From assembly GCF_012848475.1 (NCBI RefSeq), contig NZ_CP051666.1, positions 333,501 to 397,500 of the forward strand: a stretch of 64,000 nt of DNA, written 5' to 3'. Made by a program: the position numbers and the translations under genes. Positions 1-64,000 of the stretch are shown one piece after another. This DNA is from Marinobacterium sp. LSUCC0821 (GTDB taxonomy: Bacteria > Pseudomonadota > Gammaproteobacteria > Pseudomonadales > Balneatricaceae). Positions within the stretch are counted from its first letter, which is position 1, and the number at the start of each line of letters is the position of its first letter. Below the pieces are notes generated by a model. The model was given only the letters and a program-made list of their open reading frames with translations. It made no database searches and had not been told where the DNA came from.

Positions 1-1349
1 AGCTTCGTTTCCGTTCTAAAGTGACTCACAACGTGCGTTCTTACCTTGAAGAGAACGGCTTCCTAGATATCGAAACTCCGATTCTAACGCGTGCGACTCC
101 AGAAGGTGCACGTGACTACCTTGTACCTAGCCGTACACACGAAGGTAGCTTCTTCGCACTGCCACAGTCACCTCAGCTATTCAAACAGCTACTTATGGTC
201 TCTGGCTTCGATCGTTACTACCAGATCGCTAAGTGTTTCCGTGACGAAGACCTACGTGCTGACCGTCAGCCTGAATTCACTCAGATCGACATCGAAACTT
301 CGTTCATGAGCGAAGAGGAAGTGATGGCGATGGCTGAGAAGATGATCCGTGGTCTATTCATGGATCTATTGGGTGTTGATCTTGGTGACTACCCACGTAT
401 GCCATACTCAGAAGCGATGCAGCGTTTTGGTTCGGATAAGCCAGATCTTCGTATCCCAATGGAGTTGGTTGACGTTGCAGATCTCGTTGCTAGCGTAGAT
501 TTCAAAGTATTTGCTGGTCCTGCAACTGATCCTAAGGGTCGTGTTGCAGCACTTAAAGTGCCAGGCGGTAGTGAACTTACACGTAAGCAGATTGATGACT
601 ACACCAAGTTTGTATCAATCTATGGCGCTAAAGGTCTAGCTTGGATCAAAGTTAACGATCTAGCTGCTGGCGAAGAGGGACTTCAGTCTCCAATCGTAAA
701 GTTCCTTGGTGTTGATGTCGCTATGGCGATCATGGAGCGTCTAGGAGCACAGAACGGAGATCTAGTATTCTTCGGTGCAGATAAAGCGACCATCGTTAAC
801 GAAGCACTTGGTGCACTTCGTATTAAAGTGGGCGAAGATCTAAACATGATCGAAAAAGAGTGGGCGCCGCTATGGGTTGTCGACTTCCCAATGTTCGAAG
901 AGAACTCAGATGGCAGCATGACCGCACTTCACCACCCATTCACATCTCCAAACTGTTCACCTGCAGAGCTGATTGCACAGCCTGAAGGTCAGCTATCTCG
1001 TGCATACGACATGGTACTTAACGGTTGTGAGCTTGGTGGTGGTTCGGTTCGTATTCACGATCAAGAGATGCAGAAAGCGGTATTCAAAGTACTGGGTATC
1101 TCTGATGAAGAGGCTGAAGAGAAGTTTGGCTTCCTACTTAACGCGCTTAAGTTTGGTGCGCCACCACACGCAGGTTTGGCGTTCGGTCTAGACCGCCTCA
1201 TCATGCTGATGACCGGCTCTTCATCAATCCGTGAAGTAATCGCATTCCCTAAAACTCAGTCTGCTGCTTGTCCAATGACAGAAGCACCAGGTGAAGTGAG
1301 CGCAGCTCAGCTTCGCGAGTTGAACATCAAACTTCGCAAAACACCTTAA
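1..1349 (+). CDS. aspS: Aspartyl-tRNA synthetase, 3' part (5' end outside window)
   Basis: Class II synthetase that charges tRNA with Asp (or Asp/Asn in non-discriminating forms) in the cytoplasm. The reading frame is open from the first bases: codons before the GTG at 21 read L-R-F-R-S-K, matching the family just ahead of the catalytic core, so 21 is not the real start and the N-terminal anticodon-binding OB fold lies upstream. Visible are the aspartate-binding block [20 protein letters not shown], motif 2 around [18 protein letters not shown], the bacterial GAD insertion domain in the middle, and motif 3 [12 protein letters not shown] near the C-terminus. The gene ends in TAA and is followed by a clear terminator. 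Confidence 0.97.
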
Positions 1350-1363
1350 TTGGGTGTTTAGTT

Positions 1364-1393
1364 AAGAAAACCGGCTTTTTAGCCGGTTTTTTT
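1364..1393 (+). terminator. Rho-independent terminator of aspS
   Basis: AAAACCGGCT and AGCCGG(TTTT) form a short GC-rich stem with a TTTT loop, followed by a run of seven or more T. It starts 14 bases after the aspS stop codon. Confidence 0.9.
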
Positions 1394-1426
1394 GTGTCTG
1401 GACTGAGTCTCTGGAAAATGCTGATA

Positions 1427-1513
1427 AAGCGAGTGACAGGCTGAAGGCCGGTCACCGCCACTCCGTAGCCAGTTCATCGCATCGGTGACAGGCCTTCAGC
1501 CTGTCATCCGCTT
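1427..1513. repeat. REP-like inverted repeat in the aspS-ruvC gap
   Basis: Two 31-base arms (1427-1457 and 1483-1513) are reverse complements apart from a few mismatches. The core is GACAGGCTGAAGGCC on the left and GGCCTTCAGCCTGTC on the right, separated by 25 bases. There is no T-run, so it is not a simple terminator. This layout is typical of dispersed intergenic palindromes. The 330-base gap 1350-1679 otherwise holds only the aspS terminator and a probable ruvC promoter; no yebC gene is present. Confidence 0.7.
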
Positions 1514-1617
1514 TCTACACAACTGACGGGATCAGTTTTGAACAGCTTTAGCTGGCCCGAAGGGTGAGGGCAGGATAGCCCGAGTAATTACGCTCCAAAC
1601 CCACAACAACACACCTA

Positions 1618-1646
1618 TTGGTCTCAATTAAAACTACTGTTATTAT
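1618..1646 (+). promoter_or_regulatory. Candidate sigma-70 promoter for ruvC
   Basis: TTGGTC (1618-1623) and TATTAT (1641-1646) are separated by 17 bases, ending 33 bases before the ruvC start. The -10 matches 5 of 6 consensus bases and the -35 is weak (3 of 6). Confidence 0.35.
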
Positions 1647-1679
1647 GTACAGGTATTTAAATCTGACATAAGGCTTTGC

Positions 1680-2198
1680 ATGCTGATACTTGGGATCGAC
1701 CCGGGCTCGCGAATTACTGGTTATGGCATCATCGATGCGCAGGGCAGTAAGGCGGAGTACGTCACTAGCGGTTGTATCCGTATCGCTGACGCGAGCCTTC
1801 CGGAAAAATTGCGCCAGGTCTTTGAAGGTATCTCCCAGCTGGTAGAGCAGTTTCAGCCACAAGAGGTTGCGATAGAGCAGGTCTTTATGGCGCGTAATGC
1901 TGACTCAGCACTGAAGCTTGGTCAGGCACGTGGTGCTGCGATTGTTGCTGCTGCCTCTAAGGGGTTAGAGGTGCATGAGTATGCCGCGCGTTTGGTTAAG
2001 CAAGCTGTGACAGGTACCGGTGCTGCAGATAAAGGGCAGGTGCAATCGATGGTTGCGCGTATTCTTTCGCTACCCGGTTTACCCCAGGTCGATGCCGCCG
2101 ATGGTTTGGCGATTGCACTCTGTCATGCTTATACCCGTCAGGGGTTAATTGCGACTGCAGGTTCACGTCGATCATCACGTGGTCGCTGGCGTCTGTAG
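1680..2198 (+). CDS. ruvC: Holliday junction resolvase RuvC
   Basis: Dimeric endonuclease that cuts Holliday junctions made by RecA and moved by RuvAB. The protein has 172 residues, the normal length. All four metal-binding acidic residues sit at the same numbers as in E. coli RuvC: Asp7 (GIDPGSR), Glu66 (VAIEQVF), Asp138 and Asp141 ([11 protein letters not shown]). It starts at ATG 1680, after a modest promoter, and lies 85 bases ahead of ruvA, consistent with a ruvCAB transcription unit. Confidence 0.97.
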
Positions 2199-2283
2199 AT
2201 AAGTTTAAAAAGCGCCTAATCCGCTGTAGTTCTGCAAAGCAAAGTGGGATAGGATCAACCTTACTATTTGTTGAGGATTTCGT

Positions 2284-2913
2284 GTGATTGGTCGTCTAAC
2301 CGGTGAGTTGGTTGAGAAAACTCCCCCTGAGTTGTTAATTGATGTTTCAGGTGTGGGTTATGAAGTTGAAGCCTCAATGAACACCTTCTACAAGCTGCCG
2401 GATATCGGCACATTTGTGACCATCTATACCCACTTTGTTGTCCGTGAAGATGCTCAGCTACTTTATGGGTTTGCTGATAAACAGGAGCGTTCGCTTTTCA
2501 GAACACTGATTAAAGTGAACGGCGTTGGTCCTAAGCTAGCTCTCACTATCCTCTCCGGCATCTCTGCCCCTGAGTTTATCCGTACTGTTCATAATGAGGA
2601 TGTTTCAGCTCTGACGCGCCTACCGGGTGTTGGTAAAAAGACGGCTGAGCGTTTGATCATTGAGATGAAAGATAAGCTCTCTAAACTTGAATCGCCCACT
2701 GCGATTGAATTTGAGCTATCTGGACAGGGTGTTGGTGCACCGGTTCAGCCTAAACAAGATCATCGAGCGGATGCAGAGACTGCACTGATAGCCCTAGGTT
2801 ACAAACCGATGCAGGCTACCAAAGCGATTGAGCAGGCAGCTAATACTCTAGGCGCTGACGCTGAGACTGAAGCACTTATTCGTCAGGCCCTGAAAATGAT
2901 GGTGGCGGGTTAA
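2284..2913 (+). CDS. ruvA: Holliday junction DNA helicase subunit RuvA
   Basis: Tetrameric junction-binding subunit that loads the RuvB motor. The 209-residue product begins [20 protein letters not shown], the usual RuvA N-terminal OB fold. It has two helix-hairpin-helix motifs ([15 protein letters not shown] and [16 protein letters not shown], residues about 78-123) and a C-terminal RuvB-contacting domain with the ALIALGYKP motif. The start is GTG at 2284, preceded by GAGG at 2273-2276. Only one base separates it from ruvB, so translation is probably coupled. Confidence 0.97.
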
Positions 2914-2914
2914 G

Positions 2915-3925
2915 ATGCAGATCGAACAAGACCGCTTTATCTCCCCTGTGGGTGCGCCTGGAGAAGAGGTTCAGGACAGAGCTGTTCGTCCGAAATCACT
3001 CCAAGATTATGAAGGGCAACCGCAGGTGCGAGAGCAAATGGAGATCTTTATCCATGCTGCTCGAAAACGAAATGAAGCGCTTGATCACACCCTGATCTTC
3101 GGACCACCAGGACTCGGTAAAACAACACTCGCCAACATCATTGCGAACGAGATGGGAAGTGAGATCAAAACGACCTCAGGTCCTGTTCTCGAGAAAGCGG
3201 GTGACGTAGCGGCTCTACTTACCAATCTTGAGCCGGGTGATGTTCTATTCATCGATGAGATCCATCGACTCAGCGCCAGTGTTGAAGAGGTGCTCTATCC
3301 CGCAATGGAAGATTACCAGCTCGATATTATGATCGGGGAGGGGCCTGCAGCGCGTTCAATAAAACTTGAGCTGCCACCTTTTACGCTTGTTGGTGCAACG
3401 ACGCGTGCGGGCCTTTTAACATCCCCTCTGCGTGACCGCTTTGGTATTGTGCAGCGCTTAGAGTTTTACTCTGTTGCTGATCTCACCAAGATTGTGATGC
3501 GCACTGCACGCCTCAGTGGCTCAGAAATTGATGAGGCGGGTGCGCATGAGATCGCTCGCCGCTCACGTGGAACGCCGCGTATTGCAAACCGTCTATTAAG
3601 ACGTGCCCGTGACTACTCTGAAGTGAAGGGCGATGGCCGTATTACTGCCGAAATGGCTGACTTGGCATTGAATATGCTCAATGTCGATCAACACGGTTTT
3701 GACCACATGGACCGCCGTATGCTGCTGGCTATGTTAGAGAAATTCGGTGGCGGTCCCGTGGGTGTCGATAGTTTGGCTGCGGCTATCAGTGAAGAGCGAG
3801 ACACCATTGAGGATGTCTTGGAACCTTACCTGATTCAACAGGGTTTTGTGATGCGCACGCCACGTGGCCGAGTGCTTACAGATCATGCTTATCGATACTT
3901 CGGTGTCGACAAACCTGAGGTTTAA
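2915..3925 (+). CDS. ruvB: Holliday junction branch-migration ATPase RuvB
   Basis: AAA+ hexameric motor that drives branch migration with RuvA. The product has 336 residues. Walker A is GPPGLGKTT (63-71), Walker [10 protein letters not shown] (111-119), followed by sensor 1 (GATTRAG), the arginine finger region SPLRDRFG and a C-terminal winged helix ending in [17 protein letters not shown]. Its TAA overlaps the next gene's ATG by one base. Confidence 0.98.
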
Positions 3926-4344
3926 TGATGGCGTTTAAGTGGCCTGTAAGGGTTTACATTGAAGATACCGATTTTGGTGGTATCGTCTACTACGTCAACT
4001 ATCTAAAGTTTATGGAACGTGCACGCACTGAGCTTTTACGCAGTGCGGGTTGGTCGCAACATGAGTTGGCAGCGAATCATCTGATTTTTGTGGTGGGATC
4101 TGTGGAAGCGCAATATTTAGCACCTGCAAAATTAGATGATCAGTTAATCGTTCACACCACCATTAAAAAACCACAGGGTGCACGAATTAAGTTTCTGCAA
4201 GCTGTTGTTAAGGAGGGCTCTGATAGAGTCCTTTGCCAAGCCGAAATTGAGGTGATTGCAGTGACGCCGGCGATGCGTCCCAAGCGATGGCCTAAAGAGT
4301 TAATTACAACAATTGATCAAACCCATCCCGAGGTTTGGAGCTAA
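3925..4344 (+). CDS. ybgC: YbgC-type acyl-CoA thioesterase of the Tol-Pal cluster
   Basis: Hot-dog-fold thioesterase, 139 residues. The YbgC/4-hydroxybenzoyl-CoA thioesterase signature is seen as IEDTDFGGIVYYVNYLKFMERAR split around the catalytic Asp of DTDFGGIVYY. It is conventionally the first gene of tol-pal operons and may act on acyl carriers in phospholipid metabolism. The start overlaps the ruvB stop (TAATG). A second ATG three bases later is an equal choice. It is followed 12 bases on by tolQ. Confidence 0.93.
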   Translation: MMAFKWPVRVYIEDTDFGGIVYYVNYLKFMERARTELLRSAGWSQHELAANHLIFVVGSVEAQYLAPAKLDDQLIVHTTIKKPQGARIKFLQAVVKEGSDRVLCQAEIEVIAVTPAMRPKRWPKELITTIDQTHPEVWS

Positions 4345-4356
4345 CAGGAGTAGATA

Positions 4357-5034
4357 GTGGAAGATAAATTGTCGATCTGGAGTCTCGTTCTCAACGCGAG
4401 TTTCGTTGTCCAGTTAGTCATGTTGCTGTTGTTAGCGGCATCTTTCCTCTCTTGGGTGGTGATTTTTCAGCGTCGCAAGGTGATCTCTGGTGCGCAGAAA
4501 GCATTCAAACAGTTCGAAGATCGTTTCTGGTCTGGTGCTGATCTTGGGCAGCTCTATCGCGAAGTTAACGCCGAGCCTGATCCAGACAGCGGTGCCGAAA
4601 ATCTATTCCGTGCTGGTCTTAAAGAGTTTACTCGCCTTACCCAGCAATCAAGTGCTGATCCAGATATGGTCATGAACGGTGTGCAACGCGCAATGCGTGT
4701 AGCCATGTCTCGTGAAGAGGAGCGTCTACAAGCGCATCTTCCTTTCCTGGCAACAGTGGGTTCTACCAGTCCGTACGTCGGTCTATTCGGTACTGTGTGG
4801 GGTATCATGAATGCCTTCCGTGGTCTTGCGAACGTACACCAAGCGACGCTCGCATCTGTAGCGCCAGGTATCTCTGAAGCGCTCGTTGCAACCGCGATTG
4901 GTCTATTTGCAGCAATTCCTGCTGTAGTTGCCTACAACCGTTTCTCAGCTCAATCAGAAGCGTTGTTGGCTAATTACGAAACCTTTGCTGAAGAGTTCTC
5001 AAGCATTCTCTACCGTCGTGTTCACGCTCGTTAA
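4357..5034 (+). CDS. tolQ: Tol-Pal inner-membrane proton-channel subunit TolQ
   Basis: Inner-membrane protein of the TolQRA motor, which uses proton motive force to constrict the outer membrane at division. It has 225 residues with three membrane segments: near the N-terminus (about 13-35, after a short periplasmic tail), then two after the cytoplasmic loop (about 130-155 and 165-190). The conserved MotA/TolQ/ExbB block reads GSTSPYVGLFGTVWGIMNAF, and the third segment has PGISEALVATAIGLFAAIPAV. GTG start with AGGAG at 4346-4350. Confidence 0.96.
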   Translation: MEDKLSIWSLVLNASFVVQLVMLLLLAASFLSWVVIFQRRKVISGAQKAFKQFEDRFWSGADLGQLYREVNAEPDPDSGAENLFRAGLKEFTRLTQQSSADPDMVMNGVQRAMRVAMSREEERLQAHLPFLATVGSTSPYVGLFGTVWGIMNAFRGLANVHQATLASVAPGISEALVATAIGLFAAIPAVVAYNRFSAQSEALLANYETFAEEFSSILYRRVHAR

Positions 5035-5045
5035 GGTTTGTTGAG

Positions 5046-5462
5046 ATGATTAGGCGTCAACGCAATAAGCGTAAGTTGAATGCAGAGATCAACGTCGTTC
5101 CATATATCGACGTCACGCTCGTGCTACTTATCATCTTTATGGTGACAGCTCCTATGCTGACGCAGGGGGTTGATATTGAACTTCCTAAGGCGGCATCAGA
5201 GCCGGTAGATACCCAGGATAACGAGCCGCTCATTATCTCAGTTGATGCAGAGGGTAATTACTACATCAACCTAGGTCAGGATGAGACTCAGCCTAAGAGT
5301 GCAGAGCAGATAGCGGCCCAAATCAAACAGATTCTCTCAGTTAACCCTGCAAAATTGATGCTTGTTCGTGGTGATAAGTCTGCCAGCTATGACCAGGTGG
5401 TTCAGTTGATGGTGTTGATGCAAGGTGCTGGTGCCGAACGAGTTGGTTTGGTGACGGAGTAA
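5046..5462 (+). CDS. tolR: Tol-Pal protein TolR
   Basis: Single-pass ExbD/TolR protein that works with TolQ in proton conduction and binds peptidoglycan through its periplasmic domain. 138 residues; the membrane helix starts at the channel aspartate, Asp22 in NVVPYIDVTLVLLIIFMV, equivalent to Asp23 of E. coli. The C-terminal domain ends in MVLMQGAGAERVGLVTE, typical of TolR. It begins 11 bases after tolQ and ends 4 bases before tolA. Confidence 0.96.
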   Translation: MIRRQRNKRKLNAEINVVPYIDVTLVLLIIFMVTAPMLTQGVDIELPKAASEPVDTQDNEPLIISVDAEGNYYINLGQDETQPKSAEQIAAQIKQILSVNPAKLMLVRGDKSASYDQVVQLMVLMQGAGAERVGLVTE

Positions 5463-5466
5463 GGTT

Positions 5467-6411
5467 TTGTTCGATCGTAGTTACCTACTGCCGATTGTTT
5501 TTGCCACGCTTGTTCACGCACTGGTGATGTTGGTGATCTCGGGTGTCTGGATAGGGCAGGAGCGAGATCGAACTATACAGCCGCGCCATATCGAAGCGAA
5601 GATGGTGGATCTTAAAGCTCTCGCTGATAAGCGTGCAGCTGAAGAGCAAGCTGCAAAAGAGAAAGCGAAACGCGAAGCGGCTAAGAAAAAGGCTGAGGCG
5701 GATAAGAAGCGAAAAGCAGCAGAGGCTAAGAAGAAAGCTGAAGCTAAGCGTCGTGAAGATGCCAAAAAAGCGGCGGACGCTAAGAAAAAAGCGGAAGCTA
5801 AAAAAACAGCAGATGCTGAAGCTAAGAAGCTCGCCGATGCTAAGAAAAAAGCCGAAGCTGCTAAGAAGAAAGCTGATGCTGATGCAAAAAATGCTGAGCT
5901 GAAAGCGGCTGAGAAAGCCAAAGCTGACGCTAAGAAAAAGGCTGATGCTGAGGCAAAACGCAAAGCTGAAGCAGATGCTAAGCGAAAAGCTGATGAGAAG
6001 CGTAAAGCGGATGATGCAGCAAAAGCTAAAGCGGAAGCTGATCGTAAGGCTGAAGCAGATCGTAAAGCGGCTTTAGAGAAGCAGCGAGCGGCAGCAGAAG
6101 AGCGTGCCAACCAGATGGTGGGGGATATACAGTCCTATATTCAGGCGCTGCTTCAGGATAGTTGGAATATCCCATCTACAGCTCGAAATGGGATGCGAGC
6201 TGTCGTGGAGATTCGCTTTTTCCCGAATGGCCAGGTAGATCAGGCAAACATTACGACCAGTAGTGGAGATCAGGCATTTGACCGATCGGCACTACAAGCT
6301 GTACAACGTGTTGGAACATTTGAACGAATTGCCGATGTAGATCCGCTCACCTTTGAGCGAAGGCTGCGTCGAGTACTTGTGGAATTTAGACCAGAGGGGT
6401 TGAGATGGTAA
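5467..6411 (+). CDS. tolA: Tol-Pal bridging protein TolA
   Basis: Periplasm-spanning protein that links TolQR to Pal/TolB at the outer membrane. 314 residues: one N-terminal membrane anchor (about 8-27), a long Lys/Ala/Glu/Asp helical rod (about 45-210) built from repeats such as AKKKAEA and ADAKRKA, and a C-terminal domain (about 215-314) with [20 protein letters not shown] and the [18 protein letters not shown] core. The rod's codon monotony creates a long spurious open frame on the opposite strand. The start is TTG at 5467, giving [18 protein letters not shown]. Its stop overlaps tolB by 7 bases. Confidence 0.94.
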
Positions 6412-7715
6412 GTTTAAAAGTGCTGCGTCGATTAGTGGTATCTGTTTTGTTGTTACCGGCGTTAGCTCAGGCAGAATTAGTAGTCGAGGTGACTCAGGGT
6501 TCAACTGAGCCGACCCCAGTTGCTGTCGTACCATTTAAGTGGGCTGGTAAAGCCGCTCTTCCTGAAGATGTTGCTGAGATTATTGACCAAGATTTAAGTC
6601 GTTCAGGTCTATTCACAACACTTCCTCGTGCTGCGATGTTAAGTCTTCCTTCAGAGCGCTCACAGATCTTTTTCCGTGACTGGCGCATGACTAAAAGTGA
6701 CTTCTTGGTTGTCGGTAAAATCGAACCGGTCAGTGCTACACGCGTGGCGTTGAAGTATGAGCTTTACGATGTTCTCAAAGAGGAGAACATCATGATTCAA
6801 CCGCTAGAGTCAGAGATCTCTCAGCTACGTGATGCAGCACACTTTATCGCTGATCAAATCTATCAGGCTTTAACAGGCAACCGTGGAGCCTTCTCTACAC
6901 GTATCGTTTATGTAACCGCAGAGCGTGTTACTAGTCAGACTGCGCGATACCGTCTTGAGATGGCGGATTGGGATGGTAATCGTCCACGTGTCATTCTTGA
7001 GTCTCGTGAACCGATCATGTCACCAAGCTGGTCGGCAGATGGAAAGAAAATTGCGTATGTCTCGTTTGAGACAGGTCGTCCATCAATCTATGTTCAGTAT
7101 CTTGCGACCGGTAAGCGTGAGCGCATTCAGTCTTTCAAAGGTTTGAATGGTGCGCCTGCTTGGTCACCGGATGGAACCAAGCTTGCGCTGGTGCTATCTA
7201 AAGATGGCAACCCTGAAATCTATGTGTTGAATGTCGTAAATGGTGACCTGCAGCGTGTCACTAACCACTACGGTATCGACACTGAGCCAAGTTGGGCGCC
7301 GGACGGTCAGTCGCTGGTGTTTACCTCTGATCGCGGTGGTTCGCCGCAGATTTACCGTCTCTACCTAGCAACGCGTCAGATGGAGCGTCTAACCTATGAG
7401 GGTAACTACAATGCTCGTGCAAGTATTACCCCAGATGGTCGCTTCCTTGCGCTTATCCATCGCTCTTCAGGCTCGGGTAATAAATTTGCTGTCTCTGTGC
7501 TGGATCTTAAAACGCAGCGTCTAGATATTCTGACTGAAACAGGTCTAGAGGAGTCGCCAACTATCGCACCTAATGCAAGTGTTGTGCTGTACGCAACTCA
7601 AGAGGGTACGCGTGGTGTGCTGTCAGCAGTATCGCTTGATGGTCAGGTACGTTTCCGTATGCCAAGTACGGGTGGCGATGTTCGTGCACCTTCTTGGAGT
7701 CCGTACCTCTACTAA
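6405..7715 (+). CDS. tolB: Tol-Pal periplasmic beta-propeller protein TolB
   Basis: Periplasmic partner of Pal and TolA. 436 residues with a Sec signal peptide cleaved near ALAQA-EL, an N-terminal alpha/beta domain (about 25-165) and a six-bladed WD40-like propeller (about 175-436) with repeats such as [29 protein letters not shown] and [15 protein letters not shown]. In most gammaproteobacteria pal and cpoB follow directly. Here the next gene is nqrA, 321 bases away. Confidence 0.97.
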
Positions 7716-7739
7716 TCCTGCTTTAACTTACCCTACACT

Positions 7740-7763
7740 ACGAGCGGTTTTATTACCGCTCGT
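7740..7763 (+). terminator. Possible tolB terminator hairpin
   Basis: Perfect 9-base stem ACGAGCGGT/ACCGCTCGT with a six-base loop, 25 bases after the tolB stop. The downstream sequence AATAATGAAAC lacks a T-run, so it may work with Rho or only as an mRNA-stabilising hairpin. Confidence 0.5.
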
Positions 7764-7925
7764 AATAATGAAACTAACTCCCCGTTTTAAAAAACTCTCT
7801 CAAAGTAGCTATATAACTTTCAGTTAACTTTATATTCAAAATTAGTTAGCTGAAATCTATGTAAAACAACTACATATTGTCCGATGTGCCGCCCGCCGAT
7901 ATAGCGGGTCAGACCCTCTGTCAGG

Positions 7926-7931
7926 TATAAT
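7926..7931 (+). promoter_or_regulatory. Candidate -10 element of the nqr operon
   Basis: A perfect TATAAT stands 105 bases ahead of nqrA, but no convincing -35 hexamer lies 16-18 bases upstream, so an activator may be needed. The predicted leader is about 98 bases and can form a small AGCCC/GGGCT stem (7969-7973 with 7997-8001). The 320-base gap 7716-8036 holds this and the tolB hairpin; no small gene was seen. Confidence 0.35.
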
Positions 7932-8033
7932 CTGGCGGATTTTTGGGTGAGTCTGTCCAATTACTACAAGCCCCATAAGGGTTGAGTACTTGGGGAGGGC
8001 TCAAAGAAATTTCTAGCGGATTGGAATAAATAA

Positions 8034-9377
<1,344 letters not shown>

Positions 9378-9386
9378 GGGAGATAG

Positions 9387-10598
9387 ATGATGAGTTTACG
9401 TTCTGTTCTAGATTCTCTTGAGCCGCATTTCCACAAAGGCGGTAAATACGAGAATTGGTACGCGCTGTACGAAGCAGTTGATACCATTTTCTACACACCA
9501 GGTACGGTAACTAAGGCTGCTTCACACGTACGTGATGCTGTAGACCTTAAGCGTATGATGATCCTGGTTTGGATGTGTACCTTCCCAGCAGTATTTGCAG
9601 GCCTATACAACGTAGGTTTCCAGGCGAATACAGCAATGGAAGCACTTGGTCTTGCTGAAGCTGAAGGCTGGCGTGGTGCGATTATCTCTGCACTCGCGGG
9701 ATATGACGCTACTAGCGCTTGGGACAACATCCTACACGGTGCCATGTACTGGCTACCTATCTATGCAACTACCTTTATTGTAGGCGGCTTCTGGGAAGTA
9801 CTGTTTGCAATGAAACGTGGTCACGAAGTCAACGAAGGTTTCTTCGTAACATCTATCCTATTCTCTTTGATTCTTCCGCCAACAGTTCCACTTTGGCAGG
9901 TAGCACTGGGCATCAGCTTCGGTGTTGTGATCGGTAAAGAGGTGTTTGGTGGTACGGGTAAGAACTTCCTTAACCCAGCACTAACTGGTCGTGCATTCCT
10001 ATTCTTCGCTTACCCAGCGCAGATGTCTGGCGATGCTATCTGGACTGCGGTTGATGGCTTCTCAGGTGCTACTCCACTAGGTCTTGCAGCAGCGGGTGGT
10101 GTTGAAAACATCCTTGCAGCTAATGTGACTTGGATGGATGCCTTCCTAGGTTCAATTCAGGGTTCTATCGGTGAAACCTCAACGCTGGCGATTATGATTG
10201 GTGGTGCGGTTCTACTATTTGCTCGTGTTGCTGCATGGCGCATTGTTGCTGGCGTATTTGCTGGCATGGTGGCTATGTCATTGATCTTCAATGCAATCGG
10301 CTCTGAAACTAACGCAATGTTCAGCGTGCCTTTCTACTGGCATCTTGTTATGGGCGGCTTCGCGTTCGGTATGTTCTTCATGGCTACCGATCCAGTGTCA
10401 GCTTCGATGACAGATAAAGGTAAGTGGGTATTCGGTGCTCTTATTGGTGTAATGGTGGTTCTAATCCGCGTTGTGAACCCAGCATTCCCAGAGGGCATGA
10501 TGCTTGCGATCCTATTCGGTAACTTGTTCGCGCCACTAATCGATAACTTTGTGGTGCAGGCGAACATCAAACGGAGGATGGCACGTAATGTCGGCTAA
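9387..10598 (+). CDS. nqrB: Na+-NQR subunit B (membrane, FMN-bearing)
   Basis: Membrane subunit carrying a covalent FMN and part of the Na+ path. 403 residues with about ten membrane helices. The flavinylation motif [10 protein letters not shown] places the FMN-linked Thr at residue 229. ApbE, encoded in the same operon, attaches this FMN. Conserved [20 protein letters not shown] is also present. GGGAG lies before tandem ATGs at 9387 and 9390; either could be used. Its end overlaps nqrC by 11 bases. Confidence 0.97.
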
Positions 10599-11370
10599 TA
10601 ACGATACTATCAGCAAAACGATCACCGTATCGGTCGTGCTGTGTGTAATCTGTTCGGTTGTAGTATCAGCAGCTGCTGTCATCCTTAAACCAAAACAGGT
10701 TGCTAACAAAGACCTAGACCGTAAGACCAATATTCTTGCGGCTGCAGGTCTTCTTCAACCAGGTAAAACAGTCGATGAGATGTTTGCTCAGATCACAACT
10801 AAAGTTGTTGATATGGAGACAGGCAAGTTCACGACGGCTGTGAATGGCGAAACTTTCGATATCCAGAAAGCGTCAAAAGACCCTGCGCTGTCAGTTTCGC
10901 TTTCTCGTGAAGATGACAAAGCGTCTATCAAGCGTCAGCCTAAATTTATGCCAGTCTACGTAGTAGAGGGTGCGAATGGCGGACTAGATAAGGTGATCCT
11001 GCCTGTTCACGGTTACGGTCTATGGTCAACTCTATACGGTTTCTTGGCGCTGGAAGGCGACTTGAACACTGTAGTAGGTCTAGGCTTCTACTCACATGCT
11101 GAGACTCCGGGTCTTGGTGGTGAGGTTGATAACCCAGCTTGGAAAGCGATTTGGCCAGGTAAGAAGGTCTATGCAGACAACATGCAGAAGCCTGAGATTC
11201 AGCTGATCAAGGGTAAGGTTGATGCTTCTACCCCTAAGGGTGAGTACAAAATCGACGGCCTTTCAGGTGCAACGCTTACTTCAGTTGGTGTAACTAACCT
11301 TGTCCAGTTCTGGATGGGTGAGAATGGTTACGCTCCTTTCCTAGCTAACCTACGTGCGGGAGGTGCCTAA
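10588..11370 (+). CDS. nqrC: Na+-NQR subunit C (FMN-bearing)
   Basis: Periplasm-facing subunit with one N-terminal membrane helix (about 10-32) and a covalent FMN at Thr229 in GLSGATLTS. 260 residues from ATG 10588. This start is chosen over an upstream in-frame GTG at 10549 because GGAGG (10573-10577) stands 10 bases before it and the product then begins [12 protein letters not shown] as in the family. It overlaps nqrB, implying coupled translation. Confidence 0.95.
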
Positions 11371-11372
11371 GC

Positions 11373-12032
11373 ATGTCTGATACACGTGAAATTTTGACGG
11401 GACCTATCGTCAAAAATAACCCAATCGCGCTGCAGATCCTGGGTGTATGTTCGGCACTCGCTGTAACATCAAACTTGGGTACTGCATCCGTTATGGCCTT
11501 GGCGGTTATTGTGGTGACAGCGTTCTCAAACCTGTTTATCTCTCTAATTCGCAACCATATTCCGGGTAACATTCGAATCATCGTTCAGATGACGATCATT
11601 GCTTCATTGGTAATTGTCGTAGACCAGATCCTTAAAGCTTTCGCTTACGAAATTTCGAAGCAGCTTTCGGTATTCGTAGGTCTAATTATTACCAACTGTA
11701 TCGTAATGGGTCGTGCAGAAGCGTTCGCTATGAAAAACCCACCAGTACCAAGCTTCCTAGATGGTATCGGTAACGGTCTTGGCTACGGTGCAGTACTTCT
11801 GTTCGTTGGCTTCTTCCGAGAGCTTTTCGGTGCAGGTTCGCTATACGGTATTGAAATCCTACCGCTGATTAACAACGGTGGTTGGTACCAGAGCAATGGT
11901 CTTCTACTGCTTCCGCCAAGTGCGTTCTTCCTGATCGGTCTTATGATCTGGTTGATCCGTTCTTACGATCCGAAGCAGGTTGAGAAACCAGATTTCGAGA
12001 TGGCACCAAACACTAAAGGAGCGTCGCACTAA
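11373..12032 (+). CDS. nqrD: Na+-NQR subunit D
   Basis: Integral membrane subunit with six helices. 219 residues. With NqrE it forms a pseudo-symmetric pair that binds a 2Fe-2S cluster and lies on the Na+ route. The conserved helix with the cluster cysteine reads [20 protein letters not shown], followed by [18 protein letters not shown] 11373 comes two bases after nqrC with GGGAGG upstream. Its last base is the first base of nqrE's ATG. Confidence 0.97.
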
Positions 12033-12640
12033 TGGAACAGCTCATTAGCCTTGCCGTTAAGGCGATCTTCGTTGAGAACATGGCGCTCGCATTCTTCTTG
12101 GGGATGTGTACGTTCCTTGCGATCTCTAAAAAGGTTCAGACAGCACTAGGTCTGGGTATCTCAGTTGTCGTGGTTCTCGCGATCACTACACCTGTAAACA
12201 ACCTTCTATACAACCACCTCCTTCGTGAAGGTGCGCTTGCATGGGCGGGTTACCCAGAAGTAGATCTTAGCTTCCTAGGTTACATCTCTTACATCGGCGT
12301 TATCGCTGCGATCGTACAGATCCTTGAGATGTTCCTAGATAAGTTCGTCCCATCGCTATACAACGCATTGGGTGTCTTCCTACCGCTGATCACAGTTAAC
12401 TGTGCAATCATGGGTGCTGCACTGTTCATGGTAGAGCGTGACTACACTTTCTCTGAAAGTGTCGTTTACGGTACCGGTGCAGGTGTAGGTTGGGCGCTAG
12501 CGATTACAGCACTTGCGGGTATCCGTGAGAAGCTGAAATACAGCGATGTACCGCCGGGTCTACGTGGTCTTGGTATTACCTTTATCACTGTAGGTCTGAT
12601 GTCACTAGGCTTCATGTCATTCTCTGGCGTGCAGCTCTAA
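12032..12640 (+). CDS. nqrE: Na+-NQR subunit E
   Basis: Six-helix membrane subunit homologous to NqrD in inverted topology. 202 residues. Family hallmarks are [17 protein letters not shown] near the N-terminus and [20 protein letters not shown] in the middle; Cys residues in these two segments correspond to the shared iron-sulfur ligands with NqrD. It overlaps nqrD by one base and ends 31 bases before nqrF. Confidence 0.97.
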
Positions 12641-12671
12641 TCGGACTATCAGAAGAGGAACGGATTAAGCT

Positions 12672-13901
12672 ATGAATGCAGAAATCATCCTAGGCGTGGT
12701 GATGTTTACAGTAGTGGTACTAGCACTGGTTGCTATTATCCTTGCTGCCCGCGCTAAGCTGGTAAGTACCGGCGATGTAACAATTCAAATCAACGGTGAT
12801 CCTTCTAAAGCGATCACAGTACCTGCTGGCGGTAAGCTGCTGCAGACACTGGCTGATAAAGGTGTATTCCTTGCATCAGCTTGTGGTGGCGGTGGTACCT
12901 GTGCCCAGTGTAAGTGTCAGGTATTCGACGGTGGCGGCTCTATGCTTCCTACTGAAGAGTCTCACTTCAACATGCGTGAAGCGAAAGAGGGCTGGCGTCT
13001 AAGCTGTCAGGTAGCTGTTAAGCAGGATATGTCTATCCACGTAGAAGATGATGTCTTCGGCGTTAAGAAGTGGACCTGTACTGTAGACTCTAACCCTAAC
13101 GTAGCGACATTCATCAAAGAGCTGACGCTGCGTCTGCCTGAAGGTGAAAACGTAGACTTCCGTGCTGGTGGTTATGTTCAACTTGAGTGTCCACCACACG
13201 AAGTGAACTACAAAGACTTCGATATTCAGGAAGAGTACCACCCAGATTGGGACAAATTTAACATCTGGCGTTACGTATCTAAGGTTACTGAACCGACGAT
13301 TCGTGCCTACTCAATGGCTAACTACCCAGAAGAGAAGGGCGTGGTTAAGTTCAACATCCGTGTTGCTACACCACCTCCAGGTCGTGACGATCTCCCTCCA
13401 GGTATCATGTCATCATACGTGTTCAGCCTTAAACCAGGCGATAAGATCGATGTGTACGGTCCATTCGGTGAGTTCTTTGCTCGTGATACTGAAAACGAGA
13501 TGGTATTCATCGGTGGTGGTGCGGGTATGGCACCAATGCGCTCGCACATCTTCGATCAGCTTAAGCGTCTAAACTCTAAGCGTAAGATCTCGTTCTGGTA
13601 CGGTGCTCGTTCAGTACGTGAAGCCTTCTATAATGAAGAGTTTGACCAGCTACAGGCTGAAAATGAGAACTTCCAGTGGCACCTAGCACTGTCAGATCCA
13701 CTTCCAGAAGATAACTGGACGGGTCTAACAGGCTTCATCCACAACGTTCTTTATGAGAACTACCTACGTGACCACGAAGCGCCAGAAGATTGTGAGTACT
13801 ACATGTGTGGACCTCCAATGATGAACCAAGCAGTGATCAACATGCTGCTGGATCTCGGCGTTGAACGTGAAAACATCATGCTTGACGACTTTGGTGGTTA
13901 A
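12672..13901 (+). CDS. nqrF: Na+-NQR subunit F (NADH dehydrogenase, 2Fe-2S, FAD)
   Basis: Entry point for electrons: oxidises NADH and passes electrons from FAD through a 2Fe-2S centre. 409 residues: N-terminal membrane helix (about 4-26), a ferredoxin domain with cluster cysteines Cys71, Cys77, Cys80 and Cys112, an FAD-binding barrel (RAYSMANYP) and an NADH-binding domain ([22 protein letters not shown]). It ends in the usual MLDDFGG. apbE starts three bases after its stop. Confidence 0.98.
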
Positions 13902-13904
13902 TCG

Positions 13905-14951
13905 ATGTTAAAAGGCTTACAGAGTCTTATTAAATGGCCGGTAGCATTGCTACTGGCCGTTTTTGTTCTAGCGGGCTGCCAACTGTTCGAACGTGACAAG
14001 GTTGTTGGCTTCGATGGACAAACCATGGGGACAACGTTCAGCGTCCGCTGGGTTGATACCAACGAAGATCGTATTCAGATGCTGCGTAACCAAGCTGGCA
14101 AAGTGCTGGCTACAGTAAATCAGCAGATGTCGACCTACATCTCTGACAGTGAACTCTCGCGTTTCAATAAACTTCCAGCAGGTGCTGAGATGGAAGTCTC
14201 GGCCGCTCTAGCAGAAGTTGTATCTGAAGCACTTTCGATCAGTGATCGCTCTGGTGGCGCCTTCGATGTGACAGTTGGACCGTTGGTCAATCTTTGGGGC
14301 TTTGGTCCTAATGGCCGTATTGAGAAAGCGCCAACTGATCAAGAGATTGCTCAGCTTCAAGAGCGTATTGGTTACCAAAAAGTCGAGGTTTTAAATAACC
14401 CCATTCGTCTGCGAAAATTAGGTCAGCAGTATGTTGATCTCTCTGCTATCGCTAAAGGCTACGGAGTAGATCAGCTAGCAGCAGTGATGGAGCAGAACGG
14501 TATCAATAACTACCTGGTTGAGATTGGCGGTGAGTTGCGGGCTAAGGGTGTTAAACCTGATCAGAGCCACTGGCGAATTGCGATTGAGTCTCCAGCTACA
14601 ATTGAGCGTAGTGTAGGCAAAATCATCAATGTGAAAGATACCGGTATCGCAACATCGGGTGATTACCGTAACTATTTTGAACAAGATGGTATTCGTTTCT
14701 CGCACACCATCGATCCATCGACGGGTAAACCGATTACTCATAAGTTGGCATCCGTAACTGTGTTACGTCCAACCTGTGCAGAGGCGGATGCTCTGGCGAC
14801 CACGTTGATGGTGTTGGGTGAAGATAAGGGTTATCAATTTGCTAAAGAGCAGGGTATCGCTGCTTACTTCCTGGTAAAGGCAGATGGCAAAGATAACTTT
14901 ATTGAGAAAGCGACCACTGAGTTTGAACAGTTCGTTCAGGCTGAGGAGTAG
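13905..14951 (+). CDS. apbE: FAD:protein FMN transferase ApbE
   Basis: Exported flavin transferase that attaches FMN from FAD to the Thr of SGAT motifs in NqrB and NqrC. 348 residues with a lipoprotein signal (VLAGC, Cys25). Family motifs present: GTTFSVRW, SDSELSRFN, GPLVNLWGFGP, DLSAIAKGYGVD, VEIGGELRAKG and HTIDPSTGKP with the Mg2+-binding residues. The position between nqrF and nqrM is the classic arrangement and gives it clear substrates. Confidence 0.96.
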   Translation: MLKGLQSLIKWPVALLLAVFVLAGCQLFERDKVVGFDGQTMGTTFSVRWVDTNEDRIQMLRNQAGKVLATVNQQMSTYISDSELSRFNKLPAGAEMEVSAALAEVVSEALSISDRSGGAFDVTVGPLVNLWGFGPNGRIEKAPTDQEIAQLQERIGYQKVEVLNNPIRLRKLGQQYVDLSAIAKGYGVDQLAAVMEQNGINNYLVEIGGELRAKGVKPDQSHWRIAIESPATIERSVGKIINVKDTGIATSGDYRNYFEQDGIRFSHTIDPSTGKPITHKLASVTVLRPTCAEADALATTLMVLGEDKGYQFAKEQGIAAYFLVKADGKDNFIEKATTEFEQFVQAEE

Positions 14952-14954
14952 ATA

Positions 14955-15185
14955 ATGGAAATTATGTTTTTTACCTTTGCGGCACTTATGATCGTTGTTA
15001 TCGCGATGTCGGTAGGGGTTTTGTTGGGGCGTAAGCCAATAAAAGGCTCATGTGGCGGCATGACAGCACTGGGAATGGACACTGTCTGTGATATCTGTGG
15101 CGGTAACCCAAACGAGTGTGAAAATGAGCAGGATGGCGCTCAGAAAAAAGATAAACAGGATGATCTCTCTTACGAAGTGAAGTAG
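14955..15185 (+). CDS. nqrM: Na+-NQR maturation protein NqrM (DUF539)
   Basis: Small single-pass membrane protein needed for assembly of Na+-NQR, probably by supplying iron to the NqrDE site. 76 residues, helix about 4-24, then the cysteine-rich tail SCGGMTALGM and VCDICGG with Cys33, Cys45, Cys48 and Cys55. Cys33 is at the position known to matter in the Vibrio protein. Three bases separate it from apbE. Confidence 0.95.
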   Translation: MEIMFFTFAALMIVVIAMSVGVLLGRKPIKGSCGGMTALGMDTVCDICGGNPNECENEQDGAQKKDKQDDLSYEVK

Positions 15186-15224
15186 AGAATTAATCCGAAC
15201 AGCTAGGAAGTTAAGGGGAAAGTA

Positions 15225-16625
15225 ATGGCAGTATTTGACTACGACGTGGTTGTTATCGGGTCAGGGCCAGCAGGCGAGGGTGCCGCAATGAACGCGGCTA
15301 AACGTGGTAAGCGTGTTGCTATCATTGAAGAGCAGCCCACTGTAGGTGGTAACTGTACGCACAAAGGTACAATTCCATCGAAAGCACTGCGTCACTCGGT
15401 GAAACAGATCATCGAATTCAATACCAACCCTATGTTCCGTGACATCGGTGAACCGCGTTGGTTCTCTTTCCCTAAAGTTCTAAGTCGTGCTGAGAAAGTT
15501 ATCTCTAATCAGGTCATGCTGCGTACTAACTTTTATGCGCGTAACCGTGTCGATATCTTCTTTGGACAGGCACAATTCCTAAGCAAGAATGAAGTATCTG
15601 TTAGCGGTAGCAAGGGTGGTGCAGAGACACTGCGTGCTAAGAATATTGTTATCGCGACAGGTTCTAGCCCTTACAATCCACCTGACGTTGATTTCAACCA
15701 CCCACGTATTTACAACTCAGATACCATCCTTAAGTTGTCACATACGCCACGCACCCTTGTTATCTACGGTGCAGGTGTAATCGGTTGTGAATATGCATCG
15801 ATCTTCTCGGGTCTAGGTGTAAAGGTTGATCTTATCGATAACCGTGATCGTCTCCTCTCATTCCTTGATGGCGAGATCTCAGATGCATTGAGCTACCACC
15901 TGCGAAACAACGGCGTGATGATTCGTCATAACGAAGAGTACGAATCGATCGAAGGTACTGAGAACGGTGTCGTTGTGAAACTTAAATCGGGTAAGGTGCT
16001 ACGTACAGATGCCTTCCTATGGTCAAACGGCCGTACCGGTAATACCGCTGGTTTAGGTCTGGATAAGATTGGTCTGCAGGCAAATGGTCGTGGGCAGCTT
16101 CAGGTTGATGGCCACTATCGCACCAAAGTAGATGGTATCTACGCAGTAGGTGACGTCATCGGCTGGCCAAGCCTTGCATCTGCAGCACTGGATCAGGGCC
16201 GTGCAGCCTCTGAAGATATGCTCCAGGCAGAAGACTTCCACTTTGTTAGTGAAGTACCAAACGGCATCTACACTATCCCAGAGATTAGCTCGGTGGGTAA
16301 AACAGAAGAGGAACTCACGCGAGACTCTATCCCTTATGAGGTAGGTCAGGCCTTCTTTAAAGATACGGCGCGCGCTCAGATCTCAGGGGAGCCGGTTGGC
16401 ATGCTTAAGATCCTTTTCCACATGGAGACTTTAGAGATTCTAGGTATTCACTGTTTCGGTGACCAGGCTTCGGAGATCATTCACATCGGTCAGGCGATCA
16501 TGGCACAAGAGGGTGCAGCGAATACTGTGAAGTACTTTGTTAATACCACCTTCAACTACCCAACCATGGCAGAAGCTTACCGTGTTGCTGCACTTGCGGG
16601 TCTTAACCGCTTAGAGCACCGCTAA
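15225..16625 (+). CDS. sthA: Soluble pyridine nucleotide transhydrogenase
   Basis: FAD flavoprotein that transfers hydride between NADPH and NAD+, balancing the two pools. 466 residues: Rossmann motif [20 protein letters not shown], then [17 protein letters not shown], where the usual redox CxxxxC pair has only Cys44 with Thr49 in the second position, as in SthA rather than lipoamide dehydrogenase. NAD-binding motif [15 protein letters not shown] and the dimerisation domain are present. Follows nqrM by 39 bases and ends in a terminator, so it may be the last gene of the nqr transcript. Confidence 0.95.
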
Positions 16626-16640
16626 GTTCACTATCAACAG

Positions 16641-16669
16641 AAAGGGCAGCTGATTAGCTGCCTTTTTTC
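16641..16669 (+). terminator. Rho-independent terminator after sthA
   Basis: GGCAGCT-GATT-AGCTGCC stem and loop followed by six T. It lies 16-44 bases after the sthA stop and closes the nqr-sthA block. Confidence 0.9.
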
Positions 16670-16733
16670 TATCTATAACCTTATAACCAAATTCGCTACA
16701 ATGGTTCATCAATTCACCTGACGGGTTTGTACT

Positions 16734-17696
16734 GTGAGCGAGCTGACACCACTGCATGAGTTAAGGTCTAAAATCGAAGAGATCATCGTTGGTCAGGAGT
16801 CTGTCATCGATCGACTTCTTATTGCATTGCTCAGTGGCGGGCATCTGCTGCTGGAAGGCCCACCGGGTCTTGCTAAAACGACCCTGGTGCATGCGCTTGC
16901 AGCTGGAATGAGTGCGAGTTTTCAGCGTGTTCAATTTACCCCGGATCTGATGCCGGCTGATTTGACCGGTAGTGAAGTATTTGATGCTCCTACTGGCAGT
17001 TTTCGTTTTATCAAAGGGCCTCTGTTCCATGAGGTGTTGCTGGCTGATGAGATCAACCGCGCACCCCCTAAGGTGCAATCCGCGCTGTTGGAAGCCATGG
17101 CCGAACATCAAATCACTGTGGCAGGCAAAACCTATCCATTGCCTCCCGTTTTTATGGTGCTGGCGACTCAAAACCCGCTAGAACAGTCTGGAACTTACCC
17201 CCTACCTGAAGCCCAGCTGGATCGTTTTCTCTTTAAGATCCTATTGGACTATCCGAGCATCGAGGAGGAGATCGAGATCACGCGTCGCGCGCGTGCCGCA
17301 CAAGAGGGACATGTCGAGGCTAATATGCAGGCTTTGCTAACACCGACTGAGCTTCTGGCCTTAAGAGCGAGGTTAAACACTGTCTTTATTGAGGAGCGGG
17401 TCGAGCGTTTTGCGATTGAGCTGGTCTCTGCCACGCGGCGTTTAGATCAACACCTTCCAGAATGGGGCGCTTATGTCAAAGCAGGTGCATCACCCCGAGC
17501 GTCAATCGCTCTGCTTCAGGCCGCCTCAGCAAGAGCCTTATTGAATCAGCGCGACTACGTAATTCCCGAGGATATTCATGCGCTAGCCGTTGATGTGCTT
17601 CGCCATCGTCTGGTACTCAGCTTCTCGGCTAAAGCGGACGGGGTCACAGAGGAGGCTGTCATTCATCGCATATTAGACACGCTTCCAGCGGTATGA
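16734..17696 (+). CDS. MoxR-type AAA+ ATPase
   Basis: MoxR-subfamily AAA+ chaperone, generally thought to act on VWA-domain partners encoded beside it. 320 residues. Walker A GPPGLAKTT (about 42-50), Walker B LLADEINRAPPKVQ, sensor ATQNPLEQSGTYPLPEAQLDRF, and a C-terminal helical lid. GTG start at 16734, ten bases after a weak purine-rich stretch. It heads a seven-gene overlapping operon (MoxR, DUF58, DUF4381, two VWA, TPR, BatD) of the Bacteroides aerotolerance (Bat) type. A TACAAT at 16697-16702 may be its -10 box. Confidence 0.93.
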   Translation: MSELTPLHELRSKIEEIIVGQESVIDRLLIALLSGGHLLLEGPPGLAKTTLVHALAAGMSASFQRVQFTPDLMPADLTGSEVFDAPTGSFRFIKGPLFHEVLLADEINRAPPKVQSALLEAMAEHQITVAGKTYPLPPVFMVLATQNPLEQSGTYPLPEAQLDRFLFKILLDYPSIEEEIEITRRARAAQEGHVEANMQALLTPTELLALRARLNTVFIEERVERFAIELVSATRRLDQHLPEWGAYVKAGASPRASIALLQAASARALLNQRDYVIPEDIHALAVDVLRHRLVLSFSAKADGVTEEAVIHRILDTLPAV

Positions 17697-17706
17697 CCAG
17701 ACTCTT

Positions 17707-18609
17707 GTGAACAGGTTAGTGGACCAGCCACTGCTGGATAGTGACGAGATTGCGCAACTGATTGCTGGCGGTGCTGCATTGGCCTCCCAATCACCGGTTC
17801 AGATCAATCAACGTTTGAACACGGGGTCTAGTCAATCGGGTTTAATCGGCTGTGGTACAGAATTTGATGACCTGCGTCTTTTTCAGTTTGGAGACGACCT
17901 GCGTCAAATCGATTGGCGTGCCACTGCGCGATCACAAGAGCGGCTGGTTAGAACCTACCGCAGTGAGTTTCAGCAACCCTTTCAGTTGGTCGTGGATCGT
18001 AACTCAACCATGCGTTTTGGCACAAAGAGGCGTCTTAAGGTCACCCAAGCGGCTCGATTGTCACTCTGGTTTTTAGGCATCTACCATCAACAAAATTATG
18101 CATTGGGTGCGCTCTTGTTAGAGCAGGAGTCTAAGATATTTGATTGCAGGGTCGGGGGCGAATGGCTCAATTTTCTCTGTGAAGCCTTGGTATCCCCCGC
18201 ACCTCCAACGCAGAATCCACCGATCAACTGGCAGGCTGTATTAACTCAACTGCTCTCTGAGACCCCCCTAGGCGCTAGGGTTATATTGATTTCGGACTTC
18301 AGTTCGCTGACCTCAGCAGATCGAGCTCTCATCACTGAACTAGCAGAACGGACATCATTGAGCGCACTCTGCATTAGCGACCCAATGGAGCGAGACCCAC
18401 AGCCGCTCTTAGCGAGTGATTTGATCTGGGGCCGAACCAGGTTCTTTGTCGACGGACAGGAGTCGGTTTCGCGTATTAAACAAGCCTACTCGAATCGACG
18501 CTCCGCGATTAAAGAGCTCATGTCACAATCTGGCACTCCTCTGTTTGAGATCTGTAGTTCGCTCGATCAGTTTGCCCTTAGCCTGTTGGGGGGTGATGAT
18601 CATGAATGA
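17707..18609 (+). CDS. DUF58 domain protein
   Basis: 300 residues, cytoplasmic. The DUF58 signature is FDDLRLFQFGDDLRQIDWRA followed by TARSQERLVRTYR (about 56-85), then a degenerate VWA-like fold with LVVDRNSTMRFGTKR. Members nearly always accompany MoxR ATPases; the biochemical role is unknown. GTG start ten bases after moxR; no better in-frame ATG. Its end overlaps the next gene by 8 bases. Confidence 0.9.
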   Translation: MNRLVDQPLLDSDEIAQLIAGGAALASQSPVQINQRLNTGSSQSGLIGCGTEFDDLRLFQFGDDLRQIDWRATARSQERLVRTYRSEFQQPFQLVVDRNSTMRFGTKRRLKVTQAARLSLWFLGIYHQQNYALGALLLEQESKIFDCRVGGEWLNFLCEALVSPAPPTQNPPINWQAVLTQLLSETPLGARVILISDFSSLTSADRALITELAERTSLSALCISDPMERDPQPLLASDLIWGRTRFFVDGQESVSRIKQAYSNRRSAIKELMSQSGTPLFEICSSLDQFALSLLGGDDHE

Positions 18610-18928
18610 TGCACCCTTAAGACTGTTTGATATTTTGCCCATGGTTGACCACTCATCCCATGCTGCGCTAATGCTTATAGTCGCTCTAACACTCCTGTTC
18701 ACCCTCTCTATTGCGCTTTGGTACCGCTACTTCACTCCGCTTGCGAAGTTGCAACGTGCACTCTTAAACCACTCGATCACGCCGCGACAGGGCTGTCATC
18801 AGTTAGCTGGCATGATGACCATAAATAGTGCCATGGTGCAGGAGATTAACAGGTTGCGGTTTCAAGCTGCTGAACCGACGCTTGTCGAGGTTCAGCGTTT
18901 CATCAAGAGGGCGCGAAATGTTCTCTGA
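18602..18928 (+). CDS. DUF4381-type small membrane protein
   Basis: About 108 residues, one membrane segment (about 22-43) and a basic cytoplasmic tail ending RFIKRARNVL. Start taken at ATG 18602, with a run of G at 18588-18593 spaced 8 bases upstream; ATG 18596 is too close to that run. The assignment rests on size, topology and position between DUF58 and VWA genes, where DUF4381 proteins occur. Overlaps both neighbours. Confidence 0.7.
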   Translation: MNDAPLRLFDILPMVDHSSHAALMLIVALTLLFTLSIALWYRYFTPLAKLQRALLNHSITPRQGCHQLAGMMTINSAMVQEINRLRFQAAEPTLVEVQRFIKRARNVL

Positions 18929-19910
18929 TTGGGATATCTTACAACCCCTATGGTTGTTGCTAACGCCTTTGATACTGCTGCTCTTTGGACGTCGCATAAG
19001 GACTGATGCACCTTGGCCAAACCTCATGCACAGGGAGCGAATTCGTTACCCTCTGTATGGTGAACTTGCCCATGAACAGCCCGAGGTTGCCAATGTCCAG
19101 CCTCATCGTGAAGGGCTGCTACTCTTTTCATTGACCCTATTCACTCTGGCGTTGGCTCAACCCGTTATCTTTCGTGACAGCATTGAGTTACCGGATCAGC
19201 AAGACCCTGTAGATCTAGTGCTTTTGGTGGACACCAACATCACCATGGTGCTTAAAGACTATTTTGACGGCGAACAGTCCATTGAGAGAATGAGCCTCAC
19301 CAAAGAGCTCTTGTCAGAGTTTGTTGAAGGTTTTCAGGGTAATCGCATCGGTCTGAGTATTATGGGTAACCCCCCCTTTCATTGGTTGCCCTTTACCGAT
19401 GATCGAGAGGCTGTGAGGCATGCCATCTCTCGTATTAGGTTGACCTTGGGCGGGCGCTTAAGTGACATGTCTGCGTCACTTAAGTTAGTCAGTGACCATT
19501 ATTCAACGGATCTCAATCCTGTTGTCGTGATGGTGACCGATAGCAGTATGCAATTGGGTCAAACCTCGCCACAAACCGCTGCCAAAAGCCTAGCGGATGC
19601 CGGTTTTACACTCTATGTCATTGCAATAGGATCCACAGAACTCTCTCAAGAGCAGAGGGCGCGTGCTGGATTTGTCTATGATCCCGTGGACCTCAGCCTC
19701 TTGGATGAAGTGGCTAAGGCCGGCGCTGGCAAACTGTTTCACGCCTTAACCCGAGATACATTTGAAGAGGCTTTGCAAACCATCTCATCGGAGCAGAGGC
19801 GTGACAAAAGGTCTATTCAAAGGCTGTCTCTAGTGGAGCCGCTCTATCCTTGGTTGATTCTGATTGGACTCGCACTGCTGATACTCGCTTTTACTAGGAG
19901 AGGCGGCTAA
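18918..19910 (+). CDS. BatA/BatB-like VWA membrane protein with degenerate MIDAS
   Basis: 330 residues from ATG 18918, overlapping the previous gene by 11 bases. Membrane segment near the N-terminus (about 10-24) and one at about 66-84, then a von Willebrand A domain (about 97-290), then a C-terminal helix. The metal-ion site normally reads DxSxS, but here VLLVDTNITMVL gives D-T-N-I-T, lacking the first Ser and with Thr for the second. The fold may be kept without normal metal binding. The next gene supplies a canonical copy, so the two may form a heteromeric target for the MoxR ATPase. Confidence 0.85.
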   Translation: MFSDWDILQPLWLLLTPLILLLFGRRIRTDAPWPNLMHRERIRYPLYGELAHEQPEVANVQPHREGLLLFSLTLFTLALAQPVIFRDSIELPDQQDPVDLVLLVDTNITMVLKDYFDGEQSIERMSLTKELLSEFVEGFQGNRIGLSIMGNPPFHWLPFTDDREAVRHAISRIRLTLGGRLSDMSASLKLVSDHYSTDLNPVVVMVTDSSMQLGQTSPQTAAKSLADAGFTLYVIAIGSTELSQEQRARAGFVYDPVDLSLLDEVAKAGAGKLFHALTRDTFEEALQTISSEQRRDKRSIQRLSLVEPLYPWLILIGLALLILAFTRRGG

Positions 19911-20896
19911 TGGTTTATTGGCGCGAACCCCTTCTGTTATGGCTGATGATGTTACCCTTGGCGATTCACTTTGTTTCTGCTTTTAGCGAGAAAAAACGAC
20001 TGGCTCAGATGGTCGATGCTGAACTACTCCCTTGGGTTAGGCCACCCCGTCGCTCTGGACATGAACGCTTAAACTCTCTGCTAGTCTCAGCGGTTTGGAC
20101 TCTCTTGATCCTTGCTTTAGCGGGGCCAAGAACACCCCAATTTATCCCACAGGATCTCACAACAGCGCAGGATCGTGTCATTATCCTGCTCGACTACTCA
20201 GACTCCATGCGGGCGAAAGATGCGGCAGGGGCAAGAGGGGTGGTGCCTCGAATAACCGCGGCTACCCAGTTGGTTAACTCCTGGTTGGATCCTGATGCAC
20301 GGAAGGTTGAAACGGGTCTGTTGGTCTTTTCAGGCAGAGCTCACTGGTTATTAAAGCCGACCTTAGATAGCCATCTCATCCAACATTTCCTCGCCCAAGG
20401 TGATGAACTCAGGCTTCCGACCCTCGGGAGTAACCTTGTTGATGCACTGAATCTCATTCAATCCCTACCTAGAGAGGCTGATACAAAGACGCACATAGTG
20501 CTGTTAACGGATGGTGAGGTTGCGCAGAATAACAGAGAGAGCCTAGAGTCCTCTCTATTTGCACTGCAAGCCTCTATGCCGATGAGCCTGAATCTCATAG
20601 GCTTGGGCAGTGCAGAGCCTATTCAAGTTCCCGGTCACCCCAGTGTAAACACCCAAATGAACAGCAGGCTGCTTAAGTCGCTGGCGTCATTGCATCCAGA
20701 TTTTAGTTACACAAGGCCGGAATCCTTGTTTGGCCAGCCATTGGTGGAGTGGCTTAATATTGAGTCAAAGCCTATTGCTCCAGAGAATGCTGCCCGAGTC
20801 GTCTGGTATGAGTGGTTTGCGATACCGCTTTTGATAGCGCTATTTCTCACGCTGGTTGTGATTCATCCTTCAACATGGAGGCGGTCGCATGTTTAG
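19910..20896 (+). CDS. BatA-like VWA membrane protein (canonical MIDAS)
   Basis: 328 residues. Two N-terminal hydrophobic segments (about 8-24 and 56-73) and one near the C-terminus (about 301-320) flank a periplasmic or cytoplasmic VWA domain (about 88-290). The metal site is intact: IILLDYSDSMRAKD with D-x-S-x-S, and downstream LLTDGEV. First base shared with the previous stop; last 8 bases overlap the TPR gene. Known relatives are the Bat aerotolerance proteins, but a role in oxygen tolerance is not shown here. Confidence 0.87.
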   Translation: MVYWREPLLLWLMMLPLAIHFVSAFSEKKRLAQMVDAELLPWVRPPRRSGHERLNSLLVSAVWTLLILALAGPRTPQFIPQDLTTAQDRVIILLDYSDSMRAKDAAGARGVVPRITAATQLVNSWLDPDARKVETGLLVFSGRAHWLLKPTLDSHLIQHFLAQGDELRLPTLGSNLVDALNLIQSLPREADTKTHIVLLTDGEVAQNNRESLESSLFALQASMPMSLNLIGLGSAEPIQVPGHPSVNTQMNSRLLKSLASLHPDFSYTRPESLFGQPLVEWLNIESKPIAPENAARVVWYEWFAIPLLIALFLTLVVIHPSTWRRSHV

Positions 20897-21620
20897 CCTC
20901 AAGCGAACGGCGCTGCTCGGTTATAGCCTCTTGTTGTTTTCAGCTGTACTGACGTATTGGGTGATTCCCCAAACAGTTGCTCCTTCGAAATATGCATCAC
21001 AATTTCAGCAAGCTGAAGCCTGTTATCGTCAGCAAGATTGGGAGTGTGCTCAGCTCAATTTTGCGGCGGCTGTCTGGAGCTCTGAATCTGATATTGATCG
21101 GGCAATTGCTCTTTTTAACTTGGCGAATACCCACTTCTTTCGCGGCGAGTACACGCAAGCGAGATTGCTCTACCAAGAGGCTCAAGCCTATGGTGTTGAT
21201 GCACAAAAAATAGCGGTGAATCTCTCCTTCGCTCGTTCACTTGAAGCCTCAATGAAGCAGTTGTTGGTTGATATGCAAAAGAGTGCCGATAAAGCCGATT
21301 GGCACAACGCTTCAGGTAACCTCCCTGTTGACCTTCTGGATCAAGTCGCTGACTCTGTCTATCTGGGTGTAGGTCAGGTGCTTCCTGAAAATAGGCTTAG
21401 GCTATCTGCCGATCAGATTAAACCGCTGCTCATGGCCTCCATCGATCAGCATCTAGCTAGACAGGGCGAACTGGCCTATCAGCCTCGTTGGGTTAAAACG
21501 GATTCGACCGCTCCGAGAACCACCGCTTCGTTAATGAGCCGTGTGATGCGTCTTGAGTTGGAGCTACCCAATACAATCGATCCCAACCCTGTCACCCTAG
21601 AGGGGGTGCAGCCATGGTAA
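20889..21620 (+). CDS. BatC-like TPR protein, membrane anchored
   Basis: 243 residues. N-terminal signal or anchor (about 8-26) followed by tetratricopeptide-like helices: QAEACYRQQDWECAQLNF and ALFNLANTHFFRGEYTQARL (about 42-110). The rest is not recognisable. In Bat operons a TPR protein lies between the VWA genes and BatD, which is the position here. It is normally fused to, or follows, a VWA protein. Overlaps its neighbours by 8 and 7 bases. Confidence 0.78.
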   Translation: MFSLKRTALLGYSLLLFSAVLTYWVIPQTVAPSKYASQFQQAEACYRQQDWECAQLNFAAAVWSSESDIDRAIALFNLANTHFFRGEYTQARLLYQEAQAYGVDAQKIAVNLSFARSLEASMKQLLVDMQKSADKADWHNASGNLPVDLLDQVADSVYLGVGQVLPENRLRLSADQIKPLLMASIDQHLARQGELAYQPRWVKTDSTAPRTTASLMSRVMRLELELPNTIDPNPVTLEGVQPW

Positions 21621-22939
21621 AACTGTTTTTTATTCTGCTTATCAGCATGGGGCAACTGCATGCGGCGAGCTTGTCATTGATACCCGAACAAAGTCAGATC
21701 GAGCAGGGGCGTTCGTTAACCCTCAATATGCGCTATGTTGGTCCAACCTCACCGGATGAGTTGAATGTAAAATCTTGGCAAACTCAGGCGTTTATCGAAA
21801 AACGAGATCGACAGGAGACGCGCCTAGCTGACGGGCAAATAGAGGTTAAGCAGCGCCTGACTCTCTTTCCGAGAAAGACGGGTTTACTGGCGCTAGGCCC
21901 CCTAGCACTGGGTGGGGCCAAGTCGAAACCTGTTGATCTGATGGTGACACCTGCTCTAGTCAATCGCGTAGATATCACACCGAGTTGGGCCCCATTGCCC
22001 AGTCAGCTCTGGCAGGGTGAGTCATTTGAGACCTGTGTCCATATGCCCCTGTCTGAACAGCGCAACCGTGTCAAAGTTGAGTTACCAGAGATACAGGGGT
22101 TCGCTTGGGAGCAGACGCAAAATAGACGCTTGCAACTGGACGGGCAATTAATCGCTGAGCGATGTTGGCGTGTATCCTCTCAGCTGCCTGGAGACTATCG
22201 CATTGAATTACCCCCTATTATTCAGAGAGGGCGCGGCAGGTGGACCTTCTATCTGCCCTCTCAGAGCGTTGAAGTTTTGCCGCTGCCAAGCTACCTGCCA
22301 AACAGCATCAGTGTCGGTAAGCCGGATATTCGAGTTCAAACCGGCGAACAAGGTTGGAATGTCAGCATCCAAGTGGTTGGCGGGCAGGTGACGCAACCCC
22401 TTTGGGGTGTAAGAAGTGCGCTAGCCAAAGCGACGGGAATCGCTGCCGATCAAATGGTAGTTGTTAATGAGACGATTTTTGTGCCCTTTAAGCACTGGTC
22501 CTTTGGTCAGATTAGCAGAGCTAAAATTCCATTCTTCAACACAGAAACGGGGCGATTAGACGCTGTCGATCTGCCACTTAAGGCACCCTGGAAATTGCCT
22601 ATCATCGGCATTGTACTCTTATCGATTCTAGCTATGGCTATCTTGGTTAAAGCGACCTGTTTAGTGCGAGGATTCATGCAACGAAGAGCGAAACTGCAGG
22701 CGTTTAAAGCTGCGATCAACTCAGCGACCACGGCCAATCAACTTAGAACCTCCTTGTTAGCGGCGGCTAGCCCAGAGGCTAGTCCCCGTTTTAAAACCCT
22801 GCAGCAGTGGGCAGAGGCGCAAGCTGATCAAGAGGCGACTCTGCTGGCTCATCACATTAACCAGTTGGCCTTTAGTCCACACGCCGACACGCCTCTTAAT
22901 GAGCTCAAGCAACGCGTGATCAATCGATTGACGCTTTAG
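21614..22939 (+). CDS. BatD-like protein
   Basis: 441 residues. Signal peptide ending about GQLHAAS; beta-rich extracytoplasmic region (about 20-325), with BatD-like features such as the N-terminal LIPEQSQIEQGRSLTLNMRY and CVHMPLSEQ segments; then one membrane helix (about 334-352) and a cytoplasmic tail of about 90 residues ending in LKQRVINRLTL. It closes the MoxR operon. Function is unknown beyond its linkage to Bat proteins. A 12-base inverted repeat spans its stop codon. Confidence 0.82.
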   Translation: MVKLFFILLISMGQLHAASLSLIPEQSQIEQGRSLTLNMRYVGPTSPDELNVKSWQTQAFIEKRDRQETRLADGQIEVKQRLTLFPRKTGLLALGPLALGGAKSKPVDLMVTPALVNRVDITPSWAPLPSQLWQGESFETCVHMPLSEQRNRVKVELPEIQGFAWEQTQNRRLQLDGQLIAERCWRVSSQLPGDYRIELPPIIQRGRGRWTFYLPSQSVEVLPLPSYLPNSISVGKPDIRVQTGEQGWNVSIQVVGGQVTQPLWGVRSALAKATGIAADQMVVVNETIFVPFKHWSFGQISRAKIPFFNTETGRLDAVDLPLKAPWKLPIIGIVLLSILAMAILVKATCLVRGFMQRRAKLQAFKAAINSATTANQLRTSLLAAASPEASPRFKTLQQWAEAQADQEATLLAHHINQLAFSPHADTPLNELKQRVINRLTL

Positions 22940-22958
22940 GCTGTCCATCGATTGATCA
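22917..22958. repeat. Inverted repeat at a convergent gene junction
   Basis: Perfect 12-base arms TGATCAATCGAT (22917-22928) and ATCGATTGATCA (22947-22958) surround the BatD stop codon, facing the end of the lldD-like gene. No T-run follows on either strand, so a bidirectional transcription barrier is possible but not proven. Confidence 0.5.
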
Positions 22959-22964
22959 ATCTGT

Positions 22965-24113
22965 TTAGAGTTCACCTTTGATGACGATGTCATCTTTACT
23001 CACTTCAGCGATGTCGCGATGTCCCATAAAGGCCATGGTCAATTCGGCTTCTTCGTGGAAGATCTCTAGCATGCGAGTGACACCCGCTTTACCCATAGCG
23101 CCAAGGCCGTAAACCATTGGGCGGCCAACCATCACACCCTTAGCACCAAGTGCACGTGCACGAATAACATCCTGACCAGAACGAATACCGCCATCGAGCC
23201 AAACCTCAATCTGGCTACCCACTGCATCGACGATCTCAGGCAGTACGCTAATAGAAGAGCGCGCTCCGTCTAGCTGGCGACCACCGTGGTTAGAGACAAC
23301 AATCGCATCTGCCCCCAACTCTACACACTTGCGTGCATCATCCGCTTCCATAATGCCTTTGATGATCAATGGGCCGTCCCAGAGTTCACGGAAGAATTTG
23401 AGATCTTCCCAGCTCAGCTTTGGATCGAATGAGTTGGCGGTCCACTTCATGAGATCGTTCATATCATCGACACCCGTAGCACAGCCCTGAATGTTGCCAA
23501 ACTCACGGTTCTTAGTGCCTAGCATGCCCAGCGCCCAGCGTGGGCGACGTGTTATATCGATGATGTTTGGAATCGTCAGGCGAGGCGGTGCAGTCATGCC
23601 ATTTCGATGGTCAGCATGGCGCTTGCCGATAATCTGTAGATCAAGAGTTACGACCAGAGCTGAACAGCCTGCGGCTTTAGCACGTTCAATTAACTTCTTG
23701 GTAAATTCACGATCTTTCTGAACGTATAGCTGAAACCAGAATGGTTTAGAGGTCGCTTCGGCAACCTTCTCAATTGAGCAAATACTCATCGTAGATAGCG
23801 TAAACGGAACGCCAAACTCTTCAGCTGCCTGTGCCGCTTTTATTTCTCCATCAGCATGCTGCATACCGAGCAGACCAACTGGTGCCATTGCAACAGGCAT
23901 CTTCACATCCTGGCCCACAAGGGTGGTTGCGAGACTGCGTGGTGCAAGGTCACGAGCTACACGTTGGCGGAATAGAATCTTCTGAAAGTCAGACTTATTC
24001 ATTGCCAGTGTGTGTTGAGTCCAGGATCCAGACTCTGCATAGCCTTGGAACATTTTAGGAACACGTTTGTGGTATAGGCGCTGAAGGTCAGTAAGTTCGC
24101 AAATTACGCTCAT
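22965..24113 (-). CDS. lldD: FMN-dependent alpha-hydroxy-acid (L-lactate-type) dehydrogenase
   Basis: Oxidises L-lactate or a related 2-hydroxy acid and feeds electrons to the quinone pool. 382 residues, close to E. coli LldD. FMN-barrel motifs: APVGLLGMQHADGEI, PFTLSTMSICSIEKVA, WFQLYVQKDR, IKGIMEADDARK and the catalytic-His block VVSNHGGRQLDGARSS. ATG 24113 is preferred over the upstream in-frame codon at 24140 because GGAG precedes it at proper spacing and the product then begins MSVICELTDLQRLY. Divergent from a GntR regulator. Substrate could also be another hydroxy acid such as mandelate. Confidence 0.9.
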   Translation of the reverse strand: MSVICELTDLQRLYHKRVPKMFQGYAESGSWTQHTLAMNKSDFQKILFRQRVARDLAPRSLATTLVGQDVKMPVAMAPVGLLGMQHADGEIKAAQAAEEFGVPFTLSTMSICSIEKVAEATSKPFWFQLYVQKDREFTKKLIERAKAAGCSALVVTLDLQIIGKRHADHRNGMTAPPRLTIPNIIDITRRPRWALGMLGTKNREFGNIQGCATGVDDMNDLMKWTANSFDPKLSWEDLKFFRELWDGPLIIKGIMEADDARKCVELGADAIVVSNHGGRQLDGARSSISVLPEIVDAVGSQIEVWLDGGIRSGQDVIRARALGAKGVMVGRPMVYGLGAMGKAGVTRMLEIFHEEAELTMAFMGHRDIAEVSKDDIVIKGEL

Positions 24114-24179
24114 GGGTATCTCCAAATTATTTCTTTGCACTCTAGCGATTGGCTGGATAATCTTGCATCAATTAATGAT

Positions 24180-24196
24180 AACCTGTCAGACCAGTT
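24180..24196. promoter_or_regulatory. Candidate GntR/FadR-family operator
   Basis: Read on the minus strand this is AACTGGTCTGACAGGTT, an imperfect dyad that fits the family core TNGTNNNACNA except for the last base. It lies between the divergent genes, 20 bases before the regulator start and about 67 bases from the lldD start, where it could control both. Confidence 0.4.
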
Positions 24197-24215
24197 AAGC
24201 TCGACAAAGGTGTAC

Positions 24216-24887
24216 ATGCAGAGAACAGAAGCGATCTATAACCATCTCATCGCACATGCTAGGCGAGGGGAAGGACTCCCCTCAGAGGCGGCTTTACAGC
24301 GTGAGTTTCAACTCTCTCGAAGTGCTGTCAGGGAGGTGCTTGCGCAGTTGGTTGCTAAGGGTGTGCTCTTGAAGTCTAAGGGGCGCGCGACTCAGTTGAT
24401 CAATCCTATGGAGTCACTCATCGCTGCACTCCCTCTCAATGCAGATCCCAACTTAGAGCAAATACGAGAGGTGTTAGAGTTTCGTGCCTTTCTGGAGGGG
24501 AGTGCGGCTTCGGCCTGTGCAAGGTCAGCAACGGATCTGCAGTTACAACTAATCGATCAGGAGTACCAGCGTATGAGGGATCGTAACCGGGGAGCAACAA
24601 CACTTGCTAAAGCGAAGGCAGATCTACAATTCCACATGCTAATTGCCAAGTACAGCCACAACCTGGTCATCGCAAGTCTCAGTGAGCTCTTCTATAACCG
24701 CTACTTTGCCGCTATCTATAAAGCGTTAGATTTAACCTTGAAGCGTTACGGGCGCTACCCTGAAAGAATAGGTGGTCAGCATCAGGCGATACAGACAGCA
24801 CTTTTGGCCAGAGATCCAGGTAAAGCTGAAGAGGCAGCTAGAGAGCACGTACTATACACGCGCTCGCTGCTCGATAATATGCGCTAG
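24216..24887 (+). CDS. GntR-family (FadR/LldR subfamily) transcriptional regulator
   Basis: 223 residues. N-terminal winged helix (about 1-68) with LPSEAALQREFQLSRSAVREVLAQL split over the recognition helix, and a C-terminal FCD domain (about 85-215) with the helix-rich LEFRAFLEGSAASACAR and metal-binding His residues (FHMLIAKYSHN, GGQHQAI). ATG 24216 with AAAGG five bases upstream is chosen over a TTG at 24135. Divergent from lldD, so lactate-responsive control is the simplest reading. Its TAG shares bases with the stop of the convergent kinase gene. Confidence 0.88.
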   Translation: MQRTEAIYNHLIAHARRGEGLPSEAALQREFQLSRSAVREVLAQLVAKGVLLKSKGRATQLINPMESLIAALPLNADPNLEQIREVLEFRAFLEGSAASACARSATDLQLQLIDQEYQRMRDRNRGATTLAKAKADLQFHMLIAKYSHNLVIASLSELFYNRYFAAIYKALDLTLKRYGRYPERIGGQHQAIQTALLARDPGKAEEAAREHVLYTRSLLDNMR

Positions 24888-27199
24888 TGTAAAGCGTGCT
24901 TGTGGAGGTTTAATTCGATCGCCGAGATCAGCTTCTCTCTATCGATCGGTTTAGCCACATAGTCATTCATGCCTGCAGAGCGCATCTTCTCTATCTCATC
25001 CTCGAAGGATGCGGCCGTTAGTGCAACGATCGGAATATGATCAAACTTAGATTGTTTACGCAGCTCCCGTGTTGCAGTTAGACCGTCCATGATAGGCATC
25101 TGAATATCTGTAAGGATAAGGTCATAAGCATTGCGTTCTGCTTCATGAACTAACTCTTGGCCGTTCTCAACGATCAGATATTCCAGTGGCAGTTTTTTGA
25201 GCAATTTCTCAATCACCATGCGGTTGATTGGGTTGTCCTCTGCTACAAGAATTTTAGCTGCATCCATGCTCCTTTTGGGTTCTGTAATGAGGGTTGTGCC
25301 ATCATCCGCACTCAAGAAACGGTGGTGAACGGGTGCTTCTAATTTAGGTAACCAAAGGTTAAAGCTGAAGATCGATCCCTTGCCAATGGTCGACTCGATC
25401 TTCAATTTAGAACCCATCTTCTCTAAAAGTGAAGAGACAATGGTTATACCAAGTCCTGTCCCCTTGCCTGCACGAGTTAGCGAGTTATCAAGTTGAGTAA
25501 AGGGCTTACCTAGCTCATTGATAAGATGGGCAGGAATACCGCTACCGGAATCCTCGATCTTAAATCCTAGGCAGATAGAAGCTTCCGTCTCATCCTGCTT
25601 CTCGATAGAGAGTGCTACAAATCCATGATCAGTAAATTTAATTGCGTTGTTGCAAAGGTTGCTGAGTATTTGAACTAAGCGAACACTGTCGACATTGATC
25701 CACTGATTTCGAACTTTATTATCTACGTCGATAGAGAATCGTATCTTTTTGGCTTCTGCTGTTGCAGCAAATGTTGTCTCCACTAATGAGGTGATTTCGT
25801 TAATTTCATTGCTACTTGGATGCATTTCGATGCCATTTTCACGCAGCTTTGCAGCATCCAAAATGTCATTCAAAATCGCCATCAGTTGGCGTCCTGAACC
25901 GTCCAGCATTTTGATGTAGCCGAGTTGTTCAGCGTTAAGATCGGTGTCACGCAGAAGATCGATCATCCCGAACATGCCAGTAAGTGGGGTGCGAATTTCA
26001 TGAGAAGCTGTTGCCAGGAATAGATCCTTAGATTCAGAGGCCATGTTGACCTGTTTCATCGCCTTCTCAAGCTCAATATTGGTCTCTTCAAGGGTGATCA
26101 GCGTGCGCGCAATCTCATCCCTTTGGGCGGTGATTTCTGAAAGATCTACAAGAATACCTGCATAGTGCTTCTTATCATTGAGCGTGAACTCCGTAATAGA
26201 GAGGTGCACATCTATCTCTTTGCCACTCTTGTGTACCGCCCGCACCTCACGCCCAATACCAATAACATTGGCTGTCCTTGTGCTGTGGAAGTTGTGAAGG
26301 TACTGGTCGTGCTGCCGAGCGTGATGGTCTGGCATCAGCATATTTACTTTCTGATGGATAATCTCTTCGGGCGCGTAACCGAGTAATTTCTCGGTTGCTG
26401 GGTTGGAGTTCTGTATTTCACCGCGTTCGTTGATAGTGATAACAGCGACTGGAAGTGCGGTAAATAGGCGCTCTGCATAGGCGGCATGCTCAGCTAATGA
26501 TCGCTCGCTATCCAAACGAAGTAGTGTGTTCTCGTGGGCTTTAAATGCCTCTCGTTCTAAGCCTCTCAGGTGTCTAATAAATAGAAGACCCGTTGTAATA
26601 AGGAGTAGGGTAATGGTCCAGCCGTAGATTGACTCTGTTGTGAGATTTTCAAAAAGACGCTGATTTTTTGACTCTAGATTTCGAAGGGATTCACTCGTCC
26701 GTGAACGCAAAGTCTCGATCTGTGTCTGAAACTGCTTAACTAAAACAGGGTCGTAAAGGGCTAGCGTTTTCACACTACTCATTGCGCTTTGCATTACTAG
26801 AGTATCGTCACGTTCTGTGACTTCAACTGCTGCAAGTTCGCTAAACCCACGCTCAAGATGTTCGATCAACCCAAGTGAGTAGCTATCTTCCGTGACCCCT
26901 TTAAGCGTCTGCAGAGCGTTAAGTGCCTTCTCAGCTTCGGAGATAGCGCTTTTCAGGAAGTCTGAATCACCTTCAAGTGCATAATAGAGAAGGAGATCAG
27001 GAGTGTTGCCCGGTTCTAGTGTCTCTTCAAGCGTATAGATACTTGATGATCCGCTTTGATATGCGTTTGACGCTTTTGCCCAGGTTTCACTGGATTCATT
27101 GAGCTTATTCGAAAAATCATAAAGACCAGCAATCAGCAAGGAAGAAAACAGTAGGCTGAACGCGGTAAACAGTAGGGTAGAGCGGTTTTTCTTAAACAT
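24884..27199 (-). CDS. Membrane hybrid sensor histidine kinase (PAS, HisKA, HATPase, REC)
   Basis: 771 residues. Helix 1 at about 9-27, an all-helical periplasmic sensor of some 165 residues, helix 2 at about 192-208, a PAS domain (about 240-355) with FixL-like ALPVAVITINERGEIQNSNP, a coiled-coil linker, HisKA with His400 (ATASHEIRTPL), an ATPase domain with N-box ILSNLCNNAIKF and G-boxes EDSGSGIP and GKGTGLGI, and a C-terminal receiver with phospho-acceptor Asp698 (LILTDIQMPIMDG). No output domain or cognate regulator adjoins it. Target unknown. It faces tctC across a 235-base gap. Confidence 0.93.
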   Translation of the reverse strand: MFKKNRSTLLFTAFSLLFSSLLIAGLYDFSNKLNESSETWAKASNAYQSGSSSIYTLEETLEPGNTPDLLLYYALEGDSDFLKSAISEAEKALNALQTLKGVTEDSYSLGLIEHLERGFSELAAVEVTERDDTLVMQSAMSSVKTLALYDPVLVKQFQTQIETLRSRTSESLRNLESKNQRLFENLTTESIYGWTITLLLITTGLLFIRHLRGLEREAFKAHENTLLRLDSERSLAEHAAYAERLFTALPVAVITINERGEIQNSNPATEKLLGYAPEEIIHQKVNMLMPDHHARQHDQYLHNFHSTRTANVIGIGREVRAVHKSGKEIDVHLSITEFTLNDKKHYAGILVDLSEITAQRDEIARTLITLEETNIELEKAMKQVNMASESKDLFLATASHEIRTPLTGMFGMIDLLRDTDLNAEQLGYIKMLDGSGRQLMAILNDILDAAKLRENGIEMHPSSNEINEITSLVETTFAATAEAKKIRFSIDVDNKVRNQWINVDSVRLVQILSNLCNNAIKFTDHGFVALSIEKQDETEASICLGFKIEDSGSGIPAHLINELGKPFTQLDNSLTRAGKGTGLGITIVSSLLEKMGSKLKIESTIGKGSIFSFNLWLPKLEAPVHHRFLSADDGTTLITEPKRSMDAAKILVAEDNPINRMVIEKLLKKLPLEYLIVENGQELVHEAERNAYDLILTDIQMPIMDGLTATRELRKQSKFDHIPIVALTAASFEDEIEKMRSAGMNDYVAKPIDREKLISAIELNLHKHALH

Positions 27200-27434
27200 A
27201 TTCCACTATTCTAAAAGTAATTAAACTTAGTGCCTTTTAAAGAGATATTTATGCAAGATATAGGCCAAAATTACAGGGTTTATAAAAATAATCACGTGAA
27301 CTTTATGAACAAAAGGTGCGCAAATTACACAATAAAACTTATGCCCCTAAGCTTCTGAAAAAGTCTGGCTAGCGTTATGGTTTTCGCAACTGCCATCACA
27401 ATCCCGGCAGGGTTTATCTTGTAGGAGAACAATA

Positions 27435-28406
27435 ATGAAACTAGCTAAACTTAAATTTCTAGCAGCAGGCGTGGCAATGAGCGTTGCTTCAAGTGCAATG
27501 GCTGCTGAGTGTATCGCACCAGCTAACCCAGGCGGTGGTTGGGACTTTACTTGTCGTCAGATCGGTAAAATCATGTTCGATATCGGTGCTGTAAAAGATC
27601 CTATTCAGGTGACCAACATGGCTGGTGCTGGTGGTGGTCTTGCTTACGCTCACGTTGTAAACGAGCGTAACACTGACGGTGATGTGATTGTTGCAGCTTC
27701 AACTGCTACAGCGACTCGCCTTGCACAGAATGCATACTCTGGCATGACATCTGATCAGGTTCGTTTCCTAGGTGCGATTGGTGCTGACCCAGGCGTTATT
27801 GTAGTAGCAGCTAACTCACCATACAAAACACTAAACGACCTTCTAGACTCAGTAATCGCTGATCCATCAAAACATGCCTTCGCGGGCGGTTCTGCAGCAG
27901 GCGGTTACGATCACCTTAAAGTGCTAATGGCGCTTAAACGTAAAGGCTTCACTGATATCCGTAAAGTGAAATACATTGCAGTGGATGGTGATGCGGATGC
28001 GATCACTCAGACCGTAGGTGGCTTCACTTCAGCGATGACAGGTGATATCTCAGGTGTTGTTAGCTTCATCAAGAGCGGTGAAGTTCGTGTGCTTGCATCA
28101 TTCACTGATGAGCGCATTGAGATCCCAGGTCTAGATGCTGTAATTCCAACGGCTAAAGAGCAGGGTATCGATGTTGTCGCTGTTAACTGGCGTGGTCTAT
28201 ACACTCCAAAAGGTGCTTCTGAAGCCTCTTACAAACAGTGGAGTGACAACCTGGCTAAAGTAGCAGCCTCTAAAGAGTGGGCAGATGCTATGCAGGCTAA
28301 CGGTCTTGTGAAGTTCACTAAAGTAGGTCCTGACTTCCAGAACTACCTAGATGGTGTGATGAAAGAAGTACAAGATATGTCTAAAGAGCTAGGTGTTCTT
28401 AAGTAA
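27435..28406 (+). CDS. tctC: Tripartite tricarboxylate transporter, substrate-binding protein TctC
   Basis: Periplasmic solute receptor of the TTT family. 323 residues with a Sec signal peptide (MKLAKLKFLAAGVAMSVASS, cleavage near AMAA). Family features are the N-terminal PANPGGGWDFTCRQIG and the VTNMAGAGGGLAYAHV and AGGSAAGGYDHL motifs. Ligand is likely a tri- or dicarboxylate, though TTT binding proteins vary widely. TAGGAG precedes the ATG by 8 bases. It is the first gene of tctCBA, and the final base overlaps tctB. Confidence 0.94.
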   Translation: MKLAKLKFLAAGVAMSVASSAMAAECIAPANPGGGWDFTCRQIGKIMFDIGAVKDPIQVTNMAGAGGGLAYAHVVNERNTDGDVIVAASTATATRLAQNAYSGMTSDQVRFLGAIGADPGVIVVAANSPYKTLNDLLDSVIADPSKHAFAGGSAAGGYDHLKVLMALKRKGFTDIRKVKYIAVDGDADAITQTVGGFTSAMTGDISGVVSFIKSGEVRVLASFTDERIEIPGLDAVIPTAKEQGIDVVAVNWRGLYTPKGASEASYKQWSDNLAKVAASKEWADAMQANGLVKFTKVGPDFQNYLDGVMKEVQDMSKELGVLK

Positions 28407-28843
28407 TGACTGATCGCATAACGGGATTAATTGTCGTTGTGCTAGCGCTCGCGTATTTCGCGGGCGCTACCTCTTTAGAAGAGCCTTTCTTTGCAGACCC
28501 GCTCGGCCCTAAAGCCTTTCCAATGGGTATTGCAATCGTTGCAGCAATCTGTGGCCTCGTGATGATCATGAAGCCGGATCAAGAGCCTGCATGGCCTGGT
28601 TTAACAACGTTAATGCATATCGGTTTCGCGATCGTAGCGTTAATTTTGTATGCCTACGGCCTCAAACCGCTTGGTTTTCTTCTATCAACGGCACTGGTGG
28701 GTGCAGCGGTATCCTATCTGATTCAACCAAACCTAAAAACGTCGCTTTTTACCGGTGTGGGTATGTCAGTGGGGTTGTTCCTTCTCTTTAAATTTGTCTT
28801 TGGACTTAGCCTATTCGCGATTCCGCGTTGGCTGATGGGGTAG
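28406..28843 (+). CDS. tctB: Tripartite tricarboxylate transporter, small membrane subunit TctB
   Basis: 145 residues with four predicted membrane helices (about 5-22, 35-53, 70-88, 108-140). The N-terminal LEEPFFADPLGPKAFPMGIA segment resembles the TctB pattern of GP-aaFP after the first helix. The small subunit of a sodium- or proton-coupled symporter. Starts at the last base of tctC. Confidence 0.92.
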   Translation: MTDRITGLIVVVLALAYFAGATSLEEPFFADPLGPKAFPMGIAIVAAICGLVMIMKPDQEPAWPGLTTLMHIGFAIVALILYAYGLKPLGFLLSTALVGAAVSYLIQPNLKTSLFTGVGMSVGLFLLFKFVFGLSLFAIPRWLMG

Positions 28844-28848
28844 GGCAT

Positions 28849-30351
28849 ATGGATCTATTTGCCAACTTGGCACTGGGCTTCGATGTTGCCCTTACGCCAT
28901 TTACGCTGGCGCTCGCTGTGGCGGGCTGTATTATCGGAACGATGGTGGGCTCCCTGCCAGGTCTTGGGCCATCGAATGGTGTAGCCATACTCATTCCGCT
29001 CACGTTTTCCTTTGGATTAGATGCAACACAAGCACTGGTGTTGATGACTAGCGTCTACTACGGGGCTATGTACGGCGGTCGTATCTCATCCATTCTTCTC
29101 AATATTCCCGGTGACGAGCCAGCTATGATGACCTGTTTAGATGGTTATCCTATGGCAAAAGCAGGCCGTGCTGGTGATGCGCTTGTACTCTCAGGTGTCG
29201 CATCGTTTGTCGGTGCGCTATTGGCGACCTTCGGTTTGATGTTGCTAGCGCCGCTGCTTGCGCGTGTCGCTTATCTGTTTGGCCCTGCTGAGTACTTTGC
29301 ACTCTATATGCTCGCCTTTGCGACCTTAGGTGGTATAGGTTCAAACAACCAAGCTAAAGCGGCTCTTGCTGTCTGTATAGGTCTTGGTATTGCAACAATC
29401 GGTGTTGATGCGACTACAGGTCTGACCCGCTTCACCGGCGATAATATGCACCTGTTTGACGGTATCGACTTTTTGGTTGCTATTGTTGGTCTTTTCGCTG
29501 TCTCTGAAGTTCTAGTCTTCATCGAGTCTCACGGTAAAGACTCTGCAATTGGCGTTAAGCTTGAGAAGATAACTATCCCTTGGCGTGATATTGCATACAC
29601 TAAATTTGCGATGCTAAGAGCGACAGTGATCGGCTTCATTGCAGGTCTCCTGCCTGGTGCTGGCGCTTCGCTAGGTAGCTTTATGGCTTATATGGCTGAG
29701 AAGTCATCTGCTAAAGATAAGTCGCAGTTTGGTAAGGGTGATCCACGCGGTATTGCGGCGCCAGAGGCAGGTAATAATGCAGCAGCGGGCGGTGCGCTTG
29801 TACCTATGCTAACGCTGGGTGTTCCAGGTTCTGGTACTACAGCCGTTCTCTTGGCTCTCCTTATGACGCTGAATATTACACCTGGACCGACGCTATTTAA
29901 TGATCGTCCAGAGGTTGTTTGGGGTCTGATAGCATCTCTGTTGATCGCTAACGTTGTGCTACTCATCCTCAACGTGCCTATGGTTAAGATCTTCAGTCGT
30001 GTGCTACAGGTGCCGCCAGCCATTCTATTACCGGGTGTGACGCTGGTATCGTTTGTAGGTATCTACTCACTGACGGGCAGTTACTTCGACCTTTTGCTAA
30101 TGATCGGTTTTGGTGTGCTGGGTTATCTGCTTCGTAAGATGGATATCCCATCAGTACCGGTGATTCTTGGCATCCTGTTGGGTGGTCATATGGAAGTTAA
30201 CCTGCGTCGTGCCATGGTGCTTTCGGACGGTGATTGGGGATACCTATTCTCGAGTAACATCGCTATTGGTCTTTGGGTCTTTGCAGTTGCTGGCTTCTTG
30301 GCACCCTTCTTCTTCCGTAATAAGTTGCGAGTGCCAACTCAAAGTAACTAA
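28849..30351 (+). CDS. tctA: Tripartite tricarboxylate transporter, large membrane subunit TctA
   Basis: 500 residues with about eleven helices. Hallmarks are GTMVGSLPGLGPSNGVAILI, SVYYGAMYGGRISSILLNIP and its internal duplicate around GLLPGAGASLGSF and LTLGVPGSGTTAVLL. ATG 28849 (MDLFANLALGFDVALTPFTL) is preferred over the in-frame codon at 28828, which lies inside tctB; TAGGG stands just upstream. It ends in a strong terminator shared with the convergent regulator gene. Confidence 0.95.
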   Translation: MDLFANLALGFDVALTPFTLALAVAGCIIGTMVGSLPGLGPSNGVAILIPLTFSFGLDATQALVLMTSVYYGAMYGGRISSILLNIPGDEPAMMTCLDGYPMAKAGRAGDALVLSGVASFVGALLATFGLMLLAPLLARVAYLFGPAEYFALYMLAFATLGGIGSNNQAKAALAVCIGLGIATIGVDATTGLTRFTGDNMHLFDGIDFLVAIVGLFAVSEVLVFIESHGKDSAIGVKLEKITIPWRDIAYTKFAMLRATVIGFIAGLLPGAGASLGSFMAYMAEKSSAKDKSQFGKGDPRGIAAPEAGNNAAAGGALVPMLTLGVPGSGTTAVLLALLMTLNITPGPTLFNDRPEVVWGLIASLLIANVVLLILNVPMVKIFSRVLQVPPAILLPGVTLVSFVGIYSLTGSYFDLLLMIGFGVLGYLLRKMDIPSVPVILGILLGGHMEVNLRRAMVLSDGDWGYLFSSNIAIGLWVFAVAGFLAPFFFRNKLRVPTQSN

Positions 30352-30382
30352 AAGCGAAACTAACCGTTTGCGCTTGAACTTA

Positions 30383-30411
30383 AAAGGGAGGCTATTGAGC
30401 CTCCCTTTTTT
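30383..30411. terminator. Bidirectional terminator between tctA and response regulator
   Basis: AAAGGGAGGCT-ATTG-AGCCTCCCTTT, an 11-base stem with A-run on the left and T-run on the right, so it can end transcription from both sides. Confidence 0.92.
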
Positions 30412-30424
30412 ATAGGATTGGGTT

Positions 30425-31117
30425 TTAGCTCTTAGAGTAGAGGCGCTCAGGTCGGCCTACAGTGCCGTAATTTATATCAGCCCTTAGCTCATTGAGACCT
30501 GCCAAAAACTCTAGGTAGCGTCTTGCGGTTGTCCGGCTGGATCCAATCTTCTCTCCAACCTGTTCTGCACTTAAAGGGTGAGATGTATTTGCAAAGGTTG
30601 CCCGAATCTTGTCTAAGGTGATCTGGTCGATACCCTTAGGTAGTCTTGGATTTTTTGACTCTTCTTGGGTGTTGTTTCTGTTGCGAGGTAATAGTCTATC
30701 TACCTCTTTTTGTGAGAGTTCTTGTGAGCTGTTTAGACTTGTGACGTGCTCTTTGTACTGTGTTAGTGCCTGTTCTAGACGGTCAAATACCAAAGGCTTT
30801 AACACGTAATCGAATACACCAAGACGAAGTGCTTCAGAGAGGCTATCCACCTCTTTTGCAGCGGTGATCATGATGACATCGGTATTCATATCGCCGGTTC
30901 GTAATGATCTGAGAAGATCCAGTCCATTCCCGTCTGGGAAGTGAATATCGAGTAACACAAGCTGGGGCTGAAATACCTCAAGCATATCTTTAGCATCGCG
31001 GGTCGAATGGCTGATGCCGACCACTTCAAACCCCTCAACGCGCTCAACAAAACGGCGCTGTATCTCAGCAATCTGAGGATCGTCTTCAGCTATCATCAAA
31101 CGTATAGGCGTGCTCAT
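30425..31117 (-). CDS. CitB/DcuR-type response regulator
   Basis: 230 residues: receiver domain (about 5-120) with acidic pocket EDD at 11-13, phospho-acceptor Asp57 (LVLLDIHFPDGNG) and Lys in DYVLKPL; then a C-terminal helix-turn-helix (about 170-225) with LSAEQVGEKIGSSRTTARRYL. This is the architecture of CitB/DcuR/MalR regulators of carboxylate uptake. The four-base overlap with the kinase upstream and the neighbouring tctCBA suggest it senses a carboxylate and activates the transporter. Confidence 0.92.
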   Translation of the reverse strand: MSTPIRLMIAEDDPQIAEIQRRFVERVEGFEVVGISHSTRDAKDMLEVFQPQLVLLDIHFPDGNGLDLLRSLRTGDMNTDVIMITAAKEVDSLSEALRLGVFDYVLKPLVFDRLEQALTQYKEHVTSLNSSQELSQKEVDRLLPRNRNNTQEESKNPRLPKGIDQITLDKIRATFANTSHPLSAEQVGEKIGSSRTTARRYLEFLAGLNELRADINYGTVGRPERLYSKS

Positions 31118-32697
31118 GATGGGATCCTCGGTAGATAAACGGTAAATCGGCTGCCACCGGTGCTGATATGTTCGATGGTGAGCTGTCCATTCAAAGTGGA
31201 AATGGTTTCAGATACAAGGAATAGGCCGATGCCACGTCCTTCACCTTTGCTACTGACACCTGATTTAACAATCTCTTCAATCTGTTCTGGAGCAATGCCA
31301 ATACCATCATCCTCAACTTCGATAACGATCTCTGAACCGATATCGGTCATCGATAGGCGAACCTCGTCAGAGTTGTTGGCAAGTGATGCTTCCAAGGCGT
31401 TATCGATCAGGTTGCCGATAATAGTCACCAGTTGTTGTGCTTCAATTCGCTCTGGAAGGTCGCCTAGATGAGATTCTCGGTCGATCTCAAGGGATAAGCC
31501 TAGCTCACTGGCGCGATTGAATTTGCCCAATATGCAGCCAGCAACCACCGGATCAGTTACAGAGTCTTTTAGCCACTCAAGAAGCGCTTGGTGCTCTGCA
31601 GTCTCCTGGCCAATTAGGTCAAGTGCCTCCTGCTTTGCCCCAAGGCTGATAAGCCCGGCAATCGTGTGAAGTTTGTTTGCATACTCATGTGCTTGGGTAC
31701 GAAGAGCTTCTGCGTATTGGCGAATTCGGGTGAGTTTACGGCTCACTTCGGTCAGCTCATCTTTGGGGCGGAAACTGGCTACTACACCGACTAGTTGCTC
31801 ATCACGAATAATGGGTAGGCGGTTGATGATAATGTGTCGACCGTTAACCAGTGTCTCTCGGTCATACTCTGGTTCACCCGTATCGAGCAGGGCGAGCATG
31901 CGTGAATCGGGCAGTACCTGATTGAGCGGTCTGCCGGCTAGGTCTTCAATTTCAAGCCCTAGGGTATTGATTGCAGCGCGGTTAAAGGTGGTGATAATCC
32001 CTTGAGCATTGATCGCAATGACGCCTTCGCGAATCGATTCAAGCGTTGCGTTTCGTTCTAAGAAGAGAGTGGCGATCTGGTGTGGTTCTAAGTCAAAGAT
32101 AGCTGCGCGGAAACGGCGAGCGATCCACGTCGCTAATAGAATCGAAATGATAAGCAATGCCAGCGTAGCGATAATGACGGTGCGTTGATATGCAGCAACG
32201 GTCTCATCAATTTCAGTTGTTAGGTAGCCAACCGATACGACGCCGACCACAAGGCCACGATCATCAAAAACGGGGGTTTTGCCACGAATTGACTCCCCTA
32301 AGCTACCTACCGCTTTTGATATGTAGCTCTCACCAAGCTCAAGGGCGCGGTAGTTGTCACCGCCTACCATCGGTTTCCCTATGCGCTCTGGAATAGGGTG
32401 GACAAGTCGTATCCCTTGTCGGTCTCCGATGGAGATAAAGCTTGCGTCTGTCGCAAGGCGTAAATCCGCAACGATTGTCTGCACTGTCTGTGAGTCGCTG
32501 TTGGCCACGGCGTCGCGAATAGATGGGGTTTGCGAAATCATAGAGGAGAGTTGCAGAGCGCGTTGCCCGATCTGCTCTTCCAGAGAATTGGCAAAATAGC
32601 GCAGTGTGAAGAAGCCCAAAACCAGTGCTTGCGTTAGGATCAGCAGACTCACCAGAAGGGTTAGGCGGGTACTGATTTTTAGTCGAGGTGTCTTCAT
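31114..32697 (-). CDS. CitA/DcuS-type sensor histidine kinase
   Basis: 527 residues. Membrane helices at about 13-33 and 173-193 enclose a periplasmic PAS-like (Cache) carboxylate-sensing domain that contains IGDRQGIRLVHPIPERIGKP and VVGVVSVGY. A cytoplasmic PAS (about 215-315) follows, then the family's H-box around His337 (RTQAHEYANKLHTIAGL) and an ATPase domain with DNALEAS, VEDDGIGI and GEGRGIGLFLV. The HEYxNKLH box marks the CitA/DcuS/MalK family, which bind citrate, C4-dicarboxylates or malate. Convergent to tctCBA. Confidence 0.93.
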   Translation of the reverse strand: MKTPRLKISTRLTLLVSLLILTQALVLGFFTLRYFANSLEEQIGQRALQLSSMISQTPSIRDAVANSDSQTVQTIVADLRLATDASFISIGDRQGIRLVHPIPERIGKPMVGGDNYRALELGESYISKAVGSLGESIRGKTPVFDDRGLVVGVVSVGYLTTEIDETVAAYQRTVIIATLALLIISILLATWIARRFRAAIFDLEPHQIATLFLERNATLESIREGVIAINAQGIITTFNRAAINTLGLEIEDLAGRPLNQVLPDSRMLALLDTGEPEYDRETLVNGRHIIINRLPIIRDEQLVGVVASFRPKDELTEVSRKLTRIRQYAEALRTQAHEYANKLHTIAGLISLGAKQEALDLIGQETAEHQALLEWLKDSVTDPVVAGCILGKFNRASELGLSLEIDRESHLGDLPERIEAQQLVTIIGNLIDNALEASLANNSDEVRLSMTDIGSEIVIEVEDDGIGIAPEQIEEIVKSGVSSKGEGRGIGLFLVSETISTLNGQLTIEHISTGGSRFTVYLPRIPS

Positions 32698-32773
32698 CCC
32701 TGAGCTCTTATCGTTATTTGTCCACTATGATGCCATGTAAGCACTAAAAATCTACATTTGAAGTGGCTGTTAT

Positions 32774-32802
32774 TTGAGGAATGGAGGATAAAAGCGTATA
32801 AT
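32774..32802 (+). promoter_or_regulatory. Sigma-70 promoter of thrS
   Basis: TTGAGG (32774-32779), a 17-base spacer and a perfect TATAAT (32797-32802). Predicted start is about 32809, giving a leader of about 84 bases that holds the operator hairpins. Confidence 0.8.
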
Positions 32803-32820
32803 TTCGCCCTTCAATTGAGA

Positions 32821-32868
32821 TGTGCCTTGCACAATGATTTAGCTTAAGTGGCCTTTGGTAGGGGTCAC
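32821..32868 (+). promoter_or_regulatory. thrS translational operator mimicking tRNA-Thr
   Basis: Two hairpins lie in the thrS leader. The first is TGTGC-CTT-GCACA (32821-32833). The second has a 7-pair stem, 32848-32854 with 32862-32868 (two G-U pairs), around the seven-base loop TTGGTAG. This loop has U33-like T, the threonine anticodon GGU (32857-32859) and a purine after it, almost identical to the TTGGTAA loop of tRNA-Thr(GGU). It sits 34-36 bases before the ATG. In E. coli, ThrRS binds an anticodon-like leader hairpin at a similar place to block its own translation. Autoregulation here is inferred. Confidence 0.75.
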
Positions 32869-32892
32869 CACTGAGAACTAGGATTTGCATTA

Positions 32893-34809
32893 ATGCCTGT
32901 TATTACCCTCCCTGATTCAAGTAAACGCGAATTTGCTGCGCCATTGTCTGTATTTGATTTGGCAATGGATATCGGTCCTGGCCTTGCTAAGGCGACCCTT
33001 GCTGGTCGTGTAAATGGCGAGCTAGTTGACGCCTCTTTCGTTATCGAATCAGACGCAGATGTATCACTTATCACCGCCCGCGATGAAGAGGGTGTGGATA
33101 TTATTCGCCACTCAACAGCTCACCTTATGGCGATGGCTGTTCAGGATCTATTCCCAGGCGCACAGGTGACTATCGGTCCTGTTATAGAAAACGGTTTCTA
33201 CTACGACTTCGCTTACGAGCGCCCATTCACTCCCGAAGATCTCGAGAAGATCGAAAAGCGTATGAATGAGCTTGCTAAAGCTGCGCTACCCGTTGAACGC
33301 TCTGTGATGAGCCGTCCTGACGCAATTGCGATGTTCGAGAAGATGGGTGAGAAGTACAAGGTAGAGATCATTGACTCTATCCCAGGTACTGAAGATCTAT
33401 CTTTCTACAAGCAGGGTGATTTCATCGACCTATGTCGTGGCCCACACGTGCCAAATACTAGTCACCTGAAAGTGTTTAAGCTGATGAAGGTTGCTGGCGC
33501 ATACTGGCGTGGCGATGTGAAGAACGAACAGCTTACTCGTGTTTACGGTACAGCTTGGGGCGATAAGAAGGATCTTAAAGAGTACCTGCACCGTCTTGAA
33601 GAGGCTGAGAAGCGTGACCACCGCAAACTGGGTAAACAGCTAAACCTATTCCACCTTCAGGAAGAGGCACCAGGTATGGTGTTCTGGCATCCAAATGGTT
33701 GGACGCTTTGGCAGGCTGTTGAGCAGTACATGCGTACTGAGCAGCGTAAGCGCGGCTACCTAGAGATCAAAACCCCACAGGTTGTAGAACGCACCCTTTG
33801 GGAGAAGTCAGGTCACTGGGATAAGTTCCAAGAGCAGATGTTCACAACTCACTCAGAGAGCCGTGACTTTGCCGTTAAGCCGATGAACTGCCCATGTCAC
33901 ATTCAGGTATTTAACCAGGGTCTGCGCTCATACCGTGACCTACCTTTGCGTATGGCTGAGTTTGGCTCATGTCACCGTAACGAACCTTCAGGTGCACTGC
34001 ACGGTATCATGCGTGTGCGCGGCTTTGTTCAGGATGACGGTCACACCTTCTGTGCGGAAGACTCAATCCAGACTGAAGTGGCTGAATTTATTGATTTCTT
34101 GCACTCTGTATATGCAGATTTTGGTTTCAGCGACATCATCTACAAACTATCTACTCGTCCAGAACAGCGTGTTGGTTCTGATGAAGTTTGGGATAAAGCT
34201 GAAAAAGCACTGGCGGATGCACTTGATGCTGCTAATTTGGATTGGGAAGAGCTACCAGGTGAAGGTGCCTTCTACGGTCCTAAGATCGAGTTCTCGCTAC
34301 GTGACTGTCTAGGTCGTGTTTGGCAGTGTGGTACGATTCAGGTCGACTTCTCTATGCCAGGCCGTCTTGATGCACAGTTTGTGAATGAGAAGGGCGATCG
34401 TGAAACACCGGTAATGTTGCACCGTGCAATCCTCGGTTCGTTCGAGCGATTCATTGGTATTTTGATTGAACACTACGCTGGTGCGCTACCAACTTGGTTG
34501 TCGCCAGTACAGGTTGCAGTGATGAATATCACTGATAAACAGGCTGATTTTGTCAACGAAGTTGTAGGTAAGCTACAAAATTCGGGCGTTCGAGCTGTCT
34601 CGGACTTGAGAAATGAGAAGATCGGCTTTAAAATCCGCGAGCGCACTCTGCAGAAAATCCCATATCTTTTGGTAATTGGCGATAAAGAGGTCGAAACCGG
34701 CTGTGTTGCTGTACGCACACGCACAGGTGAAGATTTGGGTGTAATGAGTGTAGAAAACTTTGCTAACTTGTTGATTTCAGACATTAATCGCAAAGGTCGC
34801 GGCGAGTAA
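32893..34809 (+). CDS. thrS: Threonyl-tRNA synthetase
   Basis: Class II synthetase charging tRNA-Thr. 638 residues: N-terminal TGS domain (about 1-62), editing domain with [16 protein letters not shown], catalytic core with [10 protein letters not shown] (zinc Cys) and motif 2 [15 protein letters not shown], motif 3 with [18 protein letters not shown], and a C-terminal anticodon-binding domain (about 535-638). ATG 32893 is preceded by AGGA at 9 bases. Head of the thrS-infC-rpmI-rplT cluster and probably regulated by its leader hairpin. Confidence 0.98.
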
Positions 34810-34829
34810 ACGCTTTAGGAGAAATAGCT

Positions 34830-35366
34830 ATCAAGCGTGATAACAAACAGGGTGGACGTAAGAACCTCCCCCCTATTAATGAAAATATTCGTGCTCGTGA
34901 GTGTCGTCTAATCGGCGCTGACGGTCAGCAAATTGGGGTTGTGTCGATTCAGGAAGCACTTCGTGCTGCTGAAGAGGCAGAGTTGGATCTGGTTCAGATC
35001 TCCGACTCCGACCCAATCGTATGTAAGGTGATGGACTACGGTAAGCACCTATACGATCAGAAAAAACGTGCAAATGAGGCTAAGAAAAAACAGACTCAGA
35101 TGCAGGTTAAAGAGATCAAGTTCCGTCCAGGGACTGATGTGGGGGATTATCAGGTAAAACTACGCAACCTGATACGTTTCCTAGAAGGTGGAGACAAAAC
35201 CAAGATCACTATCCGCTTCCGCGGTCGTGAAATGGCGCACCAGGAGCTCGGAATGGAGCTTCTAAATCGAGTTGAGGCTGATTTGACAGACTACGGTACT
35301 GTTGAAGCGCGTCCTAAACTTGAAGGTCGCCAGATGGTCATGGTGATTGCTCCTAAGAAAAAGTAG
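34830..35366 (+). CDS. infC: Translation initiation factor IF-3, ATC start codon
   Basis: Binds the 30S subunit and rejects poor start codons. 178 residues: N-domain with [20 protein letters not shown], lysine-rich linker, C-domain [20 protein letters not shown] and [13 protein letters not shown]. The frame has no ATG, GTG or TTG before a GTG at 34941, which would remove the conserved N-domain. ATC at 34830 has AGGAG at 34817-34821, eight bases upstream, and begins [12 protein letters not shown] like related IF-3 proteins. Rare ATT/ATC starts are known in infC and allow IF-3 to repress its own translation. Confidence 0.93.
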
Positions 35367-35382
35367 TCGAACATCGATTGCA

Positions 35383-35426
35383 AACCCGCAAAGCCACCTA
35401 GGTGACGCTGTGGGTTTTCGTCTTTT
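35383..35426 (+). terminator. Hairpin with T-rich tail between infC and rpmI
   Basis: A long stem pairs 35383-35398 with 35401-35416 at 13 of 16 positions (one of them G-T), followed by TTTTCGTCTTTT. It could be a leaky terminator or attenuator, or part of the structure through which L20 represses rpmI-rplT in enterobacteria. rpmI follows 34 bases later. Confidence 0.6.
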
Positions 35427-35460
35427 CGACAGATAACTAACGAATGCGTGGAGAAAGTAA

Positions 35461-35655
35461 ATGCCAAAGATTAAATCTGTCCGCGGTGCGGCAAAGCGTT
35501 TCAAAAGAACTGCTAATGGCTTCAAGCACAAGCAGGCCTTCAAAAGCCACATTTTGACCAAGAAGACTACTAAGCGTAAGCGTCAGCTTCGCCCAATGCT
35601 TCAGGTACACGCAGCTGATCAGGCTCTGATCAAGCGCATGCTACCTTACATCTAA
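35461..35655 (+). CDS. rpmI: 50S ribosomal protein L35 (bL35)
   Basis: 64 residues, highly basic, with the family start [20 protein letters not shown] and conserved [22 protein letters not shown] 35461 with GGAG at 35450-35453. Precedes rplT by 35 bases, the universal pair. Confidence 0.97.
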
Positions 35656-35690
35656 TTGGTTACGAATTAAGCGAATAGGAAGGACTAAAT

Positions 35691-36047
35691 ATGCCTCGCG
35701 TAAAACGTGGTGTACAAGCTCGTGCACGTCATAAAAAGGTTTTGAAACAGGCTAAAGGTTACTACGGCGCTCGTAGCCGTGTATTCCGTGTAGCTAAACA
35801 AGCTGTCATCAAGGCAGGTCAGTACGCTTACCGCGACCGTCGTCAGCGTAAACGTCAGTTCCGTGCTCTGTGGATTGCGCGTATTAACGCTGCAGCTCGC
35901 ATCAACGGTCTGTCATACAGCCGTCTGATCGCTGGCCTGAAAAAGGCTAACGTTGAGATCGACCGTAAGGTACTGGCTGATCTAGCTGTGCACCAGCAAA
36001 CAGCGTTTAGCGCTGTTGTTGAAAAAGCAAAAGCAGCACTAGCCTAA
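35691..36047 (+). CDS. rplT: 50S ribosomal protein L20 (bL20)
   Basis: 118 residues, basic. It begins [20 protein letters not shown] and contains [20 protein letters not shown] and [21 protein letters not shown]20 is an assembly protein of the 50S subunit and in E. coli represses its own operon by binding near rpmI. AGGAAGG lies 9 bases upstream of ATG 35691. Followed by a strong terminator. Confidence 0.98.
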
Positions 36048-36086
36048 GATAGTTAACCCCCTTTGGTGGTTAATTAATCGACTCAG

Positions 36087-36121
36087 ATAGGGGAAGAGTG
36101 CTCGCTCTTCCCCTATTTTTA
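36087..36121 (+). terminator. Terminator or attenuator between rplT and pheS
   Basis: Perfect 12-base stem (36087-36098 with 36105-36116, core GGGGAAGAG/CTCTTCCCC) followed by TTTTTA. It ends 28 bases before pheS. No Phe-rich leader peptide like E. coli pheM is present upstream, so classical attenuation is not supported. Confidence 0.88.
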
Positions 36122-36149
36122 TATTTGGACCCAGAGATTGGAGCCGTAA

Positions 36150-37133
<984 letters not shown>

Positions 37134-37158
37134 CCAATACCGAAGTAGGATTATAGAT

Positions 37159-39537
37159 ATGAAATTCAGTGAACAGTGGTTGCGTGAACTGGTTCAGCCT
37201 GCGATTGAGACTCAGGCACTTGCTGATCAGCTTAGCCTTGCCGGACTTGAAGTCGATGATATCGAATCGGTAGCAGGTGAATTTTCAGGCGTTGTTGTTG
37301 GTGAGATTCTGAGTGCCGAGCAGCACCCAGACGCAGACAAACTGCGCGTATGCCAGGTAAGCGATGGTAAAGAGACTTTCCAAGTAGTGTGTGGTGCCCC
37401 CAACGCTCGCGGTGGTCTTAAAACTGCATTTGCAACCGTTGGTGCAGTACTGCCTGGTAACTTCAAAATTAAGAAAGCCAAGCTCCGTGGCGTCGAGTCT
37501 ATGGGTATGCTTTGTGCAGAAGATGAGCTAGGTCTTTCTGATGATCATGGCGGCATCATGGAGCTACCTGCAGATGCACCTGTAGGTCAGGATGTTCGTG
37601 AATACCTAAACCTAAACGACATGATCATCGACGTTGATCTAACACCTAACCGTGGTGACTGTTTAGGTATGGTCGGTATGGCTCGTGAGGTGGGCGTGCT
37701 TAACAAAGCCCCTGTTGCAGAGGTTGTTTGTACACCTGTGTCTGCAACTATCCAGGACGCGATCTCTATCGAGCTACAGGCGCCGGCTGCTTGCCCGCGC
37801 TACCTAGGCCGTATCATCCGTAATATCGATATCAACGCAGCAACCCCAGCATGGATAGTTCAGCGTCTTGAGCGATCAGGTGTTCGCTCAATCGACCCAG
37901 TCGTGGATGTTACAAACTACGTACTACTTGAACTTGGCCAGCCAATGCACGCATTCGACCTCAATAAACTTGAAGGTGGAATTCGCGTTCGTATGGCGCA
38001 GCAAGATGAGCCGCTTACACTGCTTGATGGAAGTGAAGTTAAATTGAATGCCGATACCCTGGTTATTGCCGATCACAATAAAGCGGTCGCTATGGCTGGC
38101 ATTATGGGTGGTGGCAACTCTGAAGTGTCTGAAGAGACTAAAGATATCCTGCTTGAGTGTGCCTACTTCGATCCTATCGCAATTGCTGGCCGTGCACGTA
38201 ACTACGGTTTGCACACTGATGCATCACACCGTTACGAGCGTGGTGTAGATTGGCAGCTTCAGGCGCGTGCTTTAGAGCGTGCTACCCAGCTGCTTATCGA
38301 TATCGTCGGTGGTGACGTTGCGCCTGTTGTTGAAGCTGTTTCTGAAGCTGATCTTCCAAAACCAGTTACGCTAACACTGCGTCATGCGCGTGTAACCGAA
38401 ATGCTTGCGGTTGAACTTCCAGCTGCAGAGATTGAAGAGATCCTAACGCGCTTAGGTCTTCAGTTGACTGCTGAGGGCGATAACAGCTGGTCTGTTGCTG
38501 TACCGAGCTACCGTTTCGATATCAGCCTAGAGGTTGACCTGATCGAAGAGATTGCTCGTGTATATGGATACAACAACCTGCCATCGAAAACGCCGCGTGC
38601 AGAGCTACCAATCCCGACCATTAAAGAGTCTAAACTGACGCCTGCAGTGGTTCGTCGTCATATGGTATCGCGTGGCTACCAGGAAGCTGTGACTTACAGC
38701 TTCATTGAAGCGGGACTGGCGAAGCAGTTTGACAGCAAGCACGAAGCGGTTGCTTTGGCTAACCCTATCTCTGCAGAGATGGCGGTCATGCGTACTACCA
38801 TCTGGCCAGGTCTATGTAAGGCAGTCGCATACAACCAAGCACGTCAGCAGTCACGTGTACGTCTATTTGAGATCGGCCAGTGCTTCATCTCTGAAGGAGA
38901 CGAACTAACCCAAGAGAACGCCTTGGCAGGTGTTATCAGCGGTAATCGTCAGCCTGAATCTTGGATGGGTAAGAGCGAGAAGGTCGATTTCTTTGATATC
39001 AAAGGTGACCTTGAATCACTGCTTTCATTAGGTGGTGATGCTGCAAGCTTTACGCTAGTTGCAGATCAGCACGAAGCGTTGCACCCAGGCCAAACAGCCC
39101 GTATCGAAAAGAACGGTGTCACAGTGGGTTGGATCGGTGCATTGCACCCAACACTTCAGAAGAAGTTGGACCTTGCTGGCCCAATCTACCTATTCGAATT
39201 GAAACTTTCTGCACTGGTTGATGGTCGTCTACCACGCTTTAGCTCGCTCTCTAAATTCCCAGAATCACGTCGTGATTTGGCGATGCTGATCGATGCTGAA
39301 GTGAGTTTCGATGCGGTACGCACAGTTGCGCAAAGTGAAGCAGGGGAGTTCCTAAAAGATATCATCCTGTTTGACGTATATACCGGGCAAGGTATTGAAC
39401 CAGGAAGAAAAAGTCTTGCGCTTGGCTTGACCTGGCAGCATCCATCGCGCACTCTTAACGATGATGAGATCAATGCATCAGTTCAGTCTGTTGTAGCGAA
39501 ATTGACCTCTGAGTTGGGCGCAGTGCTGCGAGACTAA
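37159..39537 (+). CDS. pheT: Phenylalanyl-tRNA synthetase beta subunit
   Basis: 792 residues. Begins MKFSEQWLRELVQPAIETQA; an EMAP-like tRNA-binding domain (about 39-148), B3/B4 editing domain (about 210-380), B5 domain (about 400-470), a catalytic-like core, and a C-terminal ferredoxin-fold anticodon-binding domain (about 698-791; FPESRRDLAMLIDAEVSFDA). It edits Tyr-tRNA-Phe and binds tRNA. ihfA follows 18 bases later. Confidence 0.98.
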   Translation: MKFSEQWLRELVQPAIETQALADQLSLAGLEVDDIESVAGEFSGVVVGEILSAEQHPDADKLRVCQVSDGKETFQVVCGAPNARGGLKTAFATVGAVLPGNFKIKKAKLRGVESMGMLCAEDELGLSDDHGGIMELPADAPVGQDVREYLNLNDMIIDVDLTPNRGDCLGMVGMAREVGVLNKAPVAEVVCTPVSATIQDAISIELQAPAACPRYLGRIIRNIDINAATPAWIVQRLERSGVRSIDPVVDVTNYVLLELGQPMHAFDLNKLEGGIRVRMAQQDEPLTLLDGSEVKLNADTLVIADHNKAVAMAGIMGGGNSEVSEETKDILLECAYFDPIAIAGRARNYGLHTDASHRYERGVDWQLQARALERATQLLIDIVGGDVAPVVEAVSEADLPKPVTLTLRHARVTEMLAVELPAAEIEEILTRLGLQLTAEGDNSWSVAVPSYRFDISLEVDLIEEIARVYGYNNLPSKTPRAELPIPTIKESKLTPAVVRRHMVSRGYQEAVTYSFIEAGLAKQFDSKHEAVALANPISAEMAVMRTTIWPGLCKAVAYNQARQQSRVRLFEIGQCFISEGDELTQENALAGVISGNRQPESWMGKSEKVDFFDIKGDLESLLSLGGDAASFTLVADQHEALHPGQTARIEKNGVTVGWIGALHPTLQKKLDLAGPIYLFELKLSALVDGRLPRFSSLSKFPESRRDLAMLIDAEVSFDAVRTVAQSEAGEFLKDIILFDVYTGQGIEPGRKSLALGLTWQHPSRTLNDDEINASVQSVVAKLTSELGAVLRD

Positions 39538-39555
39538 CTAAGCAAAGGTGTTGAT

Positions 39556-39867
39556 ATGAGCGCATTAACCAAAGCTGAAATGGCCGAGCGACTTTTTGAA
39601 GAGCTAGGTCTGAACAAACGTGAAGCGAAAGAGATGGTTGAATCCCTGTTTGATGAGATTCGTGCCAGCCTATCGCACAACGAAAATGTGAAGCTTTCAG
39701 GCTTTGGTAACTTTGACCTGCGCGATAAACGCCAACGTCCTGGCCGTAACCCTAAAACAGGTGAAGAGGTTGCTGTTTCGGCTCGCCGAGTAGTGACCTT
39801 CCGTCCAGGACAAAAGCTTAAAGAGCGCGTAGAACTCTACTCAGCAGCCCAATCAAATGCCGACTGA
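39556..39867 (+). CDS. ihfA: Integration host factor subunit alpha
   Basis: 103 residues. DNA-bending heterodimer partner with IhfB. Signature [20 protein letters not shown] with the Pro that intercalates DNA, and C-terminal [19 protein letters not shown]. Position after pheT is the standard gammaproteobacterial order. AAAGGTG precedes the ATG. Overlaps the following MerR gene by 11 bases. Confidence 0.97.
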
Positions 39868-40201
39868 ACTCCCTCCAATTCCCAATAAACGCTATTTCAC
39901 CATCGGTGAAGCGAGCAAGTTATGCGACCTAAAACCGCATGTCATGCGCTATTGGGAACAGGAGTTCGATCAAATCGAACCGGTAAAACGCAATAACCGC
40001 CGTTACTACCAACAACAAGACCTACTACTCATACGCCAAATCCGCGGCCTACTATATGACCAAGGCCTCACGATTCAAGGTGCAAGACAGTGGCTAAAGG
40101 GCGATAACGGCAGCGACGATCAAAGCCAGTACAAACAACTACTGCGCCAATCGATCACCGAACTTGAGGATATCCTCAAGGGTATGAAGCAAATCTCCTA
40201 A
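39857..40201 (+). CDS. MerR-family transcriptional regulator
   Basis: 114 residues. N-terminal winged helix (about 12-80) with [20 protein letters not shown] and [14 protein letters not shown], then a short coiled coil and no metal-binding loop, like the small MerR proteins that commonly follow ihfA. Regulon unknown. Its ATG lies inside the ihfA end. tRNA-Pro follows 44 bases on. Confidence 0.92.
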
Positions 40202-40206
40202 ACCGC

Positions 40207-40235
40207 TTTAAACCACCTATAGCATCCTGTACTAT
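40207..40235 (+). promoter_or_regulatory. Candidate promoter of tRNA-Pro
   Basis: TTTAAA (40207-40212), 17 bases, TACTAT (40230-40235), ending 10 bases before the tRNA. Both boxes are moderate matches. It overlaps nothing coding. Confidence 0.4.
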
Positions 40236-40245
40236 TCGCGTCATT

Positions 40246-40322
40246 CGGAATGTAGCGCAGCCTGGTAGCGCACTTGCATGGGGTGCAAGGGGTCGGAGGT
40301 TCGAATCCTCTCATTCCGACCA
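40246..40322 (+). tRNA. tRNA-Pro (anticodon GGG)
   Basis: 77 bases including encoded CCA. Acceptor stem CGGAATG pairs with CATTCCG; D arm GCGCAGCCTGGTAGCGC; anticodon stem CTTGC/GCAAG around loop ATGGGGT with anticodon GGG; T arm GGAGG-TTCGAAT-CCTCT. Reads CCC (and CCU) proline codons. The sequence closely follows enterobacterial tRNA-Pro(GGG), including the C1 start typical of tRNA-Pro. Confidence 0.97.
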
Positions 40323-40325
40323 TAT

Positions 40326-40366
40326 AAATAGAAAAGGGCTTCCCGAAGGGAGGCCCTTTTCTATTT
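40326..40366. terminator. Strong terminator after tRNA-Pro
   Basis: Stem of about 19 pairs with one mismatch (AAATAGAAAAGGGC-T-TCCC / GGGA-G-GCCCTTTTCTATTT) and a GAA loop. A-rich and T-rich sides allow it to work both for the tRNA and for the convergent diguanylate cyclase gene. Confidence 0.9.
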
Positions 40367-40413
40367 ATCAGTCTAAGCGATACGTTCTCTAGCGAGCGGC
40401 AAAGCCGTCCCCC

Positions 40414-41412
40414 CTACCTCTCCACCTCTACCTCATTTGTAACAACACAATTGCGTCCAGAATTTTTTGCTTGGTATAGGCAATCATCTGATCGTTTCAA
40501 ACATTCAGAAAAAGTTTCTCCATGCTGGTATAAAGCTACACCGAAGCTAGAGGTGGTCCGTATTTCAGCACTCTTTTCAATTTTACTTCGGAGCTCTTCA
40601 GCTAAATTTAAAGCACCTTTAAGATCAGTATCGTGAAGAATCAACAAAAACTCCTCACCACCCATGCGATAGGCCATGTCAGTTTTTCGAATTCGCTCAA
40701 GTAAGAGTTTTGCCAATGCTTTTAAGGACTCATCTCCCTCTGCATGCCCATAGGTATCATTGATACGTTTGAACAGGTCTAGATCGAGAGAAATCAGCGA
40801 TGTAGGCGTTTTTGCTCGGTTTGCTAGAGCCAATAGCTCCTCAACTTTTGCGTGTAGGTGAGTCCGATTACGCAATCCAGTCAGTTGGTCAGTTAAGGCA
40901 AGATGTTTTAAGTATCGTTGTTGCGCTTCGAGTACAAAAATGAAACCTGCGATAAAGACATTTACAGCGGTTAACGATGCGACTAGACGTATAGCGATAT
41001 CTGTATCAAGTAAATTGATCGCCATAAGTGTTACTGCAATCACTAGAACTACATTGATTATCAGTGCAGGAATGATAGGAATAACAAGGTAAAGAACAAT
41101 AACGGCGGGGTAGAGCCAGAGCGCACCTTTGATTCCAAGCTGGCTAAATGCGAACAGGAGTATAGGTAGCATTATCGGGGCTATGATCCATCCAACTAAT
41201 TTTACACGTTTGTGATTTCTACGAATGATGAAGTTGAGGTAGATAAAGGTGACAACGACTACAAAAATACCAGAGGCAAGCAGATAGTTACTGTTCACTA
41301 AATTCACGATGATAAAAGGTGCGAGTAAAAAGACACCAAGAAGCGCCAGCAACATCGCGAACTGCGGGCGAAAATCGTTGATCCCTATTTTTAATCGTGA
41401 AGCGAGCGACAT
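40414..41412 (-). CDS. Membrane diguanylate cyclase (GGDEF)
   Basis: 332 residues. Five or six membrane helices (about 17-165) with no recognised sensor fold, then a GGDEF domain (about 170-328). The active site is GGEEF (251-255), the substrate-binding LTDQLTGLRNR is intact, and the RxxD inhibitory site RKTD (242-245) lies five residues upstream. So it should make c-di-GMP and be product-inhibited. Signal unknown. Start at 41412 with GGAG upstream on the minus strand. Confidence 0.92.
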   Translation of the reverse strand: MSLASRLKIGINDFRPQFAMLLALLGVFLLAPFIIVNLVNSNYLLASGIFVVVVTFIYLNFIIRRNHKRVKLVGWIIAPIMLPILLFAFSQLGIKGALWLYPAVIVLYLVIPIIPALIINVVLVIAVTLMAINLLDTDIAIRLVASLTAVNVFIAGFIFVLEAQQRYLKHLALTDQLTGLRNRTHLHAKVEELLALANRAKTPTSLISLDLDLFKRINDTYGHAEGDESLKALAKLLLERIRKTDMAYRMGGEEFLLILHDTDLKGALNLAEELRSKIEKSAEIRTTSSFGVALYQHGETFSECLKRSDDCLYQAKNSGRNCVVTNEVEVER

Positions 41413-41508
41413 AAACGCTCCTGATGATAATTTCTGTCCAACGTTACCATGCCTTGTAATAAAAGATATATTTTTAATTACACTTAATGACCTACCTCAA
41501 TTTATACC

Positions 41509-41548
41509 CCGGGGTCAGAGTAGTCTTATTAGACTACTCTGACCCCGG
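41509..41548. repeat. REP-like palindrome, copy 1
   Basis: Perfect 18-base arms (41509-41526 and 41531-41548) with a TATT loop; core GGGGTCAGAGTAGTCT. No T-run follows. A degenerate second copy is at 42488-42536, and the two bracket two small genes. Confidence 0.75.
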
Positions 41549-41607
41549 TGTGGTGATCTAAAGCGGTTGAATATTTGTATACCTGTTTCAAACTGGCTGG
41601 AGCAATT

Positions 41608-41877
41608 ATGCAAAATCTAACTGAAGAGGATCGTTCTCGCATCGTTGAGATGGCATGGGAAGATCGCACTCCCTTTGAAGCAATTGAGAAACTCTACGGT
41701 ACTAATGAATCCGCTGTGATCCGAATTATGCAGCGAGAGATGAAACCGAGCTCGTTTCGTATGTGGCGTGAGCGGGTCTCTGGACGAGCAACTAAACATC
41801 TTAAATTGCGCAGCAGTGATGTAGATCGTGGCTACTGCTCAAGGCAGTACAAACCTGTCAGCAAGCCAAAACGCTAA
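41608..41877 (+). CDS. DUF2805 (TIGR03643-type) family small protein
   Basis: 89 residues from ATG 41608, chosen over an upstream TTG or ATG in frame because GGAG lies five bases before it and the product starts MQNLTEEDRSRIVEMAWEDR, as in the family. Contains TPFEAIEKLYGTNESAVIRI (helix-turn-helix-like), MREMKPSSFRMWRERVSGR-type block and a basic C-terminus. Probably nucleic-acid binding by appearance; no known function. Lies between REP-like palindromes. Confidence 0.82.
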   Translation: MQNLTEEDRSRIVEMAWEDRTPFEAIEKLYGTNESAVIRIMQREMKPSSFRMWRERVSGRATKHLKLRSSDVDRGYCSRQYKPVSKPKR

Positions 41878-41919
41878 TATAGTTCTGATAGATTTCGGCG
41901 TATTATCCCTATACAAAGT

Positions 41920-42477
41920 ATGGTTTTGAGTAGCCGGTTAATGGAATCGAACAATCTCGTCAAAGTAGTCTGGGATGCTATGTGCAGTGCGCCTGCGTCT
42001 GTAGGTGATGCTCTACGTACTCCAGCTCTCGCAACCGTTGATCAGTCAGGTGGCCCGCAAGTTAGAACTGTCGTGCTTAGAGAGGCTAGCAGGCCTGCAA
42101 AGTCGCTCACCTTTTTTACTGATACCCGCAGCCCTAAATGGATGCAGTTGAAAGATTCGCCCGATGTGCAATTGCTCTGTTGGTGTCCTGAGCGTAAATG
42201 GCAGTTACGTATCTCAGCGCAGGCGGAAACCACACAGGTGGGAAGTCGAGTTGATGCATTCTGGCAGACTATTCAGTCAACCTCTCAGGCAGCGGACTAT
42301 ATGTCACTTCTGCCACCAGGTAGTGAACTGGCAAGTGTTACGCCAGATCAAATAGATGGGCACTATCTCGGCATTGTTGATCTTTATGTCGAAGAGATCG
42401 ACTTCTTAATGCTAAGTAGAGAGGGGCACAAACGGTTTCGCATTACTGGCGAGCAGGTAACCGAGCTAGCGCCCTGA
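41920..42477 (+). CDS. Pyridoxamine 5'-phosphate oxidase-like FMN-binding protein
   Basis: 185 residues. Split-barrel flavin-binding fold resembling PNPOx (Alr4036-like). Visible are TPALATVDQSGGPQVRTVVLRE, TFFTDTRSPKWMQLKDSP and WCPERKWQLRISAQAE. Substrate unknown; true PdxH proteins are longer and have a conserved C-terminal substrate motif not seen here. ATG 41920 has a poor ribosome-binding site; ATG 41941 is an alternative. Possibly one unit with the gene upstream, 42 bases away. Confidence 0.82.
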   Translation: MVLSSRLMESNNLVKVVWDAMCSAPASVGDALRTPALATVDQSGGPQVRTVVLREASRPAKSLTFFTDTRSPKWMQLKDSPDVQLLCWCPERKWQLRISAQAETTQVGSRVDAFWQTIQSTSQAADYMSLLPPGSELASVTPDQIDGHYLGIVDLYVEEIDFLMLSREGHKRFRITGEQVTELAP

Positions 42478-42487
42478 TACAATTCCT

Positions 42488-42536
42488 GGGTCAGAGTAGT
42501 CTTATAAGACTACTCTCTTTAGGCTTTTGGGACCCC
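42488..42536. repeat. REP-like palindrome, copy 2 (interrupted)
   Basis: Begins GGGTCAGAGTAGTCTTA as in copy 1. A perfect 24-base palindrome occupies 42493-42516. The right arm is then interrupted by 14 bases before its GACCCCG end (42531-42537). Lies between the PNPOx-like gene and the 3' end of the ABC exporter gene. Confidence 0.7.
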
Positions 42537-42550
42537 GATGTTTTTTGAAG

Positions 42551-44356
42551 TTACTCGGATTCCTGTTGAAGCTGCCACATCGTTTTGTAGCGGCCATTCT
42601 TAGCCAAGAGCTGTTGGTGCGTGCCCTGTTCAACTATCTCACCGTGATCCATCACTAGAATTTGATTCGCATCGATAATCGTTGAGAGACGGTGTGCAAT
42701 CACTAGACTAGTGTGCCCCTCTGTAAGGGTATCGAACGAGCGAAGAATAGACTTCTCAGTGGCACTATCAAGTGCGGAGGTTGCTTCATCAAACAGCAGG
42801 ATAGGGGGCTTCTTCAAAATTACACGTGCGATTGCAATGCGCTGTTTCTCACCACCAGAGACCTTCAAACCACGCTCACCCACTTTGGTGTTCTCTTTCT
42901 CAGGCAATGAGTCAATAAACTTATCGAGGTTGGCCAGACGAATCGCCTCTTCAACTTCTGCACGACTCGCTTCAGGGCGACCATAGGCTACGTTGTTGTA
43001 GATGGAGTCGTTAAATAGCACCGTGTCTTGTGGCACTACGCCAATGGCTTGTCGAAGTGATAGCTGTGAAACCTGATCGATCGGTTGCCCATCAATTAGA
43101 ATCTGGCCGCTACCCACATCATAAAAACGGAATAGAAGCCTGGCGATGGTCGACTTGCCAGAACCACTCGCGCCCACAATCGCAACCTTTTCCCCTGCGG
43201 CCACTTTAAAGCTGAGGTTTTTAAGGATAGGGCGCTCGCTATGGTATGCAAAGTTGATATCTTTAAACTCAATTTCACCTTTTTGAACCGAAAGGTTTTG
43301 TGCATCTTTTACATCAGAAACCTTCGGCTGCTTTTTCAAAAGGGCGAACATGTTCTCAATATCAGTAAGGGCGCGGCGCACTTCACGGTAGACCATGCCT
43401 AAGAAGTTGAGAGGCAGGAATAGCTGTAAGATGTAGGCATTAATCATGACTAGAGAGCCGATAGTCATATTGCCATTCACTACATCCTGCGCAGCCATCC
43501 ACAGTAGTGCCACCATCCCGAAGGCGATGATCAGTGCCTGACCACTGTTGAGTAGCATCAGTGTCATACGGGTTTTTAGACGCGAGGTCTCCCATTGAGC
43601 TAGGTTGTTGTCGTACTGGCCCGCTTCGTGCTCTTCGTTGTTAAAGTACTTTACGGTCTCGTAGTTCAAGAGACTGTCGATGGCACGCGTATTGGTCTGC
43701 GAGTCGAGTTGATTCATCTCACGTACAAAACGGTTACGCCACTCTGTAGTGACAACGGTGAAGTAGATATATATCCCAACGCTGACCAAAATGATCAACG
43801 CGTAATAGACGCTAAAGTTGATCAGAAGAATGGCTGCCACCATGCCAAGCTCTATCAGGGTTGGCACAATGTTGAACACCATCATGCGCATTAGGAAGCC
43901 AAAACCGTTACCACCTCGATCGATATCGCGCGAGATGCCGCCTGTCTGCCGTGATAGATGGAACTCCAGCTCCAGTGAGTGAAGATGTCTAAACACCCGC
44001 AACACCATCTGCCGCATCGCCCGTTCGGTTATGCGGCTAAATACCGCATCACGCGCTTCGCTAAAAAAGACAGAGCCAAAGCGGAGCAGGCCATAGAAGA
44101 TCAGCATCAAAATAGGCACTGCAATGATTATGTGCTGTGTCTTATCTAGGCCATCAACAATCTGCTTTAAAACCCATGGCATCGTCACCGTCGCCACCTT
44201 GGCAAGCACCAATAGAACAAAGGCAAAACCCATGCGAGCCCGGTACGCCCAGAGATAGGGCCAGATCGTTTTTAATACATTAAGGGCATCGTTCAAACCA
44301 ACAGGTTCTTTATCTGGGCCAGAGCTACGACGACTGTTATGGGCGCTTCGGGACAC
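42551..44356 (-). CDS. ATM1/HMT1-type ABC exporter (permease-ATPase fusion)
   Basis: About 601 residues from GTG 44356; an upstream TTG at 44389 would add 11. Six-helix membrane domain (about 30-315) and C-terminal ATPase with Walker A VGASGSGKSTIARLLF, signature VSGGEKQRIAIAR, Walker B ILLFDEATSALD and switch His. The NxxALN/WPYLW start and the SLLNYETVKYFNNEEHEA block are typical of the mitochondrial Atm1/heavy-metal group, which exports glutathione or metal conjugates. Substrate here is inferred, not shown. Confidence 0.92.
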   Translation of the reverse strand: MSRSAHNSRRSSGPDKEPVGLNDALNVLKTIWPYLWAYRARMGFAFVLLVLAKVATVTMPWVLKQIVDGLDKTQHIIIAVPILMLIFYGLLRFGSVFFSEARDAVFSRITERAMRQMVLRVFRHLHSLELEFHLSRQTGGISRDIDRGGNGFGFLMRMMVFNIVPTLIELGMVAAILLINFSVYYALIILVSVGIYIYFTVVTTEWRNRFVREMNQLDSQTNTRAIDSLLNYETVKYFNNEEHEAGQYDNNLAQWETSRLKTRMTLMLLNSGQALIIAFGMVALLWMAAQDVVNGNMTIGSLVMINAYILQLFLPLNFLGMVYREVRRALTDIENMFALLKKQPKVSDVKDAQNLSVQKGEIEFKDINFAYHSERPILKNLSFKVAAGEKVAIVGASGSGKSTIARLLFRFYDVGSGQILIDGQPIDQVSQLSLRQAIGVVPQDTVLFNDSIYNNVAYGRPEASRAEVEEAIRLANLDKFIDSLPEKENTKVGERGLKVSGGEKQRIAIARVILKKPPILLFDEATSALDSATEKSILRSFDTLTEGHTSLVIAHRLSTIIDANQILVMDHGEIVEQGTHQQLLAKNGRYKTMWQLQQESE

Positions 44357-44466
44357 AATTAAATTCCAATAGAAAATTGCAGTTTGCAAAGCTTATCAGA
44401 TGTTGTGCTAAGGGGAGGTTTTTAATGGTTCAGAAAGGCTTAAGAATGGTTTGTTAGTATAAAAAT

Positions 44467-45252
44467 ATGAAGAAAAAGCCACTTAAATTAATTGCTCTTA
44501 CTCTTGGTCTGCTCCTAGCTGCAAATGCTCAGGCAACGATCTATGAGCACCGTCAGTATTTCACCGGTGATATGACAGCTAACCAGGCCTGTGATGCCGC
44601 TGAGCGCGAAGTTCGTCGCTTAGCTCTTTCGGCTCAGTTGGGAGAGATTATTCAGAGTAGTAGTTTTCAGCAGTGCCTTGCCCAGGGGGATGAGGCGGGG
44701 CGCTGCTCGACACAGACGGACCTCTACGCACAGACGCCCAATGGATTCGTGAAGCGATTTGACCTTGTAAGTAAAGAGCTTGCTGTAACAAACCTTGGCC
44801 AGCTCTGTTTGGTTAAAGCGGATGTTGAGGTGGTTGCATTTAATGGCCAGCCAGATCCAAACTTTAAACTGATTGCCGATATCATTCCGGGATCTATTAT
44901 TCGCGACCAAGAGGAGATCTCATTGAAGATCTCTAAACCCAATGGCAGTTGGCTATATATCTTTGCAGGGCGCCCTCTAAAGAGCTTTTCACTGCTCGTG
45001 GATGGGGAGTCGCATCTGAATGCATTGAGTGAATTTACCTACCCGGGGGATCTCTCTTCGGTACGCTGGATTGTTGAGAGTGCACTCTCTATCCAGAATG
45101 AGGAGCGACTTTGGGTAATTGCATCTCGCGAGCCGATCCAATTTCCATCAGAGTTGACCGAAAACCAACTCTTTGAACAGTTAAATCGAGCGGAGCGCTC
45201 GAGCTGGGATGCAGCGCCTGTGTCCTACACCATTTTACCGACCGAGAACTAG
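44467..45252 (+). CDS. Exported protein with DUF4384-like C-terminal domain
   Basis: 261 residues with a Sec signal peptide cleaved near ANAQA-TI. The N-terminal half has five or so cysteines and a repeat-like AEREVRRLALSAQLGE. From about 135 the pattern ADIIPGSIIRDQEEISLKIS followed by WLYIFAG and a later LWVIASREPI resembles DUF4384, often found with caspase-like and LPP20 proteins. I do not recognise the N-terminal half. First gene of a seven-gene block; ten bases separate it from the next. Confidence 0.72.
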   Translation: MKKKPLKLIALTLGLLLAANAQATIYEHRQYFTGDMTANQACDAAEREVRRLALSAQLGEIIQSSSFQQCLAQGDEAGRCSTQTDLYAQTPNGFVKRFDLVSKELAVTNLGQLCLVKADVEVVAFNGQPDPNFKLIADIIPGSIIRDQEEISLKISKPNGSWLYIFAGRPLKSFSLLVDGESHLNALSEFTYPGDLSSVRWIVESALSIQNEERLWVIASREPIQFPSELTENQLFEQLNRAERSSWDAAPVSYTILPTEN

Positions 45253-45262
45253 GAGACTCACT

Positions 45263-45937
45263 ATGCGTCGTATCATTATTGCATCTACTGTTGCTGCTCT
45301 TTTAGCAGGGTGTTCATCAACACCTAAGCCAGGCACACCAGAAGCAGTCGCCTATGCTGAAGAGAAGCGTACTGAGACACTCACTGAAGCCGTTGAGCAG
45401 GGTATTGATAGCTTGCCTGACTGGTGTATGGAAGTGCCGCGTGAGGATTATGCGATCTTTGCCTGTGGTATCGGTGCATCGCAAGATATCAACATGTCTC
45501 GCACCCGAGCAGAACTTGAGGCGAAACGTCAGCTAGCTGACCGCATTGCGGGCACAGTAAGTTCACAGATCAAGCAGTTCCAAGAGTCTGTAGGTCAGGG
45601 TCTCAATGAACAAGTGGTTGAACAGATCTCAGTGGTAACCAAATCGTTAGCGACTGATGTTGATCTGACAGGCTACGTCACCAAAGAGATGGAGATTCAG
45701 GCACAGGGGCCACGTTACATGACCTATGTGCTTTTGGAGTACCCAATCGGTGAGGTGAATAAGTTGGTTGTCGATAAGGTGCGTAAAAACGAGGTGTTAA
45801 ATACCCGCATCGCAGCAACTGAGGCCTTTGCCGAGTTGGAGCGTGAAATTCAAGCTGCGCGCAAAGCTAAAACGGGTTCATCAACAACCAAGGTGTTCAC
45901 TGTCGATAACCCTGCTGAGCAGCTCTCGAATCAGTAA
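45263..45937 (+). CDS. LPP20-family lipoprotein
   Basis: 224 residues. Lipobox LLAGC (Cys17-18 region), then an LPP20-like domain (about 50-200) with DWCMEVPREDYAIFACGIG, RTRAELEAKRQLADRIAGTV and AQGPRYMTYVLLEYPIGEVN. ATG 45263 with AGGAG eight bases upstream is preferred over the in-frame ATG at 45209, which lies inside the previous gene. LPP20 proteins are outer-membrane lipoproteins of unclear function. Confidence 0.85.
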   Translation: MRRIIIASTVAALLAGCSSTPKPGTPEAVAYAEEKRTETLTEAVEQGIDSLPDWCMEVPREDYAIFACGIGASQDINMSRTRAELEAKRQLADRIAGTVSSQIKQFQESVGQGLNEQVVEQISVVTKSLATDVDLTGYVTKEMEIQAQGPRYMTYVLLEYPIGEVNKLVVDKVRKNEVLNTRIAATEAFAELEREIQAARKAKTGSSTTKVFTVDNPAEQLSNQ

Positions 45938-45951
45938 AAGCTGGGTGGCTT

Positions 45952-47400
45952 ATGAAACGAATACTCTTAACAGCACTAGTTTCAATCGCTCCTGCAACGG
46001 AGGCCTTAGCTATGAGCAAGGTCTCTGCATTTATTGATGATTGTGTTCTTCAAGGTCAGCAGACAGAGGTGAGTAGAGTTCTGACGCCTTTCTCCTCAAA
46101 GGTGGCAGCCAATATTATCGCCTTCACGCGTAAGCAGCTTGATGGGGATTTGACCCCTGACGCCTGTCTTTTTGCACTTCGTGGTAATGCCGATCGACTT
46201 TCGCGCATGGTGACAAGTTCACAGCCCAGTTCTATAACGCCTATCGCGCGAACGCAGATAACCACAAACTCTAATACTTCGATTTCTAAAGTTAATTCTA
46301 CTTCGACTACTCCAGCCATCCCAGTGACGCCTATTAGCCCATTTGCTGATCCTAAATCGGACTACTTTGAGAGTGCGTTTGAGACAGTTCGCGTGGATGT
46401 CGACGGAATAGAAGCACTCTTTAGCGGCAGAGTGCCATCGGACATCACCACTGTACGGTTAAACCGCCAGGCAGTGGCCATTCGTGCCGATGGCTCTTGG
46501 CAGCACCGTGCCTACCTTCCGGAAGCTGGATTGAGTGTTGATCTAGAGATGATTGATCGAGCGGGCGCTATGAATGGTCGAGCATTCAATATCACCCGTG
46601 GTAACTTCACACTAAGTGGTGGAGTTGAGCCAATTGAGCCGAAACTCCACGATCGAAGCCTGGGTGTCGATAGGGTTGCGGTGATTATCGGTGTCGATGG
46701 CTATCGCTCACTGCCTAACGCTGCATATGCAGAGGCTGATGCCTTATCTGCCTACAAGATGTTTACACGAACCCTAAATATCCCTGCAGCTAATGTTAAA
46801 GATCTGATCGGCACTAACGCCAATGAGGTCAATATCAAGTTGGCTTTTCGTCAGTGGCTAGCAAGCCGTGTCGTTGCAGGTAAAACCGAGCTCTATATCT
46901 TCTATGCCGGCCACGGATTAACAGACGGGCAGGGCGAGAAACGCTATTGGATGCCTTACGATGGACACTCGCAACTTCTTGATGATACAGCGATCGCGTT
47001 CAATGATGTGATGGAGACGGTGAATCGTTTCTCACCAGCCAAAACATTTGTCATTGCCGATAGCTGTTACTCAGGTGCTTCTCGTACTGAGGTCGCATTA
47101 ACTGCACAGCGTCCTATTCGAGTGGTTAAAAAGCTCGATGCTTTACCAGAAAATACCTACCTATTTGCAGCAACTCAGCCAGATCAAACGGCACTTCCAT
47201 ATTCTGAAGCACAGCACGGCCTTTTTAGTTACTGGTGGTTGAAAGGGCTGGAAGGTGATGCAGATCTAAATGGTGATCGTCAAATTTCTGCTGGCGAACT
47301 CAACCGTTTCACACGTGATCGAGTTTCTCGCCAGTCGGGTGGCTTACAGGTTCCTGAGTTTTCCGGTAACCCCGAAACAGTGGTGTTGGCATGGGATTAA
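45952..47400 (+). CDS. Exported caspase-like (peptidase C14) protein
   Basis: 482 residues. N-terminal signal peptide (cleavage near EALA-MS), Ser/Thr-rich linker (about 89-128), a small beta domain (about 140-220), and a caspase-fold domain (about 238-480). The catalytic dyad is complete: His321 in FYAGHGLTDGQG and Cys372 in FVIADSCYSGAS. DADLNGDRQISAGE (about 437-450) looks like a calcium-binding loop near the C-terminus. An exported caspase is unusual since many bacterial ones are cytoplasmic. The last ten bases overlap the next gene. Confidence 0.88.
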   Translation: MKRILLTALVSIAPATEALAMSKVSAFIDDCVLQGQQTEVSRVLTPFSSKVAANIIAFTRKQLDGDLTPDACLFALRGNADRLSRMVTSSQPSSITPIARTQITTNSNTSISKVNSTSTTPAIPVTPISPFADPKSDYFESAFETVRVDVDGIEALFSGRVPSDITTVRLNRQAVAIRADGSWQHRAYLPEAGLSVDLEMIDRAGAMNGRAFNITRGNFTLSGGVEPIEPKLHDRSLGVDRVAVIIGVDGYRSLPNAAYAEADALSAYKMFTRTLNIPAANVKDLIGTNANEVNIKLAFRQWLASRVVAGKTELYIFYAGHGLTDGQGEKRYWMPYDGHSQLLDDTAIAFNDVMETVNRFSPAKTFVIADSCYSGASRTEVALTAQRPIRVVKKLDALPENTYLFAATQPDQTALPYSEAQHGLFSYWWLKGLEGDADLNGDRQISAGELNRFTRDRVSRQSGGLQVPEFSGNPETVVLAWD

Positions 47401-48494
47401 GAGAGCTCACTATACTTGGTCTGACGCTGACTATTACCGGATGTCAGACGCTTGATGTGGTTAAGCATCAAGAGCCTGAGTTGGGTGAGTTACAGGAGAA
47501 GAGTGTCGATTTCTGGTTAGATCCAAATTTCGTGCCGGATTCGTTGGAGTGTATTGCTGTTTACCCAACAGAGGCGGGTGATACAGCTGTAAAAGCCGAA
47601 GAGCTTACGCAAACTCATAGCATTCTGGTATCGCAAATTGCCCCTTATAATTACCGCGATGTGATTGTTCGTCGTGACCAAACAACTAAAGCTCTTGAAA
47701 ACTGCCGAGGTCGAGTGAAATCGACTTTGCGCGAAGTGTCGGGTACCAACGTTGCGGTCTTTAGTGAGAAGAAGCGTGCACTCGAGATCCAGTTAACGGT
47801 AGATGGCAAAGAGGTGTGGCATGTGCAGCATCGGTTTGTCGCACGTGCTGGTTCTCTACCTACCAATCCACTCTCCTTGATAGTTGGAATTTACGAGGCG
47901 CAGCTCAACCTTAGCGAAGAGAATGTCTATGTTCACAACACTAAGCTTATTCGCCGCATGGTCGCAACCCTACCAGATCGCTCTGTCATCGATAACACCC
48001 AAATAACTAAACAGAGTCGAGTAGATTATGACCTGCTTTTAGATGCCGCAAGATACAGCGAAGTCGTTGATTTGTTGGCCACTCAAGCGCAGTTATCACC
48101 TTCAGAAAACTGGGTGCTAGGGCGTGCATATTTGGGCTTAAACAGTGACGAGCTGGCGCTGAATCAATTCATGGAGACGCTTCTCTATGAACCTAATTCT
48201 GCAAAAGCCTGGCTTGGTGTTGGACTAGCTAAGGGGCGATTAGGTCAGCTATCACATGCTTTTGCCGCATACGATAAAGCCCTAACGATTGATGAGCAGA
48301 GTTTTGTTGGGCACTTTGAACTCGGTGTGCTGCTACATCAGATCGATAACCCAGAAAGTGCTAACCACCTCAAACGTGCCGGATTGCTCGCAACGCAGAG
48401 TGATAACTTGGCACTAGCGAGCCGAGCGTTGTACGCTATCTCAAGCCAAGCACCCATGGCGCTTTCTAATGAGGAGTTGAACAGTGTCTTCTAA
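47391..48494 (+). CDS. TPR lipoprotein with LpoB/GNA1162-like N-terminal region
   Basis: 367 residues with lipobox ITGC (Cys18). The region 55-190 (CIAVYPTEAGDTAVKAEELT and APYNYRDVIVRRDQTTKALE) recalls lipoproteins of the LpoB/CsgG-like group, but this is only a resemblance. Residues about 225-330 form TPR helices (NWVLGRAYLGLNSDELALNQ, AWLGVGLAKGRLGQLSHAF). Likely an outer-membrane scaffold. Starts 10 bases inside the caspase gene and overlaps the next by 11. Confidence 0.78.
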   Translation: MGLRELTILGLTLTITGCQTLDVVKHQEPELGELQEKSVDFWLDPNFVPDSLECIAVYPTEAGDTAVKAEELTQTHSILVSQIAPYNYRDVIVRRDQTTKALENCRGRVKSTLREVSGTNVAVFSEKKRALEIQLTVDGKEVWHVQHRFVARAGSLPTNPLSLIVGIYEAQLNLSEENVYVHNTKLIRRMVATLPDRSVIDNTQITKQSRVDYDLLLDAARYSEVVDLLATQAQLSPSENWVLGRAYLGLNSDELALNQFMETLLYEPNSAKAWLGVGLAKGRLGQLSHAFAAYDKALTIDEQSFVGHFELGVLLHQIDNPESANHLKRAGLLATQSDNLALASRALYAISSQAPMALSNEELNSVF

Positions 48495-48954
48495 ACTCAC
48501 AATCTATAGCTTGCTAGCGATTCTCCTGCTGCCTCTGCCAAGTATGGGGGATGATGATGGGCATTCGGATTCACACTCATCCGATTCGGACTCTTCCAGC
48601 TCATCTAACAGCTCTTCAAGTAGTTCATCTAGCGGCTCGTCGGGTGGTTCTAGTAGTGGTTCAAGTAGCGGCTCCTCTCAAGATAGCCGCCATTTCTTAG
48701 AGCAACAGGCCTCTAAAGTGGATCGCTCACCTAGCTATCGAAAAGAGTTTTCAGCAAGTCAGCTTTCACAGATTAAAACCCTGAGGGCTATCTACCTAAC
48801 AGATCAAAAGAAGAAACCGTTGTTCAGCTTTGAGGTGAATGAACGAAATCGTGAAGAGGCTGTGGTCGCTATCTCTAATGAGCTTGAATCCCAGGGTTTC
48901 ACCGCTGTCGCTGCTGGTGACGTGCAATCAACGATCCTAGAGCAGTTGAATTAA
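48484..48954 (+). CDS. Exported Ser/Gly-rich protein
   Basis: 156 residues, GTG start at 48484 overlapping the TPR gene. Signal peptide to about PSMG, then an Asp/His/Ser stretch and a pure Ser/Gly tract (about 34-66), then a folded part (about 70-156) with SQLSQIKTLRAIYLTDQKKK and EEAVVAISNELESQGF. I do not recognise the family. The Ser tract may be a flexible, exposed linker. No catalytic motif. Confidence 0.8.
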   Translation: MSSKLTIYSLLAILLLPLPSMGDDDGHSDSHSSDSDSSSSSNSSSSSSSSGSSGGSSSGSSSGSSQDSRHFLEQQASKVDRSPSYRKEFSASQLSQIKTLRAIYLTDQKKKPLFSFEVNERNREEAVVAISNELESQGFTAVAAGDVQSTILEQLN

Positions 48955-48963
48955 GGGGCGATC

Positions 48964-49257
48964 ATGTTACGAATTTCACTAATTCTAATCTCGCTGTTGA
49001 TGGTTGGTTGTAGCTCTTTGGGTACACAGTTAACCCAGCAGAAAATGGCCGAGATACAGTTGCCGCTGACTACGCTCGATGACGGCGTTAAATTTACCTG
49101 GGGAATAGATCCAACAACGCGAGGTGAGGTAACACTCGTGCGCACCTTCGCAAAGGACGGGCAGGTATGTCGTCTTGTAGAAGAGCAAGAGATGATTAAT
49201 GGAAAGCAGGGTAAAGCGGTATCAACCTATTGTATGCACGATGGTGAGTGGAAATAA
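48964..49257 (+). CDS. Small lipoprotein (surface-antigen-like)
   Basis: 97 residues with lipobox MVGC (Cys16). The C-terminal half (DGQVCRLVEEQEMINGKQGK ... YCMHDGEWK) has the pattern of the 17 kDa surface-antigen C-terminal domain, where two Cys and a final DGxW recur. Function unknown. Nine bases after the Ser-rich gene. Confidence 0.75.
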   Translation: MLRISLILISLLMVGCSSLGTQLTQQKMAEIQLPLTTLDDGVKFTWGIDPTTRGEVTLVRTFAKDGQVCRLVEEQEMINGKQGKAVSTYCMHDGEWK

Positions 49258-49261
49258 CAGC

Positions 49262-49786
49262 ATGAAGTTCTCTCTTCTAAGTCTGGTGTTACTGGTATCA
49301 GCGCAGAGCTTTGCAGATGATATTGCCAGTGTTCCAACTGAATTGAGCTGTTCACTCTCGGGTTCCGGTTTCTCATCGGAAAGCGCTATGCAGAGTGAGA
49401 CGAGGATGATCAATCTAACCTTTCTTACTATGCCGCCACTTCGCAGTGACCTGCAGAGCTTATCGGATGCCGAACTGGCTTGTCTCTATGTCGCTGGTTG
49501 GAGAGACAGAGCCATTTATGGCGATAACTTCGCAAGTGAAAAACTCTGCTACTCAAGAGAGCAAGCCGATTCGCAAAGTGTCTATGCTTGTCAGGTGGTT
49601 GGTCATAAGCGGGAAGATGGTCGCTACGCGTTTGATAATATGGATTGTGAAAATGGCGAGTTGGATCGACTCTCCTTGAATGACCAAGGGTTGATCATTG
49701 CAAGTGACTTCGCTTCGTCTCGTGAATTTGAAAATCACAATCGTGATTTCTTTCTAGGTGCTGGGCGCTGTCAGTTAACTAAGTAG
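49262..49786 (+). CDS. Exported protein of unknown function
   Basis: 174 residues from ATG 49262; an in-frame ATG at 49199 lies inside the previous gene. Signal peptide cleaved near QSFA-DD. The mature part has six Cys, which may form disulfides, and no recognised domain. Last member of the exported-protein block, four bases after the lipoprotein. Its end overlaps the convergent kinase gene by 16 bases. Confidence 0.75.
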   Translation: MKFSLLSLVLLVSAQSFADDIASVPTELSCSLSGSGFSSESAMQSETRMINLTFLTMPPLRSDLQSLSDAELACLYVAGWRDRAIYGDNFASEKLCYSREQADSQSVYACQVVGHKREDGRYAFDNMDCENGELDRLSLNDQGLIIASDFASSREFENHNRDFFLGAGRCQLTK

Positions 49787-51150
49787 TTGCTAACAGCCAA
49801 ACGCGCGCAAAATATTCTCTTATTATTTGACTCCGTCACCATCAGGTTTAGCTCAAACCCTAAACGTTGCGCTATGGTTTTAGTGATGGATAGGCCAAGT
49901 CCGGAACCCTTAGCGCGATCAAGTTGTTGTCTTGCTCCCCGCACAAACAGCTGTTGGGTGTCTGTGTCGAGATCAAGGTCTGTCTGATTCATGATTTGGA
50001 GCTCACCCTCACGAAGATAGATCTCTAGAATAGAACCCTCGGTCCGGTATTTTAAGGCGTTCTCAATCAGGTTTTTCATCAAAATACCGAAGGCATCAAT
50101 GTCGGTACGAATTTTCGTTGAGCTATCAATGGCTATCTGATGATCAGAGGGCTGCTCTCGTAGATCCATCAAAATCAGTTGAATCACTTGAACTAGGCTC
50201 ACCTCTTCATTCGCCTCACTTTCACTAGCGTCGGCACGTGCCAGTTGCAGGAGCTTTTCAGTAACGGTCACCAGCCTGTCGACTTCACGCATTAAATGAC
50301 TCAAATCGTTTTGTATCTGACGGTTGTGCGATGCATCCATCAGTTGAGTAATCTCACCCTTCATTAACGCCAGCGGTGTACGCAGCTCATGGGCGGTGTT
50401 TGAAGCAAATTGACGCTCCCGTTCTAGTAGCTGATCTACTCGTCCTAAAAGCTCATTTAGGCGCTTATAGACAGGTTTAAGCTCAATCGGTAACTCAAAC
50501 TCTTGAAGTGGTTTTAGGCTATTAGGGTTCTGTTGTTGAATCAGGGCCGTTAGTCGGTGCAGAGGTTTAAGGCCTCGTTGAATTGAAACTGTAACTAGTA
50601 AAATCAGCAGAGGCAGCGCAACTGAGATTGGTACGAAAAATGAGAAGAGTACATCCTGAATCGCACTAAAACGTAAATCACGCCGCTCATGTATTTGTAG
50701 GATAAAGCGCCCATCCTGGGTGTGCAGGTTGAAAGCTCTTAATTCATTTGATTGAAAAAATCCCGGCTCCAAATTAGCTAAAGCGAGGTTGTCGCTTTGC
50801 TGGTGGGAGTTGATGACGGTATCGCCGGAGCGACTGTCGATTAGCCGATAAACAATATCCTCCTCATGGTCTGGTGAGGTCGCATTTCCAGAAAAGAGGC
50901 GATTTGAAAACTGAGGTTTAATGCTGGTGTTGTTGCTGATACCCCCCTGCGTGATTTGGCGACTGTAGTAGTCATCAAGTGCTAAGGGAAGAATGCGTTG
51001 TGCTGTCTCTTCTAGGGATACATCAAAGTAGCGCTCAAGTGCTGAGCCCACAGAGAGATAGGTGAGTCCAATGGCTGCGCTCCAAACCAGTAGAGTCCCA
51101 ACAATTAAACGTTGGGTAAGGTGTTTGGAGAGGCTATTAATCTTTTTCAT
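49771..51150 (-). CDS. Sensor histidine kinase (QseC/PmrB-like)
   Basis: 459 residues: helices at about 13-33 and 169-190 around a periplasmic domain of about 130 residues, HAMP, H-box with His254 (FASNTAHELRTPLALMKGE), N-box LMKNLIENALKY and G-box GSGLGLSI. Partner of the response regulator encoded immediately upstream (stop and start share a base). Its stimulus is unknown; location between the exported-protein block and the cytochrome operon suggests an envelope or redox signal. Confidence 0.9.
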   Translation of the reverse strand: MKKINSLSKHLTQRLIVGTLLVWSAAIGLTYLSVGSALERYFDVSLEETAQRILPLALDDYYSRQITQGGISNNTSIKPQFSNRLFSGNATSPDHEEDIVYRLIDSRSGDTVINSHQQSDNLALANLEPGFFQSNELRAFNLHTQDGRFILQIHERRDLRFSAIQDVLFSFFVPISVALPLLILLVTVSIQRGLKPLHRLTALIQQQNPNSLKPLQEFELPIELKPVYKRLNELLGRVDQLLERERQFASNTAHELRTPLALMKGEITQLMDASHNRQIQNDLSHLMREVDRLVTVTEKLLQLARADASESEANEEVSLVQVIQLILMDLREQPSDHQIAIDSSTKIRTDIDAFGILMKNLIENALKYRTEGSILEIYLREGELQIMNQTDLDLDTDTQQLFVRGARQQLDRAKGSGLGLSITKTIAQRLGFELNLMVTESNNKRIFCARLAVSNYLVN

Positions 51151-51809
51151 TAATCCAGATCTAATCTGTAACCTACACCGCGAATAGTGTTGATTAGCTT
51201 GCTGCCCAGCTTTTTACGGAGCCGGCTTATGTAAACCTCAACGGTGTTACTTTCGACATCACCTTTGTGGCCGTAGAGGGCTGACTCTAAAAATTTGCGT
51301 TCTAACACGCGACCGTGTGCTGCAACCATAATCTCAAGAACTTCCCACTCGCTGTAGGTCAGTTCTACCGTATTACCCCGTTTCTTGGCAATTTTTCGCT
51401 TCATATCGAGCGTGACATCACCCAGTTGGATAAGGGAGTCTGTCTCACCAACACGGCGTCGTTGCACCGCTTTGGCCCTGGCGAGCAACTCTGGAAAATC
51501 GAACGGCTTAACAAGGTAATCATCGGCGCCTAACTCCAAACCTTTGAGTCGATCTTTTAACTGATCTTTAGCCGATATAATTACAATCCCCATGTCAGGA
51601 AGGTTTTTGCGAACATAGTCGACAAGGTCCAATCCTGAGCCATCTGGTAGATTCAGATCACATAGCAACAGGTCAAAAGAGTCTGAAGTGAGCTGGGTCC
51701 GTGCTTCCGACAGGTTGAGTGCCTGTTTGCACATCATGCCATTTGAGACTAAATAACCCCGGATAAGGCCATTTAGATTTTCCTCGTCTTCAAGAACCAA
51801 TATGCGCAT
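51150..51809 (-). CDS. OmpR-family response regulator (PmrA/QseB-like)
   Basis: 219 residues: receiver with phospho-acceptor Asp51 (LLLCDLNLPDGSG) and Lys in LVKPFDFPE, then a winged-helix domain with LTYSEWEVLEIMVAAHG and SNTVEVYISRLRKKLGSKLI. PmrA/QseB-like by overall look. Divergent from the cytochrome b gene; a PmrA-type box lies in the gap. Confidence 0.92.
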   Translation of the reverse strand: MRILVLEDEENLNGLIRGYLVSNGMMCKQALNLSEARTQLTSDSFDLLLCDLNLPDGSGLDLVDYVRKNLPDMGIVIISAKDQLKDRLKGLELGADDYLVKPFDFPELLARAKAVQRRRVGETDSLIQLGDVTLDMKRKIAKKRGNTVELTYSEWEVLEIMVAAHGRVLERKFLESALYGHKGDVESNTVEVYISRLRKKLGSKLINTIRGVGYRLDLD

Positions 51810-51850
51810 TCAATTTTCCTCTTACGATTTCGCCAGTCTAACCTACTTTT

Positions 51851-51867
51851 CTTAATGAGTTCTTAAG
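51851..51867. promoter_or_regulatory. Candidate response-regulator box (PmrA/QseB type)
   Basis: CTTAAT-GAGTT-CTTAAG fits the direct repeat YTTAAK-N5-YTTAAK used by PmrA-like regulators, with 11-base spacing. It lies in the 162-base gap between the regulator and the cytochrome b gene. More TTAAG/CTTAA copies follow at 51896-51901, 51906-51910 and 51918-51922. Confidence 0.5.
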
Positions 51868-51971
51868 TTAGAAATCAGCCTTTAAAAAAACGTAACTTAA
51901 AAAAATTAAGCTTGGTTTTAAGTTACCTAGTCGAAACTTCATGTCATAGAGAAGATTGTTTGGAGGCGTTT

Positions 51972-52553
51972 ATGCCGATTATTAAAAAGAGCGTTCGAGT
52001 TTGGGACCCACTGGTTCGCGTATTTCACTGGACGCTGGTGCTGAGCTTCGCTGTAGCATGGGTCAGTGCAGACGAGTTTGATACCTTGCACTTCTGGGCA
52101 GGTTACACGATCGCCGCCTTGGTCGCATTTCGAGTTGTATGGGGCATTATCGGTACGCGCCACGCACGCTTTACCGACTTTATTTACCGTTTCAGAACTA
52201 TAAAAAGCTATCTAATCGATTTGGCAGCGTTGCGTCCTAAACACTATGTAGGGCACAACCCAGCGGGTGGTTTGATGGTGGTTATCCTACTTCTTTCTTT
52301 AGCATTACTAACCTTTACCGGCATGGCCTCTGTTGCAATTGATGGCATAGGGCCGCTTGCAGGTACCTGGGTTGAGTCAATTTCAGGGCATTGGATGGAA
52401 GATATACATGAGGCCGTTGCTAACCTAGTTCTAGCCTTTGTGCTGTTTCATATAGCCGGTGTCTTGGTGAGTAGCTTAGTCCATGGGGAAAACCTGGTTC
52501 GGGCAATGATTAATGGAAAAAAAGAGATCGAGGAGAAGAGCGATGAGAATTAA
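51972..52553 (+). CDS. Cytochrome b561-type membrane protein of the SHP-DHC cluster
   Basis: 193 residues from ATG 51972 (GGAGG upstream); an upstream in-frame start at 51912 is less likely. Four membrane helices carrying heme-ligand His in PLVRVFHWTLVLS, LHFWAGYT, and EDIHEAVANLVLAFVLFHIA. It should pass electrons between the quinone pool and the periplasmic cytochromes encoded next. Its end overlaps the SHP-like gene by 11 bases. Confidence 0.9.
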   Translation: MPIIKKSVRVWDPLVRVFHWTLVLSFAVAWVSADEFDTLHFWAGYTIAALVAFRVVWGIIGTRHARFTDFIYRFRTIKSYLIDLAALRPKHYVGHNPAGGLMVVILLLSLALLTFTGMASVAIDGIGPLAGTWVESISGHWMEDIHEAVANLVLAFVLFHIAGVLVSSLVHGENLVRAMINGKKEIEEKSDEN

Positions 52554-52929
52554 TAAATTAGCGATCGCGCTGACATGTTCACTCTTTGTCGTGGCTGCAA
52601 ATGCAACACCAGTGAGTGATCGAATGGTGGCAGCATTCGAAGCGGCCAGTGGCAAAAGTGCCGATGCTTCTGCAGGTGAAGCTTTCTGGAATCGGGATTT
52701 TAACGGTAAGAGCTGTACTACCTGTCATGGGTCTGATGTGAAACAGGTAGGCCAACATGCAAAAACCAAAAAGGCGATTGATCCTCTAGCGCCTAGCGTA
52801 AATCCGGAGCGACTTACGCAGGATCATAAGATTAATAAGTGGTTCCTAAGGAACTGTAAATGGACGCTTGGCCGCGAGTGCACCCCTGCAGAGAAAGGGG
52901 ACATCCTAATCTGGCTATCTAATCAATAA
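52543..52929 (+). CDS. SHP-like (DUF1924) c-type cytochrome
   Basis: 128 residues with signal peptide (cleavage near NATP). One heme site CTTCH (58-62). The segment FLRNCKWTLGREC (102-113) matches the region that in Rhodobacter sphaeroides SHP gives the unusual Asn heme ligand (Asn104 here) and the Cys pair (105, 113). SHP is a high-spin cytochrome that binds O2 or NO. ATG 52543 with AGGAG seven bases upstream. Fits the cytb-SHP-DHC trio seen in several proteobacteria. Confidence 0.88.
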   Translation: MRINKLAIALTCSLFVVAANATPVSDRMVAAFEAASGKSADASAGEAFWNRDFNGKSCTTCHGSDVKQVGQHAKTKKAIDPLAPSVNPERLTQDHKINKWFLRNCKWTLGRECTPAEKGDILIWLSNQ

Positions 52930-52944
52930 GAGCGAGGCAGAAAA

Positions 52945-53568
52945 ATGAAGCTTGGAATTAAAACGGTCCGTTGGATTTTGGGTACGACACTTTTAACTAG
53001 TGCCTTAGGTGTTGGAATGGTTGGCGTCGTAAATGTCGCTTCAGCAGATGAAGGTTGGAAAATCTTTGGACGTGACGATGACGACGATGAGCATGGTGAA
53101 CGTCGCAATAGTGCGTCAAAGCAGGCTGACAATTCGCCGGTACGCCAACTCTATGTTGATGAGTGTGCTGCCTGCCATATGGCCTATCCAGCAGGTTTTC
53201 TACCGGAGCGTAGTTGGCAGAAGATGATGGGTAGTCTGGATAATCACTTTGGAGAAAATGCGGAGCTGGATCCAACAACGCAACAAGCGATTACTCAGTA
53301 TCTGGTTGATAATGCGGCAGAAAACAGTTCAAATCGAAGGGCACGTAAATTTTTACGCAGTGTTTCAGATGGTGCTACACCACTGCGTATTACTGAGTTA
53401 CGTTACTTTAAACAGAAGCATGATGAGGTGCCGGATCGTATGGTGACCGGTAACCCTGATGTTGGTAGTTTCAGCCAGTGTCAGGCTTGTCATGGCGATA
53501 GAGCAGAGCAGGGCTACTTTGATGACGACTCGGTTAATATTCCGAATCACGGCCGCTGGGATCATTAA
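52945..53568 (+). CDS. Diheme cytochrome c (DHC)
   Basis: 207 residues, signal peptide cleaved near VASADE, an acidic stretch (44-50), and two CxxCH sites, CAACH (74-78) and CQACH (179-183). DHC proteins are the electron donors to SHP. The 3' end overlaps the PepSY gene by 47 bases. Confidence 0.92.
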   Translation: MKLGIKTVRWILGTTLLTSALGVGMVGVVNVASADEGWKIFGRDDDDDEHGERRNSASKQADNSPVRQLYVDECAACHMAYPAGFLPERSWQKMMGSLDNHFGENAELDPTTQQAITQYLVDNAAENSSNRRARKFLRSVSDGATPLRITELRYFKQKHDEVPDRMVTGNPDVGSFSQCQACHGDRAEQGYFDDDSVNIPNHGRWDH

Positions 53569-53842
53569 TCTCCTAGTTGCAGCAATGCCTTCTAATGCGG
53601 GAGAGAATCTCTCGCAGCGGGAGGCGCGTGAGTTGTTGGAGTCAGGTCATATCCTCTCGCTTTCTGAACTGCATGGCCGCCACGCTGAGACCTTCACGGG
53701 TAAAATTTTAGATCTAGAGTTAGAGCGTAAAGATGGCAAACTGATCTATGAGTTTGAGGTCCTTGGCAGTGACGGCGAAGTGCGTGAGTACTACATCGAT
53801 GCAGCTTCAGGTGAACTTCTTGAAGAGAAGTTAGAGGATTAA
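53522..53842 (+). CDS. PepSY-domain exported protein
   Basis: 106 residues from ATG 53522, giving a signal peptide ending near PSNAG. The PepSY repeat is seen in HILSLSELHGRHAETFTGKI and EVREYYIDAASGELLEEKLE. PepSY proteins are often inhibitors or regulatory partners and occur beside sensor kinases. The long overlap with DHC makes the start uncertain; alternatives are few. Two bases separate it from the response regulator gene. Confidence 0.8.
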   Translation: MTTRLIFRITAAGIINLLVAAMPSNAGENLSQREARELLESGHILSLSELHGRHAETFTGKILDLELERKDGKLIYEFEVLGSDGEVREYYIDAASGELLEEKLED

Positions 53843-53844
53843 GC

Positions 53845-54516
53845 ATGCGCCTACTGCTTATAGAAGATGATCTCGATCTCATTAACCAGTTGAGACCCCA
53901 ACTGCAAAAATCGGGTTTTGCGGTTGAGGTTGCGCAAGATGGTGTAGATGGCGAATTTCTTGCGCAAGAGGAGTCTTTTGACGGTATTGTTCTTGACCTT
54001 GGATTGCCTAACCGTCCTGGACTTGAGGTTCTCTCTAACCTGCGAAGTGCGGGTGTTGAGACTCCAATTGTGATTCTTACAGCACGCGACTCCTGGCAAG
54101 AGAAGGTAGATGGTCTAAAGCACGGAGCCGATGACTATCTCACCAAACCCTTCCATTTTGAGGAGCTTCAAGCCCGTCTAGAAGCCGTAATGCGCCGAAA
54201 TCAAGGGCGTGCCGACAACTCGTTGGTCTGTCAGGGCGTTAGATTAGATGTGGATACCCAACAGGCGGTTGATGCATCAGGGCAGACTATTTCACTGACC
54301 GGTAAAGAGTTTCGACTGCTGCGTTATCTCATCACACATGCAGGTAAAATCGTATCCAAGACAGAACTGAGTGAGCATGTCTATGAAGAGGAGATGCTTA
54401 AAGATAGTAATGTGATTGAGGTCTACATCAATCGTCTTCGCCAATACTTCGGGAAGGATTTTATTGAGACAAAGCGCGGTCAGGGCTATATCGTTCAGCG
54501 GGATGAGAGCAACTAA
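53845..54516 (+). CDS. OmpR-family response regulator
   Basis: 223 residues: receiver with EDD at 7-9, Asp51 (IVLDLGLPNRPG), Lys in LTKPFHFEE; C-terminal winged helix with LTGKEFRLLRYLITHAG and VIEVYINRLRQYFG. Operon with the kinase downstream (stop and start adjacent) and with the PepSY gene, so it may report on the SHP/DHC system. Confidence 0.93.
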   Translation: MRLLLIEDDLDLINQLRPQLQKSGFAVEVAQDGVDGEFLAQEESFDGIVLDLGLPNRPGLEVLSNLRSAGVETPIVILTARDSWQEKVDGLKHGADDYLTKPFHFEELQARLEAVMRRNQGRADNSLVCQGVRLDVDTQQAVDASGQTISLTGKEFRLLRYLITHAGKIVSKTELSEHVYEEEMLKDSNVIEVYINRLRQYFGKDFIETKRGQGYIVQRDESN

Positions 54517-55845
54517 ATGTTGAAACAGGGTTACTCTATAGAGGCGCAGCTACAGAGTCGTTTAACCAAACTCCTGTTTCTTCTGGCTATCCTGCTACTA
54601 GTTCCATTACATCTAACTGTTCGCTCATTTGTTGATGGCATTGTCGAACAACGCCTCGGCCATGATGCTGAGACAATTATCACCGCAGTGAGTTTGGATC
54701 CAAACAACCAGTGGCAGTTGCAACAAGAGCGCATCTCTTCCATCTATCAGCGAGTAGAGTCAGGCCACTACTTTAAACTCCAGTCAGATCAGTTTCAGGC
54801 ACTTTCGCGCTCTTTATGGGATCGCGAGTTTAACGTCTCATCACTAGCTCCTGGCATTGTTGATATTGCGGTGGTTATTAATGATGACCAGCGCTGGATG
54901 ATTCTGACCCAGGGTTTCAAAAAATCTGATGTCACATTTACCATCGCTGTTGCTGAAGATGTGACTGAGCTCTATCACAATCAATGGTTGCTTGAGCTGG
55001 TTCTGTTGTTAATCATGTTTGTCGTTTTTGGATTTGTGGTGTGGTTGCAAAGGCGAATGGTGAAATCTGGTTTTGCTAGCCTAGAGCCTGTGCGACAAGC
55101 GATTGAGAAGGGTGACATTCGCGCATCGATCCAATTTCCGGATCAGTTGCCTAAGGAGATTGCCCCCTTAGCCTTTGCGCTTAATCGTTTGTTAGCTCGC
55201 TCAGCAGCGCAAATAGAGAGATCTCGTACAGGGTTAGGTAATCTCGCTCATGAGTTGAAGAGACCTATACAGAAGTTACGTTGGCTCGCCGCTGATCTAG
55301 ATTCAAACGAAAACTCAGACAAGGTAATAGCGCTGAGTGAAGAGTTTCAACAGTTGATGGATCGTGAACTTCGCAGAGCTCGCATCTCTGGCACACCGAC
55401 TCCTGGCAAACTGTTTACTCCTGATGCTGACTTAACCCCTATGGTTGAACTCTTTAAACGCATTTACCCAGCTAAAGCGTTGCGTCTGAAACAGTTGCCG
55501 CAATCTGAACTCCCCTATGATCGAGATGATATGCTCGAGCTTATCGGCAATCTGCTTGATAACGCACTCAGGTATGCGAAGACAGAAGCTGAGGTCTCGA
55601 TCACCTTCTCAAGTGAAAACCACAGCTGGAGTCTCTCAATTGAGGATGATGGTAAAGGGGTGTCACCAGAGAATATGAGTCGTCTAGCGGAGCGGGGCGT
55701 TCGCTTAGATGAGGATTCTCCTCTGACAGGATCAGGGCTTGGTATCGCTATTAGTAAAGCGGTAGTTGAGAGTTATTCAGGGAGCATGAGTTTTAGTGAT
55801 GCATCCATCGGCGGACTTTGCGTTAAAGTCGAATTACCCATCTAA
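54517..55845 (+). CDS. Sensor histidine kinase (PhoQ/QseC-like)
   Basis: 442 residues: helices at about 19-35 and 158-178, a periplasmic loop of about 120 residues, HAMP-like region, H-box with His245 (LGNLAHELKRPIQKLRWLA) where the usual HELRTP is HELKRP, N-box LIGNLLDNALRYA and G-boxes EDDGKGVS and GSGLGIAI. Starts directly after the response regulator stop. Signal unknown. Confidence 0.92.
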   Translation: MLKQGYSIEAQLQSRLTKLLFLLAILLLVPLHLTVRSFVDGIVEQRLGHDAETIITAVSLDPNNQWQLQQERISSIYQRVESGHYFKLQSDQFQALSRSLWDREFNVSSLAPGIVDIAVVINDDQRWMILTQGFKKSDVTFTIAVAEDVTELYHNQWLLELVLLLIMFVVFGFVVWLQRRMVKSGFASLEPVRQAIEKGDIRASIQFPDQLPKEIAPLAFALNRLLARSAAQIERSRTGLGNLAHELKRPIQKLRWLAADLDSNENSDKVIALSEEFQQLMDRELRRARISGTPTPGKLFTPDADLTPMVELFKRIYPAKALRLKQLPQSELPYDRDDMLELIGNLLDNALRYAKTEAEVSITFSSENHSWSLSIEDDGKGVSPENMSRLAERGVRLDEDSPLTGSGLGIAISKAVVESYSGSMSFSDASIGGLCVKVELPI

Positions 55846-55895
55846 GCTAATTTTGTTTAGACTCACTGAAAACAAAAAATAGACGAGTCGCCTGA

Positions 55896-56408
55896 ATGTC
55901 ATCATCGAAAACTAAACAGTTCCGTTTAACCTGGTTAATATCAGCTCTGGCTGTCATGTTGTTCGCAGAACTCTTCTTCGTTTTAGATTTCGTAGATGAT
56001 CTCTATCTGTTCAACTTTTATCTGGTTAACCCTATTTATCACACTAAATTGGAAAACCTATCTTCATTTGCACTGGCGATCGCAATCTTCTTCACCTTTT
56101 ACGAAATCAAACTCGTGCTGAAAGAGCAGAAGGATGTAAAGACATCTTTAGAGGTGGCCGCAGGTCATTTGAGTGATGTGATAAATACTCAGTTTTCGCA
56201 GTGGCAGTTCTCAGCGTCAGAATCTCAAATTGCATTATTGTTGATGAAAGGGCTCTCTTTGCAAGAGATTGCCGACGCTCGTGGGGCGAAAATCGGTACT
56301 GTGAAGAGTCAGTGCAGCAGTATCTATCGAAAATCTGAGCTGGCTAATCGCAGTGAATTAGTCTCATTTTTCATGGAAGACCTACTTGTCGCAAATGACG
56401 TGAATTAA
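55896..56408 (+). CDS. Membrane-anchored LuxR-type transcriptional regulator
   Basis: 170 residues. Two membrane helices (about 11-34 and 52-70) precede a short linker and a LuxR/FixJ helix-turn-helix (about 104-162) with SASESQIALLLMKGLSLQEI and GTVKSQCSSIYRKSELANRS. No receiver or ligand domain. A DNA-binding domain tethered to the inner membrane is known in a few regulators (ToxR-like, some LuxR). Overlaps the first of two palindromes that lie before the next cytochrome gene. Confidence 0.86.
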   Translation: MSSSKTKQFRLTWLISALAVMLFAELFFVLDFVDDLYLFNFYLVNPIYHTKLENLSSFALAIAIFFTFYEIKLVLKEQKDVKTSLEVAAGHLSDVINTQFSQWQFSASESQIALLLMKGLSLQEIADARGAKIGTVKSQCSSIYRKSELANRSELVSFFMEDLLVANDVN

Positions 56409-56440
56409 ACCTAAGGTTTATTCAAATAAACATAAGTTTA
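56406..56440. promoter_or_regulatory. Tandem operator-like dyads upstream of a cytochrome c gene
   Basis: TAAACCTAAGGTTTA (56406-56420) and TAAACATAAGTTTA (56427-56440) are two related dyads with starts 21 bases apart, about two helical turns. A further half-site GGTTTAAG lies at 56448-56455. They occupy the gap between the LuxR-type gene and the duplicated cytochrome gene, 66-100 bases before its ATG, and could be binding sites for the LuxR-type protein. Confidence 0.5.
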
Positions 56441-56505
56441 TAGTCAGGTTTAAGCTACTGTTTTAAAAAGAGTGTGCAACCGAAAACAAATATAAGGGGA
56501 TGCAC

Positions 56506-57498
56506 ATGAAGAAGCTCGCTACCATTGGTTTGGCGGTGACTTTAGCGACAGCTAGTCAATTTGCTCTTGCAGATAAGGATATCGACGAAAACACTCCTGG
56601 CGCTCAAAAAGCCGTTAATCTTATCGGAATGTGGGTTGATGCAGGCGCGCCTGAAGGAAAATTCAACTACACCGACCTTGGCGGTCGAGACTGGGAAGGG
56701 GACTATCAGTCCGATATATTGCCTCTCTTTACTAAACACAATGTATGGGGCGATAACCTACCTGCCTGTGCATCTTGTCACTCGGGTAATACCGAACACT
56801 CTCTTCACGAGATGGACCTAACAGGTTACAAAGGGTTGATGATTGGCGGCGATGCGCTATCAAAACCACCGGGTGTTCCTCTCTTAGGTCAGAGCAAATC
56901 AGGCTCATCAGATTTCAATTGGAATACTTCAAAGCTTAAAGAGCGTCTAAGAAATAATCGTATGCCGCCTAATATGCAGTTTGATATCTCTGAGACAAAC
57001 CGTGATGGCCCCTGTGTCGATCTCTCAGGTGATTCGGCTAAGATTCTGACTGGTAAATATGGTTGTGATCTTAACGCCGTTGGTATGATTGGTGCCTGGG
57101 TTGAAGGTGGCGCGACTCAAAATGATCCGTTTGAGTACGCTGGCGTTAAGCTGACCTTTGAAAAAGATGTTAAGCAGCTTTTTGTTACCCATGGTATTTG
57201 GCAGCAGGGCACGATGGCTTGTGCTTCTTGTCACTCTGGCCACACCGAAAATTCATTGCATGAGATGGATTTGACTGGTTACCAAGGCATTATGAGTGGT
57301 GGGGATGTTTTGTCTAAACCACCAGGAGTCCCGATTCTGGGTGAGTCTAAGATTGGTGCAAAAGATTTCGATTGGGCGAACTCTAAACTAAAAGGTCGCT
57401 TAAGAAATAATCGTATGCCACCGGGTATCGAGTTTGATATCTCGGAAGAGAACCGAGATGGTCCAGTAGTGCTACACGGTCAGCGCGCAGACGATTAA
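56506..57498 (+). CDS. Tandem-duplicated diheme c-type cytochrome
   Basis: 330 residues from ATG 56506 (AAGGGG upstream; ATG 56500 sits too close). Signal peptide ends at FALA-DK. Two near-identical halves each carry CASCHSG (Cys88-His92 and Cys239-His243) and downstream ELHEMDLTGY-like and RLRNNRMPP blocks, whose Met is a likely axial ligand. So a diheme electron carrier made by internal duplication. Family not recognised otherwise. Ends in a good terminator. Confidence 0.86.
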   Translation: MKKLATIGLAVTLATASQFALADKDIDENTPGAQKAVNLIGMWVDAGAPEGKFNYTDLGGRDWEGDYQSDILPLFTKHNVWGDNLPACASCHSGNTEHSLHEMDLTGYKGLMIGGDALSKPPGVPLLGQSKSGSSDFNWNTSKLKERLRNNRMPPNMQFDISETNRDGPCVDLSGDSAKILTGKYGCDLNAVGMIGAWVEGGATQNDPFEYAGVKLTFEKDVKQLFVTHGIWQQGTMACASCHSGHTENSLHEMDLTGYQGIMSGGDVLSKPPGVPILGESKIGAKDFDWANSKLKGRLRNNRMPPGIEFDISEENRDGPVVLHGQRADD

Positions 57499-57507
57499 CC
57501 CTCTGTT

Positions 57508-57542
57508 AAAAGGCCTCAAGTCCATTCGCTTGAGGCCTTTTT
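57508..57542 (+). terminator. Rho-independent terminator after the duplicated cytochrome
   Basis: AAAAGGCCTCAAG / CTTGAGGCCTTTT stem (57508-57520 and 57529-57541) with an eight-base loop and a T-run. The next gene starts only nine bases after it. Confidence 0.88.
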
Positions 57543-57550
57543 GGTTTTAT

Positions 57551-58669
57551 ATGAATCACTTCTTTCTGACTATACTGCTGGGGCTTATCCCCTTTGAATC
57601 TTTTGCTGCGCAAGCGCTGTTAAAACCATTGTGGCAAAGCCAGCTATCCGCACCATTTAATAAAGCACCAATTATTGGTGATAATCTCATCTATGCTGCG
57701 CCGTCAGATGGCTCTCTTTATGCGCTAGACCAGCGGACGGGTAAGACTCTTTGGTCGCTACCCACTGAATCTATCTGGGATAGAGGCGTTACCCTTCATG
57801 GAGAGCAGATTGTTGTCTGTTTACGCGATGCCTCTGTGGCAGGACTTGATGCTGCTACTGGACGCGAGCTCTGGAAAACATCACTTGGGGATCTCAACTG
57901 TCAGCGTGATTCTGTTGCTAAAGGGGATGACCTCTACATATCAACCACCTATGTTGGCCCCGGCCTTAAAGGTTCGCCTCTCACAGGTGCTAAGTTGTTT
58001 AAGTTGGATCGCACCACCGGTGATATTCAATGGGAAGTGACGACTGAAACCTTCTTACTTCAGAGCGCATCCGTTGATGGTGATCGGCTTTTTGTTGGCG
58101 GTAGTTTTATCGACACTGCATTTACTGAAGAGGAGGGTGGGCCGGCCTACTACTACCTCATCGATACCGAAACTGGCAAAGTTCAATGGCGGGCCTACTC
58201 AGAAGATGGGCTCCCTAAAACTCTATTTTTAAACGGCGGTGTAGCAAGTTACATCGCCTATCAGGATTTCATTCAAGCCTTGGATGCCAAGACAGGGCAA
58301 GCGCTTTGGCGTCGCGATACAGAGAATTGGGTCTCGGCATTTTTAGGTCAGGACAAGAGGCTCTATTTTGGTTCTGCAAACACCTTTGTGCACTCCTGGA
58401 ACCAACAAGATGGTAAAGTAAACTGGCGCTACAATATGCCAGGTAGCTCGTTTGAGTACCTACTTGTAGCCCCGCGATTAGTAGGTGATAGCCTCTGGTT
58501 TTTAAGCCAAAAGGGACAAGTATTTTCACTTGATGCGAATACGGGTGGGCTCGAATACACAGCACCTACAGGGGTGGTGAGCCGGATAGAAGCGGATTTT
58601 GCAGCAGGTAAAATGGCTGTGGGAGACCTTGATGGGAAACTACACCTCTTCGAGCTTCCTCAACCCTAA
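57551..58669 (+). CDS. Exported PQQ-type beta-propeller protein
   Basis: 372 residues from ATG 57551; signal peptide cleaved near SFAAQA. Propeller blades read as GSLYALDQRTGKTLWSLP, AGLDAATGRELWKT and similar repeats of the PQQ/BamB-like type, ending in VGDLDGKLHLFELP. The PQQ-binding residues of true quinoprotein dehydrogenases are not evident, so a scaffold or BamB-like role is as likely as an enzyme. No ribosome-binding site is visible ahead of the ATG. Confidence 0.82.
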   Translation: MNHFFLTILLGLIPFESFAAQALLKPLWQSQLSAPFNKAPIIGDNLIYAAPSDGSLYALDQRTGKTLWSLPTESIWDRGVTLHGEQIVVCLRDASVAGLDAATGRELWKTSLGDLNCQRDSVAKGDDLYISTTYVGPGLKGSPLTGAKLFKLDRTTGDIQWEVTTETFLLQSASVDGDRLFVGGSFIDTAFTEEEGGPAYYYLIDTETGKVQWRAYSEDGLPKTLFLNGGVASYIAYQDFIQALDAKTGQALWRRDTENWVSAFLGQDKRLYFGSANTFVHSWNQQDGKVNWRYNMPGSSFEYLLVAPRLVGDSLWFLSQKGQVFSLDANTGGLEYTAPTGVVSRIEADFAAGKMAVGDLDGKLHLFELPQP

Positions 58670-58761
58670 TTTCCAGATGTGAAATCAAATGGTTGGACCA
58701 GCGTTGAAGTGCTGTGCTGCTCGCGCTAAGGTTGCTTGAGTTATCTTTTTGGGATTGTTCT

Positions 58762-60699
58762 ATGCAGCCTCTCTGGTCACCAACCGAAGCACAAATTTCT
58801 GATGCTCAATTAACCCGTTTTAGAACCTGGTTAGCGACTCAAGATCCAGAGTACTCTTTTGCCGATTACGATTCACTCTGGCATTGGAGTACGAGCGATA
58901 TTTGGGGCTTTTGGGAGGCGCTGCGTCGTTTCTTAGCGATAGATTTCACAATCCCTGCGCATTCCGTCGTCGACACTCTTACCGATATTCCAGGTGCTAA
59001 TTGGTTTTCGGGTGCGTCCCTTAACTTTGCTGAGGCGCTATTAAAACGACGCGACAGTGAGAGCGCCGTTATCTTTCGTGGCGAAAATGGTCGCCGATAT
59101 TCATTGAGCTATGCCGATCTGTATCAACAGACTGCTAAGTTTGCGCACTATCTAAAGGCGCAAGGAGTGGTCGCAGGAGATCGCGTAGCGGGCTATATGC
59201 CCAACATCCCTGAGACTATCGTTGCGATGTTAGCAACTAGCTCGATAGGCGCTATCTGGACTTCATGCTCCCCCGATTTTGGTGCAAATGGGGTGGTCGA
59301 TCGTTTCGGGCAAACAGAGCCGAAAATTCTAGTGACAGTGGATGGTTATCATTATGGCGGTAAGAAACTAGATAATAGAGACAAGCTTCCGGAGATCTTA
59401 GAGCGTATTCCTAGCGTTAAAACAGTTGTCGTGGTGCCTTTCTTAGATCTGGATATCGACCTATCAAACATCCCCAAGGCAATAAATTGGAATTCAGCGA
59501 CAGCTAACGATGTGGCTGAGGTTGAGTTCGCACAGTTACCCTTCGATCACCCGCTATACATCATGTACTCATCAGGCACGACGGGTGTACCTAAGTGCAT
59601 AGTGCATGGCGCAGGTGGCACATTGATACAGCATCTTAAAGAGCATGTGCTGCATACTGATATGTCTGCTTCAGATCGAATGCTCTATTTCACCACCTGT
59701 GGTTGGATGATGTGGAACTGGATGGTTTCGGCACTGGGGGCAGGTTCTTCGCTTGTGCTGTTTGATGGCTCACCTTTCCACCCATCCGCTAGTGCGCTCT
59801 GGGACATCATTGAAGAGGAGTCGGTGACGGTATTTGGTACAGGTGCGAAGTACATTGCTGCCATTCAATCGAACGGTTTAAAACCAGCAGCATCGCATGA
59901 TCTAACCAAGCTAAGAGCTATCCTCTCTACCGGTTCTCCTCTCTCACCTGAGAGCTTTGAATTTATCTACAAGGATGTGAAGTCTGATCTGCATCTTGCT
60001 TCGATTTCAGGGGGTACAGACATCATCTCCTGTTTTGCCTTGGGTAACCCAACGCTTCCGGTCTATACCGGCGAGATACAGTCGCGTGGTTTGGGTATGG
60101 CAGTAGATATCTTCGATGACGAAGGTAATTCAATGCCAGCAGGTAAGGGTGAACTCGTCTGCACTAAACCCTTCCCAAGTCGCCCACTGGGCTTTTGGAA
60201 CGACCCAGAGGGTGTACGCTACCATGAGGCCTACTTTGACCATTTTGAAGGGGTGTGGGCACACGGTGATTACGCAGAGATCACAGCGCATAAGGGGCTA
60301 ATTATTCATGGTCGCTCAGATGCCGTGCTTAACCCAGGTGGTGTTCGTATTGGCACAGCTGAAATCTATCGTCAGGTTGAGAAGGTTAGCGAGGTGGTCG
60401 ATTCAATCTGTATCGGCCAGCCCTATGAGGATGATGTTCGCGTTGTGCTGTTTGTCGTGCTGCGCGACGGTGTAGAGCTGGATGATCAATTAATCGCCAA
60501 GATTAAAACCACAATTCGCTCTAATACAACGCCACGCCATGTGCCATCGATCATCAAAACAGTTGCAGACATCCCACGAACTAAGAGTGGCAAAATTGTG
60601 GAGCTGGCTGTCCGAAATGTTGTGATGGGTGCGCCGGTTAAGAATGTGGAGTCACTGGCTAACCCTGAGGCGTTAGATAACTTCAAAAATATTGTCTGA
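58762..60699 (+). CDS. Acetoacetyl-CoA synthetase
   Basis: Adenylate-forming enzyme that activates acetoacetate with ATP and CoA, feeding ketone bodies into polyhydroxybutyrate or acetyl-CoA pools. 645 residues, the length of acetoacetate-CoA ligases. Motifs: YIMYSSGTTGVPKCIVHG (AMP binding), YFTTCGWMMWNWMVSALG, STGSPLSPESFEFIY, GGTDIISCF and the C-terminal PRTKSGKIVELAVR with catalytic Lys. ATG 58762 with GGGA eight bases upstream; an in-frame upstream codon at 58714 is less likely. Acetyl-CoA synthetase is excluded by the N-terminal pattern and length. Confidence 0.92.
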   Translation: MQPLWSPTEAQISDAQLTRFRTWLATQDPEYSFADYDSLWHWSTSDIWGFWEALRRFLAIDFTIPAHSVVDTLTDIPGANWFSGASLNFAEALLKRRDSESAVIFRGENGRRYSLSYADLYQQTAKFAHYLKAQGVVAGDRVAGYMPNIPETIVAMLATSSIGAIWTSCSPDFGANGVVDRFGQTEPKILVTVDGYHYGGKKLDNRDKLPEILERIPSVKTVVVVPFLDLDIDLSNIPKAINWNSATANDVAEVEFAQLPFDHPLYIMYSSGTTGVPKCIVHGAGGTLIQHLKEHVLHTDMSASDRMLYFTTCGWMMWNWMVSALGAGSSLVLFDGSPFHPSASALWDIIEEESVTVFGTGAKYIAAIQSNGLKPAASHDLTKLRAILSTGSPLSPESFEFIYKDVKSDLHLASISGGTDIISCFALGNPTLPVYTGEIQSRGLGMAVDIFDDEGNSMPAGKGELVCTKPFPSRPLGFWNDPEGVRYHEAYFDHFEGVWAHGDYAEITAHKGLIIHGRSDAVLNPGGVRIGTAEIYRQVEKVSEVVDSICIGQPYEDDVRVVLFVVLRDGVELDDQLIAKIKTTIRSNTTPRHVPSIIKTVADIPRTKSGKIVELAVRNVVMGAPVKNVESLANPEALDNFKNIV

Positions 60700-60771
60700 A
60701 ATCACCCAGCTTCGTTACAGCTCGCCTATACTGCTTTTAGAATTAAGCTAAAAATAGATTTTGAGGCGTAT

Positions 60772-61714
60772 ATGACAGTTGATCGATTTGGTTTGTTATC
60801 TGGACGGTTAGGTACCCTGACTGATCGTGTTGAGTATGTTCACGGTTTAGTGATGGAGAAACTTCCCACGGTCGATCGCATCATGGGTGTGCTCTAAGGG
60901 TTACAAATCTTCATTCACAGTAACCCTAAACAACGGTTCACAACTGATCGGTTTTCTCTTCTTCGATAGCTCGCAACAAGGTACTTTTACGCCGGAAGTA
61001 CAACGCGATCTGTTGATCTACTCAAACCTCATTCAGATGGCAGTTGCCTCTGAGTTGATGGTGATCGATTCGTTGTTAGCAACCACGGCAGCTGCGCGAG
61101 ATTTTGCTGATCTGCGTGACTTTGAAACTGGTAAGCACCTAGACCGAATGGCCCAGTTCTCAAGGCTTATTGCCCGTGAAATTGCCGAGCAACTTGATCT
61201 GTCGGATGAGTTTGTGGAGCAGCTTTACCTCTTTGCGCCGTTGCACGATATTGGAAAAATCGGTATTCCCGATCAGATACTCTTAAAACCGGGTCGTCTA
61301 ACACCAGAAGAGCGAACTGTGGTTCAAGAGCACGTTGCTAAGGGGGTATCCATCATCGAAAAAGTACTCACTGAGTACAGCTTAAATGCAGTTTCTGATA
61401 CCCAGGTGTTGATGAATATCATCAGTTGCCATCATGAGTATTTAGATGGATCGGGTTACCCAAATGGGAAGTCTGGCGATGAAATTCCGGTTGAAGCGAG
61501 GGTTATCACCGTTGCTGATATCTTTGATGCGCTAACCAGTATTCGACCCTACAAAAAACCTTGGGATGTAGATGATGCGATTGATGAACTGCGTCGTATG
61601 GCAAGTGAATCCAAGCTCGACTCTCGTGTTGTTGAAGCGCTAGCTAAACACCGTGACGAGGCGGCGAGACTGGTCGTTGAGCTGGCCGACCTACCAGAGG
61701 ATATCTCTGCTTAA
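60772..61714 (+). pseudogene. Disrupted GAF-HD-GYP phosphodiesterase gene
   Basis: The 41-codon frame from ATG 60772 gives MTVDRFGLLSGRLGTLTDRV and ends at VDRIMGVL with a TAA at 60895. A second frame, shifted, runs 60887-61714 and gives KGYKSSFTVTLNNGSQLIGF and then an intact HD-GYP domain: HDIGKIGIPDQILLKPGRLT, HHEYLDGSGYP, ADIFDALTS. In related GAF-HD-GYP proteins about 60-70 more residues lie between the two parts. The GAF middle is therefore missing and the frame shifted. The HD-GYP part could still be made from GTG 60887 and would retain c-di-GMP hydrolysis residues. Confidence 0.78.
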
Positions 61715-61750
61715 ACCTTCGTTTACGTGATTAGCAAGGGACTCTAAACC

Positions 61751-63010
61751 CTAGCTGTAAAGCACCCAAACTGCATAGAATGCCACCCACATCAGTAGCA
61801 GTGTGCCTGGAACTAACAGGCGAAAGAGTAGCGCGCGGCTCCCAAGTACACCCACATAAGCAATCTTAACTAAGCTGTTTACGGTGGCTGCAAGAATAAT
61901 CCCAACGCTGGCTGTCTCGTTGGTAATGGCATCTCCCGCCATGCGAGACATGGCTAGGGTAGGTGCATCCGCATCAGTCAGAGCCGATATCATCGCCACC
62001 CACACCACAGCGCTCTCACCTAGGTAGGTAATCGCTAAATGTGACGCGAGCAGTATGGCAGCTAATAAGCCCCCAAAAATGAGTGCTGGAAGCGGTTGGA
62101 AGGGGCTCTGTTTAAAATCGGGTTGTGCCAGTGCTGGTGATGTATCGGTTTGCCTGAAAAGAAAGAGTAGAGCGCTTGCAAGAAAGATGAGTGTCATGCC
62201 GCCTAACGGAAGCCATAACGCGGCCAATAGTTCAGGTTTAACCACCATCACCTCTAAAAGCATGCGCGGAAACATGATGGTACAGGCCAATAGAATGGCG
62301 CCTGCGCAGACATCTGGAAGCGTTGGGCTGCGGATGCTAAAACGTGCCATCGATATAGTCACTGCCGTACTCGAGACGAGCCCGCCAGCTAGACTAGTGA
62401 TAACCAGGCCACGCGTTGCTCCAAAGATACGAATTGCGAAGTAACCGATCAGGCTAATTCCTGCGATTAACACCACCATCCACCAGATCTCGTAAGGATT
62501 AATAACCTGCCAGGGGTCGATTGGGCGGTCGGGTAATATCGGCAGTAATACAATGCTGATAATGGCGAGTTGCAATATGCCAGTCATCTCTTCTCCATTC
62601 AGAGAGCGCACACCTGAGTGTAAGAAGGCTTTAAATCGAAGAATTACCGCAACGGTCACGGCGCCAATAGAGGCCAATTCAGCTTCGTTGTAGAGAGGTA
62701 GCATACCTATCAAAAATGTTATGAATGCCGCAATCAAGGTCGTGATGCCGGCATCATGGCCACGTTGTGACCTCAACCAATAGGCGATAGCCAACAGGCT
62801 AAATAGACCCAGCATCGCCAGCGGAGCGATTAAAATCGAGATGATTTGCGACAGGTGTGCAGTAAACGCCCCAGCTATAGTAATTAGAGCGAATGTTCTT
62901 AAACCTGCAACCCTTGCTCCCTCAGCACGCTTACGTTCATGCCAGCCGCGTTCTAGGCCAATGAGCAGTCCCAGCATAAGTGAGATGAGAAAGGGTAAAA
63001 ACTGATCCAT
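61751..63010 (-). CDS. MgtC/SapB and DUF4010 membrane protein
   Basis: 419 residues, about eleven membrane helices. The N-terminal MgtC-like domain (about 5-130) has LMLGLLIGLERGWHERKRAE and the GLRTFALI block; the C-terminal DUF4010 half has the GATRGLVITSLAGGLVSSTA and ALTDADAPTLAMS motifs. Function of this fusion is unknown; some MgtC proteins act in Mg2+ homeostasis. Start at 63010. Convergent with the HD-GYP pseudogene. Confidence 0.9.
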   Translation of the reverse strand: MDQFLPFLISLMLGLLIGLERGWHERKRAEGARVAGLRTFALITIAGAFTAHLSQIISILIAPLAMLGLFSLLAIAYWLRSQRGHDAGITTLIAAFITFLIGMLPLYNEAELASIGAVTVAVILRFKAFLHSGVRSLNGEEMTGILQLAIISIVLLPILPDRPIDPWQVINPYEIWWMVVLIAGISLIGYFAIRIFGATRGLVITSLAGGLVSSTAVTISMARFSIRSPTLPDVCAGAILLACTIMFPRMLLEVMVVKPELLAALWLPLGGMTLIFLASALLFLFRQTDTSPALAQPDFKQSPFQPLPALIFGGLLAAILLASHLAITYLGESAVVWVAMISALTDADAPTLAMSRMAGDAITNETASVGIILAATVNSLVKIAYVGVLGSRALLFRLLVPGTLLLMWVAFYAVWVLYS

Positions 63011-63113
63011 GGAGCATTCCGATGGGTTGATGATCGGGTTTTATCTCCCCTAATAATGCGCGTTAGATCGCTACTTTTCTATTGAATTATTAAACTAATT
63101 TCGTCGGCATTTT

Positions 63114-63130
63114 TTGGCATGATGCTTGCA
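63114..63130 (+). promoter_or_regulatory. Sigma-54 promoter
   Basis: TTGGCATGATGCTTGCA has GG (63116-63117) and GC (63128-63129) exactly ten bases apart and close fit to the consensus YTGGCACG-N4-TTGCW (one difference, CAT for CAC). About 50-67 bases before the ATG at 63181. Confidence 0.7.
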
Positions 63131-63180
63131 TATTTAAAATAAATTAACTCAGCTAAATTTTTTATAAGGCTATGTTTTTT

Positions 63181-64000
63181 ATGAAAAAATATCGGTTTAT
63201 CAAAGGCGTTTATTCAAGTTCTCTGAAACTGCTTTTTATGATTGGTGCGCTACTTATTGGCAACTATGCGAATGCTAATCTTCACACTAAGAGTGCAGAG
63301 CAGCACGATGAGGTGTGGATTCTTCTTTCTGGCCATGAGCAGATTCCTTGGTATGCAGAGCTTGCGCGCGGTATGGATGAGCGCACATTTGAATTGATCA
63401 ATGAAAGTGTCGAACATCTGCAACGCAATGTATTTATTGAAAGGATAGATGCATACCGCACTGGTAACAGCCAGCGACTTGATGAGATTGCACAGGCTCT
63501 TGTAATGAAACACCAAGGGCACTACCCCAATCTTATTGTTGCCGAAAACAACGCCGCGCTTTGGGTGGCTAACAGGGTAAATGAGCTTTTAGGAGCACCA
63601 ATCAAAATCAATGCAGTCAATGTGAGTTCACAAGCTATCGCTGGTTTTTCTAAAAATGAGATGTTTAATTTCGCTAAGGGTTTCGAGACCATCACTAGGA
63701 CTATGCCAGAGGTTGAACGAGTCTATGCCATTTTGCCAAGTTCAAGACGGACCGAGGTAGAGGATACCTGGTCATTTGAGTATGAATCTCAATTTGAATT
63801 AGAACTTCTGGATGATGCTTATACCAATCAAGAGATAGTAGATACCTTGGCAAATGTCCCTGCCAATAGTGCCATTCTTTACTTAGGGCGAACTACCGAC
63901 TCTATTACTAGTGAAGGCTTGCCTGTTCTCTTGGTTAAAGAGATTACAGAGTTAAATACGGCTCCGCTCTTCAGTGTCCAAAGTACCCTAATGCGAGCAG
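63181..64000 (+). CDS. Exported sensor-like protein, ABC-substrate-binding-like N-terminus (3' end outside window)
   Basis: Open to the window end (273 codons visible). ATG 63181 (MKKYRFIKGVYSS) is preceded by AAGG at 11 bases; ATG 63172 is an alternative. Hydrophobic signal or anchor (about 14-33) ends near YANA. The mature part has VWILLSGHEQIPWYAELARG and LIVAENNAALWVANRVNELL, like the periplasmic ABC-substrate-binding-like sensor domain at the N-terminus of some hybrid kinases and GGDEF proteins. The cytoplasmic output domain lies beyond the window. Behind a sigma-54 promoter. Confidence 0.7.
   Translation, partial: MKKYRFIKGVYSSSLKLLFMIGALLIGNYANANLHTKSAEQHDEVWILLSGHEQIPWYAELARGMDERTFELINESVEHLQRNVFIERIDAYRTGNSQRLDEIAQALVMKHQGHYPNLIVAENNAALWVANRVNELLGAPIKINAVNVSSQAIAGFSKNEMFNFAKGFETITRTMPEVERVYAILPSSRRTEVEDTWSFEYESQFELELLDDAYTNQEIVDTLANVPANSAILYLGRTTDSITSEGLPVLLVKEITELNTAPLFSVQSTLMRA

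Follow-up and report, generated by a model that had tools for sequence, protein, structure and literature searches.

A tRNA-Thr anticodon-arm mimic in the thrS leader of Marinobacterium sp. LSUCC0821, a very probable homologue of domain 2 of the Escherichia coli thrS operator

In E. coli K-12, the sequence TGTA-T-GTGATCT-TTCGTGT-GGGTCAC-CAC-TGCA before thrS is domain 2 of the published operator. This operator imitates the anticodon arm of tRNA-Thr and is bound by threonyl-tRNA synthetase (ThrRS), whose N-terminal region then keeps the 30S subunit out and with which tRNA-Thr competes; altering the anticodon-like triplet passes control to MetRS, and the acceptor arm is replaced by a second mimic of the anticodon stem (PMC7373986, PMC9976931). 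Free ThrRS binds two hairpins, and the ribosome-binding site is bipartite (PMC3858243). In yeast, AspRS and HisRS bind an anticodon-like element in their own mRNAs (PMC6542539, PMC9976931). In the open-access literature searched, we found the thrS element described for E. coli alone; an earlier mention elsewhere may exist.

We analyzed a 64,000-nucleotide stretch of DNA (the window) from Marinobacterium sp. LSUCC0821, whose genome comprises 2.36 Mb in a single contig. The open reading frame at 32893–34809 on the plus strand encodes a 638-residue ThrRS, and its best PDB matches were bacterial ThrRS chains. The protein is complete and runs collinearly with E. coli ThrRS from residue 1 through the C-terminal domain, with 379 identical positions in the alignment; the N-terminal domains and the anticodon-binding domain are both present. 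The gene order is thrS-infC-rpmI-rplT-pheS-pheT, as downstream of thrS in E. coli, with names past thrS taken from the translations. The start of infC is apparently non-standard: AGGAG is followed by ATC AAG CGT, with ATC at 34830 (window 34817–34832) and no ATG, GTG or TTG at the expected position, reminiscent of E. coli infC, which starts at AUU. Upstream, a two-component pair (30425–32697, minus strand) diverges from thrS and was read from the translations as a sensor kinase-like protein of 527 residues and a response regulator-like protein of 230 residues.

The gap between the divergent frame, which starts at 32697, and thrS is 195 nt long and contains a promoter-like site and the hairpin described here. 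The first-pass annotation had placed the leader downstream of a good sigma-70 promoter, and a consensus scan did find TTGAGG-17-TATAAT at 32774–32802 on the plus strand (10 of 12 matches), although 0.8 (about one) such sites are expected by chance. A Shine-Dalgarno sequence, AGGA, can be read at 32880–32883 on the same strand.

Direct reading of the sequence confirmed the proposed plus-strand hairpin at 32848–32868, GTGGCCT-TTGGTAG-GGGTCAC, which resembles an anticodon arm. Its 5' stem (GTGGCCT, 32848–32854) and 3' stem (GGGTCAC, 32862–32868) form seven pairs, two of them G.U, around the seven-base loop TTGGTAG (32855–32861), and 24 nt separate its end from the thrS ATG at 32893. A threonine anticodon, GGU, occupies positions 34–36 of the loop (32857–32859, plus strand), its G and U corresponding to G35 and U36; as annotated, it lies at −36 to −34 relative to the ATG. 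The likeness to the tRNA-Thr loop also held within the genome itself, since its own tRNA-Thr(GGU) arm is CACCC-TTGGTAA-GGGTG and six of the seven loop bases equal those of the mimic. Only one hairpin in the 64-kb window combines a TTGGTA loop with at least seven pairs. The covariance model that we refer to as R1 matched a larger element at 32843–32875 on the plus strand, the putative homologue of domain 2 (E 1.4e-11), consisting of an outer helix CTTA/TGAG, an internal loop A/CAC, the inner 7-bp stem and the 7-nt loop. This was the only significant match in the genome; the runner-up had an E value of 1.2.

Folding was less informative: the hairpin is readable, but the fold of the single leader sequence was not significant (z −1.0 to +1.7), and the minimum-energy structure shrinks the loop to a GGU triloop. 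The significance of the hairpin comes from its conservation among relatives and not from folding energy. Counting the window, five members of the genus have an assembled thrS leader, and the element is present in each of them. Across the genus, family, order and a set of named genomes, a consensus block, [outer helix]-N-GTGGCCT-NUNGUAN-GGGTCAC-CAC-TGAG, was found at a near-constant distance from the ATG. Of 214 distinct leaders, 145 had a structural score of at least 10, compared with 0.14% of shuffled leaders; the scoring scheme rewards a GU in the loop.

Covariation was assessed on 62 distinct 33-mers aligned without gaps. Changes on both sides occurred in 10 of 11 pairs and in 58 cells, compared with 18.1 in shuffled and 3–15 in slid controls. 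RNAalifold recovered the 7-bp stem and the 7-nt loop unaided, with compensatory changes in all seven inner pairs; the outer helix was weaker, with 75% of cells paired, yet it too covaried. In three Psychrobacter leaders (L171, L176 and L180) and in L128, the stem is wholly swapped to ATGATTG/CAATCAT. All four nevertheless retain UGGU in the loop, 33–35 nt before the ATG, and the CACTG flank; in Psychrobacter the complete loop reads ATGGTTG. The element is a conserved, covarying counterpart of domain 2 in E. coli, and this homology is what places it with the E. coli thrS operator.

We then considered the loop. To avoid circularity, hairpins were selected blind to it, with the stem, the CNC internal loop and the next T as the sole criteria. 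All 110 distinct hairpins obtained in this way carry G35-U36, whereas position 34 was G in 50, C in 49, A in 9 and U in 2; U33 was present in 94 and A37 in 100. Such NGU triplets are the anticodons of threonine. The alignment of relatives, which the first-pass annotation had set as a test that could refute it, thus came out in its favor, with covariation at all pairs of the stem and an invariant G35-U36. The GGU-type loop of the window is a common form and not a special one, G and C being about equally frequent at position 34. An invariant G35-U36 with a free position 34 fits recognition of these two bases that ignores the wobble base.

The isoacceptor repertoire did not account for the choice of this base. 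Covariance-model searches and ARAGORN gave 50 tRNA matches in the window's genome, among them tRNA-Thr with GGU and UGU but none with CGU. Relatives in the genus carry CGU loops. A search with a strict pattern for tRNA-Thr(CGU), which may miss some genes, gave matches in only 15 of the 114 genomes of the family and in no genus member. The idea that the loop anticodon tracks the isoacceptors was therefore not supported, since CGU loops occur in genus relatives lacking a tRNA-Thr(CGU) match.

In the family, R1 matched 87 of 114 genomes at 1e-3 (90 of 114 at E up to 0.1); in the order it matched 173 of 245, and in the class 127 of 370. These fractions are lower bounds for degenerate forms, given the strict filters, and are not independent of the training set, which drew on part of the same taxa. 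In a sample of the phylum, 66 of 299 genomes matched, every one within the same class. The hairpin is missing or degenerate in some members of the family and order, and no recognizable copy was seen in betaproteobacterial, Legionella or Methylococcales leaders of the named-genome set. Fifty of 52 checked R1 loci sit immediately before thrS. A match elsewhere (L261), antisense within a long reading frame whose translation resembles comEC, was deemed false. Another (L262, about 2001–2033; G616:C18:33393–33425) is a good copy of the operator followed by only an 11-codon reading frame and no thrS; a different contig of its genome carries a further copy that does precede thrS, and the L262 copy is apparently either a relic or a stand-alone RNA. 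About a dozen family genomes encode a second full-length ThrRS only 48–56% identical to that of the window (for example, G028:C11:314631–316508, G083:C208:4744–6621, G087:C3:19227–21104 and G078:C3:101268–103145), and R1 gave no significant match beside these second copies. Rfam 15 contains no model that matches the window element, and on the E. coli thrS leader it returned Phe_leader only and nothing for the operator.

A second, smaller hairpin upstream had been taken to make the leader bipartite. Such a hairpin, TGTGC-CTT-GCACA, does exist at 32821–32833 on the plus strand, in the sequence and in folds, but its role is doubtful: its CUU triloop contains no anticodon for threonine, and other members of the genus show unrelated hairpins or sequences at this place. 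We set it aside as an anticodon-like domain 4 of the window, and the bipartite role is left unsupported. No second mimic was recognizable in the leaders of the window or its genus by a scan that likewise fails to pick up the second hairpin published for E. coli; with that caveat, the sequence of the window is best read as containing one recognizable mimic.

Relatives differ in this respect. In about 33 of 75 family leaders, a further mimic lies some 75–90 nt before the ATG, with a loop of the YUGGUUU type and a stem that covaries; the automatic scan gave 35, but the ones in L010 and L029 look fortuitous (L029 has a clear one elsewhere). In the leaders of family f8 (L042, L043, L044, L045, L047, L050 and L133), three mimics stand in tandem in the last 170 nt before thrS, with UGU, CGU and GGU loops in the case of L042. 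Two further leaders, L104 and L144, have the domain-2-like hairpin in two tandem copies, with two CGU loops in the former and GGU followed by AGU in the latter; the second copy seems to have arisen by local duplication and to take the place of the upstream hairpin.

Taken together, the sequence comparisons make it very probable that the window element is a thrS translational operator, orthologous to domain 2 in E. coli. The main interpretation of the first-pass annotation was supported by the covarying stem and by the match to the hairpin in the E. coli leader, and its placing of such mimicry outside the enterobacteria was correct; autorepression by ThrRS would follow by analogy. From the demonstration in E. 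coli, we infer that ThrRS binding, repression and feedback by tRNA operate in this organism as well. Free ThrRS would recognize the GGU loop and the stem in its own mRNA as it does the anticodon arm of tRNA-Thr, and an ample supply of tRNA-Thr, compared with that of the enzyme, would compete ThrRS away and let translation resume.

We weighed this reading against three others. The hairpin is located where translation initiation is controlled and could be kept because it stabilizes the mRNA, serves as a standby or S1 landing structure or binds another protein, its likeness to a threonine anticodon loop being incidental. However, position 34 varies and G35-U36 never does, as threonine identity predicts; the whole stem is replaceable with the NGU loop retained, as in Psychrobacter; and the same element is found in E. 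coli, where ThrRS binding is published. We consider this explanation improbable.

The remaining two have hardly any likelihood. A structured leader in front of an aminoacyl-tRNA synthetase gene might suggest a transcription attenuator or a T-box-like element that senses threonine or tRNA-Thr, but the leader contains no terminator-like site and has no Rfam match, so that the T-box combination of a threonine-codon specifier loop, an antiterminator and a terminator is not seen. Its triplet, GGU, is an anticodon and not a threonine codon (ACN), and so would not pair with the anticodon of tRNA-Thr as a T-box specifier does. The notion of a decayed tRNA-Thr gene draws on several other lineages in which a tRNA gene lies immediately upstream of thrS; no tRNA match was obtained at the site, however, and the covarying stem together with the conserved internal loop and outer helix indicates an element under selection and not one in decay.

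With the translational operator as the preferred reading, a broader picture can be drawn, to which we give about an even chance. The thrS operator may be an old control element in a large part of the Gammaproteobacteria, in which the number of mimics varies from one to three and the wobble base drifts freely, independently of the isoacceptors; the window would then hold an operator with a single mimic, able to function without the second anticodon arm that the E. coli model includes. This comparative picture of wide distribution, free wobble base and one to three mimics, drawn from sequence, may be new within the literature searched. A textbook case of tRNA mimicry, confined to E. coli in that literature, can now be traced over many gammaproteobacterial families, where the element covaries strongly and its loop signature agrees with the identity rules of ThrRS. 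Loops of the GGU, CGU, AGU and UGU types, leaders with one to three mimics and stems replaced outright are natural variants for testing how ThrRS reads its operator, and the covariance model, absent from Rfam 15, could be used for annotation.

Among the known systems, the yeast AspRS and HisRS mimics are comparable only by analogy, being eukaryotic, unrelated in sequence and different in site and mode of repression. The two- and three-hairpin thrS leaders of relatives share with the window the domain 2 block before thrS; unlike the window, many Nitrincolaceae leaders add the YUGGUUU-type hairpin, and those of family f8 carry three mimics. The E. coli operator differs from the window in its loop triplet (CGU, compared with GGU) and its outer helix (TGTA/TGCA, compared with CTTA/TGAG), and its model includes a second anticodon mimic, none being recognizable in the window leader. 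Domain 2 itself is closely alike in the two: just upstream of the thrS Shine-Dalgarno sequence, both have a 7-bp stem, a 7-nt U-NGU-N loop, the identical 3' arm GGGTCAC, the CAC internal loop and an outer helix.

Follow-up and report, generated by a model that had tools for sequence, protein, structure and literature searches.

What does a caspase-fold peptidase do among a set of exported lipoproteins, and which of its neighbouring genes belong with it? A stretch of 64,000 nucleotides from Marinobacterium sp. LSUCC0821 (contig NZ_CP051666.1, positions 333,501 to 397,500; hereafter the window) raises this question at positions 44467-49786, where a sequence-only reading had found seven consecutive genes for exported proteins, interpreted them as a jointly expressed set of envelope proteins and been unable to name the system. 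To our knowledge, most discussion of bacterial caspase homologs assumes an intracellular role. In agreement with that reading, a full-text literature search yielded no paper on the module, and none of the matches listed joined LPP20, DUF4384 and caspase. Judged by the gene comparisons described here, the block looks like a real, unstudied cell-envelope system.

Layout of the seven-gene block

All seven ORFs lie consecutively on the plus strand where they had been placed (Table 1), and inspection by eye agreed that every product appears to carry an export signal, with signal-peptide-like N-termini in genes 1, 3, 5 and 7 and a lipobox in genes 2, 4 and 6. A hydropathy score concurs with exported N-termini but separates poorly, with 44% of the 48 ORFs of at least 200 aa sampled over the window also reaching 2.2. 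The description of the genes as mostly overlapping did not survive relocation of two starts, that of gene 2 from 45209 to 45263 on the basis of its lipobox and that of gene 7 from 49199 to 49262 on the basis of its signal peptide. With the best starts, the six junctions measure +10, +14, -10, -11, +9 and +4 nt, so that two of the six overlap, while the spacing is still operon-like. The observation of an exported-protein block with a caspase is, in this form, partly confirmed.

The region between gene 1 and the divergent transporter gene is the sole intergenic space for a promoter of the block, and a consensus scan found no sigma-70-like site in it. Promoter and terminator scans returned fewer sites than in shuffled sequence and are therefore uninformative. 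The GC content runs through the block without a break.

Table 1. Features of the block and its flanks, in window coordinates
Feature	Position	Strand	Remark
Intergenic region, 77 nt	44390..44466	.	divergent: MsbA/ATM1-type ABC transporter gene (-) / gene 1 (+)
Gene 1, exported protein	44467..45252	+	weak SHS2-like N-terminal domain, DUF4384-type C-terminal half
Gene 2, LPP20-family lipoprotein	45263..45937	+	lipobox Cys17
Gene 3, exported caspase-fold peptidase	45952..47400	+	C14, orthocaspase type
Catalytic His321 codon	46912..46914	+	residue invariant against both relatives
Catalytic Cys372 codon	47065..47067	+	D-S-C context; residue invariant against both relatives
EF-hand-like loop, residues 438-449	47263..47298	+	C-terminal to catalytic Cys; both relatives have a similar loop
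Gene 4, lipoprotein	47391..48494	+	GNA1162-like N-terminal domain (seen via homolog), TPR repeats
Gene 5, exported protein	48484..48954	+	Ser/Gly/Asp-rich
Gene 6, small lipoprotein	48964..49257	+	like C-terminus of relatives' 17-kDa surface antigen-like lipoproteins
Gene 7, exported protein	49262..49786	+	6 Cys, orphan
Histidine kinase	49771..51150	-	QseC/PmrB-like, convergent with gene 7
Response regulator	51150..51809	-	OmpR-type, the kinase's partner
SHP operon	51912..55845	+	cytochrome b561, SHP (DUF1924), diheme cytochrome c, PepSY protein, response regulator, 442-aa ORF

An exported caspase with an intact active site

Gene 3 had been called a secreted peptidase C14 with His321 and Cys372 intact, and this was borne out. 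The protein matches Peptidase_C14 (PF00656) in Pfam at 48.1 bits (cut-off 21.4; E 1.5e-12), and both residues are found at the positions given and are invariant in an alignment of the window protein with its counterparts in two relatives. The residue two before the catalytic Cys is Asp in the window caspase and Glu in both relatives, and the EF-hand-like loop of one relative gives a weak match to Pfam EF-hand_5 (E 0.048). The generic caspase model of PADLOC also matches gene 3 (E 2.1e-8), which falls below the curated cut-off of the NCBIfam model for EACC1-associated caspases (63 bits against 140) and forms a long branch (1.7) in the tree. A PF00656 family search of the own genome recovered 0 of 1, a false negative since gene 3 scores 48 bits. 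A PDB sequence search gave no matches, a single-protein scan of viral contigs no relatives, and a phage search one weak caspase.

Orthocaspases and metacaspases are known for calcium dependence and for cleavage after Arg or Lys. With gene 3 they share the C14 fold, the His-Cys dyad, a D-x-C context and an association with DUF4384, which an excerpt of one study counts among the accessory domains of orthocaspases, with 23 cyanobacterial cases (PMC8283722); an excerpt of another mentions possible signal peptides in some prokaryotic orthocaspases and metacaspases (PMC3501461). The window differs in that its DUF4384 lies on a separate exported protein accompanied by LPP20 and TPR lipoproteins, a gene set unmentioned in those excerpts.

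The proteins encoded around the caspase

The evidence for the name DUF4384-like in gene 1 is indirect. The protein itself has no Pfam match, PF14326 included, but its homologs in the two relatives score 41.6 and 41.8 bits against PF14326 (cut-off 27), and hhalign joined its C-terminal half to a DUF4384 alignment that contained both homologs (probability 93.8, E 1.7e-7). Its N-terminal domain, compared as a low-confidence model, had a best Foldseek E of 0.2, with Tip-alpha, dodecin and Lpp20 in the top ten, and in VIA aligned with dodecin at Z 6.7 (rmsd 2.1, 62 aligned) and Lpp20 at Z 5.1 (rmsd 4.4, 80 aligned); the domain may have an SHS2 fold. The AlphaFold models have mean pLDDT values of 51.1 and 49.6, which is low confidence.

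As for gene 2, the LPP20 label lacks the backing of Pfam, where the protein scores 22.3 bits against PF02169 (cut-off 25.9), and stands through its lipobox and near full-length tblastn homology to proteins annotated as LPP20 family lipoproteins (E 4e-13, 90% covered). Against a four-row LPP20-DUF4384 alignment, hhalign gave a probability of 33 (E 4.5e-4) for the gene 2 alignment and an insignificant 1.6 for that of gene 1. The fold family of gene 2 includes FlgP and FlgT, which form outer-membrane-associated rings of flagellar motors according to an excerpt of PMC12222027. The FlgP/FlgT/FlgO rings and Helicobacter pylori Lpp20 resemble gene 2, and perhaps gene 1, in their LPP20/SHS2 fold and outer-membrane association; they differ in that the companion in the window is a protease and no flagellar motor part, and the loci read contain no flagellar genes.

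Gene 4 was rightly described as a TPR lipoprotein, with TPR repeats found by Pfam and a lipobox seen by eye; the structure-search matches of its model are owed to the TPR part. The GNA1162-like family PF05643 was matched by its homolog only, at 22.2 bits and under the cut-off of 25.9. Gene 5 has no counterpart among the relatives' proteins tested, composition aside, and no similarity beyond its low-complexity part, and the relatives' caspases themselves carry a Gly/Asp-rich stretch at the N-terminus. The surface-antigen likeness of gene 6 holds weakly: against the tail of one relative's lipoprotein none of 500 shuffles scored as high and against that of the other 12 of 500 did, phmmer gave no match, and the relatives' lipoproteins match 17kDa_Anti_2 under its cut-off. 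No relative of gene 7 was found.

Five of the seven genes recur in another genus

Counterparts of genes 1, 2, 3, 4 and 6 are present in two MAGs from a single other genus (Thiotrichales SI047_bin108 and Gammaproteobacteria co234_bin55), at loci labelled G374/L053 and G425/L056. The co-occurrence of LPP20, DUF4384, C14 and TPR lipoproteins that had been proposed as a check is thus found in both, and the five shared families comprise DUF4384, LPP20, caspase, the GNA1162-like TPR lipoprotein and the 17-kDa-antigen-like lipoprotein. A single conserved unit of all seven genes can be rejected, with counterparts for these five only. The window proteins are mostly 23-40% identical to those of the relatives and the gene order differs, so that simple recent copying among the three genomes is rejected. 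By gene content, then, genes 1, 2, 3, 4 and 6 are a conserved module and no chance neighbours.

The complete module was found in three genomes only, the window's included, and the block is lineage-specific, since genes 1-3 have no ortholog in five genus-mates. Joint expression appears likely in view of the five families occurring together in two loci of another genus, and successive overlaps of 4, 1 and 4 nt join the caspase, 17-kDa-like, DUF4384 and TPR genes of G425. The interpretation of the block as a jointly expressed set is accordingly supported in part, with genes 5 and 7 outside the conserved core.

A wider clade of exported caspases

Exported caspases paired with DUF4384 are, as far as genome neighbourhoods tell, a theme wider than the window module. 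Of 34 DUF4384 matches, 17 had a caspase no further than 6 kb away, where 0.15 would be expected; this count left out the two module relatives, used a caspase list that included the G425 locus, and had no DUF4384 match to draw on in the own genome. All 10 of 10 rows for caspases with an LPP20-, FlgO- or FlgT_N-type partner grouped in a single clade (support 98/93), and none of 500 label shuffles was as clustered, for loci picked by similarity to gene 3 or by DUF4384 nearness, with the rows of the likely group read fully and the other 16 checked by local HMMs and partly by Pfam. The ten caspases are exported, mostly with DUF4384 also present, and the clade reaches a Sulfurimonas plasmid.

Several partner labels are sub-threshold: FlgO in L072 (22.2 against 22.6 bits), FlgT_N in L068 (16.1 against 28.8) and LPP20 in L075 (17.8 against 25.9); some DUF4384 calls of the clade also fall under the Pfam cut-off. 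The genomes with FlgO and FlgT_N matches in caspase partners, both under cut-off, are G288 and G092. The L076 partner has no Pfam match and was labelled by a local HMM (E 5.6e-6), and for L012 and L075 the assignment of DUF4384 is alignment-based only. A class search with a three-row LPP20-DUF4384 alignment (A3) matched 15 of 369 genomes; only G108 and G177 had the match beside a listed caspase, suggesting that most LPP20 proteins are unlinked to caspases.

Flanking two-component and cytochrome genes

Directly to the right of the block, cytochrome b, DUF1924 (SHP), diheme cytochrome c (DHC) and regulator genes are adjacent, as in the SHP operon type described in PMC2909971; the 442-aa ORF is taken as the operon's kinase. 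All three module loci have diheme-cytochrome genes alongside, the SHP operon in G425 and DHC alone in G374, with the caspase gene divergent from a cytochrome gene at 45 and 165 nt, respectively. This known redox operon differs from the module in also occurring without the caspase module, as in genus-mate G003, where it is 84% identical, and the three DHC stretches read in module-free genomes contain no caspase. Genus-mates differ in what lies between the ABC transporter and the SHP operon.

The convergent histidine kinase gene overlaps gene 7 by 16 bases, as had been noted, and has no close ortholog in the genus-mates. A role of this pair as a conserved regulator of the block is unsupported, given that a response regulator and kinase directly follow the LPP20 gene in G374 and lie on the SHP operon side in G425. 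The two response regulators of the window are about equally similar to those of G374 and G425.

What the module may do

These gene contents most likely describe an orthocaspase module tethered to the outer membrane, in which SHS2-fold proteins act as scaffold or sensors. More fully, we assign a probability of about 0.5 to a patchy, operon-like module that would place an orthocaspase in the envelope together with SHS2-fold partners (gene 2 and probably the gene 1 N-terminus), a DUF4384 domain and a TPR lipoprotein of GNA1162-like type. The orthocaspase, with its active site intact, would by its predicted export and sorting reside either in the periplasm or on the periplasmic side of the outer membrane, where the lipoproteins may hold or scaffold it in a putative complex. 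The SHS2/DUF4384 proteins would sense the envelope condition as a presumed trigger and activate the enzyme by gathering or releasing caspase molecules, calcium may help through the EF-hand-like loop, and the protease would then cut candidate envelope or surface substrates after Arg/Lys. Expression would probably be controlled by a two-component system of the envelope and coupled to the redox neighbourhood of SHP/DHC. It is very doubtful that genes 1, 2 and 4 form an outer-membrane-associated SHS2-fold ring or disk that activates the caspase by proximity, as an apoptosome-like periplasmic platform; if they did, the LPP20-, FlgO- and FlgT-type partners of the wider clade would be variants of one platform.

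Other roles would account for some of the same evidence. The caspase might instead mature a surface protein of its own block, be it the product of gene 5 or a lipoprotein exposed at the surface, in assembly housekeeping and not under stress. All three loci have a surface-antigen-like lipoprotein and a Gly/Asp/Ser-rich chain, in gene 5 or in the relatives' caspase N-terminus, that may act as a stalk or propeptide removed by self-cleavage; yet no conserved site was picked out as a candidate for cleavage and gene 5 resembles the relatives' tested proteins in its low-complexity part alone, making this role unlikely, if conceivable. Caspase-based defences that we know of act in the cytoplasm, whereas all parts of the block appear exported, none of the six other proteins matches a PADLOC model, and the block has no recognisable pore protein or NTPase sensor. 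An effector of cell suicide or anti-phage defence that wrecks the envelope upon infection or damage is for these reasons quite improbable, despite the lineage-specific block at a site varying between genus-mates, the PADLOC caspase match and the link of caspase homologs to programmed cell death in an excerpt of PMC3501461.

Kinship of LPP20, FlgO and FlgT_N with flagellar outer-membrane ring and disk proteins, together with the sub-cut-off matches in G288 and G092, would suit a ring accessory of the flagellum or another envelope machine, with the caspase a hitchhiking assembly protease. No structural gene for a flagellum or pilus came to light at the relatives' loci or in the portion of the window that was read, and we consider such a role very improbable indeed. 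The variable ABC transporter-SHP operon site and the orphan genes 5 and 7 could also reflect a coincidental stacking of exported-protein genes without joint function. That five families stand together in two other genomes in changed order, and that partners are strongly associated with the caspase clade, makes coincidence hard to credit, and co-conservation has largely refuted it already.

A phylogenetically defined clade of exported caspases, whose envelope partners recur both among gammaproteobacteria and on a plasmid of the Campylobacterota, offers a concrete gene set for testing what triggers a bacterial caspase, what it partners with and what it cleaves. It also proposes a first context for DUF4384 and non-flagellar LPP20 proteins.

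Plasmid-borne relatives

Genes 1 and 4 matched nothing among the plasmids searched, and a search with the 313-aa lipoprotein of G374 found six Azospirillum records, matched in the surface-antigen tail only. The Sulfurimonas aquatica plasmid pSULFM1 (NZ_CP046073.1) differs from the window in having a pair only, with a PPC-type protein upstream and no GNA1162-TPR or 17-kDa-like gene recognised. Its caspase and LPP20 lipoprotein genes, so annotated, are adjacent, and the caspase belongs to the window's clade.

Composition of the caspase block

Judging by sequence, the block is a module in which an orthocaspase comes with a conserved and unusual complement of envelope proteins, and its function is at the stage of prediction. 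The seven consecutive genes described in the sequence-only reading are present, while the extent of their overlaps was corrected by new starts for genes 2 and 7, placed at lipobox or signal-peptide starts; the junctions between genes 1 to 7 then measure +10, +14, -10, -11, +9 and +4 nt.

By eye, the N-termini of all seven proteins look exported, and their hydropathy is compatible with export but discriminates weakly. Genes 2, 4 and 6 encode lipoproteins in which Ser or Gln follows the lipobox Cys. Under the +2 rule of E. coli such lipoproteins go to the outer membrane, and because of this residue the three products are predicted to be sorted there. The gene 3 product is a C14 peptidase in which His321 and Cys372 are present, and an EF-hand-like loop lies downstream of the latter (residues 438-449). 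A PF00656 family search of the own genome returned no match, though gene 3 is well above Pfam's cut-off; divergent members escape this first-look filter.

Features in and around the caspase block, with E-values of phmmer matches in the eight-protein set of L053, the module locus of genome G374
Feature	Coordinates	Strand	Description	E-value in L053
ABC transporter-SHP operon interval	42551-51985		MsbA/ATM1-type ABC transporter gene to SHP operon; content varies among genus-mates (versus loci L112-L116)	
Caspase block	44467-49786	+	Occupied by seven ORFs	
Gene 1		+	DUF4384-like protein	2.9e-8
Gene 2	start 45263	+	LPP20 lipoprotein	1.9e-41
Gene 3		+	C14 caspase	6.9e-16
Gene 4		+	TPR lipoprotein	2.3e-22
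Gene 5		+	Ser/Gly/Asp-rich protein	
Gene 6		+	Small 17-kDa-antigen-like lipoprotein	no match
Gene 7	start 49262	+	6-Cys orphan	no match
Two-component pair	49771-51809	-	Convergent with the block	
SHP operon	51912-55845		Complete, right of the block: cytochrome b561, DUF1924/SHP, diheme cytochrome c (DHC), PepSY protein, response regulator, 442-aa ORF	
PepSY ORF	53459-53842		110-nt overlap with the DHC gene, different frame	
SHP block shared with genus-mate G003	51985-55845		84% identity	
DsbB-like and DsbA-like genes (by eye)	1123-2216 of L053		Near the G374 module; upstream of a run of cytochromes and a copper-ATPase-like gene	

Conservation of the block

In a search of 57 relatives, counting the own genome, gene 1 had no match besides itself, gene 2 hit itself and a single distant sequence broken by a stop, and gene 3 matched itself and C14-type sequences in seven other genomes, every one partial. 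When 369 genomes drawn from the class were searched, gene 2 was matched in three, counting the own genome. One of these was G374, where a caspase lies about 4 kb away and the locus encodes, in this order, a caspase whose N-terminus is Gly/Asp/Ser-rich, a 313-aa lipoprotein, a DUF4384 protein, a TPR lipoprotein of GNA1162-like type and an LPP20-type lipoprotein, followed by a response regulator and a kinase. In G425, a congener of G374, the same five genes overlap or almost abut on one contig (L056), and the caspases of both relatives keep His321 and Cys372. No additional carrier of gene 2 was found among 95 genomes around G374 (2/95 matched), and when the species-genome collection was scanned with a gene 2 alignment, only the contigs of G374 and G425, both MAGs, came back. 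This co-occurrence, together with the few carriers across the scans, argues for a module that is real but rare, at least within reach of pattern-based scans. The proposal of a jointly expressed set that may form an envelope complex is supported in part, with a five-gene set conserved in both relatives and a predicted function.

Passages of PMC8283722 and PMC7475262 list DUF4384 among the accessory domains of cyanobacterial orthocaspases (19 true, 4 pseudo), and a passage of PMC6426788 does the same for a clade of alphaproteobacterial pseudo-orthocaspase proteins. For many bacterial metacaspases, parts of a 2012 survey (PMC3501461) predict helices at the N-terminus that may be signal peptides, and they analyse metacaspase operons; the survey's main text contains neither of the terms LPP20 and DUF4384. 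Among the open-licence papers listed by full-text searches, none was seen to describe the gene set of the block.

Genomic setting

The SHP operon beside the block is of the type described in part of PMC2909971, and its 442-aa ORF is taken as its kinase. A DHC gene is divergent from the module at 165 nt in G374, and the module of G425 lies 45 nt from a cytochrome b561-DHC fusion gene. DHC genes also occur without the module in genomes G003, G158 and G424, and the DHC-bearing stretches read in these three contained no caspase.

In G003, about 16 kb separate the ABC transporter from the SHP block; the genes in between include, by eye, a WYL-like regulator, AmtB/GlnK, ComM and a helicase. In the window, this interval is occupied by the caspase block together with the two-component pair that converges on it. 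The interval is a variable chromosomal site. Genus-mates lack a close ortholog of the convergent pair's kinase; its best matches there are 30-33% identical, comparable to its identity to a second kinase in its own genome. From the interval content and this kinase, the block and the pair look to have been acquired or retained together.

Proposed mechanism

Based on the architecture of the module, the caspase would be an outer-membrane-tethered orthocaspase, with its SHS2/DUF4384 partners serving as scaffold or sensor. One candidate substrate is the Ser/Gly/Asp-rich chain, which has its own gene in the window and is joined to the caspase in both relatives. According to passages of PMC12222027, the LPP20/SHS2 fold of the gene 2 family is common to dodecin, Lpp20, FlgP and FlgT; within this fold, the formation of rings is correlated with an insert that separates the helix from the second strand. 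The weak gene 1 model runs through a strand, a helix, about 34 unconfident residues and two strands, an order that fits a ring-former plan with an insert and proves nothing; Foldseek matched the model to Tip-alpha, dodecin and Lpp20 at E 0.2 or worse.

The wider caspase and DUF4384 family

DUF4384 was present in 22 of 41 chosen genomes, comprising the own genome, G425 and caspase-bearing ones from the searches of relatives and class. With both module relatives left out, 17 of 34 DUF4384 matches lay at most 6 kb from a caspase match, versus 0.15 expected at random. Partners at caspase loci were of three types: LPP20-, FlgO- or FlgT_N-type proteins, mostly with DUF4384; Ser/Thr kinase-DUF4384 and OmpA-family proteins; and a DUF4384 protein accompanied by sigma/zinc-finger-type regulators. 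When 26 caspase domains were placed in a maximum-likelihood tree, the caspases with LPP20/FlgO/FlgT_N partners formed a single clade (10 rows including the window, support 98/93), and the association of clade and partner takes one change on the tree, a value as low being reached in 0/500 shuffles. Several gammaproteobacterial families are represented in the clade, as is plasmid pSULFM1 of Sulfurimonas aquatica, on which adjacent genes carry the annotations caspase family protein and LPP20 family lipoprotein. In the window, LPP20 and DUF4384 are encoded by two genes; in four clade members the two parts appear fused.

Two further clusters recur. In gammaproteobacterial loci L061, L065, L069 and L070, a lipobox caspase accompanies a Ser/Thr kinase that ends in DUF4384, along with PP2C-like, FHA-like and CRP-like genes (by eye); L061 and L065 also have an OmpA-family gene. 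In L062, L063, L067 and L071, a caspase adjoins a small DUF4384 protein alongside sigma-factor-like and zinc-finger anti-sigma-like genes (by eye; zf-HC2 weakly in L067). LPP20-type lipoproteins also occur with no annotated caspase nearby on large plasmids of Vibrio, Shewanella, Pseudoalteromonas, Photobacterium and Salinibacter (L015, L016, L018, L019 and L020), some adjoining an uncharacterised gene of about 400-450 aa. Locus L057 of genome G077, which has no caspase, encodes several LPP20-like proteins with a CsgG/HfaB-like and a transglutaminase-like protein (by eye).
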